58,412 nucleotides of DNA, from the NCBI RefSeq assembly GCF_900141705.1, contig NZ_FQYM01000021.1, positions 1-58,412 on the forward strand, written 5' to 3'. Position 1 is the first letter of the stretch. Every line of letters starts with the position of its first letter. Positions 1-58,412 of this stretch are shown one piece after another. The notes under the pieces are model-generated. The model was not told the DNA's origin. It ran no database searches and saw only the letters and a list, made by a program, of their open reading frames with translations. The position numbers and the translations under genes are program-made. The stretch comes from Fibrobacter sp. UWP2 (GTDB taxonomy: Bacteria > Fibrobacterota > Fibrobacteria > Fibrobacterales > Fibrobacteraceae).

Positions 1-285
1 TACGCGCACCTTCGCCTTGCCGCCCGCGATGTACACGGAACCGCCCTGGCTGGACCACTTCTTGAAGCCCTCCCTGGGGTGGTATGCTGCACCGCCGAGC
101 TGTTCCCTTTCGGCCAGGAGTATCGCCTCCACGAGCCTTGCGCCCATCTCCCTCGACAGCGCGTCAAGGCAGCTTTTCCCCTGTTCGGCAAGGTCGGCCA
201 GAACCACCCCGATACTGGTCGAAATGTCGATTTCTTCGCGGCGGACGATTGACAGTTTTGGGGTTCTTTTTGTACTTTTCATCAT
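1..285 (-). CDS. IS256-like transposase, N-terminal fragment (partial)
   Basis: An open frame of 95 residues runs off the left edge. It begins MMKSTKRTPK, followed by a helical stretch that includes GARLVEAILLAEREQLGG, and ends with KKWSSQGGSVYIAGGKAKVR. That order, an alpha-helical (LVEAIL..AEREQL) stretch, then a Trp-Ser-Gln-x-Gly-Ser-Val-Tyr turn and a basic strand, resembles the N-terminus of IS256/Mutator transposases of the type that carries a WGSQxGSVY motif. The DDE catalytic residues would lie outside the window. A GAGG ribosome-binding site sits about 10 bases before the ATG. Either of two adjacent ATG codons could start the protein. Confidence 0.6.
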   Translation of the reverse strand, partial: MMKSTKRTPKLSIVRREEIDISTSIGVVLADLAEQGKSCLDALSREMGARLVEAILLAEREQLGGAAYHPREGFKKWSSQGGSVYIAGGKAKVRV

Positions 286-343
286 GGTGGTTATCCTCTT
301 GCTTGGTGTTTTTTTGCTGAACCAAATTTACAAGTTGGAGACC
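1..343 (-). mobile_element. IS256-like insertion sequence, 5' end, cut by window edge
   Basis: The left edge holds the beginning of a transposase gene reading leftwards and, outside it, a terminal-repeat candidate at 326-343. Read inward from 343 the repeat starts GGTCTCCAACTTGTAAAT. Nearly the same sequence occurs at 58350-58369, where a second element seems to begin. Ends starting GG with an internal TGTAAAT are in keeping with IS256-family termini as I know them. The element interrupts a beta-barrel gene whose remnant starts at about 344. Only one end is visible, so element length and target duplication cannot be given. Confidence 0.65.
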
Positions 344-344
344 A

Positions 345-539
345 CCTTTTTCTTTTTGGTTGCAGAAATTTCAACTAACTTTGGGGCATCTTCTCGACGC
401 ACGCTTTACCTTGGGAATCACTTCCCTTACCAGCGACGATGCCGACGACTGGCTTGACCACACCTACGAAGATTATGCACCCGATGACCGTCCCAGCGAC
501 TTCATCATCCATGTAGGCGCCACCTACTGGTTCATGTAA
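345..539 (+). pseudogene. Outer-membrane beta-barrel protein, 3' remnant cut by IS
   Basis: After the IS end one frame encodes about 64 residues ending in GATYWFM and a stop, a typical last strand of an outer-membrane beta-barrel with a terminal aromatic. The piece LGHLLDARFTLGITSLTSDD lines up with GHPIDLQFAFILGLTPILND in the protein encoded just downstream (589-1317), and both end in a Y-W-aromatic strand. The two genes are therefore tandem paralogues, and this one has lost its start and most of its length to the insertion. No start codon with a ribosome-binding site precedes the remnant, so it is probably not expressed. Confidence 0.65.
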
Positions 540-560
540 TCTCCAATACACTTACAGAAT

Positions 561-588
561 AGCCTGACGCATGTCAGGCTGTTGTTTT
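561..588 (+). terminator. Hairpin terminator that doubles as leader of the next gene
   Basis: AGCCTGAC, loop GCAT, GTCAGGCT form a perfect 8-bp stem (561-580), followed by GTTGTTTT. It ends the broken beta-barrel gene but its tail touches the ATG at 589, leaving no room for a separate ribosome-binding site. Confidence 0.65.
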
Positions 589-1317
589 ATGAGAGCTTTT
601 TTGTTTTTCGTATCGATTCTATGCGGCTTTTCCGCAGGCGCTGAATACCATTTGGGAATTCAGGCCAACGGCTCATACAATACCGTTTGGAATTTTTACG
701 ACAAGGTGTCCATCAAAAAAGACGCCATATCCAAACGAACAGAAAAGCCACTTTTCAAGGATTCCAAGCAGCGCTATTTTACCGAAGGCGAAAACGTCGA
801 CGGCTTTGGATGGAGCATTGGGGCGGCATTCTCAAAACCCGTCACCTCCCACCTCGAACTGCACTCCCACCTGCTATTGGGTTTCCGCAGTCTTGGCGTC
901 AACACGGAACTTTTCCGCGAAGACTCCCTGGAAACACAGCAAAAAAACATCAGCGAAGGCAAGCACGATTTCGGGATCAAGTACTGGAACCTGGACCTGC
1001 CAATTTTTGCAAGAGTCCCTCTGCCAGGTAAAACCTTCATTGACGCGGGCCTGCAAGTTTCGTACATCCTCAAGGCCGACTTGAAACTGGATATCTTGAT
1101 GATGGACGTAAAGACATACGCCCCCGGTTTCAACCTAGGCACCTTACTCCAAGCAGGGAAAACCCTTACGGTAAAGGGGCACCCCATTGACCTGCAATTC
1201 GCATTCATTTTGGGGCTTACGCCCATACTCAACGACGACGTAAAAGACTACGTCACCAAAGACTTGAATCCCAAGGACTGGATTTTGCAGCTGGGTCTAA
1301 GCTACTGGATCTTCTAG
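589..1317 (+). CDS. Outer-membrane beta-barrel protein (PorT-like), intact paralogue
   Basis: The 242-residue protein starts MRAFLFFVSILCGFSAGA, a clear signal peptide with cleavage near AGA/EYH. The rest alternates short hydrophobic beta strands with polar turns and ends LQLGLSYWIF, the closing strand with a terminal aromatic expected of an outer-membrane barrel. It resembles the barrel family often labelled PorT-like or outer membrane beta-barrel domain; substrate and role cannot be read from sequence. An upstream in-frame ATG at 571 lies in the loop of a hairpin, so 589 is the better start, although no good ribosome-binding site is visible. Its disrupted paralogue lies directly upstream. 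It converges on the next gene with only two bases between stops. Confidence 0.7.
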   Translation: MRAFLFFVSILCGFSAGAEYHLGIQANGSYNTVWNFYDKVSIKKDAISKRTEKPLFKDSKQRYFTEGENVDGFGWSIGAAFSKPVTSHLELHSHLLLGFRSLGVNTELFREDSLETQQKNISEGKHDFGIKYWNLDLPIFARVPLPGKTFIDAGLQVSYILKADLKLDILMMDVKTYAPGFNLGTLLQAGKTLTVKGHPIDLQFAFILGLTPILNDDVKDYVTKDLNPKDWILQLGLSYWIF

Positions 1318-1319
1318 CG

Positions 1320-2258
1320 TTATTGTTTAGCTTTCAGCAAATTGTCAAAATAGGCGATCGTCTTTTCGAGTCCCTGTCGCAAAGGAATGGTCGGCTCCCA
1401 GCCGAGGGCACTCTTCGCCAGGTCAATATTGGGGCGGCGCATCTTGGGGTCATCGCCCGGAAGCGGTTTATAGACAATCTTGCTCTTGGAACCCGTCAGG
1501 TCAAGCACTTCCTTCGCAAGCTCGAGCATCGTGAATTCACCGGGGTTGCCGATGTTCACGGGGCCAATGATCTTGTCCTGGTTCATCATACGCACGAATC
1601 CCTCGATGAGGTCGTCCACGTAGCAGAAGCTGCGCGTCTGACTGCCATCACCGTAAATCGTGATGTCTTCGCCCTTGAGCGCCTGCACAATAAAGTTCGA
1701 CACCACGCGACCGTCGTTCATGAGCATGCGCGGGCCATAGGTATTGAAAATACGCACAATACGGATATCGACATTATTTTGTCTGTGATAATCCATAAAG
1801 AGCGTCTCGGCAACGCGCTTGCCCTCGTCGTAGCAGCTGCGGATACCGATGGGGTTCACGTTTCCCCAGTAGTCCTCGGTTTGCGGGTGTACCGCCGGGT
1901 CGCCGTAGACTTCGCTCGTACTTGCCTGCAAAATGCGGGCCTTTACGCGCTTGGCCATACCGAGCATGTTGATGGCGCCCATCACACTCGTCTTGATGGT
2001 CTTCACCGGGTTGAACTGGTAATGGATGGGGCTCGCGGGGCACGCGAGGTTAAAGATGCGGTCCACTTCCAACAAAATCGGTTCCGTCACGTCGTGGCGG
2101 ATAAGCTCGAAACAGCGGTTATCGCGCAGGTGCGCGACGTTCGCCATGCGGCCCGTAAAGTAGTTGTCAAGGCAAATCACCTCGTGCCCGTCGTTCAGCA
2201 GACGTTCGCACAAGTGACTTCCCAAAAATCCTGCACCACCGGTAACTAAGCAACGCAT
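1320..2258 (-). CDS. UDP-glucuronate decarboxylase (UDP-xylose synthase)
   Basis: This 312-residue short-chain dehydrogenase starts [16 protein letters not shown] with the Rossmann GxxGxxG loop. It carries the catalytic Ser in STSEVYGDP and the YxxxK pair in YDEGKR. These, together with HDVTEPI and [10 protein letters not shown], are typical of UDP-glucuronate decarboxylase, which turns UDP-glucuronate into UDP-xylose in the cytosol for polysaccharide or glycan synthesis. The ATG at 2258 has GGAG six bases upstream; a TTG twelve bases further out lies in that ribosome-binding site and is unlikely to be used. Length and motifs are normal. A dTDP-glucose dehydratase-like role is possible, but the decarboxylase signatures fit better. 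Two sugar-phosphate transferases lie a few kilobases away. Confidence 0.88.
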
Positions 2259-2348
2259 ACTGAACTCCAAAAAAGAGTGGGCCCTAAATCACTTCGTATA
2301 ATATAGAATTATTCTTTTCACCAGAAAAAACTGTATCTAGTATTTCTA

Positions 2349-3221
2349 CTAATTTCTGATGAAGATTTCTTTTTGGCCTTCTATCTTCAGAATTACCGGG
2401 TAGTGGGGCAAGGGCATGTTTTGCTCTAGCAAGCCGCTCCGGAGTACGCAGCCGTTTAGGTCCAGAAGGCTATACGGGCTACCGACAAGGGACGCCGGAG
2501 CCACAAGGCGACCATCGATCACCTGAATGCTTGGACTGTTTCGCTGCAACATTACGGAAACGCCGGCCGATTCGTAATCTTCGTCGGCAATCGGAAGCGG
2601 GAAATTGTTATTGGGAACATAATCATACCTATCCAAATACAAGCAATCTGCGGTAGAGTCGTTTTTAAATGTCGTATTCAGGCAAAGACTTTCATAACGG
2701 AGCACTCTTCCGGCATGCTCCGAAACCTCATTAGACCAAATTTTTCCAGCCTTTTGTTGAATCCTGTTGACCAGAGAATCAACCTGTGATTCAGTTAAAC
2801 GCAAGAAACCACAGCGGCTCCATCCCACCAAATGGTCACGAATAACTTCAAAGGGCGTATGTTCGGCTCCGTACTTGCCAAAAAACTCAAAAACCAATTC
2901 ACCATCATAGTCTACATGACCAAGATGCGGATGATAATCGTCTGGAAAATTTACATAATAGTTTGAATCCAACACCGACTCGCAAGCATTGTCGACACAA
3001 ATGCTAAAATTTTCCCAGCTTTTTTGCTGTCTGTACCCAAAGTATTTCTTACATAGCGGAGAAAGCGTATCTTGTTTGTATTCTGAAATTCCCAACAAAT
3101 CCGTATAATCTTCAATATACACACTCATGTAGACGTCTACATCACTTATGTATAAAGAATCACTTTGCGCATTCGCAACCAAGCTTGTCAAAAGAAATAA
3201 AAATACAATTAACTTTTTCAT
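2349..3221 (-). CDS. Secreted protein of unknown function, coupled to upstream protease
   Basis: The 290-residue product has a signal peptide (MKKLIVFLFLLTSLVANA, cut before QSDS) and no recognised catalytic motif. The last 60 residues (SPYSLLDLNGCVLRSG then YPVILKIEGQKEIFIRN) look like the small C-terminal beta domain on many Fibrobacter secreted proteins, similar to type A sorting domains of the type IX route; this is an inference from pattern. Its ATG overlaps the stop of the preceding gene as ATGA, so the two are translationally coupled. A small secreted partner made together with a protease could be an inhibitor, chaperone or substrate-binding subunit, but nothing in the sequence decides this. 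Base composition is AT-rich like its partner. Confidence 0.6.
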   Translation of the reverse strand: MKKLIVFLFLLTSLVANAQSDSLYISDVDVYMSVYIEDYTDLLGISEYKQDTLSPLCKKYFGYRQQKSWENFSICVDNACESVLDSNYYVNFPDDYHPHLGHVDYDGELVFEFFGKYGAEHTPFEVIRDHLVGWSRCGFLRLTESQVDSLVNRIQQKAGKIWSNEVSEHAGRVLRYESLCLNTTFKNDSTADCLYLDRYDYVPNNNFPLPIADEDYESAGVSVMLQRNSPSIQVIDGRLVAPASLVGSPYSLLDLNGCVLRSGLLEQNMPLPHYPVILKIEGQKEIFIRN

Positions 3222-5977
3222 AAAGCCCCCTCATACAAAGCCACATCCATTTGATTTTCTTTTGTAAGCGGATCAAAAAGTACATAAAAAATTGTTGAAT
3301 ATTGGTGAACCGTAATCCCATTACCCAAAAACTGCCCATACAGGACCTTGCTTTTCTCACCCTGTCCCAAAACAATCTTTGCATAAGGAGCGATTAGGCT
3401 CCCCGCCCACTCTCCGGCAATGTCAAGCCTGGATGTTCCATGATAAGTCAAACGAAAACCCTTCGCTATCGTACTTCCAATAGAAAAAACAGTTTGTTTT
3501 GCATTCCATAGTAAAGTTTCTTTGACATGTAAATCCGTCCTGTAGCCAGGCTCCGAGAATTTGACCTTGGAACCGGCATCCAATTGTAATGTTCCCACAT
3601 GCATTGTTCCAGACTCTATCTGCAAAGTTCCGCCAAATTCCACTTTCAGTAATCTATATACACTTTCGTCTTTTAGTGTGAAAACTTCACCATTTTTCAC
3701 AATTTTCTCAACAGAACCTACGTCAAAGGAAGATAGTTGATGAGGCAAAGTCCAAGGCCAAGATTCCTTTGGCATGTTCACATCAAAGCCTATTTTTGCA
3801 TTGTCCTGCAGTTCCGTGTTAAAAATTTTATCAGGAGCACCATAGTAATGAACTTGCTCAGCGGATGCGTAGTTCCTCAACCAAGCCCTATTTTTTGCAT
3901 AAATGTCTTTTACACTAGCTCTGACGCCCAAACGAACTCCATAGGGGCCAACAACATTTTCCGAAGCTATTGAAGAGCCGGCTTTTCGAACCTGAATTTT
4001 ACTTCCATCATTAATCATTACATAGTCAAAGGAATACAGAGCTATACTCCTTGGCACAGCAACCGTTTCAAGACTTGCATCATCGGCAACGTACGGATCC
4101 GTTTCTCCCTCATCCACAATACCATTATGATTCAAGTCTTCATCCCCATCTAAAATTCCATCGCCATCCGAGTCAGAATCGAGTTCCGCCCGATAGCCGT
4201 CTCCATCTATATCCGCTAAAGGACTTGGAAATAACCCACCCTCGCTAAAAAAGAACCACATATAGGGGTACCCATCTTCGTTCCTATGGTCTTCCACGAC
4301 CTGTGGAACTTTTGTATTGGGAACATGCGTTCGAACTGTGTAGGAATAGATTTCAACCTTATCTTCTATGCCGTCTCCATCAGAATCCCGAGGGTTTATC
4401 CCAACACAATAGTCTGGATCATAGGTGGTTATTCCAGAACAGGTATGGAATCTATAGATTTCGTCATAATCGACCAAACCATCGCCATCCGAGTCTGTAT
4501 GCACAAGAGGATTCGTCAACAGCACACTCCTAGGAGTCTCAACAGCTATATATGTATCAAGATTCCTAGAAGATTCCTGCAAAACAGTTTTCCATTCAAT
4601 CCAATCTACGGTCCCGTAATTATCGGCGTTCAATCGTTTTAAATAGAAATTTCCATTGGAAAATTCCTGAAAGCCACACACAACCATAACATGCCTCGTT
4701 CCTGAAGATGCAATAAATACAGGCATTCTATTTTGGATAAAAAATTTTATGCGTTCTTTATGGTTAGATAAATTGTCTTCACCTATTTTATGCAAATGGA
4801 TATCATCTTCAGATAGGTTTAGAGCCCATTTCAAGCCTTTTTTATCTTCTTCAACGAGTCCCCCATCATACAATTGGAAGGGCTCATAAATATTATCGTT
4901 TTCCGCTTTGACATACATGGCGATTTCGTCCTGCGTCAAATCGCCATCGTCATTTATCCCCGTAAGTTTCTTTTTATAATAGCGATACATCATTTGAATG
5001 GCGATGGCCCAGCACCTTGCTCCAACAACTTCCTCCGGATTGAAAAAAATTGTTTCATCAACATGGTCCCAATTCCTATATGGAGTATACTCGCCATAAT
5101 TCATATAAAGTAATGGTGTATCCTTTGCGCCACGTAAGGTTTCCACATCAAAAGAATCTACGGCAACAGGCTCATACTCCTCCGTTATGTAACTTATTAC
5201 ATTAAGTTCACCCGGTTTTATTGTCGGACTCGGAGCGTCTGGCAAAGGCATGTAACGATTCCCGCTTTCAACTTTCCAATAATACGTTCCTGTATCCAAG
5301 GCTACAGGAACCATATTCCTCGACGTTTCCGTTTCGTACACCATATTTGTATCTTTGTCATAAACAACAAGACGATACATCTCTGCATATCCAACCTGAT
5401 TCCAGACAAAGTGGATGACATTATCTGAATCTTTTAAAATTTTCGTACCCGAAGGATACGTATTCGAACTTGCATTGGGTAAAACTTCTGGTTCAGCAAA
5501 ATCAACCGGTAATCCGTAAACAAGGGAATCCTCCACATATACGGCCACATTTGTATTGGATTTGAAATTTTCGCTGCCTACATAACTATAGTTTGCAAAT
5601 TTGTCATACGAGCCCCAATCTCTCCTATAAATGCCAAAGCACATTCCGGCTTCGTAGGGGAATAATCCCACGGGGAGTTCGCCTACTGCTATCGTCAGAG
5701 CAATAATTTCTGAATTTATGGTATCGATGGTTATCGTTTTTCCTGCATCATCATATATATCAACATTCAGGTCATTGTTATTTTGCAAATAGTACTTGAT
5801 TCTTACATTTTTCAAGTTCTGATGTTCATTATTTGTTATGCGCAAACGAAGGACCATCATATTATTTAAACTAATTTGCTCGTCTTTCGTCTCCACAGAA
5901 AGAGCGAAAGACATGTTCACAAAGAACAAGACGATAGCGAGGATAAAACGCCTTCCAAACAAAATAAGTAACCTCAT
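3218..5977 (-). CDS. Large secreted multidomain protein with papain-like cysteine protease domain
   Basis: The 919-residue protein starts with a signal peptide (about 1-26). Residues 35-160 resemble a CBM3-like fold (DWGSYDKFANYSY, then a strand ending LVYG), and 185-240 look fibronectin-III-like. Residues 310-480 look like a papain-fold peptidase of the C39/C10 type: Cys322 in GARCWAIAIQMMYRYY, His429 in GTRHVMVVCGF and an acidic/amide pair in LNADNYG. Residues 495-630 carry several DxDGDG calcium-binding repeats of thrombospondin-3 type. The C-terminal third (LQIESGTMHVGTLQLDAGS, LIAPYAKIVL) reads as beta-solenoid or adhesin-like sequence. I infer a secreted, surface-associated endopeptidase, perhaps cellulose-attached; the CBM3 call is tentative. 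No ribosome-binding site is obvious. Codon use is AT-rich compared with flanking housekeeping genes. Confidence 0.6.
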   Translation of the reverse strand: MRLLILFGRRFILAIVLFFVNMSFALSVETKDEQISLNNMMVLRLRITNNEHQNLKNVRIKYYLQNNNDLNVDIYDDAGKTITIDTINSEIIALTIAVGELPVGLFPYEAGMCFGIYRRDWGSYDKFANYSYVGSENFKSNTNVAVYVEDSLVYGLPVDFAEPEVLPNASSNTYPSGTKILKDSDNVIHFVWNQVGYAEMYRLVVYDKDTNMVYETETSRNMVPVALDTGTYYWKVESGNRYMPLPDAPSPTIKPGELNVISYITEEYEPVAVDSFDVETLRGAKDTPLLYMNYGEYTPYRNWDHVDETIFFNPEEVVGARCWAIAIQMMYRYYKKKLTGINDDGDLTQDEIAMYVKAENDNIYEPFQLYDGGLVEEDKKGLKWALNLSEDDIHLHKIGEDNLSNHKERIKFFIQNRMPVFIASSGTRHVMVVCGFQEFSNGNFYLKRLNADNYGTVDWIEWKTVLQESSRNLDTYIAVETPRSVLLTNPLVHTDSDGDGLVDYDEIYRFHTCSGITTYDPDYCVGINPRDSDGDGIEDKVEIYSYTVRTHVPNTKVPQVVEDHRNEDGYPYMWFFFSEGGLFPSPLADIDGDGYRAELDSDSDGDGILDGDEDLNHNGIVDEGETDPYVADDASLETVAVPRSIALYSFDYVMINDGSKIQVRKAGSSIASENVVGPYGVRLGVRASVKDIYAKNRAWLRNYASAEQVHYYGAPDKIFNTELQDNAKIGFDVNMPKESWPWTLPHQLSSFDVGSVEKIVKNGEVFTLKDESVYRLLKVEFGGTLQIESGTMHVGTLQLDAGSKVKFSEPGYRTDLHVKETLLWNAKQTVFSIGSTIAKGFRLTYHGTSRLDIAGEWAGSLIAPYAKIVLGQGEKSKVLYGQFLGNGITVHQYSTIFYVLFDPLTKENQMDVALYEGAL

Positions 5978-6185
5978 GCAAATGACGTTACTTTGAATAT
6001 ATATATATATGTATGTAGAATTGCATGTAAAATGTCAGTTTACACAATTCAAACTCTTACACATGGTTTCTTCGTAAAAGTATCCCTCGGCGATACCGGG
6101 CGAATATACTCTTAAAAAAGCCATTTTTTTGATAAAATAATCAATTTCTCTGCAATGTTATATATAACAGAAGTTGTCAATAGCT
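5978..6185. promoter_or_regulatory. AT-rich intergenic region with perfect palindrome
   Basis: No gene fits in these 208 bases. A perfect 14-bp palindrome, TGTTATATATAACA, lies at 6156-6169, and an AT dinucleotide run at 5998-6011 sits just before the protease gene start. The region separates two minus-strand genes and must hold the protease promoter; I cannot place its -10 and -35 with confidence. The palindrome could be an operator or part of the coaX 3' end. Confidence 0.4.
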
Positions 6186-7016
6186 TTATTCTTCTTCAGT
6201 ATCTCGTTCCAGTTCTGCGGCGGAGTTGCCATGGAGAGCCACCAGGCGCACACCGTTCAGAGTCAGGTACGGATCGTAAGTATCAATCACCTTGCTGTGG
6301 CCCATCACCATGCGACCCCAGCCACCCGTTGCAAATACGGGAACTTTCTTCTTGCCCATCTCCGCCTTGATCTTTTCGACAAGCGTCTCGAGCTCCGCCA
6401 TAAAGCCGTACAAAAGGCCCGCACGGATGGCATCATCGGTATTGTTCGCAATCACGTGTTCCGGCCATTCGATGCTCACCGGCAACAGGCGCGCCGCCTT
6501 CTCGGTCAGCACATCCAAGCTCGCGCTAATGCCCGGGATAATGAGGCCACCGGCAAAACCGCCGTCCTTCATCACGTCGAACGTAGTCGCCGTACCCATG
6601 TCCACCACGATGGCGTCTTTGTAGCCGCGGTCGCGGAGCGCGATAATGTTGCAGAGTCGGTCGGAACCGAGCGATGCCGGGTTCGGGTACGAAATCGGGC
6701 AGCCGAGGCAGTTCTTGGAACTCACCACCTGCACCGGGCGCTTCAAAAGGGTCTGCAAGGCCTTGATCCAGGGGCGTTCATGCGCAGGCACCACCGTCGA
6801 GAGGCCCACATGCGTAATCGCCGAGGGCTTGATCTCGGAAAAACGGACGAGGCCGCCAATGCGGTTCATCACCTCGTCACTTGTGGTTTCCTTGCGGGTC
6901 GTGAGCCTCCAGTGGTCCACCACCTTGTCGCCTTTAAAAATACCCAAAACCGTGTGGGAGTTGCCCACATCTACCACAAACGAGAACGTATCCGACTTTT
7001 TCAAATTCTTTTTCAT
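6186..7016 (-). CDS. coaX: Type III pantothenate kinase
   Basis: The 276-residue protein has the CoaX ASKHA-fold signatures: VVDVGNSHTVLGIF near the N-terminus (phosphate-binding Asp), YPNPASLGSDRLCNIIAL, VVDMGTATTFDV, and GGLIIPGISASLDVL. It phosphorylates pantothenate, the first step of coenzyme A synthesis, in the cytosol and, unlike type I enzymes, is not inhibited by CoA. The ATG at 7016 is chosen over a TTG two codons upstream. It follows the antiporter gene by 40 bases on the same strand, so it may be co-transcribed. Length is normal for the family. Confidence 0.92.
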   Translation of the reverse strand: MKKNLKKSDTFSFVVDVGNSHTVLGIFKGDKVVDHWRLTTRKETTSDEVMNRIGGLVRFSEIKPSAITHVGLSTVVPAHERPWIKALQTLLKRPVQVVSSKNCLGCPISYPNPASLGSDRLCNIIALRDRGYKDAIVVDMGTATTFDVMKDGGFAGGLIIPGISASLDVLTEKAARLLPVSIEWPEHVIANNTDDAIRAGLLYGFMAELETLVEKIKAEMGKKKVPVFATGGWGRMVMGHSKVIDTYDPYLTLNGVRLVALHGNSAAELERDTEEE

Positions 7017-7056
7017 GTGCAAATCACTGTTTGCTCAAAAAAATAGCAAATTCGGC

Positions 7057-8571
7057 CTACCGCAGTTTCTTCTTGAGGAGCAGAGCACCCCCGACAATCA
7101 GCGCAAGGCCTATGGCGAGCGAAAGTATCGCGCTCCTCGTGAATCCCGCCACGATATAGCAGACAAAGCTCACGCAGGCCACCGAAAGCGCATAGGGCAA
7201 CTGCGTATTCACGTGGTTCACATGGTTACAGTCCGCACCGGCACTCGCCATAATCGTCGTGTCCGAAATCGGTGAAATATGGTCACCGCACACAGCCCCC
7301 GCCATGCACGCCGAAATAGAAATAATCATCAGGTTCGGATCGATGCTCGAGAACGCCGCCACCACAATCGGAATCAAGATGCCGAACGTCCCCCACGAGG
7401 TTCCCGTAGAGAAGGCAAGCCCCACACCGACAAGGAAGATAACCGCCGGCATCAAGTTCATAAATCCGGCCGCGCTTCCCGAAATGAGACCCGCCACAAA
7501 ATCCTTCGCACCGAGCGTATCGGTAACGCCCTTCAAGCTCCAGGCAAGCACAAGAATCAAAATCGCGGGGACCATTGCCTTGAAGCCCTCGGGCAGGCAC
7601 TCCAGGCATTTGCCCAACTTCAAGACGCGGCGCCCCAAGTACCAAATCACCGTCACCACAAGCGCACCAAAGCTGCCAATCACAAGGCCAACCGAAGCGT
7701 CGCTCGCACCGAACGCATCGACAAATCCCTTATGCGCTTCTCCGCTCGAGAAGAATCCGCCCGTGTAAATCAATCCGGTCACGGAGAATACAATCAATAT
7801 GGCAATCGGGAAAATCAAATCCGCGACAGTCCCGCGGGAGTCTTCGCGCTTCAGGGACTCCGTCTGCGCCTCCAGTTTTTCGGCCGCGGTCTCGTATTTT
7901 TTCATCGGGCCAAAATCCACCTTCAAAAGAATCACCGTAAACAGAGCCGCGATGGTAAGCAGAGCGTAAAAGTTGTAGGGAATCGACTTCACGAAAAGTC
8001 CCAGGCCATCTTCGCCCTCGACAAAGCCGGTCACCGCCGCCGCCCACGAACTGATTGGCGCGATAATGCATATCGGAGCCGCCGTGGCATCTATCAAGTA
8101 CGCCAGCTTTTCGTGGCTGAGCTTAAACTTGTCCGTAACGGGACGCATCACGGAACCCACCGTGAGACAGTTGAAATAGTCGTCCACAAAAATCAAGATA
8201 CCCAAGATGACAGTCGCCAGCTGGGCGCCCACCTTGGACTTTATGTGCTGTTTTGCCCACTCGCCGAATGCGGCCGCCCCGCCGGACTTGTTCATCAAGG
8301 CGACCATCGTTCCCAAAATGACAAGGAAAAAGAGTATGCCCACATTCCACGGGTCCGACACCTGCTTGACCATGCCATCCTTGAATACGGCGTCCAAGAA
8401 ATGCGGGAAGTTTCCTTCGCTAATGAACAGCCCACCCATCAATACGCCAACGAACAGGGACGAATACGCCTCCTTCGTTATAAGGGCAAGGACAATGGCC
8501 ACAACCGAGGGCACCAGTGCCCAGAACGTTCCATGAAAATAGGATACAACTTCAACAGCCTGTTGTTCCAT
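7057..8571 (-). CDS. NhaC-type Na+/H+ antiporter
   Basis: The 504-residue protein consists of about a dozen hydrophobic membrane segments. It carries the NhaC-family stretches DDYFNCLTVGSVMRPVTD, ICIIAPISSWAAAVTG, FSTGTSWGTFGILIPI and GDHISPISDTTIMAS. Proteins of this family exchange cytoplasmic protons, sodium or small organic acids across the inner membrane, and relatives include malate/lactate or tyrosine antiporters, so the substrate is uncertain. The start has AAGGAG seven bases upstream, but that ribosome-binding site is part of a hairpin (8579-8596). The gene is followed by coaX on the same strand. Confidence 0.85.
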   Translation of the reverse strand: MEQQAVEVVSYFHGTFWALVPSVVAIVLALITKEAYSSLFVGVLMGGLFISEGNFPHFLDAVFKDGMVKQVSDPWNVGILFFLVILGTMVALMNKSGGAAAFGEWAKQHIKSKVGAQLATVILGILIFVDDYFNCLTVGSVMRPVTDKFKLSHEKLAYLIDATAAPICIIAPISSWAAAVTGFVEGEDGLGLFVKSIPYNFYALLTIAALFTVILLKVDFGPMKKYETAAEKLEAQTESLKREDSRGTVADLIFPIAILIVFSVTGLIYTGGFFSSGEAHKGFVDAFGASDASVGLVIGSFGALVVTVIWYLGRRVLKLGKCLECLPEGFKAMVPAILILVLAWSLKGVTDTLGAKDFVAGLISGSAAGFMNLMPAVIFLVGVGLAFSTGTSWGTFGILIPIVVAAFSSIDPNLMIISISACMAGAVCGDHISPISDTTIMASAGADCNHVNHVNTQLPYALSVACVSFVCYIVAGFTRSAILSLAIGLALIVGGALLLKKKLR

Positions 8572-8578
8572 AAGATAC

Positions 8579-8596
8579 TCCTTGGGTTTTCAAGGA
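8579..8596 (-). promoter_or_regulatory. Hairpin masking the antiporter ribosome-binding site
   Basis: On the minus strand TCCTTG, loop AAAACC, CAAGGA form a 6-bp stem whose 3' arm contains most of the AAGGAG ribosome-binding site of the antiporter gene starting at 8571. If it folds in the mRNA, translation would depend on opening the stem. It is short, so chance occurrence is possible. Confidence 0.4.
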
Positions 8597-8631
8597 ATAT
8601 AAAAAAACGAGAGTTTTGTGGTTTTAGCCTA

Positions 8632-9495
8632 CTAGATTCGCATCGAAATATCGAGCGCCTTCACGCTGTGCGTCAGCGCCCCGACCGATATGTAGTCGAG
8701 CCCGAGCGTCGCGATCTGCTTGGCGCGTTCCAGCGTCATGTTGCCGCTGCCCTCGACCAGGCATTTGTCGCCGCTTTCCTTGATAATCTTCAAGGCGTCG
8801 GCCATCATTTCGTTGCTCATGTTGTCGAGCATAATCACGTCCACGCCCTTGTTCAAAAGCGCACGGAGCTGGTCAAAGTTTTCGACTTCCATCTCGACCA
8901 TCAAATTCTTGGTATTGTGGGCACGGACCACTTCCAAAGCCTGGAGCACACCACCGGCGGCCGCAATGTGGTTGTCCTTCACAAGCACCATGTCAAAAAG
9001 GCCCATGCGGTGGTTAGAACCGCCGCCCACGCGCACCGCGTACTTTTGCAAAGTACGGAATCCAGGAACGGTCTTGCGGGTATCGAGCACCTTCGTCTTG
9101 CCGCCCTTCAGGGCTTCTTGGAACCTGTGGGCGACTGTCGCCACACCACTCAACTGCTGGACAAAATTCAAGAGCGTGCGCTCGCCCGTCAAAAGCTCAT
9201 GCGTCGTCCCGTCGAGTTCCGCGATCAGGTCGCCGGGTTTCACCACGTCGCCGTCCTTTTTGTGGAGCGTCACGGAGGTCTTCGCCTTCAGTTCCTGGAA
9301 CACGAGTTCAATCACCGGGAGGCCCGCAAGTACGCCGTCTTCTTTTGCAATCAGGCGGGCATGCTGCTTTTGGTCGCTGGGGATGGTCCACTCGCTTGTC
9401 ACGTCGCCCGTGCGCACATCCTCGGCAAGCGCCAAGCGAATCATAGTGAGGGCATCTTCTACAGGGAATTTAGGTGTTGAGTTATCACCGTACAT
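8632..9495 (-). CDS. nadC: Nicotinate-nucleotide pyrophosphorylase (quinolinate phosphoribosyltransferase)
   Basis: The 287-residue enzyme shows the NadC pattern: LAEDVRTGDVTSEW, the conserved stretch GERTLLNFVQQLSGVAT, LDTRKTVPGFRTLQKYAVRVGG and HRMGLFDMVLVKDNHI, then VEMEVENFDQ and the VIMLDNM strand. It makes nicotinate mononucleotide from quinolinate and PRPP in NAD synthesis. The ATG has AAGGAG ten bases upstream. It starts two bases after the stop of the sugar transferase gene, so the two are probably one transcript although their pathways are unrelated. nadA and nadB are not in the window. Confidence 0.94.
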   Translation of the reverse strand: MYGDNSTPKFPVEDALTMIRLALAEDVRTGDVTSEWTIPSDQKQHARLIAKEDGVLAGLPVIELVFQELKAKTSVTLHKKDGDVVKPGDLIAELDGTTHELLTGERTLLNFVQQLSGVATVAHRFQEALKGGKTKVLDTRKTVPGFRTLQKYAVRVGGGSNHRMGLFDMVLVKDNHIAAAGGVLQALEVVRAHNTKNLMVEMEVENFDQLRALLNKGVDVIMLDNMSNEMMADALKIIKESGDKCLVEGSGNMTLERAKQIATLGLDYISVGALTHSVKALDISMRI

Positions 9496-9497
9496 TT

Positions 9498-10949
9498 CTA
9501 CTGCGCTCCTTTTCCGGTCAGCACTACGTAAACCGTACGCACGAGAATCTGGAAATCCAAGAGCAGGCTCATGTTCTCGTAATAGTACATGTCGTACTGC
9601 AACTTGATTTGCACGTCCTCAATGCTGGTGTCGTAATGGTGACGTACTTGCGCCCAGCCCGTAAGACCAGGCTTCATTTTGAGGCGGCTAATGTAAAACG
9701 GAATCTGTTCGCGGAGCTTGCCAATGAACACGGCTCGTTCGGGGCGGGGGCCCACCATGCTCATGTCGCCCTTGAGCACGCACAAAATTTGCGGAAGTTC
9801 GTCAATGCGGGTCTTGCGAAGGAACTTGCCTATCTTGGTTATGCGCGGGTCATCTTTGGTAGCCCACTGCGCACCGAACTTTTCGGCATCGGTACGCATG
9901 GTGCGGAACTTGTAAACCGTAAAGGGTTTGCCGTACAAACCGATACGCTCTTGCGAATAAAAAATCGGACCGCGGTCGTTCAACTTGATGGCGATGGCGG
10001 CAAAAATGCAAAGCGGCAACGAGCAAAGCCCAAGGAAGGCGCCGAACACAATGTCGATGATGCGCTTGACTCGCACCTGCCAGGGCGGCATGGTAAACGC
10101 GAAAAGTTCCTGCAATTCAAAGCCGTGGACCAGGTTGCCCTTGAACTGGCCGTTCACCACGGGGTACAGCTCAGGAACCACGTAAATATGGATAGGCAGT
10201 TCGCAAACCCATACCAATACGCGCATAATCTCTTGCGGCGAGGCACTGTCGTGGGCGATGATGATGCCGCTCACCTTGTGCTCTTTGACCAGCGTCGGCA
10301 AATCGGAATACTTACCCAAAACAGGGACTCCCGCAAATTCATGCGGAATCACCTGGAAGCGTTCATCCACAAAGCCCACCACACGCTGACCACGAGCAGG
10401 CGTCTTCGCCAAGTCCTCGGCGATCTTCTTGCCCGCCTCGGTCGCACCCAAAACCAGCATATTGTTGGCGCCGTAACCCAGGCGAAGGAGCCCGCGAAGG
10501 CACCAATAAATGGCCATGCGAAACGCCGAGACCAAAGCCAGGGCAAGACCGCCATAGATAAATATCCACGGGAATCTCGAACCGTACAGGTAATCCTGGT
10601 TCAACGGCTGGTTCGTAAAAATTTTGCCCAAGAACTCAGCTCCGAACAAGCCGATAATCACAAGGACAATGCCAACCACAATCGCGCGAAGCACGCGCAA
10701 AATCTGGTGAGTCCTCGAGAGCAGCAGCCAGGAACGGTAAAGTCCCGCACAGGTAAACAACAGGAGCCACCCCACGTTGAGGACAATCCCCATGTACATG
10801 TACTGGTCAAAAGTCTTGCTCGGGTCAAACTTGTCGGCGATCCAGCCACTGTGGAACTGCACCCAGAACGCCAAGACGAAACAAATCGACAAGGCGACAA
10901 AGTCCGAAAGGACCAACAAGATGCGTTCCAATGTAGTAGCCCGAATCAT
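9498..10949 (-). CDS. Exopolysaccharide polyprenyl glycosylphosphotransferase (WbaP/WcaJ type)
   Basis: The 483-residue protein has the standard architecture: several N-terminal membrane helices (about 10-130), a soluble nucleotide-binding-like domain (VLGATEAGKKIAEDL near 170-185), another membrane helix, and the C-terminal bacterial sugar transferase domain with YKFRTM, KIGKFLRKTRIDELPQ, KGDMSMVGPRPE and KPGLTGWAQVR. It attaches the first sugar-1-phosphate to undecaprenyl phosphate at the inner membrane and so starts capsule, exopolysaccharide or O-antigen units. A GAGG ribosome-binding site lies before the ATG. A second transferase with the same catalytic domain lies on the other strand at 12432, separated by hom. 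Confidence 0.9.
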   Translation of the reverse strand: MIRATTLERILLVLSDFVALSICFVLAFWVQFHSGWIADKFDPSKTFDQYMYMGIVLNVGWLLLFTCAGLYRSWLLLSRTHQILRVLRAIVVGIVLVIIGLFGAEFLGKIFTNQPLNQDYLYGSRFPWIFIYGGLALALVSAFRMAIYWCLRGLLRLGYGANNMLVLGATEAGKKIAEDLAKTPARGQRVVGFVDERFQVIPHEFAGVPVLGKYSDLPTLVKEHKVSGIIIAHDSASPQEIMRVLVWVCELPIHIYVVPELYPVVNGQFKGNLVHGFELQELFAFTMPPWQVRVKRIIDIVFGAFLGLCSLPLCIFAAIAIKLNDRGPIFYSQERIGLYGKPFTVYKFRTMRTDAEKFGAQWATKDDPRITKIGKFLRKTRIDELPQILCVLKGDMSMVGPRPERAVFIGKLREQIPFYISRLKMKPGLTGWAQVRHHYDTSIEDVQIKLQYDMYYYENMSLLLDFQILVRTVYVVLTGKGAQ

Positions 10950-10979
10950 ACCAACCTCAAATTACAAAAATGCGGGCGG

Positions 10980-12269
10980 TTAAGCCAAGAAGCGGATCAC
11001 CTGGCTCTTTTCGACAATTTCGGGCAGAGCGTCGATAGCGTCGACCGCCTTCGAGGTCTTGCAATCCTGGGTCTTTTCGGTGATTACCACGATAGAAACC
11101 TTACCCGGATCCTTCACGTTTTTCTGGATAATGGTTTCGATAGAAATCTTGTTTTCGGCCAGGATGCTCGTAATCTTGGCAAGCACACCGCAAGCGTCAC
11201 GGGAAGTGAAGCGCAGGTAGTAGCGAGATGTCGTTTCCGAAATCGGCACGAGCGTTGCAGAATTGTCGACATTGAACCAGCCCATCGGGAGTGCCTTACG
11301 GCTACCCTGGTCCACAGAGCGGGCCAAGGACACAAGGTCGGCCACCACGGCAGAAGCGGTCGGCAAGCGGCCAGCACCGGCGCCGGTCTGGACCGTTTCG
11401 CCCAGGTTGTCGCACTTGAGGTACACGGCATTGATCACGCCGTTCACATTCGAAAGCAGGTTGTCGTTAGAGACAAAGCACGGATGCACGCGGGCATCCA
11501 CGCGGTCGCCGTCGCGGTGGTAAATGCCGAGGAGCTTCACGCAGCAGCCGATTTCCTTGGCGAATGCGATATCCTGGGCGGTAATCTTCGAGATTCCGGT
11601 CACGTGAATCTTTTCGAAGTCCACGCGCTTGCCACTGCAGAGGCTAGCGAGGAGGGCCGTCTTGTGGGCGGAGTCGATGCCTTCGATATCGAAGGTCGGG
11701 TCGGCTTCGGCAAAACCGAGCTTCTGGGCATCCTTCAGGACCACGTCGAAGTCGAGGCCTTCGTCGGCCATGCGGCTCAGGATGTAGTTACAGGTACCGT
11801 TAATGATGCAGCTCAGGTGTTCCACCGTAGAGCCGAGCAGGCCTTCCTGCAGGCTGCGGATAATGGGGATGCCACCACCCACGGCTGCTTCGAACAGCAC
11901 GTGCAGGCCGTTCTTGGCTGCAAGCGGGAAAATTTCGTGACCATACTTGGCGAGGAGAGCCTTGTTGGCCGTCACCACATGCTTGCCGCTTTCGAGGGCG
12001 GCGAGGATCCACTTGCGCGGCATGTTATAGCCACCGGCAAGTTCCACGAGCACGTCGATATCGTTACCGGCAATCATCTCGTCGGCATTGGTCGAAACCT
12101 TGTAGCCCTTCGCCTTGTACGGGGCGACTTCTTCTTCGGACTTCGCGCAAATGCAAGCGAGTTCGAGTTCGACTCCGAGCTTTTCCTTGTACTCGGCAAT
12201 CTTCTGTTCCAGAATCTGAATGACACCGCCACCGACGGTTCCAGTACCAATTAAGCCAATACGCAGCAT
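10980..12269 (-). CDS. hom: Homoserine dehydrogenase with ACT domain
   Basis: The 429-residue enzyme begins MLRIGLIGTGTVGGGVIQIL (NADP-binding Rossmann loop). It continues with VVTANKALLAKYG, FEAAVGGGIPIIRSL, INGTCNYILSRM and EADPTFDIEGIDSAHK, and ends with an ACT regulatory domain (RDACGVLAKITSILAENKIS, about 345-420). It reduces aspartate semialdehyde to homoserine on the way to threonine and methionine; the ACT domain predicts threonine feedback. GGAG stands eight bases before the ATG. No aspartokinase is fused to it. Its upstream region, shared with the divergent sugar transferase gene, carries degenerate repeats. Confidence 0.94.
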   Translation of the reverse strand: MLRIGLIGTGTVGGGVIQILEQKIAEYKEKLGVELELACICAKSEEEVAPYKAKGYKVSTNADEMIAGNDIDVLVELAGGYNMPRKWILAALESGKHVVTANKALLAKYGHEIFPLAAKNGLHVLFEAAVGGGIPIIRSLQEGLLGSTVEHLSCIINGTCNYILSRMADEGLDFDVVLKDAQKLGFAEADPTFDIEGIDSAHKTALLASLCSGKRVDFEKIHVTGISKITAQDIAFAKEIGCCVKLLGIYHRDGDRVDARVHPCFVSNDNLLSNVNGVINAVYLKCDNLGETVQTGAGAGRLPTASAVVADLVSLARSVDQGSRKALPMGWFNVDNSATLVPISETTSRYYLRFTSRDACGVLAKITSILAENKISIETIIQKNVKDPGKVSIVVITEKTQDCKTSKAVDAIDALPEIVEKSQVIRFLA

Positions 12270-12311
12270 AATGCGTCTCCATTTTTGAATTTTACGGCGG
12301 TAAAGATAGAA

Positions 12312-12412
12312 ATTAGTGGTTAGTGGTTAGCGGCTAGTAATTAGTGATTGGTCAAAAAAATGACGCTTTTCTCATTTGCAATCCCGTTTACTAACCACTG
12401 TTTACTGACCAC
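12312..12412. repeat. Degenerate TTAGTGG-type short repeats in a divergent intergenic region
   Basis: Between hom and the sugar transferase gene, heptamer-like units (TTAGTGG TTAGTGG TTAGCGG CTAGTAA TTAGTGA) run from 12313 to 12350. An inverted set, CTAACCACTGTTTACTGACC, lies at 12391-12410. The two sets could pair as a long imperfect hairpin. The region must also contain both divergent promoters. Confidence 0.6.
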
Positions 12413-12431
12413 TTTTTCTAAATTACTTGAC

Positions 12432-13604
12432 ATGGAACAGGAAACCTCAAATCCAGCGATTGACAATCTGCTTAACGAGCAGAAATTGAAAAATATCGTC
12501 TATCCGGCACGCCTTTTCAGAACGCGCCTCAACGAGGAATTCCTGAGGGCGAACCGCACCCGCAGGCCATTCCTGTTCATCAAGATTTATTCCCACCAGT
12601 ACGACTTCCTCGGCTGGGGACGCCCGTCCCGCATTGTCGAAAAAACCTGGCGCATCAGCCTGCTCACCATGTTCTCGCACCTCCGCTTTATCGACGTGCT
12701 GGGCTACTTGAGCGACAGCAGCGGCATCGGCGTCATTCTGCTAAATTCTGATATGAGCACGCTGGAGGGAATCCGCAAGGAAATCCTCCACAAGCTGAAC
12801 GACGCCGGTCTTATCCAGGCGCTGAGGCACAGGCCAAAGAACCCCATATTCCAGGCCTACCTTTACTCGGGCCTCCAAGAAAAAGACAACCTGGAACTGG
12901 ACGAAAAGCTCAAGGAATTCAACAGCACCAACGGCAGTTTCTTTACGCTGGAACGCCTGAACCTTTCGGACATTTGGGAGCATCCGCACACCATCAAGTT
13001 CCGCCACGTCATTAAGCGTACTACTGACTTGATTTGCGCGAGCCTCGCCCTGATAATCCTTTCTCCCCTGCTGTTGTTCTGCGCTTTGGCAGTCAAGCTC
13101 AGCGACCCCAAGGGACCTGTCATATTCAAGCAGACCCGTGTCGGCAGGAACGGCAAGCTGTTCACCATGTACAAGTTCCGCAGCATGTACGTGGACGCCG
13201 AGGAGCGCAAAAAGGAGTTGATGGCCCAGAACGAGACTGGCGGCAAAACGTTCAAGATGAAGAACGACCCTCGCATTTACCCGTTCGGCCATGTGCTTCG
13301 TAAGTTCAGCTTGGACGAACTCCCGCAGCTGGTGAACATCATCAAGGGAGACATGTCTGTAGTGGGTCCACGTCCGCCTATCCCGTCCGAAGTGGCGGAA
13401 TACGAGCCGTGGCACCGTATGCGACTCTCCGTGACACCGGGGCTTACCTGCATTTGGCAGGTGAGCGGCCGCAGCAATATACCGTTCGAGGGTCAGATGC
13501 GCCTGGACAACGACTACATTCGCAGGGACGCCAAGCTCGGAGAAGACTTGAAGCTTATCCTCAAGACGTTCAAGGTCGTGTTCAAGGGCGATGGAGCGTA
13601 TTAA
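12432..13604 (+). CDS. Sugar transferase with degenerate GGDEF-like N-terminal domain
   Basis: The 390-residue protein starts MEQETSNPAI. Residues from about 205 to the end form the bacterial sugar transferase domain: one membrane hairpin, GPVIFKQTRVGRNGK, YKFRSMYVDAEERKK, LRKFSLDELPQL, KGDMSVVGPRPP and TPGLTCIWQVSGRS. The enzyme would prime undecaprenyl phosphate for polysaccharide synthesis. Instead of the usual five membrane helices the N-terminus is soluble and reads like a GGDEF fold that lost its active site: RRPFLFIKIYSHQYDF, then FIDVLGYLSDSSGIGVILLN where a cyclase would have R-x-x-D-x-x-GRxGGDEF. An upstream in-frame ATG at 12348 lies inside degenerate repeats, so 12432 is preferred, though no strong ribosome-binding site is visible. 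Confidence 0.82.
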   Translation: MEQETSNPAIDNLLNEQKLKNIVYPARLFRTRLNEEFLRANRTRRPFLFIKIYSHQYDFLGWGRPSRIVEKTWRISLLTMFSHLRFIDVLGYLSDSSGIGVILLNSDMSTLEGIRKEILHKLNDAGLIQALRHRPKNPIFQAYLYSGLQEKDNLELDEKLKEFNSTNGSFFTLERLNLSDIWEHPHTIKFRHVIKRTTDLICASLALIILSPLLLFCALAVKLSDPKGPVIFKQTRVGRNGKLFTMYKFRSMYVDAEERKKELMAQNETGGKTFKMKNDPRIYPFGHVLRKFSLDELPQLVNIIKGDMSVVGPRPPIPSEVAEYEPWHRMRLSVTPGLTCIWQVSGRSNIPFEGQMRLDNDYIRRDAKLGEDLKLILKTFKVVFKGDGAY

Positions 13605-14000
13605 GACCGCTCGCTCAGTACGTCGGATATCAAGACCTCCGGTTTTTCGCTCGCTCTCGGCTTCATCGCCGATTAATATCGGCGATTACGCCTCACGAAA
13701 GACCGCTCGCTCAGTACGTCGGATATCAAGACCTCCGGTTTTTCGCTCGCTCCCACCTAAAGGTCGCCATGTACACTAAGCGCTAAAGCGCAAGTGTCCA
13801 AAGGTCGGCTTCATCGCCGATTAATATCGGCGATTACGCCTCACGAAAGACCGCTCGCTCAGTACGTCGGATATCAAGACATCCGGTTTTTCGCTCGCTC
13901 CCACCTAAAGGTCGCCATGTACACTAAGCGCTAAAGCGCAAGTGTCCAAAGGTCGGCTTCATCGCCGATTAATATCGGCGATTACGCCTCACGAAAGACA
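13603..14000. repeat. Three tandem copies of a long composite repeat (149-bp period)
   Basis: Three modules recur. A (about 54 bp, with CGGATATCAAGACCTCCGG) starts at 13603, 13699 and 13848. B (about 50 bp, with ACACTAAGCGC TAAA GCGCAAGTGT) starts at 13753 and 13902. C (about 47 bp, with the stem CGCCGAT-TAAT-ATCGGCG) starts near 13656, 13804 and 13953. The order is A-C-A-B-C-A-B-C, so the period is 96 bp once and 149 bp after that. Copies differ by single bases (ACCTCC versus ACATCC). Every module can form hairpins. No gene is credible here; short open frames are repeats of the same text. Confidence 0.85.
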
Positions 14001-14144
14001 TTTCGGAACTTTCGGTTCCTCAATTGCTAGCAGGCGTTACTTTTGCTGCCAGAGTCTTGACATTTTCACAAGAAAAACCTCCATGCAAAAGGAGCGACGC
14101 CTATTTCTATTTATATTGTCAATAGACATTTAGGAGTCTGTGTT
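14001..14144 (+). promoter_or_regulatory. Leader region of the GH30 gene
   Basis: The stretch carries TTGACA (14057-14062) without a convincing -10 at the right distance, a CTCC/GGAG hairpin (14080-14095) and the 11-bp palindrome TATTGTCAATA near 14116. AGGAG stands eight bases before the ATG at 14145. The promoter cannot be placed with certainty. Confidence 0.3.
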
Positions 14145-16298
14145 ATGAAAACATCATTGATACCGGCAGCGTTGGCTGCATCGGCATTTTTCTCTTTCGC
14201 ACAAGCGCAAACCGCAGCGAACATCACCGTTGACCCCGCCACAACCAAGCAAAAAATCCTTGGCTTTGGCGCCGGCAGCGTCTACTACCAAAGCTGGATT
14301 ACCGCCATGGACGCCTCCATGCAAAAGGCATTCTACGACACCGCCTTCACCGGGCTGAACATCTCGTTCCTCCGCATTGGCAACTGGAAGCAAGAAGACA
14401 CCACCTCCATCGCCAACGACGTTGCCATCGTCAAGGCAGGCAAGGAACGTCTGGGCAACCACCTCAAAATCGAGATGTCCAGCTGGTCCGCCCCCGGCCG
14501 TTTAAAACCGAGCGGCAGCGTCAACGGCTCCGACGGTCACTCCAAGGGCGAGAAGACCCTCAAAACTTCAAGCTCCGACCCCTACGGCAAGTTCGTCTAC
14601 AGCGAGTTCGCCCATTGGTGGAAGACCTCCTACCAGACTTACGTGGACTTCGGCATCGCCCCGGACTACATCTCCCTCCAAAACGAGCCGGACATGGAAG
14701 CCACCTACGAAGAAACCTTGTTCGAACCGACCGAGACTTCCGAAATCGCCGGCTACAAGCAGGCGCTCCAGGCAGTCCGCGATTCCCTCAGCACGCTCGC
14801 CAACCCGCCCAAAATTATCGGCCCCGAACCGCTGGGCATCGGCTACAGCAACTTCGAGAAGTACGCAAAAGCTCTCGACGACAAGAACCTCGACGGCTAC
14901 GCCTACCACCTGTACCACGCCGGTGACGGCAACGACAACTCAGGAACCAACTACCTGAACCCGCAAAACTTCGCAAAGGCCATGAGCGACATCGCCGCAA
15001 GCTACGGCAGTGACGACAAGCCCATCATCATGACCGAATTCTGCACCATGGAAAACGCCATCCGCGAACAGGACATGCTCGGGCTCGCCCACATCATGCA
15101 GGTCGGTTTTACCAGCGGCAAGCTGAATGCCTACATCGCCTGGGAACTGTACTGGGGCGAAGAAAATGGTCAATTGATTGGCGTATGCCCCGGCGAAGGC
15201 TGGAGCGGTTGCAAAGAGGCAAAGATCTACATCAACCCCGAGTACCACGCCATGCGTCACTACTCCAAGTTCGTGAACCCGGGCTGGCGCGTCGTCTCGG
15301 CCACCACCACGACCTCGGATCTCTACACGGTCGCCTTCCGCAGCGCCGACTGCGACTCCATCTCGGTCATCGCCATCAACAAGAGTTCCTCCGCCATGAA
15401 GCTGACCACCAGCGTGAACGGCTACAACTCCGTCTACGCGGTGCAATCCGTCGAAAGCGGCGACAAGAGCAAGGCCATCGCCGCCACGGGTAATGACTTC
15501 AGCCTCCCGTCCAAGTCCATCACCACCATCGTGTTCACCACGAGCAACACCGCGGCGCTCACCTGCGAAGACTCCCCCATCGAAGATCCCTACATCGACC
15601 CGTCCACGCAGTTCGGCGACAGCCTCGTGATTGTGGACTTCACGCAGGAGTCCTCCGCCGGAACCTGGAGCAGCCCCGACAAGCTCGCCGCCGTTGAATT
15701 TGTCAATACCCCGCTCGATGGCATCAACAGCTATGTCAAGGTCCCGCTCGCCGGATGCGCCCAGGACGACTGCGGCTACCAGCACCAGCTCTACACCATC
15801 AAGGACGACATCATCGTCAAAAAGCCGCTCACCACCTGCACGGACCTCGTATTCACCATGCGTAGCCTCGACACCGAGGACGCCTCCGTGAACATCGGCG
15901 GCGCCGGCGGCAGCAGCTGGATCAACTACCAGTACGGCAACACCGCCCCCGCGGGCGAATGGGCCCAGGTCAGTGTCCCGCTCAAAAACGAGCTCGACTC
16001 CACAGGGCTCGCCTTTGGCTCCAAGCAGTTCAGCTTCAACAGCGACAACGCGGGCATCTACATCGCAAAGATCGTAGCGACCGGTTGCGGCGGCACCAGC
16101 GCCATCAAGCCGGCAAAGAAGTTCGCTGTGAACGACAGCCATTACCACGCACAGATCTTCGACCTCAACGGCAACCTCGTTTGGGAAGGCCTCAAGAGCG
16201 AAGCCCTCAATGCAAGCGGCTCGCTCCGCCTCGACGTGCGCCAGGGCGCCTATATCGTGAAGACAAAGGCTTCGACCATAAAGGCGCTGAAGAAATAG
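14145..16298 (+). CDS. Secreted GH30 glycoside hydrolase (xylanase-type) with CBM-like and sorting domains
   Basis: The 717-residue protein has a signal peptide (1-21, cut after AQA). Residues 25-470 are a GH30 (beta/alpha)8 barrel with its side beta domain: KQKILGFGAGSVYYQSW at the start, acid/base Glu181 in ISLQNEPDME and nucleophile Glu298 in IIMTEFC. Residues about 490-650 form a beta-sandwich that could be a carbohydrate-binding module (VIVDFTQESSAGTW). The last 55 residues (AQIFDLNGNLVWEG, GAYIVKT) are the C-terminal sorting-type domain of Fibrobacter secreted enzymes. GH30 enzymes of this form usually cut glucuronoxylan; beta-glucosidase-type relatives cannot be excluded. AGGAG lies eight bases before the ATG. 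A strong terminator follows. Confidence 0.88.
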   Translation: MKTSLIPAALAASAFFSFAQAQTAANITVDPATTKQKILGFGAGSVYYQSWITAMDASMQKAFYDTAFTGLNISFLRIGNWKQEDTTSIANDVAIVKAGKERLGNHLKIEMSSWSAPGRLKPSGSVNGSDGHSKGEKTLKTSSSDPYGKFVYSEFAHWWKTSYQTYVDFGIAPDYISLQNEPDMEATYEETLFEPTETSEIAGYKQALQAVRDSLSTLANPPKIIGPEPLGIGYSNFEKYAKALDDKNLDGYAYHLYHAGDGNDNSGTNYLNPQNFAKAMSDIAASYGSDDKPIIMTEFCTMENAIREQDMLGLAHIMQVGFTSGKLNAYIAWELYWGEENGQLIGVCPGEGWSGCKEAKIYINPEYHAMRHYSKFVNPGWRVVSATTTTSDLYTVAFRSADCDSISVIAINKSSSAMKLTTSVNGYNSVYAVQSVESGDKSKAIAATGNDFSLPSKSITTIVFTTSNTAALTCEDSPIEDPYIDPSTQFGDSLVIVDFTQESSAGTWSSPDKLAAVEFVNTPLDGINSYVKVPLAGCAQDDCGYQHQLYTIKDDIIVKKPLTTCTDLVFTMRSLDTEDASVNIGGAGGSSWINYQYGNTAPAGEWAQVSVPLKNELDSTGLAFGSKQFSFNSDNAGIYIAKIVATGCGGTSAIKPAKKFAVNDSHYHAQIFDLNGNLVWEGLKSEALNASGSLRLDVRQGAYIVKTKASTIKALKK

Positions 16299-16326
16299 TT
16301 ACTAGAATATCTGGTATCGAACTTAA

Positions 16327-16370
16327 AAACAGAAAGCCTCCGTTGTTAGACGGAGGCTTTCTGTTTTTGT
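16327..16370. terminator. Bidirectional rho-independent terminator
   Basis: ACAGAAAGCCTCCGT (16329-16343) and ACGGAGGCTTTCTGT (16350-16364) form a perfect 15-bp stem with loop TGTTAG, flanked by A-runs and T-runs on both sides. It ends the GH30 gene and the convergent gene at 16389. Confidence 0.95.
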
Positions 16371-16388
16371 GGCGCTTTAGCGACGCTA

Positions 16389-17027
16389 TCACCCCTCTTC
16401 CATGGCTTCCTTGAATTCGTCGACAATGGCGATGTATTCGTCGATTTTGTCTTCCTTGCTATTCAAGTGGTTGAGGATTTGCTCCAGGTGTTCCTTGTTG
16501 AACACGGCCTTGAGCTGGCGGCTGGCGTGGCCCTTGTAGCCCCATTCCTTGAGGATCTCGTCGGTCACCACAAAGGAGTCGTCCATGGAGACAAAGCGCA
16601 TGGGACCCCACACGGCATAGTTGTGTTCCAACTGCATGCTTTCGGGTTCCGGCAATTCCGGGTTCGCCATATAGCGCTGGATATGGCGGGTACGCACGTC
16701 CTTGATCTTGTCGATACGCATGTAGCCCATAATCAAATACTTGTTGCGCATTTCGGAATCGCTCAGACCCTCGTAGCGAGTTCCAAAAAGAATGTAACGG
16801 CTCTTCGCTTTCACAATGGCGTTGATGTTCTTCACATTGCAGCAGCTCATTAGGCCGTAGGTGCTCGTTTCATAGTTCGGTTCGTAAAAGAAACCCTTGC
16901 CATTTTCGTTCATCTGGTCACGGACCGGCATTTCGGACTGGTGACTCGTTTCAACATAAAGCAGGCTTCCGGCAGCGTTGCCGCGATAGTCTTGCCAACC
17001 TTCGAGATTAATCTGTGTTTTCGGCAT
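16389..17027 (-). CDS. Conserved-looking protein of unknown function
   Basis: The 212-residue soluble protein (MPKTQINLEGW...) has no signal peptide or membrane segment. Its middle (SRYILFGTRYEG, KYLIMGYMRIDKIKDVR) has the strand pattern of small beta-barrel folds such as PUA/EVE-like domains. The C-terminal 60 residues are helical and charged, rich in Glu and Lys. I do not recognise a family. The ATG at 17027 is preferred over a TTG five codons upstream; only a weak GAGTGG precedes it. It is a single-gene unit: a bidirectional terminator lies behind it, and a 7-bp inverted repeat (17065-17080) lies in its promoter region. Confidence 0.6.
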   Translation of the reverse strand: MPKTQINLEGWQDYRGNAAGSLLYVETSHQSEMPVRDQMNENGKGFFYEPNYETSTYGLMSCCNVKNINAIVKAKSRYILFGTRYEGLSDSEMRNKYLIMGYMRIDKIKDVRTRHIQRYMANPELPEPESMQLEHNYAVWGPMRFVSMDDSFVVTDEILKEWGYKGHASRQLKAVFNKEHLEQILNHLNSKEDKIDEYIAIVDEFKEAMEEG

Positions 17028-17064
17028 TTCTATTCCACTCAAAAAGGTGATACCCTACCAAACC

Positions 17065-17080
17065 GCCGACCGAGGTCGGC
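17065..17080. promoter_or_regulatory. Inverted repeat upstream of the unknown gene
   Basis: GCCGACC GA GGTCGGC is a perfect 7-bp inverted repeat, 38 bases before the ATG at 17027. It could be a repressor site or an mRNA leader hairpin. The remainder of 17028-17152 is AT-rich and must hold the promoter. Confidence 0.35.
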
Positions 17081-17152
17081 AGTTCGATAATAAAAATACA
17101 AGCGGACCCAAACAGGTTCGTCAGTAACATTTAGCAAAATAATATTTAAGGG

Positions 17153-17962
17153 CTAGAAAGTCAACGATTCCGCCGAAATATCGTGCATTCCGAACAAAAA
17201 AGCGCCTTTTTCGAAAAATTTCGCCGTATCGGAGGTCAAAAACTGGGTCTTCGAGCCCTTCGTAAGGCGTCCGTCCATCTCCGGGTGACGCTTCAGGTAA
17301 TCGACCGTCTTCTGGGCAACGATGTCCCCCTGGAACACCAGGCGCACATGAGGCGGCAGGGCCGCACGGATCTCGGCCTCCAAGAGCGGGTAGTGCGTGC
17401 AGGCCAAAAGCACCGTGTCGATTTCGGGATCCTCGGCCAGGAGAGCATCCACTTCTTTTTTCACAAAGAACTTTGCGCCCTCGGTACCGCTTTCCCCGCA
17501 CTCGACCAAGGGCACCCACATGGGGCACGCGTGCTGCGTCACCTTCACCTTTGGGAAAAAGTGACTAATTTCAATGACATAGCTCTTCGAGGAGACCGTC
17601 CCCGCCGTCGCAAAAATGCCGATGTGTCCCGTCTTGCTGTACTTGCCGATTTCCTCGGCGGTCGGGCGCACAATCCCCAGGACCCTGCGGTCGGGGAACT
17701 CGAAGGGCAACACCTGCTGCTGAATGCTCCTGAGCGCCTTGGCACTCGCGGTATTGCACGCGAGAATAACGAGCGGGCACCCGCGGGCAAAAAGCGCGCG
17801 GACCGACTCCAACGTATAGCGGTAAATGGTCTCGAAACTGCGGGAGCCGTAAGGCGCGCGGGCGTTGTCGCCCAGGTACATAAAGTCGTACTGCGGCAGC
17901 ACCTTCTGCAAATCCCGTAAAATGGTGAGGCCGCCAAAGCCCGAGTCAAAAACGCCAATCAT
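17153..17962 (-). CDS. murI: Glutamate racemase
   Basis: The 269-residue enzyme has all MurI landmarks: MIGVFDSGFGGLTIL with the catalytic Asp region, YLGDNARAPYGSRS, first catalytic Cys in VILACNTASA and second in LLACTHYPLL. It makes D-glutamate for peptidoglycan in the cytosol. Its ATG overlaps the stop of the upstream helicase-acyltransferase gene as ATGA, so it is translationally coupled and last in a four-gene operon. The C-terminal 30 residues beyond the catalytic domain are not distinctive. Confidence 0.94.
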   Translation of the reverse strand: MIGVFDSGFGGLTILRDLQKVLPQYDFMYLGDNARAPYGSRSFETIYRYTLESVRALFARGCPLVILACNTASAKALRSIQQQVLPFEFPDRRVLGIVRPTAEEIGKYSKTGHIGIFATAGTVSSKSYVIEISHFFPKVKVTQHACPMWVPLVECGESGTEGAKFFVKKEVDALLAEDPEIDTVLLACTHYPLLEAEIRAALPPHVRLVFQGDIVAQKTVDYLKRHPEMDGRLTKGSKTQFLTSDTAKFFEKGAFLFGMHDISAESLTF

Positions 17963-20118
17963 AGAGCCGTTTCCATCCTCTCCCTAATGACGTTCATCAA
18001 ATCGCGACGAGGTTCCAGTTCGCCCTTCTCCTGCATCAACGCCCTCACGTCTATGGGTTCCAGAACCCGGGAGGTCACCTTTTTGCGACCGCAATCCCGG
18101 CGACGTTCCCAAGCACCCGCCGAGCCCTTGATGACCACAGGGAGAATCGTCGCCTGCGCCTCGATGGCAAGTCTAAAGGAACCGCTCTTGAACGGGGCAA
18201 GGTCGTCGCTCTTGCCGCGGGTCCCCTCGGGGAACACCGAAATGCGAGGGACGCGGCCATGCGCCAAGGCTTCGCGCACCAGGTCGGCGCCACCGCCCTT
18301 TTCGCGATTGATAAAAATACAGCCAATCTTGTGCATCCAAAAATTGAGGAATGGGATTCTGCCCAGCTGGGCCTTGGCAATAAAGCCAATCGTCCTCTCG
18401 ATGGTCAAAAAGACCACGGGGATATCGACAAAGGAATTGTGGTTTCCCATCACAAACACAGGACGGGTCCAGTCCACCTTGCCCAAAAGCGCCTGGTCCT
18501 CAATGGTCAAGTCGATGTTGATAATGTCCATGCAAAAATTCGAGAACCACTGAATTTTTTTGTCGACCCACAAATCCACTTCGTTTTTGTGGAACAAGTA
18601 CACAAACGGGAGCTTGAGAATGTGTTCGAACATGACGAACAGGACCCTCACCACCACGTATATTTTGAACAAAATAAGGGGCAATTTCAATTCCTCGTTT
18701 TTGGGACGGGCCTGCGGCAAGAACCTGGACTTTTTGAACTTCCGGAGTTTGCCCTTCCAAAACCTCTGTTTGCAATATAACAAAATTAAATAGGCCTCGG
18801 CACGGGTAACCCCCACATAATACAATCGGCGCTCCTCGTCCAGCTGCCTTTGGCGTTCGGCGCGGCTCCCCTGGCACTCCCCCGGCGTGAGCCCTTCGGC
18901 CAGCCCCGCATAGAACACCACCGCATACTGCAGTCCCTTGGAGGCGTGAACCGTTTCCACATGGACGCCGTTTTCCAGGGTCTCGCCCTCGTCCAGTTCG
19001 ACCCCCGCAATGGGGAGCCCTGCATCCTTGAGAGCCGCCTCGTAATACAGCCTTTGACGGTTGTAGCGCACCAGTATGGCGAAATTTTTCCATTCCAGTT
19101 CATAGCTCTCCCGCAGTTCCTTGATCCACCCCACAATCTTCAGCATTTCTTCGACCGGATTCTCGGAATACCAAACCTCGGGCCTACGGTTCTCGCGGTA
19201 CAGAGGGTTCCCGCCGGAGCCCCTCGTGTTGCCCGCCCGCAGCACCTTGCGCAAGCGAAGCGGCTTGTTCTCGAAAATGGAATTGGCAAGGTGCAAAATC
19301 TCGGGCACAGAGCGGTAATTCCATTCCAAGCGGATGAGCGAGCTCTCCTTGAAGTCTTCACAAAACCGGTTGATGTTCCCGATGTCGGCTCCGCGGAACC
19401 CGTAAATCGCCTGGTCATCGTCCCCCACCACAAAAAGTTCCTTGCGGCTCCCCAGCAACGCCTTCACCAAACGGTACTGCGAGGGGTTAATGTCCTGGTA
19501 CTCGTCCACCAAAATTTCGGACCACTGCGCCCTAAAGTAATCCCGCGCCTCCCGGTGTTTTTCTAACAAACTAATTGCCAAGTAAATAAGGTCTTCAAAA
19601 ACAACCGAACCCGAATCCAATACTCCTTGCCTAAGCGTTTTCAACTTAGGCACCAAGGAGGCCGGGTACGTATCGGCAAAGAGCTCCTCGCGGTTCAATT
19701 TTCCCGAAGGAATCCTGAGTCTGGAGAGTTTCGTCAAAAAATCTCGCTCCGCAGATTCCTGCGGCACCGGGGGCTTTTTAAAGCCCACCATCTCGTAGGC
19801 AAAACGCGAACCTATTTTTTGCTTGAGCATGAACAGCGCGAGCGAATGGAACGTACATAGCCGCACTCCCGCCTTGGGGAACAGCTTTTGCACGCGTTCG
19901 CGCATTTCCGCCGCCGCCTTCGCCGTAAAAGTCAACGCCAATATTTTTTCGGGATCAACGCCCATCGCAATGCGATACTGGATGCGCTTCGTTAAAACCG
20001 AGGTCTTGCCCGAACCCGCCCCCGCCAAAATCAAAAGTTGCGCGCCTTTTTGGTGGTCGTGCAAAACGGCCGCCCTCTGGTCACTGTTAAGACCATCCAA
20101 GATGCTTTGGGCATCCAT
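17959..20118 (-). CDS. Fusion of UvrD/Rep-type helicase and PlsC-type acyltransferase
   Basis: One uninterrupted frame of 719 residues joins two unrelated enzymes. Residues 1-455 are a compact superfamily 1A helicase: Walker A LAGAGSGKTS (31-40), TFTAKAAAEMRERV, DEYQD (205-209), VVGDDDQAIYGFRGAD, WNYRS, VHASKGLQYAVVF and RRLYYVGVTRA (430-440). Residues about 480-719 are a 1-acylglycerol-3-phosphate acyltransferase-type domain: a hydrophobic segment (483-500), the HX4D motif at His560-Asp565 (NHNSFVD) and FPEGTRG (629-635). The helicase half is shorter than typical UvrD, mainly in the 2B region and C-terminus. The ATG at 20118 has GAGG before it. The gene sits between a flippase-like gene and murI (ATGA overlap). 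A deletion joining two former neighbours, or an assembly error, is the alternative to a working fusion. Confidence 0.88.
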   Translation of the reverse strand: MDAQSILDGLNSDQRAAVLHDHQKGAQLLILAGAGSGKTSVLTKRIQYRIAMGVDPEKILALTFTAKAAAEMRERVQKLFPKAGVRLCTFHSLALFMLKQKIGSRFAYEMVGFKKPPVPQESAERDFLTKLSRLRIPSGKLNREELFADTYPASLVPKLKTLRQGVLDSGSVVFEDLIYLAISLLEKHREARDYFRAQWSEILVDEYQDINPSQYRLVKALLGSRKELFVVGDDDQAIYGFRGADIGNINRFCEDFKESSLIRLEWNYRSVPEILHLANSIFENKPLRLRKVLRAGNTRGSGGNPLYRENRRPEVWYSENPVEEMLKIVGWIKELRESYELEWKNFAILVRYNRQRLYYEAALKDAGLPIAGVELDEGETLENGVHVETVHASKGLQYAVVFYAGLAEGLTPGECQGSRAERQRQLDEERRLYYVGVTRAEAYLILLYCKQRFWKGKLRKFKKSRFLPQARPKNEELKLPLILFKIYVVVRVLFVMFEHILKLPFVYLFHKNEVDLWVDKKIQWFSNFCMDIINIDLTIEDQALLGKVDWTRPVFVMGNHNSFVDIPVVFLTIERTIGFIAKAQLGRIPFLNFWMHKIGCIFINREKGGGADLVREALAHGRVPRISVFPEGTRGKSDDLAPFKSGSFRLAIEAQATILPVVIKGSAGAWERRRDCGRKKVTSRVLEPIDVRALMQEKGELEPRRDLMNVIRERMETAL

Positions 20119-20172
20119 GGGAACCTCAATGGAATGCCGCCAAGAACGCCGGCGGCTCTCTATCAAAGAAGG

Positions 20173-21177
20173 CTATTCTGCCTTCACTTTGGGATGCTCG
20201 GGCTTGTCGCCCAGCAAAAACACGAACGCGCCAAACAGGCTCAGCAAGAGGCTCACAAAGTAGGCCAAGAGCTGGATGACGACAGACTCCAAACTGGCAA
20301 CACCCGCCTTGGCAAACAGTGACTGGGCCAACAACTCGCGTGGGCCAAAGCCGCCAATCGAAATCGGGAGCGCACTCACGATGGCGACCAGCGGGATGTA
20401 ATAGAAGTACCACGAAATCGAGAGGTCAACGCCCACCACGATCCCGCAAAAGTAATGCACAAAAATTCGCAGCGACTGCGTCACCGCCGAGAGGAGCGAG
20501 ATTTGCACCCACAGCCTAAACGAACGGAAATACTGGAAACGGTTGAACATGTGGTCCAGGCGGAAATGAATTTTTTGCGGCAGCACTTTCGCCATCAAAT
20601 TGCTGCATAGCCGCCCAAGCCGCCTGCTGCAAAGGCACGCGAACAAAAGGCAAAATCCGAGGAATATCCAAATCGAGGGCCACACAAAGGCGCGCTGGGC
20701 GTCATCGTGCACAAAAAACAGGGCGCCCATGCCAAGCGCAAAGAGCGTCACAAAAAAGAGTCCGAACAAACGATCGAAGAACGTCGCCGTAAGCCCGGCC
20801 CCCACCGAGTCCTGCCCGCCTTGCATGCGAATGTCGTAAACCTTCTTGACATCGCCGCCCACGTTGCCCGGCATAAAGTTGTTAAAGAACAGCCCCACAT
20901 AGTAGAGCTTGAGCAGGTGGCCGTACTTCAGGTGCACTCCCTGCTTTTCTAAAAGCAGTTTCCACTGCAAACAGGCCGTGAAGTTCGAAACAGCAAGGCA
21001 CAAAAGCGCAATCACAAACGGGAGCACGCCGCTCCACGAAAACAGACGGAACAAATCCCCGACGTCCCAATCAGGAGCGCCTACAATGTTCCGGTACACA
21101 AAGTACGCCGGAACCAAAGTCACCACCAGCTTCAGACAAAAAACCAGGGTGGATTTCAGTTTGGGATTCAACGCCAT
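20173..21177 (-). CDS. LPG-synthase-type membrane protein (flippase-like, UPF0104)
   Basis: The 334-residue protein has about eight membrane segments and the family pattern FFNNFMPGNVGGDVKKVYDI, followed by ATFFDRLFGLFFV and a late ISIGGFGPRELL motif. These mark the lysylphosphatidylglycerol-synthase transmembrane family (flippase-like), whose members flip or modify lipids or lipid-linked glycans; the catalytic LPG domain is absent. It starts six bases after the methyltransferase gene and its stop lies 54 bases before the helicase-acyltransferase start. An acyltransferase, a lipid-handling membrane protein and murI together point to an envelope role for the operon. Confidence 0.82.
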   Translation of the reverse strand: MALNPKLKSTLVFCLKLVVTLVPAYFVYRNIVGAPDWDVGDLFRLFSWSGVLPFVIALLCLAVSNFTACLQWKLLLEKQGVHLKYGHLLKLYYVGLFFNNFMPGNVGGDVKKVYDIRMQGGQDSVGAGLTATFFDRLFGLFFVTLFALGMGALFFVHDDAQRAFVWPSIWIFLGFCLLFACLCSRRLGRLCSNLMAKVLPQKIHFRLDHMFNRFQYFRSFRLWVQISLLSAVTQSLRIFVHYFCGIVVGVDLSISWYFYYIPLVAIVSALPISIGGFGPRELLAQSLFAKAGVASLESVVIQLLAYFVSLLLSLFGAFVFLLGDKPEHPKVKAE

Positions 21178-21183
21178 AAGTTA

Positions 21184-21963
21184 CTAAGGCTTGCGGCCAA
21201 TCACTCCGATGCTCAACTGGGTGTAATGCATTACCGACACAGACTTGAGCGCATCCAAAATAGCGTCCTTCGCCTTTTGATACGTCGAGCCCTGCAGCGG
21301 GTACTTGGGCAATTCCACGCCCACTTTGAAACCGAACTCGCGAGCCATTCTATAGAACAGGTTCGGTCGCATCCAGTCCCCGTAGGCGTACTCGCACACA
21401 AAGCCAGCATCGGCCATGAGCTTTTTGAGCTGCGGCATCGTGAACTGCTTTTCCCAGCCCGCAAACCACTTGTCCATGGCAATCAAAATGTGTTTGATCA
21501 CTGTGTACGGGTGGACAGTCTGCGGCACATCGCAAAGGCAGCAGCCCCCGTGCTTCAAAATTCGGTAATTCTCCTGGATCAGCGGGAGCGAATCCTTGAA
21601 GTGTTCCGCCAGGCCCTGGTGGAACACCAAGTCAAACGTACAGTCGGGGAACGGCGACTTGAACGCGTCTCCGCGCACCAGTTTCAAATTATCGTAAAGG
21701 TTTTCCTTGGCACGCAGAGCGTCCACAATCTTCAAACTGTTCTCGGCAAAATCCAGCACATAGACATCGGCACCCAAGCGGGCCAATTCGGCACTGTCAC
21801 GGCCGGTACCGGCGCCAACTTCCAAAATTTTTAGACCATTAAGCTTGAAATTCTTTTTGATAGCTTCCAAAACAGAGGGAGACGAAGGGTAAACCTTGTC
21901 CATGTCGTTCTTTCTCTGCCAAAAACGATTCCAAACAGATTGATCAGGCTCTTTAATAGACAT
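21184..21963 (-). CDS. Class I SAM-dependent methyltransferase
   Basis: The 259-residue protein has the SAM-binding fold: motif I ILEVGAGTGRDSAELARLG, acidic residue after VYVLDFAENS, then VRGDAFKSPFPDCTFDLVFH and EHFKDSLPLIQENYRILKHGG. The acceptor is unknown; the fold matches methyltransferases of small molecules, lipids or glycans. The ATG at 21963 is chosen over a TTG three codons upstream; no clear ribosome-binding site is seen. It heads the operon that continues with the flippase-like, helicase-acyltransferase and murI genes. Confidence 0.85.
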   Translation of the reverse strand: MSIKEPDQSVWNRFWQRKNDMDKVYPSSPSVLEAIKKNFKLNGLKILEVGAGTGRDSAELARLGADVYVLDFAENSLKIVDALRAKENLYDNLKLVRGDAFKSPFPDCTFDLVFHQGLAEHFKDSLPLIQENYRILKHGGCCLCDVPQTVHPYTVIKHILIAMDKWFAGWEKQFTMPQLKKLMADAGFVCEYAYGDWMRPNLFYRMAREFGFKVGVELPKYPLQGSTYQKAKDAILDALKSVSVMHYTQLSIGVIGRKP

Positions 21964-22068
21964 AACGCGCAAAAATATACGAAAAATCTTTACAAATCAT
22001 TGTCTTGTAACGATATAAATATAGGGCGCGGGTCGGAAATCGCACCCGGTCAAAAATTACTAATTTCA

Positions 22069-22123
22069 TGACAATAGTCACAAATACGTGACAAAGCAAG
22101 ATTTTTTTTCTATTTTTCATGAC
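22069..22123 (+). promoter_or_regulatory. Possible enhancer sites upstream of a sigma-54-type promoter
   Basis: TGACAATAGTCA (22069-22080) is a TGAC-N4-GTCA inverted repeat; further TGACAAA copies lie at 22089 and 22120. They lie about 75-130 bases upstream of the sigma-54-type promoter, a usual place for activator sites. The assignment is inference from spacing and symmetry. Confidence 0.35.
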
Positions 22124-22197
22124 AAATACACCGAAGCGGACGCCGAAATCGACAAAAACAGCCCCCATTAATATGATTATGGCAAAATTTTACACTT

Positions 22198-22214
22198 TTG
22201 GCACGCAACTTGCT
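22198..22214 (+). promoter_or_regulatory. Sigma-54-type promoter of the sigma-70 factor gene
   Basis: TTGGCACGCAACTTGCT matches the sigma-54 consensus TGGCACG-N4-TTGCW in every defined base, with GG at 22200-22201 and GC at 22212-22213, eleven apart. Transcription would start near 22225, giving a leader of about 27 bases before the ATG at 22252 that retains AAGGA. Its exactness and position make chance unlikely; rpoN is not in this window. Confidence 0.8.
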
Positions 22215-22251
22215 TATAAAAAAAGCGATATTTAAGGTGCAAGGAATTACA

Positions 22252-23064
22252 ATGCATATTGACTCTACCGATACCACACTCAAGCGTTACCTAGAAGATA
22301 TTAGACGTACTGCACCGCTTTCCCGTGAAGAAGAGCAGATTCTCTTTAAAAAGGCCAAAGAAGGTGACCGAATTGCACGTAAGAAGTTGATTTCAGCCAA
22401 CATGCGTTTTGTGCTCAAAGTCGCCATCCAGTATCGCGGCTGTCCCATCCCGCTGCCGGACCTGGTGAGCGAAGGCGCCATGGGCCTAGTGCGCGCCATC
22501 GAATCCTTTGAATACGACCGTGGCCTCAAGTTCATCAGCTACGGCGTGTGGTGGATCAAGGCTTACATTACCCGTGCCATCAACGAGCAGGGCAACCTCA
22601 TTCGCTTGCCGGCAAACCAACACCTCCGCGTGCGTAAGGCTTTGCACGAACAGTCCCGCGGTAAAGAAATCAACGAAGAAATCCGCGAGCTCATCCAAAT
22701 TGGCCAGCGCGGCGTCTCGTTCGACAGCCCCCTCAAGGCCGACTCCAAGGCGACCTACGCCGAAGTGCTCCCCGATACCGCGGCATCGAACCCCGAAGCC
22801 GATTCCGAAATCCAGAGCGTCGAGGCCTTGGCCCGCGACTTGATGGAGCAGCTCCCCGAACGCGAAGCGAAGGTCATCACGGGCATCTTCGGCATCAATC
22901 AGGAAGCCCCGCAAACATTGCGCGAGGTGGGCGAATCCATGAACATCTCCCACGAACGCGTGCGCCAGTTGCGTGACCAGGCCCTGCGCCGCATCCGCAA
23001 GTACAACAGCAAGGAATTCCTCCAAGAGAAAAAAGACGCGTTTTTGGCAGCTATCAATAAGTAG
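22252..23064 (+). CDS. RpoD-type RNA polymerase sigma factor without region 1.1
   Basis: The 270-residue protein starts at region 1.2 (DTTLKRYLEDIRRTAPLSRE) and contains the region 2 core (NMRFVLKVAIQYRG, LPDLVSEGAMGLVRAIESFE, KFISYGVWWIKAYI) and region 3. It ends with the region 4.2 helix-turn-helix (TLREVGESMNISHERVRQLR). The short form without region 1.1 is like the primary sigma factor of Bacteroidota, but could also be a group 2 factor; the window does not decide which. The ATG at 22252 has AAGGA seven bases upstream; an alternative ATG 54 bases earlier overlaps the promoter and is rejected. A bidirectional terminator and GC-rich hairpins follow. Confidence 0.9.
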   Translation: MHIDSTDTTLKRYLEDIRRTAPLSREEEQILFKKAKEGDRIARKKLISANMRFVLKVAIQYRGCPIPLPDLVSEGAMGLVRAIESFEYDRGLKFISYGVWWIKAYITRAINEQGNLIRLPANQHLRVRKALHEQSRGKEINEEIRELIQIGQRGVSFDSPLKADSKATYAEVLPDTAASNPEADSEIQSVEALARDLMEQLPEREAKVITGIFGINQEAPQTLREVGESMNISHERVRQLRDQALRRIRKYNSKEFLQEKKDAFLAAINK

Positions 23065-23228
23065 CAAGCCGAGCGTCGCGCGCAAACCGAAGGCTTGCGC
23101 ATGACCGAGGCGAAGCACTTATGGATGCGAAGCATCAATAAGTAATAGCCGCCCCGTGACGCATGGGGCTCCGCCCCTACGATTGCGAAGCATTAGAAAA
23201 AGTCCCGGCTTGGCCGGGACTTCTCTTA
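23065..23228. terminator. Hairpin-rich 3' region with bidirectional terminator
   Basis: AAGTCCCGGC (23200-23209), loop TTG, GCCGGGACTT (23213-23222) is a perfect 10-bp stem with a T-rich tail on the minus strand (complement of 23191-23200) and TTCTCTTAT on the plus strand. It separates the convergent sigma factor and surface-protein genes. Before it, 23065-23190 holds short inverted pieces such as GGGGCTCCGCCCC and repeated GCGAAGCA words, with no gene. Confidence 0.85.
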
Positions 23229-23256
23229 TATTCTTTCGGGAATCAACGGAGGGCGA

Positions 23257-26200
23257 TTACTTCTTGTGCTTCTTGCGGCGGACGCCCCACTTGTCCTTAA
23301 TTTCTTCCTCGATCTTCTTCTTTTCGTAGCGGACCACCATCTTGAACTGGACGTTATACACGCCCGAGCCCACAAAGCGGCCGGTATGGTCCTTGAAGTT
23401 CCAGTTCACAAACACCTTCTGGTCGGTGCTCAAGCAGTTGCCACCGAACTTCGGGCTGTTACACGGCACCATGATGGTCGTGTCGTTCACATACTGTCCC
23501 AAGTGATCGTAGTAATTAACCACGAAGGTGATGTAGACCTTAGACGGATCCAGGGAATCGAGCACGGACGGGTCTACTGTACCATCGGCCGAAATCTGGG
23601 CACGGTCCAAAAGCTGCGGCACAAAGCGTTCGCCCAACTGCACCAACTGACCCAGGGCACCTTCCTTTTCAAGGTCCTCCTTGGTCGTGGAACTCGGCAC
23701 GTAGCGCAGGTTCACAGAGCTTATCGTCTGCAGCTTCTCGCCGTCTTCGCTCACCACACGGTCATCATGAACATCGAACGAACCCATCTTAGTGGCCTCG
23801 ACCAGGTGGTTCAGCAAGCCCGCGATGACCACAGCCTGCGGGTTCTCGCCTGCCACGTTGCCGTAGTTGTCGCGAATATTGTCCTTAAGACCGCGCACCA
23901 CCATCAAGGAGTCGCCAGGCAAAATCGTCGAGACGCTACCGTCAATTATCAGTTTTGCCGACTTGCCGTCCTGGGCCCAGTCAATCCTGCTCGGCAAAAG
24001 ATCAATGGTGTCCTTGCCATGGATGTACGAGAAAAAGTCCCTTCCTTCCAGGTTCTTGTACACAATCGGTTCAGAGAACACGACCGTCAAGGTGTCCGCC
24101 TTTTTGCCGTAATCCAAGGTAGCAGCGGCAATCACAGGCGACATCTTGTCGACCAGCGGCACATTCTCCTCGTTCACAAAAGTCTGGCCCAGCACCGGGT
24201 AGTAGGTAAAGACCGTCGCCTGCGGCAGGTCTTCGCTAATGCTGGTCACGCCCGAAACAATCTGCGACGTGGCAAACACATTCCAAGAAACACTCGTCGA
24301 ATCTTCAGAAAGCGCCAGGTCTCCAGGCTGTGCCTGCATCTGGATCAGCATACCGCGGTCACTGTACCACGGGAAGGTCATGTAGAGCATCCCCGCCTGT
24401 TCCGGAGTGAGCTTTCCATTAAAGTTGGTCACAATCTTGTCGAGCTTGCCATCGCCGTCGGTATCCCAGTATTCCACATTCTTGGACGAGGGCAGACGAT
24501 CCGTCACCTTGATGGGCACTTCACGGTCGTACTCGTCCGAGGTCAGGTACGGCGTGCTATTAAAGGTCACATTGGGGAACAACGAGACGCTGTCCTTCAT
24601 TTCACCCTTGAGTCCCAGGGAGTCACCCACCAAAATCACAACGTTCTTGGTCGGCAGGTACACATTGGAGATTTGTCCCACAAAGCCAAAGCGCTTGGAA
24701 TTCTGTTTGATCATCACAAGCATCTCGGGCTCCGAGAGGTCCGCCGGAATAATGTCGATGTTGAATTCAACGAACAAGGAATCCTTACCCTTGCTATTTC
24801 GAATGGCCTCGGCCGCCTTGATTATCTGGCTACCAACCTCAGAGATCGAAGCATTACGCGTGTAAAGAACGTCGTCGGAGTTGGCGTAGGTGATAATCGC
24901 ATAGGCATCCTTCGGGAAATCTTCCGGCAAATTCAAGTCCGACACATCCAGCGAAATCGTATTCACGCGCTTGGTCTCGTAAGAGTTCGCCTGGACCGTG
25001 GCGAAATTGACTGTCGGCACTGCGGCCGCAGTCATGGTGTCCCCGTTAACCACAAGAGCCACGGAGCGTACACTCAAGCCATGTTCCAAAGTATCCTTGA
25101 GCACGATTTCCACGTAATCCAGTTTTTCGTCGCCATCGGAATCCTTGATGAATCCCTTGTCGGCATCCGGAATCGGATCGTAGAAGTTAATGTTGTCGAT
25201 AATGACCACCTTGCCGTCGTGCGCCACAATAATGGAACCACCTCGGATGGCCTCCTCGGCGGTCACCCAAATAGTCACGTCACCATTGTTCTTGACGTTC
25301 ATGGTGTCTGTCGGCTGCGGGTTGTTCGGATCAATCAAAACGAGATCGTAACTCGTGGCGAACGTGAGCGAATCCGCTGTGGTGCCAAAGATTTCAGCAA
25401 TCTTGGCAGAGTCCAGCGTAATGGCAACCAACTGTCCCACCTGCGCCGAGTCGATATTGGAATTATAGCGCAAGTCAAGCTGGATTCCCGTGGGGTTATT
25501 TTCCACCAAGTAGGTGTTCTCGCCAATGGTCACCGTACCCGGCGTTCCCTTGGCCGTATCCACAGGGATCAGCACTGTCGTGGTAGACACTATATCGTCA
25601 CCATCGTCGAACTTGTCTTGAGACGGGTAGAAGTCAAGACCGCCGCTACTACTCAAATCAAAGTCCGTAAAGCCGGCATAGCGATTCGACGAACTGGAGC
25701 CGCCCACGATATCGATACCCGAACCCTGGTTCTTGCTCGAAGACGACGTGGAACCGCCACCACTCGAAGAAGACCCGTTAGAGCCGCTGGAGCCGTTATT
25801 GGCGCTCGACGTTCCCGTACCGCTACTAGAGTTGCCAGTACTGCCGCTGGAGCCCACTGTACTCGAAGAAGTCGTGCTTCCGGAGCTCGTCACCGAGCCG
25901 CTCGAATTCACCGTCCCGGAGGAACTGCTGCCAGTCGTAGAAGAAGTGCCCCCCGAAGAGCTGCTCGTTTTGGAACTGGAAGAATACACAATCAAGGAAC
26001 TGCTGGAGCTCTTGATGCTGCTGGAAGACTTGACACTAGAACTGGACTTGACGCTGCTGCTGGATTTTACACTGCTACTAGAAGAGTATTCCACCAGCGA
26101 GGAACTTACCCCACTACTGCTGGAGAGTTCACCGTCCTCGCCCGTTTCGGCTCCCGTCCTAATGACGCCCGCACCCGAAAGCGGAGCCAAGTCATCGAGA

Positions 26201-27426
26201 TAGTTGTCGATCCACTGCAAGTGCACCAAGACATTATCGTTAATATACTTGTTCACATTGGCGGCATAGTCCACAAACACCAGGTGGCCCGTGTTGCTCG
26301 CCACAAACAGGTGGCCCATGCCATCGACCGTTCCCTGGTCCAAGCGCCAGCCCACATAGCCGCCGTCGTTTGTTCTGGGGAGCGTCAAATTGTCTAGGGA
26401 TTCATTGAAGAACCAATCACGCAGGTCAATGTAGGCGACCACACGCGCCTTCATTTCCCCGTTCTCGACACGCGGCTGGATTTGCACGATTCTCGCACCG
26501 CCGAACACAAAAATGGTCTTGGAGTACGGGTCATAGGTACCACCATGGGCACCTTCCAGGGAATCAATCAGTATTTTAGTTTTAAACTTCGTGATGACAG
26601 AATCGCCAATTTTGCCACCAACCGTAGACTGGTTCCCGGCAGTCACCTTGGTCCACACGGTATCGGTGATATAGCCAAAATACGCAGTCGCCCTTTGCTC
26701 CTTTTTGCGTTCTTCGGAACAGGCCGCACCAGTGTTCGCATTCGATTCACAACCGCCACCACTATAGCTGGAATACGTAAAGAAGGCGTTTCCATCAGCA
26801 TCCCAAATCAAAGTCGAAAGAGAATGGTGTTTAACACGGTCATTTTCATTCGGCTCCAGGAGCACCTGGTAACTGGGGCCAAAATTCTTGTTCTCCGGAT
26901 CATCCGCAGTCGAAATACGGCGCAAATGACCTGGAATACCTGCCGCCCAAAGCCATTTTTGGTTCGGGTCCATCATCAAATGCCAAATACCGTTATCGGA
27001 ATGGTCAGTTTCCACCGTTTTCACCAAGCAGGCGCCCCTCCCACCCGTTTTTTTAGCGGTCTTGCTAATTTTGTGGGCAAAACGTCCTTGGGCCGCAATC
27101 AACAAGTCACCATCGGGATGGTGCACAATACCGTCGGCACCAGACATGCCGTCTTCTTTACCACAAAGCGTATCCTTTTGCAGCAACTGCAAATAACCCG
27201 CGCCATCGTAATAATACTTAAGGCTCTTAACGGCATCCTTGTCGTAGCCAGCATACTTGGTATAATACAGAGTCGCCCTGGTATCGGCATGCGGGACAAT
27301 GTCGCCCACCTGCTGAACCCAAATACCGGTAGCCGGGTTATCGGGAGGCGGCATAGTCCCAGCGCCCGCTGAGCTTATTCCGCACAACACCGCAAACATC
27401 GAGATTATTTTTGCCATCTTTTTCAT
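23257..27426 (-). CDS. Giant secreted surface protein: beta-propeller, poly-Ser linker, DGDG/Ig-like modules
   Basis: The 1389-residue protein has a signal peptide (1-21). Residues 30-420 look like a beta-propeller of the SMP-30/NHL kind: DGIVHHPDGDLLIAAQG, HLMMDPNQKWLWAAGIPG, GAHGGTYDPYSKTIFVFGG and DGMGHLFVASNTGHLVFVDY are spaced like blades. About 430-585 is a serine-rich linker with patches of SSSS broken by K, G and T. The rest holds repeats of the form D-x-DGD-x-x-D-x-V (DSDGDEKLDYVEIVLKD, DTDGDGKLDKIVTNFNG) and Ig-like units (DTLTVVFSEPIVYKNLEG), ending in a FlgD-like strand (GRFVGSGVYNVQFKMVV) and a basic tail. GAGG precedes the ATG. The role is unknown; the layout suits adhesion or sensing at the cell surface. 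Its smaller paralogue lies directly upstream. Confidence 0.72.
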   Translation of the reverse strand: MKKMAKIISMFAVLCGISSAGAGTMPPPDNPATGIWVQQVGDIVPHADTRATLYYTKYAGYDKDAVKSLKYYYDGAGYLQLLQKDTLCGKEDGMSGADGIVHHPDGDLLIAAQGRFAHKISKTAKKTGGRGACLVKTVETDHSDNGIWHLMMDPNQKWLWAAGIPGHLRRISTADDPENKNFGPSYQVLLEPNENDRVKHHSLSTLIWDADGNAFFTYSSYSGGGCESNANTGAACSEERKKEQRATAYFGYITDTVWTKVTAGNQSTVGGKIGDSVITKFKTKILIDSLEGAHGGTYDPYSKTIFVFGGARIVQIQPRVENGEMKARVVAYIDLRDWFFNESLDNLTLPRTNDGGYVGWRLDQGTVDGMGHLFVASNTGHLVFVDYAANVNKYINDNVLVHLQWIDNYLDDLAPLSGAGVIRTGAETGEDGELSSSSGVSSSLVEYSSSSSVKSSSSVKSSSSVKSSSSIKSSSSSLIVYSSSSKTSSSSGGTSSTTGSSSSGTVNSSGSVTSSGSTTSSSTVGSSGSTGNSSSGTGTSSANNGSSGSNGSSSSGGGSTSSSSKNQGSGIDIVGGSSSSNRYAGFTDFDLSSSGGLDFYPSQDKFDDGDDIVSTTTVLIPVDTAKGTPGTVTIGENTYLVENNPTGIQLDLRYNSNIDSAQVGQLVAITLDSAKIAEIFGTTADSLTFATSYDLVLIDPNNPQPTDTMNVKNNGDVTIWVTAEEAIRGGSIIVAHDGKVVIIDNINFYDPIPDADKGFIKDSDGDEKLDYVEIVLKDTLEHGLSVRSVALVVNGDTMTAAAVPTVNFATVQANSYETKRVNTISLDVSDLNLPEDFPKDAYAIITYANSDDVLYTRNASISEVGSQIIKAAEAIRNSKGKDSLFVEFNIDIIPADLSEPEMLVMIKQNSKRFGFVGQISNVYLPTKNVVILVGDSLGLKGEMKDSVSLFPNVTFNSTPYLTSDEYDREVPIKVTDRLPSSKNVEYWDTDGDGKLDKIVTNFNGKLTPEQAGMLYMTFPWYSDRGMLIQMQAQPGDLALSEDSTSVSWNVFATSQIVSGVTSISEDLPQATVFTYYPVLGQTFVNEENVPLVDKMSPVIAAATLDYGKKADTLTVVFSEPIVYKNLEGRDFFSYIHGKDTIDLLPSRIDWAQDGKSAKLIIDGSVSTILPGDSLMVVRGLKDNIRDNYGNVAGENPQAVVIAGLLNHLVEATKMGSFDVHDDRVVSEDGEKLQTISSVNLRYVPSSTTKEDLEKEGALGQLVQLGERFVPQLLDRAQISADGTVDPSVLDSLDPSKVYITFVVNYYDHLGQYVNDTTIMVPCNSPKFGGNCLSTDQKVFVNWNFKDHTGRFVGSGVYNVQFKMVVRYEKKKIEEEIKDKWGVRRKKHKK

Positions 27427-27447
27427 AGCATCATCCTCTGAAAAGTC

Positions 27448-30255
27448 CTACTTGTCCAAGGAACTCAGATCAAGGCCGTTCTTGCCCGCCTTGACGCCCC
27501 AGTTGTAGTACCTTTCATATTCAAATGTTTCCTTAGCTCCAAATACTTTCACTCTGAATTTCGCCAAATATACACCTATTCCCACCTTGCGACCGTTTGC
27601 GCTGCGCATATTCCAGCGGAAATAGAGTTTTTTGGGGTTCTCCAAACAGTTACCCTCGTCCACATTCTTTCCCTCGGGCTTAAAGTAGGGATCATCGCAC
27701 ATGATTTTACCCGAGGAACTCGCCACATAGGCGCCCAGGTTTGTGTACACGTACATTTCCCACGAAAGACCGATTTCATCCAAATTTGGAACTTTGCTCC
27801 CGGTCGAGTCCTCGCCCATGATTGTAGAGAAACCGATGTTCATCAACACGCCGAGCGACATTTTCATCTCGTCGTCAAGCGAAGAATCTGCCGGCACAAA
27901 ACGTACCGTAAAGTCTTTTTTGTCGGAGAGCACATCGGCAAAGTCGAGCGTGGCAAGCGAGGTAGTCTTGGCGAGTACGCGCGGGTCGCCCTGCAGCATC
28001 ACCGTAGCCGGAGTCTCGAACACGTTATTGCCGGCGACATCGTTAAAGCCCTTGTAGCTTTCGTTGAAGCGGATAAAGTCGGCGGGGTTCATACGGTCCT
28101 CGAGCTCCACGCCCACCTCGAGACGGATGGTCACGGACTTGCCATCACCACTCCACTTGGCGTTGGTAAAGTCCAGCGGTTTCCAATCCTTGCCGTTGGC
28201 GCTAAAGAGGAACGCCTGCGAAAGGTCAGAAATGTTCTTGTAATCGATGGCTTCGGAGAAGTTCACCACCAGTTCGTCCGATTCCATGCGCTGGAAGGAT
28301 TCCGGGTGCAGGAAAGTTCCCGAAATCATCGGGGAAATGCGATCGTTCATGCCGAGCGTATCGACCTTGGTGCTCTTCTTGCCGTCCACATCGGTCACCT
28401 CATTCAGCACCACCGAGTAGCCGTATTCGTCTCCCGACTTGGAGTAGCTGCGGTCAATCGAAGTGAGCATCTTCTTAATGTCGTACTCGTCGGGATCTAC
28501 GGAAACACCCAAAATGGTGCTGTCGGCAGAGAGCGTCACTACGCCTTTTTTGATGAGGGAGTCGAGGTTGTTGAGCGGAATTTCCACCACCTTCCCCTTG
28601 GAATCGAGCCAGTAGAGTTTCACCTTGAGATTCTCGAGGTCCTTCGCGCTAAGCGGGTTCTTAAAGGCCACCGTAGCGCTATCCATACGGCCATCACCAT
28701 CCATATCAAAGTAACCGTTGTTCTCGTCGGCAGTGTAGAGCTGGCCCGCGTCTTTTACTTCCACGGGATTGTTCTTTCCGGTCTCGTTGCCGTCGGCAGC
28801 CTTGATGAGACCGTCGGGGCAGGCATTCTTGGCGCAACTGGTGGCAATCTGCAAGGAGTCGCCCGTGCTCACAAAGCCATCGTCGACCACAAAGGTCCAC
28901 ACGTCGCCATTCTTGACAATCGCCTCGACCGGGATGGACTTGCCGTTAATAACAAGGCCCTTGCCCTCGGTCCACGAAGAATCAATGTTCTTGTTGAAGC
29001 GGACCACCAAGGTGTCAGGAGCGTCACCGTCGCCTTCGGTCAACGAGGCATGCTTAATGACCGGACCTATGCGGTCTTGGATTTCGACGGGCTTCAAGTC
29101 GGTCGAGGCGCCAGTATTGGAGGCATGCACCGTCGCCTTCACGTAACCCTTCGCCGAATCGTTCGTAGCCACAGAGTTCACGTCCTTCAAGGTGAACTCG
29201 TTGCCGTTCTGGGAGAACTCCGTGGACTCCTTGTACTTGCCTTCGTCAGGCCAGTTGTAGAAGAACTTCTCGCCGTCAATGTATTCCAGGTTCCCACCCA
29301 TGTACACCATGATACTGTCGGCGGCGCCGTCGCCATCGGTGTCGTATACAAAAGCGCTATCGAGAGTCGGCGTGTCATGATCGTCAAAACGGAGACCACC
29401 CGGAAAATCCTCCGAGACGATAAAGACCGGGTTGTTCTTCTCGTCGTAGCCATCGGGGTAGGCGTCCAAAGAGAAGGCGGAACCGTCGGTCAGTGCCTTG
29501 TCGGAGGTAATCTTGAACGACGCCTTGCCACCCTTGAAATCCAGCTGGTAGCCCAAGTCGCGGTGCTTGAGCGGGTCGCCCACCATGTCGAGGAACTTGA
29601 GGTTCTCCGCATCGGAACCTTCGTCAATGTTGATGTAGAAGGTCTTGTCGAGGTCGCTTTCCAAGTAGCCCGCTGAGTCGGTATCGACGGGCTTTATCGC
29701 GCGCACGTAAATGGTGAGGGTATCGCCCACTTCCATCTTGGTGGCAGAGATGTTCTTGTCTTCTATTTTCTTTTTGCAATCGGCGTCCAGGCAGTATTCC
29801 AGAGTCGGGGCGTAAAAGTTGTACACGCGATTGATGCTGACGTCTTCCATGTCCTCACGGGTGGACACGCCAAGCATCACGTTGTAGATGGGATAAAGGC
29901 CATTCACGGACACGGCGATTAGGCCCTGATCATTGGCAACCAGCTTTTGACGGTTCTCGATATCGGTACCCTCGACATAGAGCTTGTAGGTCACGGAATC
30001 GTTATCGGCCAGCGGAGCGTAAACGTACATTTCGGCGTTCGGGATGGCCTTGCTTATGTCCAGCGGGTCCTCGCCATCGGGAACCACAAAAAGGTACATG
30101 CCGGCGCCCTTCTCGATGCGGACATAGGCACAACGGGAATCCGTCGAGGAAGAATAGTTTCGACAATCAATTTTCTCTTGCGCAAAAACACCGGTCGTAA
30201 ACAAGAGTAACGACAACCACAACAAGCAAACACGATTTGCATTCACGTAAAACAT
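27448..30255 (-). CDS. Large secreted surface protein, paralogue of the neighbouring giant protein
   Basis: The 935-residue protein has a signal peptide (about 1-26, cut near FAQ/EK). It lacks the propeller and the serine linker but shares the repeated module of its neighbour: DTDGDGAADSIMVYMGGNLE, DMDGDGRMDSATVAFKNPLS and PDTLVVRFNKNIDSSWTEG. It ends in the same way (FRWNMRSANGRKVGIGVYLA). The repeats suggest calcium-bound linkers between Ig-like domains. The ATG at 30255 has GAGGTG just upstream; a TTG at 30267 lies within that site. Only 21 bases separate its stop from the next start, so the two paralogues form an operon. Function is unknown. Confidence 0.7.
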   Translation of the reverse strand: MFYVNANRVCLLWLSLLLFTTGVFAQEKIDCRNYSSSTDSRCAYVRIEKGAGMYLFVVPDGEDPLDISKAIPNAEMYVYAPLADNDSVTYKLYVEGTDIENRQKLVANDQGLIAVSVNGLYPIYNVMLGVSTREDMEDVSINRVYNFYAPTLEYCLDADCKKKIEDKNISATKMEVGDTLTIYVRAIKPVDTDSAGYLESDLDKTFYINIDEGSDAENLKFLDMVGDPLKHRDLGYQLDFKGGKASFKITSDKALTDGSAFSLDAYPDGYDEKNNPVFIVSEDFPGGLRFDDHDTPTLDSAFVYDTDGDGAADSIMVYMGGNLEYIDGEKFFYNWPDEGKYKESTEFSQNGNEFTLKDVNSVATNDSAKGYVKATVHASNTGASTDLKPVEIQDRIGPVIKHASLTEGDGDAPDTLVVRFNKNIDSSWTEGKGLVINGKSIPVEAIVKNGDVWTFVVDDGFVSTGDSLQIATSCAKNACPDGLIKAADGNETGKNNPVEVKDAGQLYTADENNGYFDMDGDGRMDSATVAFKNPLSAKDLENLKVKLYWLDSKGKVVEIPLNNLDSLIKKGVVTLSADSTILGVSVDPDEYDIKKMLTSIDRSYSKSGDEYGYSVVLNEVTDVDGKKSTKVDTLGMNDRISPMISGTFLHPESFQRMESDELVVNFSEAIDYKNISDLSQAFLFSANGKDWKPLDFTNAKWSGDGKSVTIRLEVGVELEDRMNPADFIRFNESYKGFNDVAGNNVFETPATVMLQGDPRVLAKTTSLATLDFADVLSDKKDFTVRFVPADSSLDDEMKMSLGVLMNIGFSTIMGEDSTGSKVPNLDEIGLSWEMYVYTNLGAYVASSSGKIMCDDPYFKPEGKNVDEGNCLENPKKLYFRWNMRSANGRKVGIGVYLAKFRVKVFGAKETFEYERYYNWGVKAGKNGLDLSSLDK

Positions 30256-30375
30256 AAAACACCTCAAAAACCCATCAGCAAAATGCTAGGACAATACATT
30301 ATTAAATGTATCTTTTTTTTATCCAAAAATGAAGGACGAGAATCACACTGGCTCAATTCTAAACTTCAAGTCGGT

Positions 30376-31512
30376 TTATTCCAAGTTGGAATAGAGGTCG
30401 GCGACCACGGAATCCATAAAAAGCCACCCCTCGCCTGTTAAGCAGATCACGTCATTTTGACATGTGAGATAACCCCGGTCAACCCACTTGTCCACAGCTG
30501 GCTGTGGAAGGCGCCGACCCAAGCCACGCAAGGCTTCGAGGTTCGCACCATATTTTGTACGCAACGAGAGCTGCAGGTACTCGGCAACCCGCTCTTCGGG
30601 CCCGATCGGGTCCAGGGTAAGCCCGCTTTTGGGGCATCCCGAGAGCACGTATTTCCGCCACGACGCATACATCTCGGGAGCATAAAAACGGGTCCCCTCA
30701 AAGAAGCCGTGCGCCCCCGGACCAAAGGCCAAATACTCGCCCCGTCGCCAGTAATTCAGGTTGTGGAGGCTCTCCTCACCAGAGCGGGCGAAATTTGAGG
30801 TCTCATAGCGCTCAAAGCCCTTTTGGGCAAGCATCCCGACCCCACGCAGGTACATGGGGCCATACAAATCCTCGTCCACGGATTCCTCCCCACGGGCAAT
30901 CCGCCTGCCCAGACGGGACCTGGGGTCCACCTTGAGCCCGTAAAAGCTGATGTGCCCCAGCGGGTAATCCGAAATGCGGTCCAAATCGCCCAAAAATCCG
31001 TCCAGGGACTGCCCTGGCAAATTGAACATGAGGTCGGCACTGACCCGCAAACCAGGCCTCCGGAGGAGCAATTCCAGGGCATATTGCCCCGCCCCCTTCA
31101 CATGGCTGCGCCCTATACGGGAGAGCAGGTCCTCGTGGAAGGTCTGGAGGCCGATACTCACGCGGTCAATGCCGTTTTCCACCGCCACAGCCAAGCGTTC
31201 CTCGTCGCAACTCTCGGGATTGAACTCCATGGTCGCCTCCCTGAGTTCCTTTAAGGGGATCCCCGCCCTTTTTAGCGCCGCAAAAAGCCTCGAGAGAAGC
31301 TCCGGGGAGAGCAGGGAGGGCGTTCCGCCGCCCACATAAAGGGTCTCAACACGTTCCAACGCCCCCGGGTGGCGCTCGGCAAAAGCGGAAATCTCCGCGG
31401 AAACCAACTGCAAATACTCCAAATGAAGCCGTTCCGGCGACTGGATCGTGTGAAAGTCGCAATAGTCGCAGACCTTAGAACAAAATGGAATATGTAGGTA
31501 TAGACCAAGCAT
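30376..31512 (-). CDS. hemW: Radical SAM heme chaperone HemW
   Basis: The 378-residue protein begins MLGLYLHIPFCSKVCDYCDF with the radical-SAM CxxxCxxC cluster. It continues with TLYVGGGTPSLLSPELL, MEFNPESC, GIDRVSIGLQTFHEDLLSRIGRSH and SADLMFNLPGQSLDGF. This is the HemW pattern (formerly annotated as oxygen-independent coproporphyrinogen oxidase): a cytosolic protein that delivers heme to respiratory enzymes. True HemN is longer and has an extra cysteine in the cluster region. It is a single gene, divergent from the cyclase locus with 63 bases between the starts. Confidence 0.9.
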   Translation of the reverse strand: MLGLYLHIPFCSKVCDYCDFHTIQSPERLHLEYLQLVSAEISAFAERHPGALERVETLYVGGGTPSLLSPELLSRLFAALKRAGIPLKELREATMEFNPESCDEERLAVAVENGIDRVSIGLQTFHEDLLSRIGRSHVKGAGQYALELLLRRPGLRVSADLMFNLPGQSLDGFLGDLDRISDYPLGHISFYGLKVDPRSRLGRRIARGEESVDEDLYGPMYLRGVGMLAQKGFERYETSNFARSGEESLHNLNYWRRGEYLAFGPGAHGFFEGTRFYAPEMYASWRKYVLSGCPKSGLTLDPIGPEERVAEYLQLSLRTKYGANLEALRGLGRRLPQPAVDKWVDRGYLTCQNDVICLTGEGWLFMDSVVADLYSNLE

Positions 31513-31575
31513 TTCGCCACTAAAATCAAGATTTTCTCGTTTATCGTAAAAATTAATTTATTTTATAGAACTGTT

Positions 31576-31755
31576 ATGGATGTACAAAAAAAGAACAGGC
31601 TGAAAAACAGGCTCAAGAAGCGGCTGCCGCTCCTTGTTTTTTTGACATTGTGCACCATCATCTTTTTTTTCGCCTCCACCCTCCTTTTGGAAGACTCCTA
31701 CAAAGACATCATTTTGATCGTGATGATCTGGTCTCTTCCCCTGTTCATCCACTAG
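31576..31755 (+). CDS. 59-residue two-helix membrane piece ending in TAG, in frame with the cyclase
   Basis: The frame encodes MDVQKKNRLKNRLKKR, then two membrane segments (about 18-35 and 44-58), and stops at TAG (31753-31755). The next codons, CCT ATG GCA ATG, lead straight into the cyclase frame, so the stop is the only thing separating the two. The basic start and two helices would complete the four helices of the cyclase to six. It is therefore best read as the true N-terminus of that cyclase, cut off by a nonsense change (CAG to TAG is one step), rather than as an independent small protein. No ribosome-binding site is obvious. A real two-gene arrangement with reinitiation is possible. 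Confidence 0.55.
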   Translation: MDVQKKNRLKNRLKKRLPLLVFLTLCTIIFFFASTLLLEDSYKDIILIVMIWSLPLFIH

Positions 31756-31758
31756 CCT

Positions 31759-32847
31759 ATGGCAATGACCCGTCTAACACAGCGCAAGTTCAAGGCCATC
31801 TGCTACTACGTTTTGAGTTGGGTGGTAAGCACGCATTGCATTGCGTTATTGATGCAGTACGCCTCCGAGCAGCCTTTCAATTGGCACCTCGTTCTTTTTG
31901 TTTTGCAGTGGTCCCTGTTCATGGGGCTTTCGCACGGACTTTACGACGTCGTGGTTCTGCAGGACGAAATGGACCACAGGCCGCCTTCCGTCGCGTTCCT
32001 CATCAGATCCGCCTTCTTTATTTGCAGCATTGCGGCGAACATAGTGCTGTGCATTTTGTTGTGGAGCGCCCCCGAGGCGCATACGCTGATCAACGAGCGG
32101 AACCTCGCCCACATTGGCGAAGTCTTTAGCGACCGTCATACGCAAATCGCCATCATATTCCTGTTCATCCTCAGCCACCTCATCACCTTCGTGCGATCGG
32201 TCCATAAAAAGTTCGGCACCCGCGTGTTTATCAACACCATACTGGGCAAGTACCAGGATCCCATTGAAGAGGAGCTGGTGTTCATGTTCATTGACTTGCG
32301 ACGTTCCACCGACATTGCCGAGGAACTGGGGCACGTCACCTACAGCAACTTTATGAAAGACTACTACAAGCTGCTCTCCAACTGTTGCGAGGAGAACCGG
32401 GGCGAAATCTACCAGATCGCAGGCGACGGCGCGTTCATCACTTGGAAAATCAAGAACTGCAAAAAGAAAGCGCGCCCAATCAACCTCTTTTACGACTTTG
32501 ACGAGTGCCTGCAAAAGACCAAGGCGAAGTTCTTGAGACGCTATGGCATCGCCCCGACGTTCAAGGCGGGGGCTCACTGCGGCAAGGTCATCTCGACCGA
32601 GGTCGGGAACTTTGGCAGCGAAATGGCCTACCACGGTGACGTGCTGAACACCACCAGCAGAATCCAGTCCCTTTGCGCCAAATTGGGGCAGGAATTTTTG
32701 ATTTCCCAGGAACTCCAGGACATTTTGCCCAAGCCCCTCCCCCACGGGTACCTGAGCAAAAAAGAGGGATTTTTCGAATTAAGGGGTAAAAAACGGGAAA
32801 TTTTGATATTTTCTTTGCAAAAACCCTTGACAAACTTAAATCCATAA
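31759..32847 (+). CDS. Membrane class III adenylate/guanylate cyclase
   Basis: The 362-residue open frame has four membrane segments (about 12-33, 42-58, 80-101, 128-146). A class III cyclase domain follows: metal-binding Asp179 in FMFIDLRRSTDIAEEL and Asp223 in QIAGDGAFITWK, GAHCGKVISTEVG, and the transition-state Asn/Arg in VLNTTSRIQS. It would make cAMP (or cGMP) at the inner membrane. No ribosome-binding site precedes ATG 31759; the frame is open upstream apart from one TAG (see 31576-31755), so the native protein was probably about 423 residues. The catalytic domain is intact, so a truncated product could still work if translation restarts. The stop codon lies inside the promoter of the following tRNA gene. 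Confidence 0.85.
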   Translation: MAMTRLTQRKFKAICYYVLSWVVSTHCIALLMQYASEQPFNWHLVLFVLQWSLFMGLSHGLYDVVVLQDEMDHRPPSVAFLIRSAFFICSIAANIVLCILLWSAPEAHTLINERNLAHIGEVFSDRHTQIAIIFLFILSHLITFVRSVHKKFGTRVFINTILGKYQDPIEEELVFMFIDLRRSTDIAEELGHVTYSNFMKDYYKLLSNCCEENRGEIYQIAGDGAFITWKIKNCKKKARPINLFYDFDECLQKTKAKFLRRYGIAPTFKAGAHCGKVISTEVGNFGSEMAYHGDVLNTTSRIQSLCAKLGQEFLISQELQDILPKPLPHGYLSKKEGFFELRGKKREILIFSLQKPLTNLNP

Positions 32848-32855
32848 GCTATAAT
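32827..32855 (+). promoter_or_regulatory. Consensus sigma-70 promoter of tRNA-Gly
   Basis: TTGACA (32827-32832), a 17-base spacer and TATAAT (32850-32855) match the consensus at all twelve positions, with a predicted start near 32862, six bases before the tRNA. The -35 and spacer overlap the last codons and stop of the cyclase gene. Confidence 0.93.
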
Positions 32856-32867
32856 TGTGCTCACCTC

Positions 32868-32940
<73 letters not shown>

Positions 32941-32946
32941 CTAAAA

Positions 32947-32982
32947 AAAGAAAACCACCCTTTTGGGTGGTTTCTTTTTTTA
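32947..32982 (+). terminator. Terminator of tRNA-Gly
   Basis: AACCACCC (32953-32960), loop TTTT, GGGTGGTT (32965-32972), followed by TCTTTTTTT; A-run on the other side. Confidence 0.9.
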
Positions 32983-33300
32983 TGTGCCGGGATAAAAAGG
33001 AACTCGGAGCCGAGAAGAGGGTGCGACTGAAATTTTTCACATGCGAACATCGTGAGCATAACTGAAAAATTTCAGCACTTGAGGCGCAAGCCTCAAGCCC
33101 GTAGGGCGAGGCTTCGGCTCGCGTAGCGAGGGCCCGAAGCCGAGTAATCCCTTTTGACGCCTTCGGCGTCCGCGGCGTCACTCGGTCATATATACAAAAC
33201 TTAGAACTTTAGTTCTCTAGTTGAGTTATCCTCTATGAGGAGAAAAATGCACACATTTTTCTACGACACTCGTTTAGCACGCTTTTCCCGCTCTATGCTT
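32983..33300. repeat. Gene-free stretch with several hairpins
   Basis: Inverted repeats crowd this region: CTGAAATTTTTCA (33027-33039) with TGAAAAATTTCAG (33063-33075); CTTGAGGC-GCAA-GCCTCAAG (33078-33097); GACGCC-TTC-GGCGTC (33156-33170); and an imperfect GGCTTCGG/CCGAAGCC pair at about 33110-33142. None has a T-run. They resemble the hairpin words at 23065-23190 and may be intergenic repeat elements or 3' mRNA stabilisers. I see no gene. Confidence 0.6.
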
Positions 33301-35334
33301 TTAGTCCTTTATGCAACGGACGTTATACGCTACATTTTCCTTGCCATCACTTTGATACAAGAACATGGTGTTGCCGACGTCAATGTGCAAATAGAACCCT
33401 GCAGAACTCCAGAAATAAGCGCCCGAGCCTTCAAACATATAAGTTCGATCTCCAGACAGGAGCCCTCCAGGACGCGCATAGAACCTATATTCATTCGTTC
33501 CAAACTCACTTTTCCAGTAAAGTGACACACTGACTTTTCTTGGGGATCCGCCGACCGCCCTTAAGAAGACCTGCCAATCATAGTTGCTAGGTAAATGCCA
33601 TCCGCTAGGACAAACACCCTGGACAGGCAAGGTTGGCGTACATAACTCTTTGATACCGCAGCCCTTGCCATCCGAACTCCATACACCCGCACTGTCCATC
33701 GCGGAAGCCCAGGTGTAATAGCGACCATACTTGATACAATCACCCGAATGACTAAAACAGAAATTGCTGGAATCACGGGAATCCGGGTCCGCCTTGTAAG
33801 AGAACTTCAAGTTTTCCGCCATCCAGGTCTGTTCACCAATCGTCACAGTCCCGTAGGTCTGACCATCACGCTCGTCAGTCATGGTTCCCGTCACCACCGT
33901 CGAAGGGTCAACAACCGCCTGATTGACGCTACTGCTGGACTCAATTACCATGCGACTGCTTGATTTCGGCGTAGCGCTAGAAGATGAAGGAACAACATCC
34001 TTAACACAACGGACGGAATATCCTTCGTATTTGAAGAAGGAGTAATTTTTCATGACTATGTCGGCGGAATAAAAAGATATGCCGTACGCATCATTACCGG
34101 AACCGCACTCTGTAGCAGTCCAGAAGTACGCTTGGCTAGACCTTTCCGTATACGCCACACGGGAGGCCACACCCATGGAGCTTCTGCCCGCAGGGAGCAC
34201 AGAAAACTCATAGGCATCCGTCCCTTCTTTATCAATAAACCAACCTTCGGTGGACTTGAGCAATCTACCCGCTTCAGATTCATCTCCGACCAGGGCAATC
34301 AACTTGAACCATTCGCTTTGCGTCGACAGGTGCCAATCCTTAGGGCAAGCCCCCCGCACAGTAGATGTCAGGAAACACCTCGTACCATAGCCACAGCCCT
34401 TGCTATTATTAGAAAATATGGCAGCACTGTCCATCGCGGCAGCCCAGGTGTAAAGGCGGCCGTACTTGGAGCATCGGGAAGGATCATTATTATAACAGAA
34501 ACTGGTGGAGTCAAGGGAATCTGAGGCCACCAAGTAAGCAAAGTTCAGGTTTTCTGCCATCCAGGTCTGTTCGCCAATCGTTACAGTTCTATAAACCTGG
34601 CCGTCGCGGTAGTCCGTCAGGGTGTTGTTTTTGACATCGTAAACGCTTCTGTCATCGCCCACGCTGAACGACGACGGAATGCTCGAAGAACTGCGTACTT
34701 CGCTACTGGAAGTTCCGCTGCTAGAAGCCGCGCTGCTGGACGATACACTGCTGGAGCTTTCCGCATCTTTGCCGCTATCCGATGACCTTGACTCGGAGCT
34801 GCTGGAGGTTACGCTGCTTGAACTTTTGCCACTAGAACTGGACTTGCCGCTGCTAGAAGATACACTGCTGGAGCTCTCCACGTCTTTGCCGCTATCCGAC
34901 GACTTCGACGCAGAACTGCTGGAGCCGCCTTCTTTGCCGCTGCTGGAAGACACGCCACCCACCGGAATCCACTCCTCGTCGGAACAGGTGTAAAGAATTT
35001 CTTCCTCGGACGCAAGGGCGTATTGCCCCTCCCTGCCCTGGTTGCAGACCTTGAAATCTTCCGGCTCGTCCTCAGTCTGGGAAACCTTCTCCCACCTGAA
35101 CTTGTCGCCAGATTCCACGCAAACATAGGGAGTGTCCTTGACAAACTCGAGGCTACCCGCCTTCTTGGCGGTGCAGTTGCTCAAGTCGTCGATAGACAAG
35201 ACTGCGTTATCGGGCAGCTTCTCCGGGCGCGCGCTGAAGTCGCTGTCATCGTCACCGCAGGCAGCCAGGCCAACGGCCACAGCGGCCACGAGTGCAAGTG
35301 AATAAACTTGGGGTTTTCGCAAATCTGCTAGCAT
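33301..35334 (-). CDS. Lipoprotein with poly-Ser linker and two FISUMP domains
   Basis: The 677-residue protein has a lipoprotein signal ending LAACGDDD (acylated Cys in the lipobox), a short domain with CTAKKAG..YVCVESGDKFRW and a partial repeat (YALASEEEILYTCSDEEW), and a long SSSS linker (about 130-220). Two copies of the Fibrobacter succinogenes major paralogous domain follow. Each begins TVTIGEQTWMAENL, has YTWA-x-AMDSA, a GxCPxxWHLP/S motif and ends with VRCVKD; copy 1 is about 235-455, copy 2 about 490-677. FISUMP proteins are abundant in Fibrobacter and thought to act at the outer surface; their exact job is not known. GAGGTG lies before the ATG. It is a single-gene unit. Confidence 0.88.
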   Translation of the reverse strand: MLADLRKPQVYSLALVAAVAVGLAACGDDDSDFSARPEKLPDNAVLSIDDLSNCTAKKAGSLEFVKDTPYVCVESGDKFRWEKVSQTEDEPEDFKVCNQGREGQYALASEEEILYTCSDEEWIPVGGVSSSSGKEGGSSSSASKSSDSGKDVESSSSVSSSSGKSSSSGKSSSSVTSSSSESRSSDSGKDAESSSSVSSSSAASSSGTSSSEVRSSSSIPSSFSVGDDRSVYDVKNNTLTDYRDGQVYRTVTIGEQTWMAENLNFAYLVASDSLDSTSFCYNNDPSRCSKYGRLYTWAAAMDSAAIFSNNSKGCGYGTRCFLTSTVRGACPKDWHLSTQSEWFKLIALVGDESEAGRLLKSTEGWFIDKEGTDAYEFSVLPAGRSSMGVASRVAYTERSSQAYFWTATECGSGNDAYGISFYSADIVMKNYSFFKYEGYSVRCVKDVVPSSSSATPKSSSRMVIESSSSVNQAVVDPSTVVTGTMTDERDGQTYGTVTIGEQTWMAENLKFSYKADPDSRDSSNFCFSHSGDCIKYGRYYTWASAMDSAGVWSSDGKGCGIKELCTPTLPVQGVCPSGWHLPSNYDWQVFLRAVGGSPRKVSVSLYWKSEFGTNEYRFYARPGGLLSGDRTYMFEGSGAYFWSSAGFYLHIDVGNTMFLYQSDGKENVAYNVRCIKD

Positions 35335-35383
35335 AGGGCACCTCGAAGTGAAACTATATTATTTCACCCCGATTTGCAACAGG

Positions 35384-35947
35384 CTAGCCCTGCAGGACGC
35401 ATTCCGGATGTTCTTTCATCTCGTCCAGCTGAATCTGGTGAAGCACCACGTGGCCTTTCACCAGGCTCTGCTGCACGTCGATGATACGCTGGTTGCTCGA
35501 ACCGCGGAACTTGAGTTCGAGCGACTTTTTCGCCATGACGAACGGGCCGTCGATAAGGATGTCGGCATAGGCGAGCAGGTCGAGGAACGACGGGATTTCT
35601 TCCCAGTGCTGCTGCAGGTATTCGAACGTGTACCCCGTAAAGATTACAAGACTCAGGCCGCGATCCTTGATTTCGCGGGCTAGCGGAACGAGCGCCGCCG
35701 CCTGGTCCATCGGGTCGCCACCGCTAAACGTGACACCGTCGAGCAGAGGGTTCTCGTCAATCATCGCAAGGATTTCGTCGATTTCGATAAAATGCCCGCC
35801 GTTGAAATCGTGCGTCTGCGGATTCTGGCAACCGGGGCAGTTGTGGTGGCATCCCTGCGTAAAGACCGTCATGCGAATGCCCGGACCGTCCACGAAAGAT
35901 TCGGGCTCGATGCCCGCAATGCGAAGTCTCGGAGTTTCCTGTTCCAT
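35384..35947 (-). CDS. nrdG: Anaerobic ribonucleotide reductase activating enzyme
   Basis: The 187-residue radical-SAM protein has the cluster motif CHHNCPGC, FVDGPGIRMTVFTQGC before it, the SAM-contacting GVTFSGGDPMDQ and VIFTGYTFEYL. It uses SAM and a 4Fe-4S cluster to place the glycyl radical on class III ribonucleotide reductase. It is downstream of nrdD and the separate glycyl-radical peptide gene, with a terminator-like hairpin between, so it may be transcribed by read-through or from its own promoter. Confidence 0.93.
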   Translation of the reverse strand: MEQETPRLRIAGIEPESFVDGPGIRMTVFTQGCHHNCPGCQNPQTHDFNGGHFIEIDEILAMIDENPLLDGVTFSGGDPMDQAAALVPLAREIKDRGLSLVIFTGYTFEYLQQHWEEIPSFLDLLAYADILIDGPFVMAKKSLELKFRGSSNQRIIDVQQSLVKGHVVLHQIQLDEMKEHPECVLQG

Positions 35948-35971
35948 TCCTAAAAAAATCCCTATTTACAA

Positions 35972-36001
35972 CAAAATAAAAAACGGCGGGACATGCCCGC
36001 C
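35972..36001 (-). terminator. Terminator between the glycyl-radical peptide gene and nrdG
   Basis: On the minus strand GGCGGG, loop CATGT, CCCGCC is followed by GTTTTTTATTTTG. It would end or attenuate transcription from nrdD before nrdG. Confidence 0.75.
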
Positions 36002-36047
36002 TAAGATTACCTAGCAGGTGTTTCGTACCCGGACAAATGTCCAGGCA

Positions 36048-36194
36048 TTACACGCCGTGCTTGACACGGTCGTTCACTTCGGCACGCTTCGCGTTGTTGA
36101 AGCGGTCGACTGTTCCGACCAGGTAGCCCGTAATACGGCGGATGCGTTCGAATCCGACGCCTTCGCCAAACTTGTTCAGTTCTTTTTCTGACAT
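36048..36194 (-). CDS. Separate glycyl-radical C-terminal peptide of class III ribonucleotide reductase
   Basis: A 48-residue gene encodes the part that normally closes NrdD: ERIRRITGYLVGT with the radical glycine (Gly23 in RITGY), then DRFNNAKRAEVNDRVKHG. It begins 30 bases after the nrdD stop, in the same frame, with AAGGAG nine bases before its ATG; two in-frame TAA codons (one is the nrdD stop) rule out a single missed codon as the cause. The peptide must dock into the large subunit so that NrdG can make the radical. Short proteins of the NRDD family exist elsewhere, as I recall from clostridia, so a split enzyme is credible. YfiD acts as a comparable spare part for pyruvate formate-lyase. 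Confidence 0.85.
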   Translation of the reverse strand: MSEKELNKFGEGVGFERIRRITGYLVGTVDRFNNAKRAEVNDRVKHGV

Positions 36195-36224
36195 TGTTGT
36201 TTACTCCTTGCTTGTTAAAACTGG

Positions 36225-38555
36225 TTACCGGACACCCCTGAACACGGGCATGCCGGGATAAAGCTTGCGCAGTTCCTCGATCTTCGCCTCGGAAATCGCA
36301 TGTCCTTCGCTACGTCCGCAACGCGGGCACACATCGCCGATGACACCGACGAATCCGCAGACCGGGTCACGGTCGACCGGATGGTTGATGCTGCCGTAAC
36401 CGATACCCACCTCGGCCATGTAGCGCACGATTTTCTCGAACGCGTCGAGGTTCTGCGTCGGGTCGCCATCGAGCTCGATGTAGCTGATGTGGCCAGCGTT
36501 GGTGAGCGCGTGGTACGGGGCTTCGAGAGCGAGCTTCTTGAAGGCCGAAATCTTGTAGTACACCGGCACGTGGAACGAGTTGGTGTAGTAATCGCGGTCG
36601 GTAACACCCGGGATGATGCCGAACTTCTTCTTGTCCATGCGAACGAAGCGGCCCGAGAGGCCTTCTGCCGGCGTGGCGAGCAAGCTGAAGTTGAGACCGA
36701 GGCGCTTGGACTCGTTGTCGCAGAATTCGCGCATGTGCTTGATAATCTTGAGACCGAGTTCCTGGGACGCTTCGGATTCGCCGTGATGCTTGCCCGTGAG
36801 GGCCACGAGCGTTTCGGCAAGGCCGATGAAGCCGATGGAAAGCGTTCCGTGCTTGATGACCTCGCCCACGGTGTCTTCCCAGCCGAGCTTCTCGGAATCG
36901 ATCCAGACGCCCTGTCCCATGAGGAACGGGAAGTTCTTGACCTTGCGCTTGCTCTGGACGGCAAAGCGTTCCATGAGCTGGTCGCTCACCAGTTGCAGCA
37001 TGCGGTCGAGTTCCTTGAAGAACAGGTCCACGGACTTCATCTTGATGGCGATACGGGGCAAGTTGATGGAGGTGAAGCTCAGGTTGCCGCGGCCGTACGA
37101 GATTTCGCGGGTCGGGTCGTAGTTGTTGCCGATAACGCGGGTGCGGCAGCCCATGTAAGAGATTTCTGTTTCCGGATGGCCTTCCTTGTAGTACTGCAGG
37201 TTGTACGGGGCATCCTGGAAGCTGAAGTTCGGGAACAGGCGCTTCGCGCTCACGCGGCAAGCAAGCTTGAACAAATCGTAGTTCGGGTCGCCCTCGTTCA
37301 GGTTCACGCCCTTCTTCACGCGGAAAATCTGGATCGGGAAGATGGCCGTTTCGCCACCGCCCAGGCCCTCCTCGGTGGTGAGCAACAGGTTCTTCATCAC
37401 CATGCGGGCTTCCGGTTCGGTGCACATGCCGTAGTTGATGCTAGAGAACGGGGTCTGCGCACCGGCGCGGCTGTGCATGGAGTTCAGGTTGTGAACAAAC
37501 GCTTCCATCGCCTGGAACGTCGTCTTGTCGGTTTCCTCGTAGGCCATCTTCTCGGCAAACTTCTGGGCCTTCATCACCGTCTCGACATCGAAAGTCTTGG
37601 AAAGTTCGCGGGCTTCGGCCTCGACAAACTTCTCGTTCGGCACGAGGGTCGCGACCATGCCCATCTCGGCCATTTCCGTATGGAGCTTCTTCACGACAGG
37701 CTGGATTTCTTCTTCGGTCTTGCCCGTCAGAAGGATGAGCGCCTTCACCATGTTCGAGAGGTAGGACTTGCGGTACGTGATGCGCACGCCGTCGGCCATG
37801 GCATAGTCAAAGTTCGGGATGGACTGGCCGCCGTGCTGGTCATTCTGGTTACTCTGAATGGCGATAGCGGCGAGGGCGGCGTAGCTACGGATGTCCTTGG
37901 GTTCGCGCAGGTGGCCGTGACCGGTGTTGAAGCCGTTCTTGAACAACTTCTTCAGGTCGATCTGGCAGCACGTCATGGTGAGCGAGTAGAAATCCAGATC
38001 GTGGATGTGGATATCGCCGTCCATGTGGGCGCGGCTGTGCTCGGGCTTGAGCATCATCATCGTGTAGAAGTGCTTGGCCGATTCAGAACCGTACTTGAGC
38101 ATGGTGCCCATCGCGGTGTCGCCGTCGATGTTCGCATTTTCGCGCTTGAGGTCGGACTCCTTGGCGGAGCTGAACGTAATGTCGCGGAGCGTGTGCATGA
38201 GGCGCGTATTGACTTCGCGGATGCGGGTGCGCTCGGCGCGGTACAAGATATAGCTCTTGGCGGTGTCGGCATAACCACATTCAGTAAGTGCCTTTTCGAC
38301 GGCGTCCTGGATTTCTTCGATGTCGGGTTTGTTTTTGCCCTCGGCTTCGAGGCGACCCACGGCATAGGCGGACACCTTGAGGGCGGAGCTGGTCAGGAGG
38401 TCTTCGTGGCCAAGGAGGTCCAGCTGGTCCTGGGAAGCTTTAATTTGTTCGTTCAATTCGCCGGAGGCGCGGAAAGCCTTGATGATGGCTTCAGAAATCT
38501 TCTCAATGTTGAACGGCATTTCGCGGCCGTCACGCTTTTTGACTGTAAAAATCAT
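36225..38555 (-). CDS. nrdD: Class III (anaerobic) ribonucleoside-triphosphate reductase, large part lacking the radical glycine
   Basis: The 776-residue protein opens with an ATP-cone (VKKRDGREMPFNIEKISEAI, about 3-95) and continues with NrdD catalytic sequence (HIHDLDFYSLTMTCCQIDL, GHGHLREPKDIRSYAALAAI, RAGAQTPFSSINYGMC). It ends with a zinc ribbon (CGFVGVIGDVCPRCGRSEG). It reduces ribonucleoside triphosphates to deoxynucleotides without oxygen. After the zinc ribbon the protein stops at GMPVFRGVR; the glycyl-radical segment is in the next gene (36048-36194). Two NrdR-type boxes lie 70-110 bases upstream. The long leader (38556-38933) carries further inverted repeats. Confidence 0.93.
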   Translation of the reverse strand: MIFTVKKRDGREMPFNIEKISEAIIKAFRASGELNEQIKASQDQLDLLGHEDLLTSSALKVSAYAVGRLEAEGKNKPDIEEIQDAVEKALTECGYADTAKSYILYRAERTRIREVNTRLMHTLRDITFSSAKESDLKRENANIDGDTAMGTMLKYGSESAKHFYTMMMLKPEHSRAHMDGDIHIHDLDFYSLTMTCCQIDLKKLFKNGFNTGHGHLREPKDIRSYAALAAIAIQSNQNDQHGGQSIPNFDYAMADGVRITYRKSYLSNMVKALILLTGKTEEEIQPVVKKLHTEMAEMGMVATLVPNEKFVEAEARELSKTFDVETVMKAQKFAEKMAYEETDKTTFQAMEAFVHNLNSMHSRAGAQTPFSSINYGMCTEPEARMVMKNLLLTTEEGLGGGETAIFPIQIFRVKKGVNLNEGDPNYDLFKLACRVSAKRLFPNFSFQDAPYNLQYYKEGHPETEISYMGCRTRVIGNNYDPTREISYGRGNLSFTSINLPRIAIKMKSVDLFFKELDRMLQLVSDQLMERFAVQSKRKVKNFPFLMGQGVWIDSEKLGWEDTVGEVIKHGTLSIGFIGLAETLVALTGKHHGESEASQELGLKIIKHMREFCDNESKRLGLNFSLLATPAEGLSGRFVRMDKKKFGIIPGVTDRDYYTNSFHVPVYYKISAFKKLALEAPYHALTNAGHISYIELDGDPTQNLDAFEKIVRYMAEVGIGYGSINHPVDRDPVCGFVGVIGDVCPRCGRSEGHAISEAKIEELRKLYPGMPVFRGVR

Positions 38556-38933
38556 CTAATCCGATCCTTCTATCCGGTATTTGGCAGCCAAAAGGACATT
38601 TGAAGCCAAAAAACCCAAAATTACTATATCTTGTGCTTAAACAGGGTTGTGCACCACAAGATGTAGGCTATAAGATAATAAAAGTTTTTAGAAAAAGACG
38701 ATTTTTTTGAAAAAATTATAATTTTTTTGTAATATTTCTAAAAATTTACACAAATTCTATCAACAGGTTGTCCATAAGGCCCAAATTATCATTACTCCAA
38801 CTTGGAGTATATAATAGACCTAACCCCATAATGAACAAATAGTTAGAACTTATCAACAAAAAAAGTGATGTTTTTTACGAGCTTTCCCTTGACAAAAAGA
38901 AAGCGACACAAGAAAATAATTTGTTCGTAACGA
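38556..38933 (-). promoter_or_regulatory. Regulatory region of nrdD with NrdR-type boxes
   Basis: No gene is present. CTATATCTTGTG (38624-38635) and the inverted CACAAGATGTAG (38655-38666) fit the NrdR box core WATATATW flanked by CAC/GTG; their centres are 31 bases apart, about three helical turns, as for paired NrdR boxes. Further upstream is a perfect 17-bp palindrome, TACTCCAACTTGGAGTA (38793-38809), next to a TATTAT -10 candidate, an A/T-rich stretch (38690-38755) and TTATCAACA and related words like weak DnaA boxes. Confidence 0.6.
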
Positions 38934-39656
38934 TCATTTGAGTTCTATGGAAAGGTGAACTTTCGCCTGGACCTCGACCGAGTCGGCAATGGAGTTCTCG
39001 TCGAGGGTTCCTGCAGCATCTGTTGCGTTCGCCATATAGAGCATGCTTTTAGAGCGCCGCGCCCCGAGACGAATGACTCCAGCTTCGTCGCCACCTATAT
39101 AAAGGACCTTTCCCAGCTTGAGGCCTGCACCCGCGGCATAGTGCGACGCCTTGGCAAGGCCATTCTTGACCGCTGCTTCGATAACCACACCCTGGAGGGA
39201 ATCCAAATTCTTGACCGTTGCCGAAGTCGGGTAGATTTCCACGTCGGGCTCGGTCGAAAGAAGCTGCGTGAGCATCGCAGCATCCTTGCGCGAATCCAGC
39301 TTGACGCTAAACTCCTGCCTGGCTACGTAACCCACAAGGCGGCGGTCGCCATGGTCGTACGACCATTCCTTGGTCAGGGAGACGCTGTTCTGCTCTACGC
39401 CGGATTCGTCAACGTCAATGGACTTTGTCACTTCAAAAATACGCTGGCGGCGCTCGGTCAACTTTTTGTAGACGCCGTCCTTGCTTGCATCACGGAGTTC
39501 CAGCGAAAAAGTAGAAACGAACTGATTCGCCGCATATTTTTGCGACTTGCTGCCAGAAACATCCACCTTTGGGACCTCGGGCGTATTTTTGCAACAATCG
39601 CAGCCGGTAAAAACAAGTGCCCAAAAAACGATTCCCGAAATCATTCCGAATTTCAT
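38934..39656 (-). CDS. SIMPL-domain lipoprotein
   Basis: The 240-residue protein has a lipoprotein signal (MKFGMISGIVFWALVFTGC, acylated Cys19). The body carries the SIMPL (DUF541) pattern, VDVSGSKSQKYAANQF early and AVKNGLAKASHYAAGAGLKLGKVLYIG late, where the paired helix and strand usually lie. SIMPL proteins are periplasmic and of poorly known function. AAAGGAG stands five bases before the ATG at 39656, which decides the start against an upstream in-frame ATG. It begins 25 bases after the symporter gene and is probably in the same operon. Confidence 0.8.
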   Translation of the reverse strand: MKFGMISGIVFWALVFTGCDCCKNTPEVPKVDVSGSKSQKYAANQFVSTFSLELRDASKDGVYKKLTERRQRIFEVTKSIDVDESGVEQNSVSLTKEWSYDHGDRRLVGYVARQEFSVKLDSRKDAAMLTQLLSTEPDVEIYPTSATVKNLDSLQGVVIEAAVKNGLAKASHYAAGAGLKLGKVLYIGGDEAGVIRLGARRSKSMLYMANATDAAGTLDENSIADSVEVQAKVHLSIELK

Positions 39657-39681
39657 GACGACTCCTTTTATGCTTTTCAAG

Positions 39682-41160
39682 TTATGCTTTGCGAGTCTTA
39701 AGGAAAGGCGTGCAGACCAGCTTCAAAGCAACGGCGACAACGATGGTCGTCGTCATGCTGATGAAGGGCATCCACGGCCAGCTAAAGATGCCGCCGAGGA
39801 GAGCCGGAACACCAAATGCAGGGATTCCCTGAATGAGCACAAGGCTCGCCATGCCACAGAGAACCGCGACGATGACCATCCACGGGCGCAAATTCTTGAC
39901 AAAGAACGCGAGGATGAACATGCCGAGGAGAGGGCCGGTAAAGAGCCCGGTAAAGAAGAGCGCATTCTTGAGGAGGCTCCCCTGCTGCGTCGCCGCAAAG
40001 AGCGCAAAAAATACGCCCAAGACTCCCCACACGACCGTCCAGATTTTGGCTCGCTTGAGGCCGCCAATGCCCTCGTCCTCCTTCCAGCCCAAAAAATCGT
40101 GCTCCGAGGTGTTGCTGAGGGAATTGATGGCGCCCGAGAGACTACTCATGGCCGCAGCACAGATGGCGGCGACTATAAGGCCTGTCACACCTATCGGGAG
40201 ACCGTTTACAATAAAGTAAGGGAACACGTCGTTTTGACCGATGCCCTCAGGAAGGCTCGAAACACACGTCACCTTGTAATAGACGAACAGCGCCGCGCCT
40301 ACCCAGTAAAAGAGAATCGAAACCGCGCAACCGAGCACCATCGAGAGGATGCTGGAACGGTTCGCCGCCTTCACGTCTTTGCAGCTGAGGTAGCGCTGCA
40401 CAAACTGCTGATCGCAACCGCGAATGGCAATCTCGAGGATTGCATAGGCAAAGCCAGCCGAAACAAGCGTGCGTGCGTCGGAAATGTCGATGGACGGATT
40501 CCACCAGCGGGTCTTGCCTGCCTCGCTTGCCATGGCAGCCATCTCGCCAAAACCGCCCACGGCGTTCGAGATGAGGATCAGCACCAAGGCTCCACCGCCA
40601 AAGAACACGCAGAACTGCATCACGTCGGTCCAGATGACCGCCTTGATGCCGCCAAACCAAGTGTAAAAAATGGCGACGGCGGCAGAGACGACTATCGCCA
40701 CACGCAAGTCCACATGCAAAATTTGCGCCAGCACAAGCGACGGAGCATAGAGCAAGATGCCCGTGCGGAGCAGCAGATGCAGGCAATAGAAAAGCGCCGC
40801 CAGGCGACGCACGGCAAGGGAACCGAACCGGCGTTCAAACAACTCGTAGGCACTGTTAATGCCCGCTGAACGGAACCGGGGGATGAACACGAAACCGACA
40901 ACAATAATAGAGAGCAAGGCGCCGATTTGGAACATGAGGAACGTCATGTCGTCGCCATACACATCGGCAGGAGCGCCGAGGAACGTGGTCGCACTCACCG
41001 AAGTCGCGATAAGGCTGATGCCCACGGCCACCCATGGCATGGCGCCGCCACCGAACATGTATTCCTTGAGGTTCTTGTTGCCGCGAGAAACCCAAAGGCC
41101 AATCGCAAGCGAAAAGAGAAGGTAGGCGAAGAGGACGATCCAATCGATTAAAGTAAACAT
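39682..41160 (-). CDS. Sodium:solute symporter (SSS family)
   Basis: The 492-residue protein has about 13 membrane segments and the SSS signatures FYTWFGGIKAVIWTDVMQF, GGAMPWVAVGISLIATSVSATTFLG and AAICAAAMSSLSGAINSLSN. It takes up a solute (sugar, amino acid, sialic acid or vitamin) with sodium; sequence alone does not tell which, though the length and the RGNKNLKEYMFGGG loop resemble sugar and sialic-acid members. No ribosome-binding site is visible before the ATG; the upstream 90 bases are degenerate repeats. A SIMPL lipoprotein gene follows. Confidence 0.88.
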   Translation of the reverse strand: MFTLIDWIVLFAYLLFSLAIGLWVSRGNKNLKEYMFGGGAMPWVAVGISLIATSVSATTFLGAPADVYGDDMTFLMFQIGALLSIIVVGFVFIPRFRSAGINSAYELFERRFGSLAVRRLAALFYCLHLLLRTGILLYAPSLVLAQILHVDLRVAIVVSAAVAIFYTWFGGIKAVIWTDVMQFCVFFGGGALVLILISNAVGGFGEMAAMASEAGKTRWWNPSIDISDARTLVSAGFAYAILEIAIRGCDQQFVQRYLSCKDVKAANRSSILSMVLGCAVSILFYWVGAALFVYYKVTCVSSLPEGIGQNDVFPYFIVNGLPIGVTGLIVAAICAAAMSSLSGAINSLSNTSEHDFLGWKEDEGIGGLKRAKIWTVVWGVLGVFFALFAATQQGSLLKNALFFTGLFTGPLLGMFILAFFVKNLRPWMVIVAVLCGMASLVLIQGIPAFGVPALLGGIFSWPWMPFISMTTTIVVAVALKLVCTPFLKTRKA

Positions 41161-41169
41161 AATTTGAAA

Positions 41170-41250
41170 TGCAGGATGTGAGATGTAAAATGCGGAACGT
41201 TTAATTACTCATTTCACATTATTCATTGTTCATTATTCATTTTTTAGCAG
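41170..41250. repeat. Degenerate CATTTCACAT/ATTCATT repeats
   Basis: GGATGTGAGATGTAAAATG (about 41173-41191) is followed by an inverted, tandem set CATTTCACATTATTCATTG, TTCATTATTCATT (41210-41240). Similar words occur at 51014-51040 (CATTTCACACTCCACATCG). The region lies between the symporter and the GGDEF gene. Confidence 0.55.
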
Positions 41251-41251
41251 T

Positions 41252-43081
41252 TTATACAACCGCTTCCACCGGGAGCTCCGTGTACTGGATGACCTGGTTA
41301 CGGCCGCCTTCCTTGGCCTTGTACAAAGCCTGGTCGGCATTATTCACCGCCTTCTTCATGTCGTGGAATTCCGGAGCCACGAGGAAGGCGCCAATGCTCA
41401 CCGTAACGCGGAGCGGTTCCGCCTGGTGCACATCGAACTCCAGCTTGCTCACGGCAATGCGAATGCGTTCCGCCGTCTCGAGCATGCCCTCGGGCGTCGT
41501 GTCGATAAGTCCTACAACAAATTCCTCGCCGCCATAGCGGGCGACCAAGTCGATTTCCTTGCGGATTTCGCCGCTGATGGCGCCCGCAATTCCCTTAATG
41601 ACCACGTCTCCAATCGGATGACCGTAGGTATCGTTCACGCTCTTGAAGTGGTCGATGTCCATCATGAGCACGCCAATGTTGTACTGCTGACGGTTGGCAC
41701 GGATCTTTTCGGTGCGAAGCGTCTCGTGGAGGGTGCGGTGGTTGATAAGCCCCGTAAGCCCGTCGCGAGAAGCGAGGTCCTTGCCCTGTTCAAACTGGCA
41801 AGCCCTGGCGTATGCAAAACCGGCGACACCGGCAAACGCCTTGAGGAGTTCCATCTCGTGCTCGGTATAACGGCCTGGAGTGCGGCTTTCCAGACAAATG
41901 GCGAGCTCGGCCTGTTCTGCATTGTTCTCGGTCGCAATCGGCATCACAAACAACTGACGGATATCCATATTGCGCTTTTCGTTGTTGTCGATACGCGGCA
42001 CGTATTGCCCCATGCTCGAAGAGAACAAGCGCTCCACCGGGCGGTTCTTGAGGAGAGCGAGCACCGCAAGACCCTTGTCGGAAAGAGTGAACTTTTTACC
42101 GGAGAACTGTTCGCAGTCAATGCCGTCGACACAAACCACGCGGCCTTCCCTCTCTTTGTGCGGAGGAAGATTTTCCTGTTTGTCCAGGGCGAGAATCATC
42201 ATCCTGTCGAAGGGAATGTTCTCCTTGATGTATTCAAAAATCTGGCGGTAAATATCCTTCACCGTCATGGTCTGGAAGAACTTGTGCTGATAGTTGTACA
42301 GCACGCTGAACTGCTGCTGAGCGATGTAGTTCTTTGTAGAGGCAAAGCTCTTGAACGTGAGCGTGTACAGATTGCTGGCGATAAACGTCAACGCCTGCGC
42401 CGTAGACTGGCTAAAGGCGTTGGGGTAAAGCGAGTCCACCACAATCGCGCCAATGCGGTTCTTGTCGCGGTCCAGCATAGGCACCGCCACCAAAGACTTG
42501 ATCATCGGGTTGTCGATGTAGTAGAGCAGGGTCTTGCCGCCCATGAGGTCCCCCTCGAGCAGGCGGTTCACCTCGGGGCGGAACAACTGGCTAATGAGCC
42601 CGGAGTTCTCGGTGATTTTCACGTCGGTCGCCACCTGGGCATTGGGGTCGCTCTGGAAACAACGGATGCCCCATTCCTTGGCACTCGCCATGGGCGAGAA
42701 CACAATCAGCGAATACGCGTTTGGAATGATGCGCTTGAGTCCCTGCAACAAGTCGCTTGTGGCGCGGGTCACGTCGGCATTGGTGCGCGCCCAGCACTGG
42801 TTCACACGCAAGGTAGAATTCGGTTCATTGAATTCAACGGCTTCGTCCTTGATGGAATTGCGAATATCGGGAGAAACCGCGGGGCTAATGCCCGTAGCGC
42901 GCATCGCCGTAGTGATGACCGGAATCGAGGCCGTTTTGCCCCCTGGCACACGGGGCAAGTTCATGTAGCCTAGTGCAGCGGCCACACCCGCCACCGGGAT
43001 GAGGAACAACAGCATTCCCCCTTGGAAAGCCAGGCCGAGCAACAAACCGGCGACAATAAAAAGAATATTCGATACTAACAT
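41252..43081 (-). CDS. Membrane-anchored GGDEF diguanylate cyclase with GAF-like domains
   Basis: The 609-residue protein starts MLVSNILFIVAGLLLGLAF with two membrane helices (to about 40), then two GAF-like sensory domains (about 95-265 and 275-425; MIKSLVAVPMLDRDKNRIGAIVVD is typical). The C-terminal GGDEF domain follows: LMMDIDHFKSVNDTYGHPIGD and RYGGEEFVV as active site. It should make cyclic di-GMP at the membrane. The position of the inhibitory RxxD site, five residues before GGEEF, reads KEID, so product inhibition may be missing. The ATG at 43081 follows the LptG-type stop by 10 bases with GAAGG upstream; the longer frame into that gene is rejected. Confidence 0.88.
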   Translation of the reverse strand: MLVSNILFIVAGLLLGLAFQGGMLLFLIPVAGVAAALGYMNLPRVPGGKTASIPVITTAMRATGISPAVSPDIRNSIKDEAVEFNEPNSTLRVNQCWARTNADVTRATSDLLQGLKRIIPNAYSLIVFSPMASAKEWGIRCFQSDPNAQVATDVKITENSGLISQLFRPEVNRLLEGDLMGGKTLLYYIDNPMIKSLVAVPMLDRDKNRIGAIVVDSLYPNAFSQSTAQALTFIASNLYTLTFKSFASTKNYIAQQQFSVLYNYQHKFFQTMTVKDIYRQIFEYIKENIPFDRMMILALDKQENLPPHKEREGRVVCVDGIDCEQFSGKKFTLSDKGLAVLALLKNRPVERLFSSSMGQYVPRIDNNEKRNMDIRQLFVMPIATENNAEQAELAICLESRTPGRYTEHEMELLKAFAGVAGFAYARACQFEQGKDLASRDGLTGLINHRTLHETLRTEKIRANRQQYNIGVLMMDIDHFKSVNDTYGHPIGDVVIKGIAGAISGEIRKEIDLVARYGGEEFVVGLIDTTPEGMLETAERIRIAVSKLEFDVHQAEPLRVTVSIGAFLVAPEFHDMKKAVNNADQALYKAKEGGRNQVIQYTELPVEAVV

Positions 43082-43091
43082 TTCCTGCCTT

Positions 43092-44183
43092 CTACAATCT
43101 AAAAGACCGGTAAAGCATGACGCCCGAGATGCCTGCAAAAGCAAAATGACTTATCCAGGCGGCAAAGAACGGAGTCAACGCCCCATTTTCGCCCATCTTC
43201 AATCCGATCCTCTCTAAGATATAATAACTAAAAACTAAAATAAGTCCAATACCGAACTTCTGGGAAAGCCCCCCAGAACGGGTATATCGGTGGCAAAGAG
43301 CCGCCCCAATCAAGAGGACAATCAGGTTCATCCAATGTGCAGATTGCTTAAAATAGTAGGCAGTCTCCATCACCCGGGTGTCTTCGCCAGAACGCTTAAG
43401 CACTTCGATACGGTGCCGCACCATCTTGGAATCCATCTCGTCGGCAACCTGACGTTCGTTGATAAGGTCGTCGGGATGCGTACTCACCCGGCCAAGCATG
43501 TTCTCCTTTACAATCGGAATGACCGTGACGGAGCCGTCCTTCTGGAAGATTCTGTGGAAGCCTCGTTCAAAAGACCAGTACGAAACACTGTCCTCCTCGA
43601 CCCAGCGCACTAGCTTGGCGTCGTATCGTTCGCGCATGTGCCCTTGCTCGCGCAAAAGCAAAACAACATCGCGTCCCATTTTGGTGCGGCCCGAGTAATA
43701 CTTGAAGAACCAGCTTATCTTTTCGCTATCGATGAACGTGAAGTTCTGCTTCTCTTTGATGCGCGGGTTCTTGCGCTTTTGGGCGTTGGTCTGCATGAGT
43801 TCCAAACGCTTGTGGTTGGCGTCAGGGAGCCACAATTCACTCATCAGGTAGGAGGCGCAAGAAATAACGACTCCAAAAAAGAAAATGGGCATGAGCGTTT
43901 TAAGCGGGCTCTGGCCCGAACTTTGCATGGCGGACATTTCCAAATGGCGAGCCATGTTGCCCACGGAGGCAAGCACCGCGATGAACATCGCCACGGGCGT
44001 AATCAAGTAGAGCATGTAAGGCAAGTAGCAGAAGTAGTACTCGCCCACGTCCTTCATATCGCGAGCAAGCCACGTTTTGATGTTGCCCACGAAGTCAATC
44101 ACAGCGAACATTAAAATGGCGCCGATGGTCACGATGAGGAACATTTTTAAAAAGTTCCAAATGAGGTAGCGGGAGAATCTCAT
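43092..44183 (-). CDS. LptF/LptG family permease (second of pair, LptG-like)
   Basis: The 363-residue protein has the YjgP/YjgQ pattern: an N-terminal membrane segment (MRFSRYLIWNFLKMFL), three to four helices, a periplasmic jellyroll-like middle (RTKMGRDVVLLLREQGHMRERYDAKLVRWVEED), and C-terminal helices. With its partner it would form the inner-membrane part of the lipopolysaccharide transporter that passes LPS to the periplasmic bridge. Its ATG overlaps the stop of the preceding gene as ATGA, with GGGAGG upstream. lptB, lptC and lptA are not in the window. Confidence 0.85.
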   Translation of the reverse strand: MRFSRYLIWNFLKMFLIVTIGAILMFAVIDFVGNIKTWLARDMKDVGEYYFCYLPYMLYLITPVAMFIAVLASVGNMARHLEMSAMQSSGQSPLKTLMPIFFFGVVISCASYLMSELWLPDANHKRLELMQTNAQKRKNPRIKEKQNFTFIDSEKISWFFKYYSGRTKMGRDVVLLLREQGHMRERYDAKLVRWVEEDSVSYWSFERGFHRIFQKDGSVTVIPIVKENMLGRVSTHPDDLINERQVADEMDSKMVRHRIEVLKRSGEDTRVMETAYYFKQSAHWMNLIVLLIGAALCHRYTRSGGLSQKFGIGLILVFSYYILERIGLKMGENGALTPFFAAWISHFAFAGISGVMLYRSFRL

Positions 44184-45580
44184 CCGAACCTCCCGGTAAG
44201 CCTTTTAAAGAACCCGCCAATGGCGCGCATCGCCCTAAAGAACTTGGAATCCCCGCTAAAGCGGTCACGGACCATTGCGATGGTGATAAACACGCCAAAG
44301 ACGCCAATGATGATGTTGGATGCCCACATGGCAAGCTCGGGAGAGATGATCAAGCGGTCAGCCAGGTTCTCGCCGCCAATAAGGCAAATCCAGTAAATGA
44401 CAAAGAATGCGAGACTATAGATGATGCCCGTGCCAATACCGCCCTTGCGCGCCATAATCCCAAGGGGGGCGCCAATCAACACAAATACAAAGCAAGCAAA
44501 GGAGGTACTGAACTTTTTGTGGATCTCGACCAAGTACTGTGCCGCCCGTTTTTCTTCGAATTCCAGCCGGCCATAAACGCGTTCGGTATTGCGAAGCGAA
44601 GTCATCTCCTGGGTGCGAACTTTTTGCAAAGACCGACGAAGCTGGATGGAGTCAGGAACCTGGAGCTTGCCCGTGGAGTCCGGAACGACGGTATCGCCCA
44701 CAAGACCCGACCGCACATTGAGCAACGTGGGAAGGCGCTCCCCCATGGCCTCGTTCCAAATAGTGTCGTACCGGGCGCGGGCCTCTTTCACCACGTCCAT
44801 CATCATCTCGACCGGCATTTCACGGTCGCTGCGGTAATTGCGGCTGCGGCGCTCCAAGCGGTCGTCCACATTCTTCATGGCGAGGTCCTGCGAGAAGAAC
44901 CGGATGCGGAAGTAGTTGGAGGGGTCGTCGGGATCCACAATGTGGGTCTCGCCGCTGCGGAGCCGGAACATCAGAGTGGCGCCGTTATCGACGTAATCCA
45001 TGGTGGCACTGTCGGCGTATACAATTCGCGGGGCGCCCTTGCGCTCCATCTCGTAGACCTGGATACCATAGAGCGTCCCCGAGACCGGGTCAATCCGGTT
45101 GACCCACAACTGAACATCGGGGAACTGCGTTATGAGCCTGCCCGCATCAATGAACACATGCGGCTTTTTGCGGGAGACTGCGTTCATGAGTTCCACCGAA
45201 CGGTGGTTCGCCTCGGGCAAAACCCAGTTGTTAAAAAGCACCATCAAAACGGTGAGCAGCATGGAGACCAAGAGCACCGGACGCATCATCGAAAGCGGCG
45301 AAACGCCTGCCGCCTTGACCGCCGTAATCTCGTGGTCCCCCGACATGCGGCCAAAAGCCATGAGGCACGCCACCAAAACGGCCATGGGAATCGAGAGCGA
45401 AAGCATCCAAGCCAAGTTGAGCACAAAGATTTCGAGAACCGTGGAGGCAGGCAAACCCTTGGAAAGCACATTGTCCAGAATCTTCACCAGGAAGTCAACA
45501 ATGAACAAGAACGTGATGCCAAATAGAGCCGCCAGGAACGGCGCAATAAGCTCTTTCAACACATAACGGACTAAAATCAT
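44180..45580 (-). CDS. LptF/LptG family permease (first of pair, LptF-like)
   Basis: The 466-residue protein starts MILVRYVLKELIAPFLAALF and has the three N-terminal helices, a large periplasmic region (about 130-340), and three C-terminal helices (FVFVLIGAPLGIMARKGGIG) of LptF-type proteins. The middle is longer than usual, with an extra charged stretch (RSRNYRSDREMPVEMMMDVV and after). It pairs with the next gene to export LPS. The ATG at 45580 is chosen; an upstream extension has no support and would run into the promoter region shared with bamD. Confidence 0.85.
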   Translation of the reverse strand: MILVRYVLKELIAPFLAALFGITFLFIVDFLVKILDNVLSKGLPASTVLEIFVLNLAWMLSLSIPMAVLVACLMAFGRMSGDHEITAVKAAGVSPLSMMRPVLLVSMLLTVLMVLFNNWVLPEANHRSVELMNAVSRKKPHVFIDAGRLITQFPDVQLWVNRIDPVSGTLYGIQVYEMERKGAPRIVYADSATMDYVDNGATLMFRLRSGETHIVDPDDPSNYFRIRFFSQDLAMKNVDDRLERRSRNYRSDREMPVEMMMDVVKEARARYDTIWNEAMGERLPTLLNVRSGLVGDTVVPDSTGKLQVPDSIQLRRSLQKVRTQEMTSLRNTERVYGRLEFEEKRAAQYLVEIHKKFSTSFACFVFVLIGAPLGIMARKGGIGTGIIYSLAFFVIYWICLIGGENLADRLIISPELAMWASNIIIGVFGVFITIAMVRDRFSGDSKFFRAMRAIGGFFKRLTGRFG

Positions 45581-45645
45581 TGTTCTTGACGACCAGTTTT
45601 TTCTAATTTGATGCGTGAAAATTAGAATTAACCAAAGAAAAAAAA

Positions 45646-46500
45646 ATGAAATCTTTTGCAAAGTTACCCATATTGCTCAACCTTTTGATTTTGGCCGCAT
45701 TGTTTAGTGGCTGTTCTTCGGATCGATCTGGCAAGGTGAGTCATACAGAGTTCTGCCGTGGCAAGTACGAAAAAGCCGAGGCGATGTTCAAGGAAGGTAA
45801 GTACGGGCGCGTACAAGACAAACTCGAAGACATCCTCTCGCTGTGTGCCGGCACAGGCTATATGGAGCAGTCGCAGTTTTTGCTAGCCGAGAGCTACTTC
45901 AACCTGGAAGAATGGATTGAGGCCCGTGGCGAATACGGCAGCTTCATTGTGAACTTCCCTGGCTCCCCGTTCGTGGAGACCGCTGAGTTCCGCAAGGCCA
46001 TTTCGAGTTTCAACATGGAATTCCGCGTGAACCGTGACGAAGCCAACACGACCATCGCCATGAAGGACTTTGAGCGTTACCTCTCCAACTACCCCGATTC
46101 GCCGCTACGCGACTCCGTGAATTACTACTACAACCTGCTGGTCGAACGCCTGGCCGAAAAGGAATTCCAAACAGGGCGTCTTTATTTGCGCATGGACAAA
46201 CCGCAGGCCGCCGTCATTTATTTCAAGGAGTTCCTGGACACCTACCAGAAGTCTCCGCGCCGCAAAGAGGTCTTGTTCCTCATCGCCCAAGCCTACACCG
46301 AGCTGGACCAGTTTGAGTCGGCCCGCGAATACTTGGGACAAGCCAAGCAGGAACTCGTCGAAAACGACAAGGACATCCAAAAGCTCCTCGTCAAGACCGA
46401 AAAGAAAATCGCCAAGGCCGAGGCCAAGTTCGAAAAGCGCTTGAAGAAGGATTCCGAGAAGAAGCGTCAGCAAAAAGAAGAAAAGGAAATGCTCAACTAG
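45646..46500 (+). CDS. bamD: Outer-membrane assembly lipoprotein BamD
   Basis: The 284-residue lipoprotein has a signal with lipobox LFSGC and then tetratricopeptide repeats: GKYEKAEAMFKEGKYGRVQD, FLLAESYFNLEEWIEARGEY, FPGSPFVETAEFRKAI and LIAQAYTELDQFESAREYLG. This is the BamD pattern; the protein sits on the inner face of the outer membrane and assists BamA in folding beta-barrels. The charged C-terminal tail (KKDSEKKRQQKEEKE) is longer than usual. The region before the ATG is A-rich without a clear ribosome-binding site. It leads a plus-strand run of four genes, and the divergent lptF-like gene starts 65 bases away. Confidence 0.87.
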   Translation: MKSFAKLPILLNLLILAALFSGCSSDRSGKVSHTEFCRGKYEKAEAMFKEGKYGRVQDKLEDILSLCAGTGYMEQSQFLLAESYFNLEEWIEARGEYGSFIVNFPGSPFVETAEFRKAISSFNMEFRVNRDEANTTIAMKDFERYLSNYPDSPLRDSVNYYYNLLVERLAEKEFQTGRLYLRMDKPQAAVIYFKEFLDTYQKSPRRKEVLFLIAQAYTELDQFESAREYLGQAKQELVENDKDIQKLLVKTEKKIAKAEAKFEKRLKKDSEKKRQQKEEKEMLN

Positions 46501-46508
46501 GATTGTGA

Positions 46509-47411
46509 ATGGGCGGCTGGGTAAAAAAGATATGCTGTGTTTTGAGCCTTCTCTTGGCCACAAGCGCGTTCGCCGCCAGTGACGACGTGGTGCAGCACGA
46601 CAATTCCCGGATTTCCATCTTTTTGCAGCCGGCCATTTCGTTTTTGAGTTTTGAAGAACGTGAATACTTCCAGGACGCCATCGACACCATTTACCAGGAG
46701 TTCCGCGCCAACGCCCTGACCGCAGAAGAATCCCTCACCGTAGCCAAGCAGGACTTCCAAAAGGTCAACTTTTGCTTCCCCATCACAGGCGGTCTCCAAT
46801 TCCAGGTTTTGCAGGACCATTTTATTAGCGCGGGCCTCGGATTTATTTACGACAACGAATCCGTGGTGCTGACCGACCGCCGGAACAAGACCCACAATTA
46901 CAGTTACACAATCCAGGGCGTTCCGCTTTATTTGGAATACCGCCTTGCCATACCGCTCAACCTAATGACGCTTTCTGATGGAGGGCTCTTTAGCATTGTC
47001 CTCCGCTGGTACTGGACATTGCCCGGCACCGAGATCTATTCGACCTGGGGAAAAATCGATGCCGAGAATTCCCCGCTGGGAGCGGGTTTTGGCATTAGCA
47101 TCGGTTACCTGATTGCCAACTGGAAAAACGTGAACGTCTTTGGCGACATAGGCTTCAGCTCCATTAGCGTAAAATCGAAAAAGACCTTTGCCGACCTTGT
47201 GCCCGGCGGGGCCGACGACAAAAAAGCCAAGTGGAACGTGGGCGGATTGCAGTTGCAGATTCGCGTGAGCTTTGGCGTTTGGAACAAGCCGAAGCCCAAA
47301 GATGAAGACGAAGGCGACAACGACGGCGAGGTCAAGGAAAGTGACGGAGCCACGAAGACGGAAATAAGTACGCCAGCAGTCAAAAGCGCACCAGTGGCAA
47401 AGGGGCAGTGA
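46509..47411 (+). CDS. Predicted outer-membrane beta-barrel protein of unknown function
   Basis: The 300-residue protein has a signal peptide (about 1-22, ending SAFA/AS) and alternating strands (FCFPITGGLQFQVLQDHFIS, VPLYLEYRLAIPLNL, VNVFGDIGFSSISV). It closes with LQIRVSFGVWN, like an outer-membrane barrel. A hydrophilic tail of 38 residues rich in Asp, Glu and Lys (KDEDEGDNDGEVKES) follows. AGGA six bases before the ATG overlaps the bamD stop region, so it is expressed with bamD, and its stop overlaps the next start (TGATG). No family is recognised beyond barrel character. Confidence 0.6.
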   Translation: MGGWVKKICCVLSLLLATSAFAASDDVVQHDNSRISIFLQPAISFLSFEEREYFQDAIDTIYQEFRANALTAEESLTVAKQDFQKVNFCFPITGGLQFQVLQDHFISAGLGFIYDNESVVLTDRRNKTHNYSYTIQGVPLYLEYRLAIPLNLMTLSDGGLFSIVLRWYWTLPGTEIYSTWGKIDAENSPLGAGFGISIGYLIANWKNVNVFGDIGFSSISVKSKKTFADLVPGGADDKKAKWNVGGLQLQIRVSFGVWNKPKPKDEDEGDNDGEVKESDGATKTEISTPAVKSAPVAKGQ

Positions 47412-49033
47412 TGAGTTTGTGGCCGGGCGAAAAGTTGCGTTACGCGGAAACGCACTTCAAGTTTAAATTGCCCTGGTCCCTTTTGTACAGACCATGGCCC
47501 GAAATTATTTTTGACATGCCTTTCCAGGTGGTGCCCTCGGCAGAGCCAACCTTGTGGATTGTAATCCGTGACGCCGACCGCTTCCCTGTTGTTTTGGAAT
47601 CGGCAGAAGTCGAGTTTACTCGCGAAGGCGATGCAACGGAGGCCCGCACTTTTGAATTGAACCTCAACGCAAGCAAAGCTGTTGAATTTTTCCCGGTGCC
47701 ACTCGGGAAGCTCTCCCCGGGCAAATACCGCATTTTCCCGAAGGCGACCATCAAAGCCATAGGACCGAACACTGCGCGCGGCAAAGAACGCAAGCGCACA
47801 TTCAACCGTTGGAATTTGCCGGGGCTGAGACCACAACCGCTCCAGGTCCAGGTCCTTGCCAAGGCGCCCCCCAAAGCGCCCGGTTTCGCAGTTGGCGAAA
47901 CGCACTCTCACACGCACTATTCACGCGACCACGTGGAATTCGGCGCCTCGCCCTTCGTGTTCCAGCAGGCAGCAAAATCCATTGGCCTCGACTTTGTAAG
48001 CTGCACCGACCACGCCTACGACTTCGCCTTTACCGACGAGGACTACACCAAGGAAGCGCTGTCCCCCGCACCGCGGTTCAAGGCGCTCCGCGACGAAGTG
48101 GCCGCGCTGAACAACGACGATGGTTCCAATCGCGACGGATGCCCGCTGATGCTCGCCGGCGAAGAAGTTTCGGCAGGCAACAGCAAGGGTGAAAACGTCC
48201 ACGTGACCGTGATGGCAAATGACGGCTACCTGCCCGGACTTGGCGACTGCGGGCGCTACTGGCTCGAGAACAAACCCACACGCAAAGTATTGCAAATTGC
48301 AAACGACACCGAGTCGCACTGTTTTGCCGCGCACCCCTTCCAGCAAATGGGGCTTTTGGAGAAATTTATTTTCAGACGCGGTTACTGGAACAGCGAAGAC
48401 CTGGCCGGACTACGCGGCATCCAGTTTTGGAACGGCGTCTTGGACGAAGGATTTAAACTCGGTCGAGAGTTTTGGATCAAGGAACTGGGCAAGGGGAACT
48501 TTTTACTACCCATTGGCGGGAACGACGCCCACGGAGACCTGAACGACACGACCGCCGTGGACCTGCCGCTCATTTCGCTGAAGCACTCCCGCGACCACGT
48601 GTTCGGGAACGTGCGTACCGCCATCAAGCAAGTTTGGTCCAGTTCCGCCAATGCGAATCACGGTTTGACCGCAGAGTCGCTCCACAAGGCGTTTGAAGGC
48701 GACAACTGCTACATCACGAACGGACCTGCCCTGTGGTGGGAACGCATGGACGAAGCCAATATCGAGACCTACAGCAACGCCATCTTTTTCCACGCGCGGA
48801 ACACCGAGGACTACGGCGGTGCGTTCCGCTACATCCGCATTTACGGACGCAAGCGCCTGCCCAGCGGGAAGTTCGCCGACAAAGAGGAACTGTGCCTCGA
48901 GAGCGTTGTCGCAGCAAGGTCCGAAACCGACATTGCCGTGAACGCCGGCGACTACGCCTACCTGCGCGCCGAATGCCTCACCGCCGACGGGCACTTCGCC
49001 CTGACTTCTGCCGCCAAGATTGAACAGGAGTAG
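47411..49033 (+). CDS. PHP-fold metal-dependent hydrolase-like protein
   Basis: The 540-residue protein has an N-terminal beta domain (about 1-150, no signal peptide) and then a PHP-type metal site: GETHSHTHYSRD (His165, His167), FVSCTDHAYDF, HCFAAHPFQQM and IGGNDAHGDLND. PHP proteins hydrolyse phosphoester bonds with three metals; relatives with CehA-like architecture are often annotated as metallophosphoesterases. The substrate is unknown. AAGGGG lies upstream and the ATG overlaps the preceding stop (TGATG). A rhomboid gene follows four bases after its stop. Confidence 0.75.
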   Translation: MSLWPGEKLRYAETHFKFKLPWSLLYRPWPEIIFDMPFQVVPSAEPTLWIVIRDADRFPVVLESAEVEFTREGDATEARTFELNLNASKAVEFFPVPLGKLSPGKYRIFPKATIKAIGPNTARGKERKRTFNRWNLPGLRPQPLQVQVLAKAPPKAPGFAVGETHSHTHYSRDHVEFGASPFVFQQAAKSIGLDFVSCTDHAYDFAFTDEDYTKEALSPAPRFKALRDEVAALNNDDGSNRDGCPLMLAGEEVSAGNSKGENVHVTVMANDGYLPGLGDCGRYWLENKPTRKVLQIANDTESHCFAAHPFQQMGLLEKFIFRRGYWNSEDLAGLRGIQFWNGVLDEGFKLGREFWIKELGKGNFLLPIGGNDAHGDLNDTTAVDLPLISLKHSRDHVFGNVRTAIKQVWSSSANANHGLTAESLHKAFEGDNCYITNGPALWWERMDEANIETYSNAIFFHARNTEDYGGAFRYIRIYGRKRLPSGKFADKEELCLESVVAARSETDIAVNAGDYAYLRAECLTADGHFALTSAAKIEQE

Positions 49034-49037
49034 CGCC

Positions 49038-50048
49038 ATGAGCCCGCGTTTTATGAGCCCCATGGTGCGACGTCGGCCCCCGACGAACAGGGACAACGAC
49101 CCGGTGGACAAACCGAAGAGCGAAACGAACCAGAGCCCCCAAAATAGTGCTGCGCCGCAAGGGGATGCCTTGACCGAAGAACTGCCCGAGGAATCTGTAC
49201 AGGTTGCCACTGGAACTTACAGACAAATTCGTGACTACAGTTTGGTTTTGCTTTCCCAGAACATTGTCCACCGTTTGGAACGCTCGCCCGAAGGGCCCTT
49301 CGAAATTTTTGTCACGCCCGAGAATGAGGCGCGGTCCAGGCTCCAGCTTGGGCTCTACATCAAGGAGAACCCTCCCAAAGAGGAGAACCCGCCCATCCCG
49401 CTCAGCTTTAGCCTGCAGCCCATTTGGGTGTTGCTCGTGCCCATCTTATGCACGTTTGCCGACTTTGGAAACTTTATCCAGCGCATGCATTTGCAAGGCA
49501 TCGCCGACGCCGAAAAGATTTTGCGAGGGGAATGGTGGCGAACGATTACCGCCATCACGCTGCACGGGGACGCACGCCACCTCGCCGGGAACCTAGTCAC
49601 GGGTTACATCGTGTTGAACCTGATGTCTTACCGCATCCCGCTCGCCCGTATGGTGCCGTTCCTTGCCATCGGGAGTGCCATCGCGAATTTTTGTGTCGCG
49701 GCGACAGTGCAGGCCGACTACCGCGCCCTCGGGTTCTCGTCGTTCGTGTTCGCCGCCATCGGTGCGCTCGCGGTTATCGAGTTCCGCCTGATGCCGCACG
49801 AGACTCGCGGGCTTTTGCGCAGGTTCGCGCCTTTGTGCGGGGCGCTCTCGCTCGCCGTGTTCCTCGGCCTTGGCGAGAACGCCGACATTCTGGGGCACGC
49901 CTATGGATTTATTATGGGATGTTTGTGCGGGCTGATTCCCAAAAAGAAGACGCTCCGTTGGGGGACGCCTATGACGCCCGCCGACCTCCTATGGGTGATG
50001 TTCTACTTCGGCTTTTTCGTCTTCGGCTGGAAGAACGCCCTCACATAA
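49038..50048 (+). CDS. Rhomboid family intramembrane serine protease
   Basis: The 336-residue protein has a 120-residue hydrophilic N-terminus rich in Pro, Asn and Glu, then six to seven membrane segments. The rhomboid landmarks are WWRTITAITLHGDARHLAGN, catalytic Ser234 in LGFSSFVFAAIG (one helix before a small-residue run) and His287 in DILGHAYGFIMG. The serine motif is GFSS rather than the common GASG, so activity is likely but not certain. Rhomboids cut membrane proteins within the bilayer. AGGAG lies seven bases before the ATG at 49038; a TTG at 49020 is rejected. It ends the bamD run. Confidence 0.78.
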   Translation: MSPRFMSPMVRRRPPTNRDNDPVDKPKSETNQSPQNSAAPQGDALTEELPEESVQVATGTYRQIRDYSLVLLSQNIVHRLERSPEGPFEIFVTPENEARSRLQLGLYIKENPPKEENPPIPLSFSLQPIWVLLVPILCTFADFGNFIQRMHLQGIADAEKILRGEWWRTITAITLHGDARHLAGNLVTGYIVLNLMSYRIPLARMVPFLAIGSAIANFCVAATVQADYRALGFSSFVFAAIGALAVIEFRLMPHETRGLLRRFAPLCGALSLAVFLGLGENADILGHAYGFIMGCLCGLIPKKKTLRWGTPMTPADLLWVMFYFGFFVFGWKNALT

Positions 50049-50050
50049 GA

Positions 50051-50080
50051 CAAACGCCTCGTTTTCACGAGGCGTCAAAT
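50051..50080. terminator. Hairpin between convergent genes
   Basis: ACGCCTCG (50054-50061), loop TTTTCA, CGAGGCGT (50068-50075). The minus-strand tail is TTTGTCTT, the plus-strand tail CAAATTC, so it better ends the minus-strand gene at 50100. Confidence 0.65.
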
Positions 50081-50099
50081 TCGCATTTACAGCTTTTTA

Positions 50100-50783
50100 T
50101 TATTCCGCCAAGAACTTCTTGGCCTTGTCGGCGTACACCTGGTTGTCGCCATAGACTTCGACAATGCGTTCGGCCATGTTCCTGGCCTTGTCGTTAGCAC
50201 CGAGCTGCTGGTAAACGAGGGTCAACTTCCACATGGCGTCGGCCACCATCGGGGCTTCGTCCAGCGGTTCTTCCTTCTGGAAGCGATCTTCCTTGTCGCC
50301 CGTACGCTTGCCGAATTCACTCACGTACTTTTCGAGGAGACCGGCAGCAGCGGAATAGTCTCCCTTTTCGATTTTCACAGCAGCAAGGCCGTGCATGGCG
50401 GCAGACCGGACCAGCACCACAGAACCGGCATTGTCGAGCGACTTTTGGAAGAGTGCCGCGGCACCGTCAAAATCTTGTTTTTCGAACTTGATGTTGCCTG
50501 CAAAGAGGGCCGCCTTGGCAAGAGCCAAACCGTCAATCTTGCCAGCCTTGATCTGGGACTCGAATTCCACCAGGGCGCTATCCTTTTGGTCGGCATAGAG
50601 GTACGTCATGCCCACGCCAAGAAGTTCGGCCTGTTCGGCAGCGGCAGCCTTTTGGCTATCGCGGAACTGGACAATGCCCGCAACAACGACCAAGATAATG
50701 ACCAGGCCCACCAGAGCCTTGGTTCCATGATTGACAAAAAAATCCTTGAGTTCAGAATTGTTCTGATTTGCTTCGTTAGCCAT
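50100..50783 (-). CDS. Single-pass membrane protein with TPR-like repeats (YfgM-like)
   Basis: The 227-residue protein has a short cytoplasmic N-terminus, one membrane helix (about 22-41, ALVGLVIILVVVAGIVQF), and a periplasmic helical repeat region: KAALFAGNIKFEKQDFDGAA, MHGLAAVKIEKGDYSAAAGL, WKLTLVYQQLGANDKARN. This resembles YfgM/TPR_21 proteins, which assist at the inner membrane, but identity is not certain. The ATG at 50783 has TGGAAG upstream; a longer frame of 20 codons has no ribosome-binding site. Confidence 0.72.
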   Translation of the reverse strand: MANEANQNNSELKDFFVNHGTKALVGLVIILVVVAGIVQFRDSQKAAAAEQAELLGVGMTYLYADQKDSALVEFESQIKAGKIDGLALAKAALFAGNIKFEKQDFDGAAALFQKSLDNAGSVVLVRSAAMHGLAAVKIEKGDYSAAAGLLEKYVSEFGKRTGDKEDRFQKEEPLDEAPMVADAMWKLTLVYQQLGANDKARNMAERIVEVYGDNQVYADKAKKFLAE

Positions 50784-50860
50784 TTTCGACTTCCATTTTA
50801 AAATTTGTGACCCAATCATAGCAAAAAACACGGACTTTGCCAACCGGCCCCTCCCTTATC

Positions 50861-50889
50861 TTGACAAAAAACAAGCCTATTGCTATTTT
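50861..50889 (+). promoter_or_regulatory. Promoter of tRNA-Thr
   Basis: TTGACA (50861-50866), 17-base spacer, TATTTT (50884-50889), followed by TG. Transcription would begin a few bases before the tRNA. Confidence 0.8.
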
Positions 50890-50901
50890 TGACCCCGCTA
50901 T

Positions 50902-50974
50902 GCCACTCTAGCTCAGCTGGTAGAGCAGCTGATTCGTAATCAGCAGGTCGGCAGTTCAAATCTGCTGGGTGGCT
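50902..50974 (+). tRNA. tRNA-Thr (anticodon CGT)
   Basis: A 73-base cloverleaf: acceptor GCCACTC/GGGTGGC with one G-U pair, D-stem GCTC/GAGC, anticodon stem GCTGA/TCAGC around TTCGTAA (anticodon CGT at 50935-50937), T-arm GGCAG/CTGCT, discriminator T; no encoded CCA. Confidence 0.95.
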
Positions 50975-50976
50975 CG

Positions 50977-51014
50977 AAAGTCCCGAATCCGTCAAGGTTT
51001 CGGGACTTTTTTCA
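50977..51014 (+). terminator. Terminator of tRNA-Thr
   Basis: AAGTCCCGAA (50978-50987) pairs with TTCGGGACTT (50999-51008), followed by TTTTC. Confidence 0.9.
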
Positions 51015-51076
51015 TTTCACACTCCACATCGCACATCTAGCCTCAGGCCCTTTTTTTTACTATCTTTGCGCTCCCT

Positions 51077-52855
51077 ATGAATCCGAATGGCGCAATTATT
51101 GTTCAGAGCAACCTCGAAATTATGGTCGAGGTCGACAACCCCAATTACGAAACGGCCCGTGATGCGATTGCCCCCTTTACCGAGCTGGTGAAGAGCCCCG
51201 AGCACCTGCACACCTACCGCATTAGCCACCTCTCCCTCTGGAACGCCGCCGCCACCGGACTGCGCGCCCAGGACGTCGTCGAAAGGCTTGAACGCGAAAG
51301 CCGCTACCCTGTGCCGCAATCGGTCATTACCGAGATCGAAGACTACATGGCCCGCTACGGGCTATTGCGGCTCAAAAAAGAGGACGACCGCCTGATCATG
51401 GAATCCGACGACAAGATTATGTTCGTCGAAATCTGCAAGCTCAAGGAAGTCGAGGACTTTGTACTCGAATTCATCGACGATACGCATGCCGTGATGGACC
51501 CGGAACGCCGCGGCCACCTCAAGATGGCGCTCACCAACGCGGGCTTCCCCGTCGAGGACCTCGCAGGCTACACCGTGGGCGACCCGCTCGAAATCAAGCT
51601 CCGCGAAACGACCCTCGCCGGCAAAAAGTTCGAACTCCGCGACTACCAGAAAGAAGCCGCACAGGTGTTCTACGCCAGCGGAAGCGAAAAGGGCGGCTCG
51701 GGAGTGATCGTGCTCCCCTGTGGTTCGGGCAAAACCGTCATTGGCCTTGCGACCATGGCGCTCATCCAAACCAAGACGCTCATTCTCACCCCGAACATCT
51801 CGGCAAGCCGCCAGTGGATTCGCGAAATTTGCGACAAGACGAACCTGACCATTGACCAGGTGAAGGAATACTCCGGCGAAGTCAAGGAAATCGGCCCCGT
51901 AACAGTCGCGACCTACCAGATTTTGACCCAGCGCAAGCGTGTCAAAAAAGAAGGCGAAGAGACGAACACCGAGAACCTCGAGATGAGCGACGAAGAAGTG
52001 AAGAAGGAACTCGCCAACTTCCCGCTGTTTAGCGAGCAAAAATGGGGCCTTATGATTTACGACGAGGTGCACTTGCTCCCCGCCCCCGTTTTCCGTCTGA
52101 GCACCGAGATGCAGGCAACCCGTCGCCTTGGCCTCACAGCAACGCTCGTACGTGAAGACCACAAAGAAACAGAAGTGTTCAGCTTGATTGGCCCTAAAAA
52201 GTATGACATCCCGTGGCGCGTACTCGAGGCACAGGGTTGGATCGCGACCGCCGACTGTAACGAGATTCGCATCCCCATGGAAACGGAGCTCAAGATGAAG
52301 TACGCGCTCGCCCCCATCCGTGAAAAGATCACGCTCGCAAGCACGAACCCCGAGAAAACGGATATCGTTGAACGCCTGCTCAAGTATTTTGACAAACCCG
52401 ACGACCGCGTGCTCATCATTGGTCAGTACATCGACCAGCTTGAAGCGCTCTCTAAGGACCTGGAAATCCCGCTCATCACGGGCAAGACCCCAAACAAGGA
52501 ACGCGAACGCTTGTACGCCGCCTTCCGTGACGGCAGCCAAAAGAACCTGATGGTCTCGAAGGTCGGCAACTTCGCCATCGACCTGCCCGATGCCAACGTG
52601 CTCATCCAAGTTTCGGGGACGTTCGGCAGCCGCCAGGAAGAGGCCCAACGTCTGGGCCGCGTGCTTAGGCCCAAGAGCGACGGCGGTGCGGCACACTTCT
52701 ACAGCATCGTGACGCAGGATTCCAAGGAACAGGAATTCGCCATGAACCGCCAGCTGTTCTTGACCGAGCAGGGATACGCCTATAAGATCATCAAGCGCGG
52801 GGACTGGGACATCCTCGCCCGTACACCTGAAGAACTGGCTGCACGCAAATCGTAA
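51077..52855 (+). CDS. XPB/Ssl2-type superfamily 2 DNA helicase
   Basis: The 592-residue protein has an N-terminal damage-recognition-like region (about 1-170). The helicase core follows: FELRDYQKEAAQVF, Walker A VLPCGSGKTVIGLAT, DEVH box (MIYDEVHLLPAP), TATLVR, and motif VI EEAQRLGRVLRP; the order matches XPB helicases. Bacterial XPB unwinds DNA 3' to 5' and is thought to act in DNA repair. The length and motifs are complete. TATCTTTG lies 9-16 bases before the ATG, so the transcript may have almost no leader. No ribosome-binding site is evident. A companion nuclease such as Bax1 is not next to it. Confidence 0.9.
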   Translation: MNPNGAIIVQSNLEIMVEVDNPNYETARDAIAPFTELVKSPEHLHTYRISHLSLWNAAATGLRAQDVVERLERESRYPVPQSVITEIEDYMARYGLLRLKKEDDRLIMESDDKIMFVEICKLKEVEDFVLEFIDDTHAVMDPERRGHLKMALTNAGFPVEDLAGYTVGDPLEIKLRETTLAGKKFELRDYQKEAAQVFYASGSEKGGSGVIVLPCGSGKTVIGLATMALIQTKTLILTPNISASRQWIREICDKTNLTIDQVKEYSGEVKEIGPVTVATYQILTQRKRVKKEGEETNTENLEMSDEEVKKELANFPLFSEQKWGLMIYDEVHLLPAPVFRLSTEMQATRRLGLTATLVREDHKETEVFSLIGPKKYDIPWRVLEAQGWIATADCNEIRIPMETELKMKYALAPIREKITLASTNPEKTDIVERLLKYFDKPDDRVLIIGQYIDQLEALSKDLEIPLITGKTPNKERERLYAAFRDGSQKNLMVSKVGNFAIDLPDANVLIQVSGTFGSRQEEAQRLGRVLRPKSDGGAAHFYSIVTQDSKEQEFAMNRQLFLTEQGYAYKIIKRGDWDILARTPEELAARKS

Positions 52856-52911
52856 AAATTCTATCTTTGTTCCCGCTTGGCGCATGTTGCGCCGCATTAA
52901 CGGAGGCTAAA

Positions 52912-54363
52912 ATGGCTCTACAGTTCTACAACACCGCATCGCGCAAGAAAGAAGTATTCACTCTCCCGGAAGGCGTTCCCGCCGTGCGCATGTACTGTTG
53001 CGGCCCGACGGTGTACCATTTCGCCCACATCGGCAACCTCCGCACCTACATTTTCGAAGACTTTTTGGTGCGTACGCTGAAGTACTACGGCTACAAGGTG
53101 AACCACATTGTGAACATCACCGACGTGGGCCACCTCACCAGCGACGCCGACTCCGGCGACGACAAGATGGAAAAGGGCGCCGCCCGCGAAGGCAAGTCCG
53201 TCTGGGACATCGCGAAGTTCTACACCGACGCATTCATGGCCGACTGGCACCGCTTAAACATCCAGGAACCGACCCGCTGGACGCCGGCGACGCAGCACAT
53301 CCAGGAACAGATCAACCTGGTGAAGACCCTGGAAGAAAAGGGTTACACCTACCGCACCAGCGATGGCATCTACTTCGACAGCCTCAAGTTCCCGCGCTAC
53401 GCCGACTTCGCCCGCCTCGACGTGGAAAACCTGCGCAAGGGTAGCCGCATCGACATGGGCGAAAAGAAGAACGCCACCGACTTTGCTCTGTGGAAGTTCA
53501 GCCCGAAGGACAAGAAGCGCGCCATGGAATGGGACAGCCCGTGGGGCGTTGGTTTCCCCGGCTGGCACATCGAATGCTCCGCCATGGCCATGAAGTACAA
53601 CGGCCCGACGCTCGATATTCACTGCGGCGGTACCGACCACATCCGCGTGCACCATACCAACGAAATCGCCCAGAGCGAATGCGCGAACGGCGTGACCTTC
53701 GCCCGTTTCTGGATGCACGGCGAATTCCTGCGCACCGCAAGCGAAGAAAAGCTCGAAGACGGCACAACTGAACAGAAGTTCGGCAAGATGAGCAAGTCCA
53801 GCGGCGAATTCCTGACAGTTTCCTTGTTGATGGACCGCGGCTTCAACCCGCTCGACTACCGCTTCTTCGCGATTGGCAGCCACTACCGTAACTACCTGAA
53901 CTTCACGTGGGAAGCCCTGGAAGGCGCCAAGGAAGGCCTCAAGAGCTTGCACAAGAAGACGGACCCGCTGATCGGCAAGGCTACCGCGATTACCAGCGAT
54001 GCAGCCAAGGCATTCCAGAACGAGTTCAAGGACGCTATCGGCGACGACTTGAACATGCCGCGCGCCCTCGGCATCATGAACACGATGCTCAAGAGCGATA
54101 TCGATGACGGCGAGAAGGCCGCCCTGGTGGCCGACTTCGACCAGATTTTCGGTCTGAAGCTCGACCAGCCTCGTGAAGAATACGCCAAGAAGGGCGCGAA
54201 CGACGGCGTGGATGTCGCCAAGATTGAAGCTCTGATAGCCGCCCGCAAGGAAGCCCGTGCCAACAAGAACTGGGCCGAAAGTGACCGCATCCGCGACGAA
54301 CTCGCCGCGATGAACGTGGTCATCAAGGACTCCAAGGAAGGCACGACCTGGACGCTGAAATAA
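52912..54363 (+). CDS. cysS: Cysteinyl-tRNA synthetase
   Basis: The 483-residue class I synthetase has the zinc cysteine and HIGN-type motif in MYCCGPTVYHFAHIGNLRTY, the cysteine/zinc residues in HIECSAMAM, HHTNEIAQSE, and the KMSKS loop GKMSKSSGEF. It charges tRNA-Cys in the cytosol. CGGAGG stands six bases before the ATG at 52912; an ATG at 52884 region in the longer frame lies in a GGCGCA/TGCGCC hairpin and is rejected. The gene is a single unit after the helicase gene, with TATCTTTG at 52862-52869 as possible -10 element. Confidence 0.96.
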   Translation: MALQFYNTASRKKEVFTLPEGVPAVRMYCCGPTVYHFAHIGNLRTYIFEDFLVRTLKYYGYKVNHIVNITDVGHLTSDADSGDDKMEKGAAREGKSVWDIAKFYTDAFMADWHRLNIQEPTRWTPATQHIQEQINLVKTLEEKGYTYRTSDGIYFDSLKFPRYADFARLDVENLRKGSRIDMGEKKNATDFALWKFSPKDKKRAMEWDSPWGVGFPGWHIECSAMAMKYNGPTLDIHCGGTDHIRVHHTNEIAQSECANGVTFARFWMHGEFLRTASEEKLEDGTTEQKFGKMSKSSGEFLTVSLLMDRGFNPLDYRFFAIGSHYRNYLNFTWEALEGAKEGLKSLHKKTDPLIGKATAITSDAAKAFQNEFKDAIGDDLNMPRALGIMNTMLKSDIDDGEKAALVADFDQIFGLKLDQPREEYAKKGANDGVDVAKIEALIAARKEARANKNWAESDRIRDELAAMNVVIKDSKEGTTWTLK

Positions 54364-54391
54364 TTCGCGGACGGGACTAGCGGGGCGCGTA

Positions 54392-54415
54392 GAATAGCCC
54401 GCAGGCAGGCTATTC
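54392..54415. terminator. Inverted repeat between convergent cysS and fabF
   Basis: GAATAGCC (54392-54399) and GGCTATTC (54408-54415) with loop CGCAGGCA; the 3' arm overlaps the fabF stop. No T-run, so termination is uncertain. Confidence 0.5.
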
Positions 54416-55660
54416 AGCGAACTTCTTGATAATCACGACACCGTTGTGACCGCCAAAGCCAAGGGATGCCGAGGCGGCAACGTCGATATTGCCTTCGACG
54501 CCCTTGTTCGGCACGTAATCGAGGTCGCATTCCGGATCCGGAGTCTCGTAGTTGATGGTCGCCGGGAAGAACGAATCGCGAATGGCGAGCGTGCTGATAA
54601 TGGCTTCGCAAACACCGGCGGCGCCTACGCAATGACCCGTCATGCTCTTGGTGCTACTGACCTTGATCTTGTAGGCGCGTTCGCCGAGGGCGATCTTTAG
54701 CATCGCGGTTTCAGTCATGTCGTTCAAGTGCGTGGAAGTGCCATGGGCGTTGTAGTAGTCAATGTCTTCGGCAGTGACGCCCGCATCCTTCATGGCGCGC
54801 ATAAACGCCTTTGCGCAACCTTCGCCATCGGGCTTGGGGCTCGTGATATGGTAGGCGTCGGCGGAAGCGCCGTAGCCCGCAAGTTCTGCGTAAATATGGG
54901 CGCCGCGGGCCTTCGCATGTCCCAGTTCTTCGAGGATGAGCACGGCACCGCCCTCGCCCATCACAAAACCGGAGCGGTCCTTGTCAAAGGGGCGCGAAGC
55001 CTTTTCGGGGCAGTCGTTGAACTTGTCGGTAAGCGCATGCATGCCGGCAAAACTCTTAATGGAGTATTCGGTGATGCCGCTTTCGGAGCCACCCGCGAGG
55101 CAAACATCCAGGCGTCCGCTGCGTACGGCGTCAAGCGCCACGCCAATGGCGTCGGTACCCGAGGCACAAGCGGTCGCAATAGTCCAGGCGCAGCCCGTGA
55201 TGCCGAGCGCGATAGAGACGTTGGCAGCGCCTTCGTTCGGAATCAGTTCAGGCATGGCGAGGGGCGAAACACGGCGCTTGCCGCGGGCAATGTACTGCGT
55301 AAACGTTTCATCAATCACGTCCATGCCGCCAAGGCCGCATCCGGCGACAATGCCCGTCGTATCGGCGCGCAAATCGTCTTCGGTGAGCTTTGCATCGGCG
55401 ATGGCCTCGTTAGAGGCGGCGAGCAGGAACTGCGTAAAACGAGCCATACGACCGGCGTCCTTCGGGTCAATGCCGTGATCCTCGGGCTTAAAATCTTTCA
55501 CTTCGGCGGCGATTTTCACGGAACTCGTACTCGCATCGAACAGGGTGATGGGCCCTACGCCGCACTTGCCCTGCTTGATGGATTCCCAGAGGGCGTTCAC
55601 GTTCTTGCCTACGGGCGTCACGGCGCCCATGCCAGTAATCACAATTCTTCTTCTGTCCAT
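54410..55660 (-). CDS. fabF: Beta-ketoacyl-ACP synthase II
   Basis: The 416-residue condensing enzyme has the Cys-His-His triad: Cys in TIATACASGTDAIG, His in NAHGTSTHLNDMTE and His in SMTGHCVGAAGV. MRRRRIVITGMGAVTPVGKN-like start (here MDRRRIVITGMGAVTPVG) and KPEDHGI are FabF-like. It elongates acyl-ACP with malonyl-ACP. AAGG stands before the ATG. It follows the acyl-CoA ligase gene on the same strand, after two hairpins. The gene context suggests fatty acyl elongation. Confidence 0.94.
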   Translation of the reverse strand: MDRRRIVITGMGAVTPVGKNVNALWESIKQGKCGVGPITLFDASTSSVKIAAEVKDFKPEDHGIDPKDAGRMARFTQFLLAASNEAIADAKLTEDDLRADTTGIVAGCGLGGMDVIDETFTQYIARGKRRVSPLAMPELIPNEGAANVSIALGITGCAWTIATACASGTDAIGVALDAVRSGRLDVCLAGGSESGITEYSIKSFAGMHALTDKFNDCPEKASRPFDKDRSGFVMGEGGAVLILEELGHAKARGAHIYAELAGYGASADAYHITSPKPDGEGCAKAFMRAMKDAGVTAEDIDYYNAHGTSTHLNDMTETAMLKIALGERAYKIKVSSTKSMTGHCVGAAGVCEAIISTLAIRDSFFPATINYETPDPECDLDYVPNKGVEGNIDVAASASLGFGGHNGVVIIKKFAE

Positions 55661-55680
55661 ATTTTTCCTTTTACTCCTGA

Positions 55681-55722
55681 ATCCTTCACGCTATCGTGCT
55701 CAGGATAACGACGCCGGTCGTT
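55681..55722. repeat. Two hairpins between the acyl-CoA ligase gene and fabF
   Basis: ATCC...CACG-CTAT-CGTG...GGAT (55681-55706) and AACGAC-GCCG-GTCGTT (55707-55722) lie back to back. There is no T-run; they may be mRNA processing or stabilising hairpins within one operon. Confidence 0.5.
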
Positions 55723-55740
55723 GCCGCTACGCAGCTCAAG

Positions 55741-57495
55741 TCAATTTCCTTCCTTTGTTTCCGGGGGGCAGTCTGCGGGATTCGACTCCGCAGCTTTTTC
55801 CACCTCGTCGGACTTTGCTTCGGCAGCCTTTTCGATTTCCGCCTTGTCCTTATCGCGGATGGTCGCACGGCGAATCTTGCCGCTAATGGTCTTCGGGAGT
55901 TCCGTCACAAAGTCAATGAAACGCGGGCTCTTGTACGAGGCAGCCACCTTCTTGGTGAACAGCTGGATGTCCTTCGCCAGCTCCTTGGACGCCTCGACGC
56001 CCTTCTGCAGCACAATGGTCGCCTTCACGGCCTGCCCGCGCGAGCTGTCTTCCACACCAGTCACCGCGACTTCCAAAACCGCCGGGTGTTTGTGGATAAC
56101 TTCTTCCACCTCGAAGGGGCTAATGCGGTAGCCCGAACTCTTGATGAGGTCGTCGGTACGGCCCACAAACCAGTAATAGCCGTCCTTGTCACGCCAGGCG
56201 GTGTCGCCCGTGTGGTACACTCCGCCCTCGAACACACGCGCGGTGCGCTCTTCGTCGCGATAGTAGCCGCCGAACATGCCAAAGGGTTTGCCCTCATCAA
56301 TACGGATAATGATCTCGCCAACTTCCTCGGGCTTGCAACTTTCACCCTCGGCGTTCACAATGTCCATGCGGTAGCCGGGGGACGGCTTGCCCATGGAACC
56401 CGGGCGCGGTTCCATCCACGGAAAGTTTCCCGTAGTGAGCGTGAGCTCGGTTTGACCGTAGCCTTCGCGCATGCTAATGCCCGTCTTGGCAAGGAACTTG
56501 TTGTAGATGTCCACATTCAAGGCCTCTCCCGCCGTGGTGCAGTACTTGAGGTTCGAAAGGTCGTACTTGGAAAGATCCTGCAAAAGCAGGTAGCGGTATA
56601 CCGTGGGCGGCGCACAGAAGGTGGTCACTTTGAACTCAACCATCTTTTCGAGCAGCTTGCCCGGAATGAACACGTTCATGTCGTAGGTGAACACGGCGGA
56701 GCCCGCAAGCCACTGGCCATAGATTTTGCCCCACAGCGCCTTGGCCCAGCCTGTCTCGGCGACGGTCAAATGTCGGCCGCCGTCCACCACGTTCTGCCAG
56801 AACTTCGCGGTGATGATATGCCCGAGCGGGTAGGTGTACGTGTGCGCCACCATCTTCGGGTTGCTCGAAGTCCCGCTCGTAAAGTAGATGACCATGGTAT
56901 CGGTTCCGGTCGTCGCGGCCTCGCCCGTGGGGCGGTCGAACTCCGGCGAACTGATTTCGTAGTCGTCGTAAAAGCTGATCCAACCCTGGCGCGGCTGGCC
57001 AACCGTCACAAGGCTCTTGAGCGACGGGGACTTCTTTTGCGCCGTCTCCACCTCTTTTTGCAGGGCGGGATCGTCGTACGTCACAATCATGTTGACTTCG
57101 GCGGCATTAAAGCGATATTCAAAGTCCTCGGCGGCAAGCATGTTCGTCGCCGGGATGGCAATAGCCCCAATGCGGTGGAGCGCCAGCAAAAAGAACCAGA
57201 ACTCGTAACGACGCCTGAGCACAAGCATCACGCGGTCGCCCTTTTTGACGCCAACGCTTACCAAAAAATTCGCCGTACGCTTGGAAGCAATCGACAGGTC
57301 CTTAAACGTAAAGATGTGGCTTTCGTCATTGTCGTCACACCACACAAGAGCCTCGCGTTTGGGCTCCTCCTTGGCGTACACGTCCACGACGTCGTAGGCG
57401 AAGTTGAAATTCTCGGGGATAGAGAGTTTAAAGTTCTCGTAGAGATCTTCGTATGATTCGTAGTCTATCCGCGATAAAAACCTAGAAAGAATCAT
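55741..57495 (-). CDS. Acyl-CoA ligase (medium-chain acyl-CoA/AMP-dependent synthetase family)
   Basis: The 584-residue enzyme has the adenylate-forming motifs: P-loop YFTSGTSSNPKMV, GYGQTELTL, YHTGDTAWRDKDGYYWFVGR, DDLIKSSGYRISPFEVEE and the catalytic Lys in PKTISGKIRR. The pattern fits medium-chain/short-chain acyl-CoA synthetases (MACS type), which activate carboxylic acids to acyl-CoA with ATP. A charged Glu/Ala/Lys tail of about 30 residues follows. Its ATG at 57495 lies one base after the deacetylase-like stop, with AAGGA upstream; fabF follows. The specific acid is not known. Confidence 0.88.
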   Translation of the reverse strand: MILSRFLSRIDYESYEDLYENFKLSIPENFNFAYDVVDVYAKEEPKREALVWCDDNDESHIFTFKDLSIASKRTANFLVSVGVKKGDRVMLVLRRRYEFWFFLLALHRIGAIAIPATNMLAAEDFEYRFNAAEVNMIVTYDDPALQKEVETAQKKSPSLKSLVTVGQPRQGWISFYDDYEISSPEFDRPTGEAATTGTDTMVIYFTSGTSSNPKMVAHTYTYPLGHIITAKFWQNVVDGGRHLTVAETGWAKALWGKIYGQWLAGSAVFTYDMNVFIPGKLLEKMVEFKVTTFCAPPTVYRYLLLQDLSKYDLSNLKYCTTAGEALNVDIYNKFLAKTGISMREGYGQTELTLTTGNFPWMEPRPGSMGKPSPGYRMDIVNAEGESCKPEEVGEIIIRIDEGKPFGMFGGYYRDEERTARVFEGGVYHTGDTAWRDKDGYYWFVGRTDDLIKSSGYRISPFEVEEVIHKHPAVLEVAVTGVEDSSRGQAVKATIVLQKGVEASKELAKDIQLFTKKVAASYKSPRFIDFVTELPKTISGKIRRATIRDKDKAEIEKAAEAKSDEVEKAAESNPADCPPETKEGN

Positions 57496-57496
57496 A

Positions 57497-58258
57497 TTAC
57501 AAATCCTTGTAGAGAACCTTTTCGCGCACCGCTCCGGCAAAGCGCACCAAATTCAAGATGCCCTTCTCGCCCACAACGCTAAAGTCCTTAGCGTGGATCA
57601 CCACCCGCGGCACGCCGAACGGGAGCATCAGGCGAACACAGGCGATAGTCATAGCGAGCGCAAGGAAAATGCGCGGGACAATGGAGAAGGTAAAGAGCTG
57701 GGAACGTATGACACGGCCATCGTTTTTGTAAATGTAGTTGATGTCCTCGTAGGTTTCGAACTGTTCCAGCACCTGATTCTTGAGGTGGCGATTTCCAAAC
57801 CACACTGGGGGAACAAAGCCTACCGGGCGTCCGTAACCGTGCGCATCCCAAAGGGCGACGGCGCGCTTGAGGAGCGTCTGCGAAAGTTTTTCGTTCAGTC
57901 CCGAGAACTCGGCGCCGTTATGCGAAAGGACGAGTCCGAGTTTTCCCCACGGATTCCTCTTGACAAACAGGTCGGCCCTATGGCGGGCACCATGCAAAAC
58001 GATTTCAAACCCCTCGTCCATCAGTTTGCCGACTTCTTCGCGGAAAGCCTCGGCCTCGGATTCGGGAACGCCTCCAATGGAGGGAACGACCGCCACCGAA
58101 ATGGGGGAACCAACGGCCTCCGCCAACTTGCGTATTTTGACGGACGCACTTTTGCAGTTCCTGACATTCAGGCTATGGTAGCACAGCACGAATTTTTTCC
58201 GCTTGCTCTTACGGGTTTCTTCGGCCTCAAGGTCTGCAATATCTTTATTGATTTCCAT
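57497..58258 (-). CDS. Polysaccharide-deacetylase-like protein (DUF2334-like)
   Basis: The 253-residue protein contains the strand order of a carbohydrate esterase 4 fold in the DUF2334 form: FVLCYHSLN near 24-32, ISVAVVPSIGGVPESEAEAF, EGFEIVLHGARHR with the paired His, and PVGFVPPVWF late. C-terminal helices include a hydrophobic stretch (FLALAMTIACVRLMLPF) that may touch the membrane. It probably removes acyl groups from a glycan or lipid, but catalytic residues are not all clear. AGAAGGATGG lies nine bases before the ATG. It is first in an operon with an acyl-CoA ligase. Confidence 0.65.
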   Translation of the reverse strand: MEINKDIADLEAEETRKSKRKKFVLCYHSLNVRNCKSASVKIRKLAEAVGSPISVAVVPSIGGVPESEAEAFREEVGKLMDEGFEIVLHGARHRADLFVKRNPWGKLGLVLSHNGAEFSGLNEKLSQTLLKRAVALWDAHGYGRPVGFVPPVWFGNRHLKNQVLEQFETYEDINYIYKNDGRVIRSQLFTFSIVPRIFLALAMTIACVRLMLPFGVPRVVIHAKDFSVVGEKGILNLVRFAGAVREKVLYKDL

Positions 58259-58349
58259 AAATCAACCATCCTTCTAATGCGCTATATATAGAATTTTCAT
58301 TCAACGGTCTTTATTACACGAATTTGTCCCTTTTTTAGTTGAAAATCCA
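58259..58349 (-). promoter_or_regulatory. Promoter region of the deacetylase operon
   Basis: About 90 AT-rich bases separate the operon start from the IS end. TTGAAT and a TATATA stretch (58286-58291) occur upstream of the start on the minus strand, but spacing is not conclusive. Confidence 0.3.
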
Positions 58350-58412
58350 GGTCTCCAACTGGTGTAAATCTAGGCTATTAGCGCTTCATTGTCAAGTAGT
58401 TTCATGCTCTTT
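58350..58412 (-). mobile_element. IS256-like element, 3' end, cut by window edge
   Basis: GGTCTCCAACTGGTGTAAAT (58350-58369) repeats the terminal sequence seen inverted at 326-343. On the minus strand an open frame coming from the right edge ends KEHETT and TGA at 58392-58394, as expected of a transposase C-terminus just inside the terminal repeat. So this is probably the 3' end of the same kind of element, in the same orientation as the left one. Confidence 0.5.

Follow-up and report, generated by a model that had tools for sequence, protein, structure and literature searches.

The window analysed here is contig 21 of the 3.23 Mb genome of Fibrobacter sp. UWP2 at its full length of 58,412 nucleotides. 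It encodes a 270-amino-acid sigma-70-family factor, hereafter sigma A, with Pfam matches to Sigma70_r1_2, r2, r3 and r4, regions 2 and 4 both being present. A divergent methyltransferase-like gene, named by inspection only, lies on the other side of the intergenic space that holds the putative sigma-54 region (Table 1), and the order of neighbours around the two genes is similar in one sister genus. Convergent to sigma A, the reverse strand (23257–27426) encodes a large protein that looks secreted and has long linkers rich in serine.

Table 1. Features at the sigma A locus (window coordinates) and the other two full-size sigma-70 factors of the genome (contig coordinates)
Feature	Position	Strand	Basis
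Divergent methyltransferase-like gene	21184..21972	-	ORF list; named by inspection only
TGACA half-site (= TGAC of TGAC-N4-GTCA, 22069-22080)	22069..22073	+	direct reading; enrichment, ~10-bp phasing
Dyad TAGTCAC-N6-GTGACAA, candidate activator site	22075..22094	+	genome-unique; orthologue counts
TGACA half-site, 31 bases from that at 22089	22120..22124	+	direct reading; enrichment, phasing
TTTTACAC immediately 5' of the -24 element	22188..22195	+	position profile; kept in most, not all, orthologues
-24/-12 sigma-54 promoter element TTGGCACGCAACTTGCT	22198..22214	+	direct reading; 60/60 genus orthologues; PWM
Predicted transcript start, 12 bases past the -12 C	22225	+	inferred from -24/-12 geometry
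Shine-Dalgarno-like AAGGAA before ATG 22252	22241..22246	+	direct reading; AAGG kept in orthologues
Sigma A, 270-aa sigma-70-family factor (regions 1.2, 2, partial 3, 4)	22252..23064	+	Pfam
B, full-size sigma-70 factor	C6:57226-58068		
C, full-size sigma-70 factor	C11, about 32.6-33.5 kb		

The first-pass annotation had read a full sigma-54 consensus at the right spacing before this gene, and closer inspection bears this out: TTGGCACG-N4-TTGCT constitutes a full -24/-12 element, with the GG (22200–22201) and GC (22212–22213) exact and correctly spaced. Its estimate of 27 bases from transcript start to ATG holds as well, the geometry placing the predicted start at about 22225 and AAGGAA preceding the ATG. 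TTGGCAYRN4TTGCT stands 52–56 bases before the ATG in all 60 of the 60 genus orthologues whose upstream DNA was read. Across 39 non-redundant upstream regions (mutual identity below 80%) TTGGCA and TTGCT show no substitution at any base; mean conservation is 0.95 in the element core versus 0.49 over positions -130 to -16, the DNA further upstream having drifted while the element stays fixed. The variants seen within it (TGGCACG, CACA, CATG, CATA) are of the kind that sigma-54 sites tolerate. The neighbouring TTTTACAC is missing in three lineages (those of L066, L078 and L113), all of which retain the -24/-12 element.

Other sites of this kind are found elsewhere in the genome, as the annotation had proposed to check. 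Pattern searches with TTGGCAYRN4TTGCW give 12 matches genome-wide, the reversed control just 1. Of these 12, 11 fall some 27–125 bases 5' of a start codon; within the window alone a looser pattern yields 3 matches against 1.66 expected, which is not significant. Downstream lie groES, dnaK, htpG, a ClpB-like gene, spoVG, the P-II gene, gltB and glutamine synthetase III, along with a few further genes, the families having been confirmed on N-terminal fragments, with a weak match for ClpB. Full elements precede each of groES and the ClpB-like gene (both on contig C1), htpG (C9) and dnaK (C36), and by eye GTTTCA-N3-TGAAAC-like repeats lie upstream of both groES and dnaK, which suggests a sigma-54 heat-shock or stress circuit over the chaperone genes. 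P-II, gltB and glutamine synthetase III are familiar kinds of sigma-54 target; they and dapF have a -24/-12 site, that of dapF being only TGGCACG preceded by G instead of T. Repeats resembling TTTACAT...ATGTAAA, again noted by eye, are common to the gltB, glnB and dapF upstream regions, and together these sites likely form a nitrogen regulon. A further gene, for a small secreted-looking protein, lies directly downstream of a GAF-type activator gene (C1:194–196 kb), and its ATG stands 27 bases after a perfect sigma-54 site; the protein fragment gave no family match.

The machinery to use such sites is encoded. The annotation had named the absence of rpoN as decisive against its reading, and the gene is present (PF04552, E 1.2e-54), as it is in 59 of the 61 genus genomes searched, both misses being incomplete genomes. 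Enhancer-binding proteins, which it had also asked for, are represented by seven strong PF00158 (sigma-54 activator domain) proteins, five of which show on inspection a plausible loop, GAFTGA or a near variant. Degenerate loops, GALVGV and GAFLGA, were seen in the other two, which are possibly unable to activate sigma-54.

Upstream of the element, TGAC-N4-GTCA at 22069–22080 is followed by TGACA words at 22089 and 22120, and the 39 upstream regions contain 76 TGACA/TGTCA words versus 12.8 in dinucleotide shuffles. Their positions cluster near -79, -98, -109, -120 and -128 with a period of about 10 bases (R 0.72 at 10; the sequences being related, the p-value is indicative only). The claim that TGAC words occupy the region where activator sites are expected thus stands in part: they are present, enriched and phased, but the conserved dyad is GTCAC-N6-GTGAC (core 22077–22092) and not TGAC-N4-GTCA. 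This dyad recurs, with half-sites about 20 and about 31 bases apart; GTCAY-N6-RTGAC occurs in 14 of the 39 regions and in none of the shuffles, and the dyad at 22075–22094 is the sole genome match at one mismatch (reversed control 3+3). Enriched, phased words and a genome-unique dyad fit a dedicated activator, for which these would be candidate sites.

Beyond the genus the site can be followed through part of the class. A PWM trained on 10 other sigma-54 sites of the same genome recovers it before sigma A in genera g2–g6 and in genus g12 of family f3 (p mostly 0.0025–0.02; 0.05 for one g12 member), with a weaker match in f3 genus g11, and finds no site before C or any of 15 B genes. In all, the site stands before sigma A in family f3 and, within family f1, in genera g1–g6. 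Searches of g7, g8, g9, f2, f4 and a single g3 genome did not find it; each of these retains sigma A and rpoN. The link between sigma-54 and sigma A can therefore be lost. Co-loss of rpoN with the site was considered and rejected, rpoN being found in the genomes that have sigma A but no such site before it. The simplest reading of this distribution would be an ancestral sigma-54 link with several later losses.

Could the element be something other than what it resembles? Because of the 60/60 conservation and the genome-wide reversed-pattern control we reject a chance match as its origin, and on these comparisons the -24/-12 element before sigma A is beyond chance. That the likeness is accidental, or part of another element such as a sigma-70 promoter built on TTTACA, strikes us as extremely improbable. 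The upstream TTTACAC is also well conserved and resembles a -35, but TTTACA is lost in several lineages in which GG and GC are kept exactly, which removes the sigma-70 version; moreover, there is no fixed -10 at 16–18 bases, and the independently trained PWM recovers the site across genera and not before B or C. Dual control, in which a vegetative promoter of TATATTT type would supply basal sigma A and the sigma-54 promoter an inducible addition, is a more serious contender, to which we give somewhat less than even weight. Of the 39 upstream regions, 19 contain TATATTT, which could be a vegetative -10, versus about 1.7–1.8 in shuffles, and similar boxes lie upstream in several lineages without the sigma-54 site; a second promoter is therefore possible, and sigma-54 may not be the sole one. 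However, this window has only a degenerate CTATTTTT at about 22110, and the position of TATATTT shifts by lineage between -65 and -121, whereas that of the sigma-54 site is fixed. Under dual control the TGACA array may serve either promoter, and the words could instead belong to a regulator of the vegetative one. Such an arrangement is compatible with a working sigma-54 promoter and denies only that it acts alone.

As to the protein itself, sigma A has an orthologue in every genus genome searched (mostly 93–100% identical, lowest full-length 90%), matches proteins from records of Fibrobacter sp. and of F. succinogenes at about 100% identity, and occurs throughout the class Fibrobacteria in a clade found only in that class. 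Its -10-reading helix is altered (WWIKA in place of WWIRQ), as is region 2.2, and region 3 is shortened. It misses the curated cut-offs of the RpoD (161 versus 354 bits, RpoD_Cterm), RpoS (193 versus 379) and RpoH (127 versus 323) equivalogs, and no FliA model appears among the 25 best family models. By these measures sigma A does not count as RpoS, RpoH or FliA; B and C also miss the RpoD equivalog, so the RpoD cut-off does not discriminate. Counting sigma-70 homologues, we find three full-size factors in this genome, A, B and C, besides one divergent 348-residue protein and two short ECF-like proteins. The searches of phylum genomes recovered B, with about 44–57% identity outside the class. 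In other classes there is a canonical factor of x type (WWIRQAILQALAEQSRI), 86–87% identical among four genomes compared and 68–74% identical to two others, which was not found in Fibrobacter; a divergent copy related to it occurs in genus g12 of family f3. A quick tree of A, B, C and x, made with no bootstrap and containing long branches, places A with C (SH-aLRT 92), apart from B and x, and gives sigma A a long stem. We had taken B as primary because it is phylum-wide, and withdrew this when the tree showed the separate x type in other classes. Synteny is indecisive: C lies near gyrB in this genome and x near gyrB in one outgroup genome, a neighbourhood not seen for x in the other outgroup genomes compared. 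In genus g11 of family f3 the sigma A and B genes are about 3 kb apart (G076:C3:85000–92500).

Whether sigma A might itself be the working primary or co-primary sigma of Fibrobacter, the canonical type having been replaced and its supply tied to sigma-54, has to be weighed against this background. No canonical factor was found in the genus, whose full-size factors are A, B and C. Sigma A is universal in the class and the slowest-evolving of the three (72–74% identity to family f3 versus 62% for B), and its codon usage ranks near the top (50/54 of the genes compared), a hint only. On the other side, region 2.2–2.4 is altered (CPIPLPDLVSEGAMGL, WWIKA), region 3 is shortened and the stem branch is long, while B is phylum-wide, keeps WWIRQ and fits RpoD models better (186 versus 161 bits to RpoD_Cterm); nor are we aware of any housekeeping sigma that depends on an activator. 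We regard a primary or co-primary role as unlikely, and the full scenario, in which sigma A replaced the canonical primary sigma and the gene of this housekeeping factor came under an activator-dependent sigma-54 promoter, as distinctly doubtful; if true, it would couple general transcription to an ATP-dependent signal. Sigma A is more likely an alternative sigma than a primary one, and an unusual, class-restricted one.

We therefore return to the sigma-54 promoter before an alternative factor. The element and its conservation, rpoN and the activators, and the conserved upstream words are observed features of these genomes, and they support the sigma-54 to sigma-70 cascade first suggested for this locus. 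In our view this element probably works as a sigma-54 promoter and directly drives transcription of the gene for sigma A, an alternative sigma-70 factor specific to the Fibrobacteria; transcription from the site, the identity of the activator, its signal and the targets of sigma A are what we infer from sequence. In the proposed mechanism, RpoN holoenzyme would wait at 22198–22214 until a signal-responsive AAA+ activator, bound to the TGACA/GTCAC-N6-GTGAC sites about 75–130 bases upstream, opens the promoter. Sigma A would then take RNA polymerase to a promoter set of its own; given the changes in the helix that reads the -10, this set probably has a -10 sequence unlike the vegetative one.

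Fibrobacter are major plant-fibre-degrading gut bacteria, and our literature search found no paper on their sigma-54, sigma factors or promoters. To our knowledge, sigma cascades headed by sigma-54 come from few bacteria. In this case such a cascade would be fixed throughout the genus and could be followed into part of the class, with one control layer (sigma-54) feeding another (sigma-70 type) through the group's most conserved sigma-70 factor. The same genome scan points to sigma-54 control of the main chaperone genes as well, and the locus prompts the question of which sigma factor does the housekeeping in Fibrobacter.

In the flagellar hierarchy of Vibrio, FlrA and sigma-54 act first and FliA follows. 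The putative Fibrobacter circuit likewise has a sigma-54 tier that feeds a second sigma factor, but the family models do not place sigma A with FliA. Closer in design is the Rrp2-RpoN-RpoS cascade of Borrelia burgdorferi (PMC2940757, PMC3037356, PMC4014564): in both, the gene of a sigma-70-family factor is (here putatively) transcribed directly from a sigma-54 promoter that relies on an enhancer-binding protein. Unlike Borrelia RpoS, sigma A belongs to a clade of the class Fibrobacteria only and scores far below the RpoS cut-off, and it appears to have an upstream site array of its own. The consulted part of PMC3162934 names Borrelia and enterobacteria as cases of sigma-54 acting via a second sigma factor; according to it the enterobacterial link from sigma-54 to sigma-32 was without experimental evidence as of 2011, and Fibrobacter does not occur in the paper. 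The enterobacterial and Fibrobacter cases share a proposed stress-related sigma factor under sigma-54; they differ in that sigma A falls far below the RpoH equivalog (127 versus 323 bits), and in that here dnaK, groES, htpG and the ClpB-like gene themselves carry sigma-54 sites.
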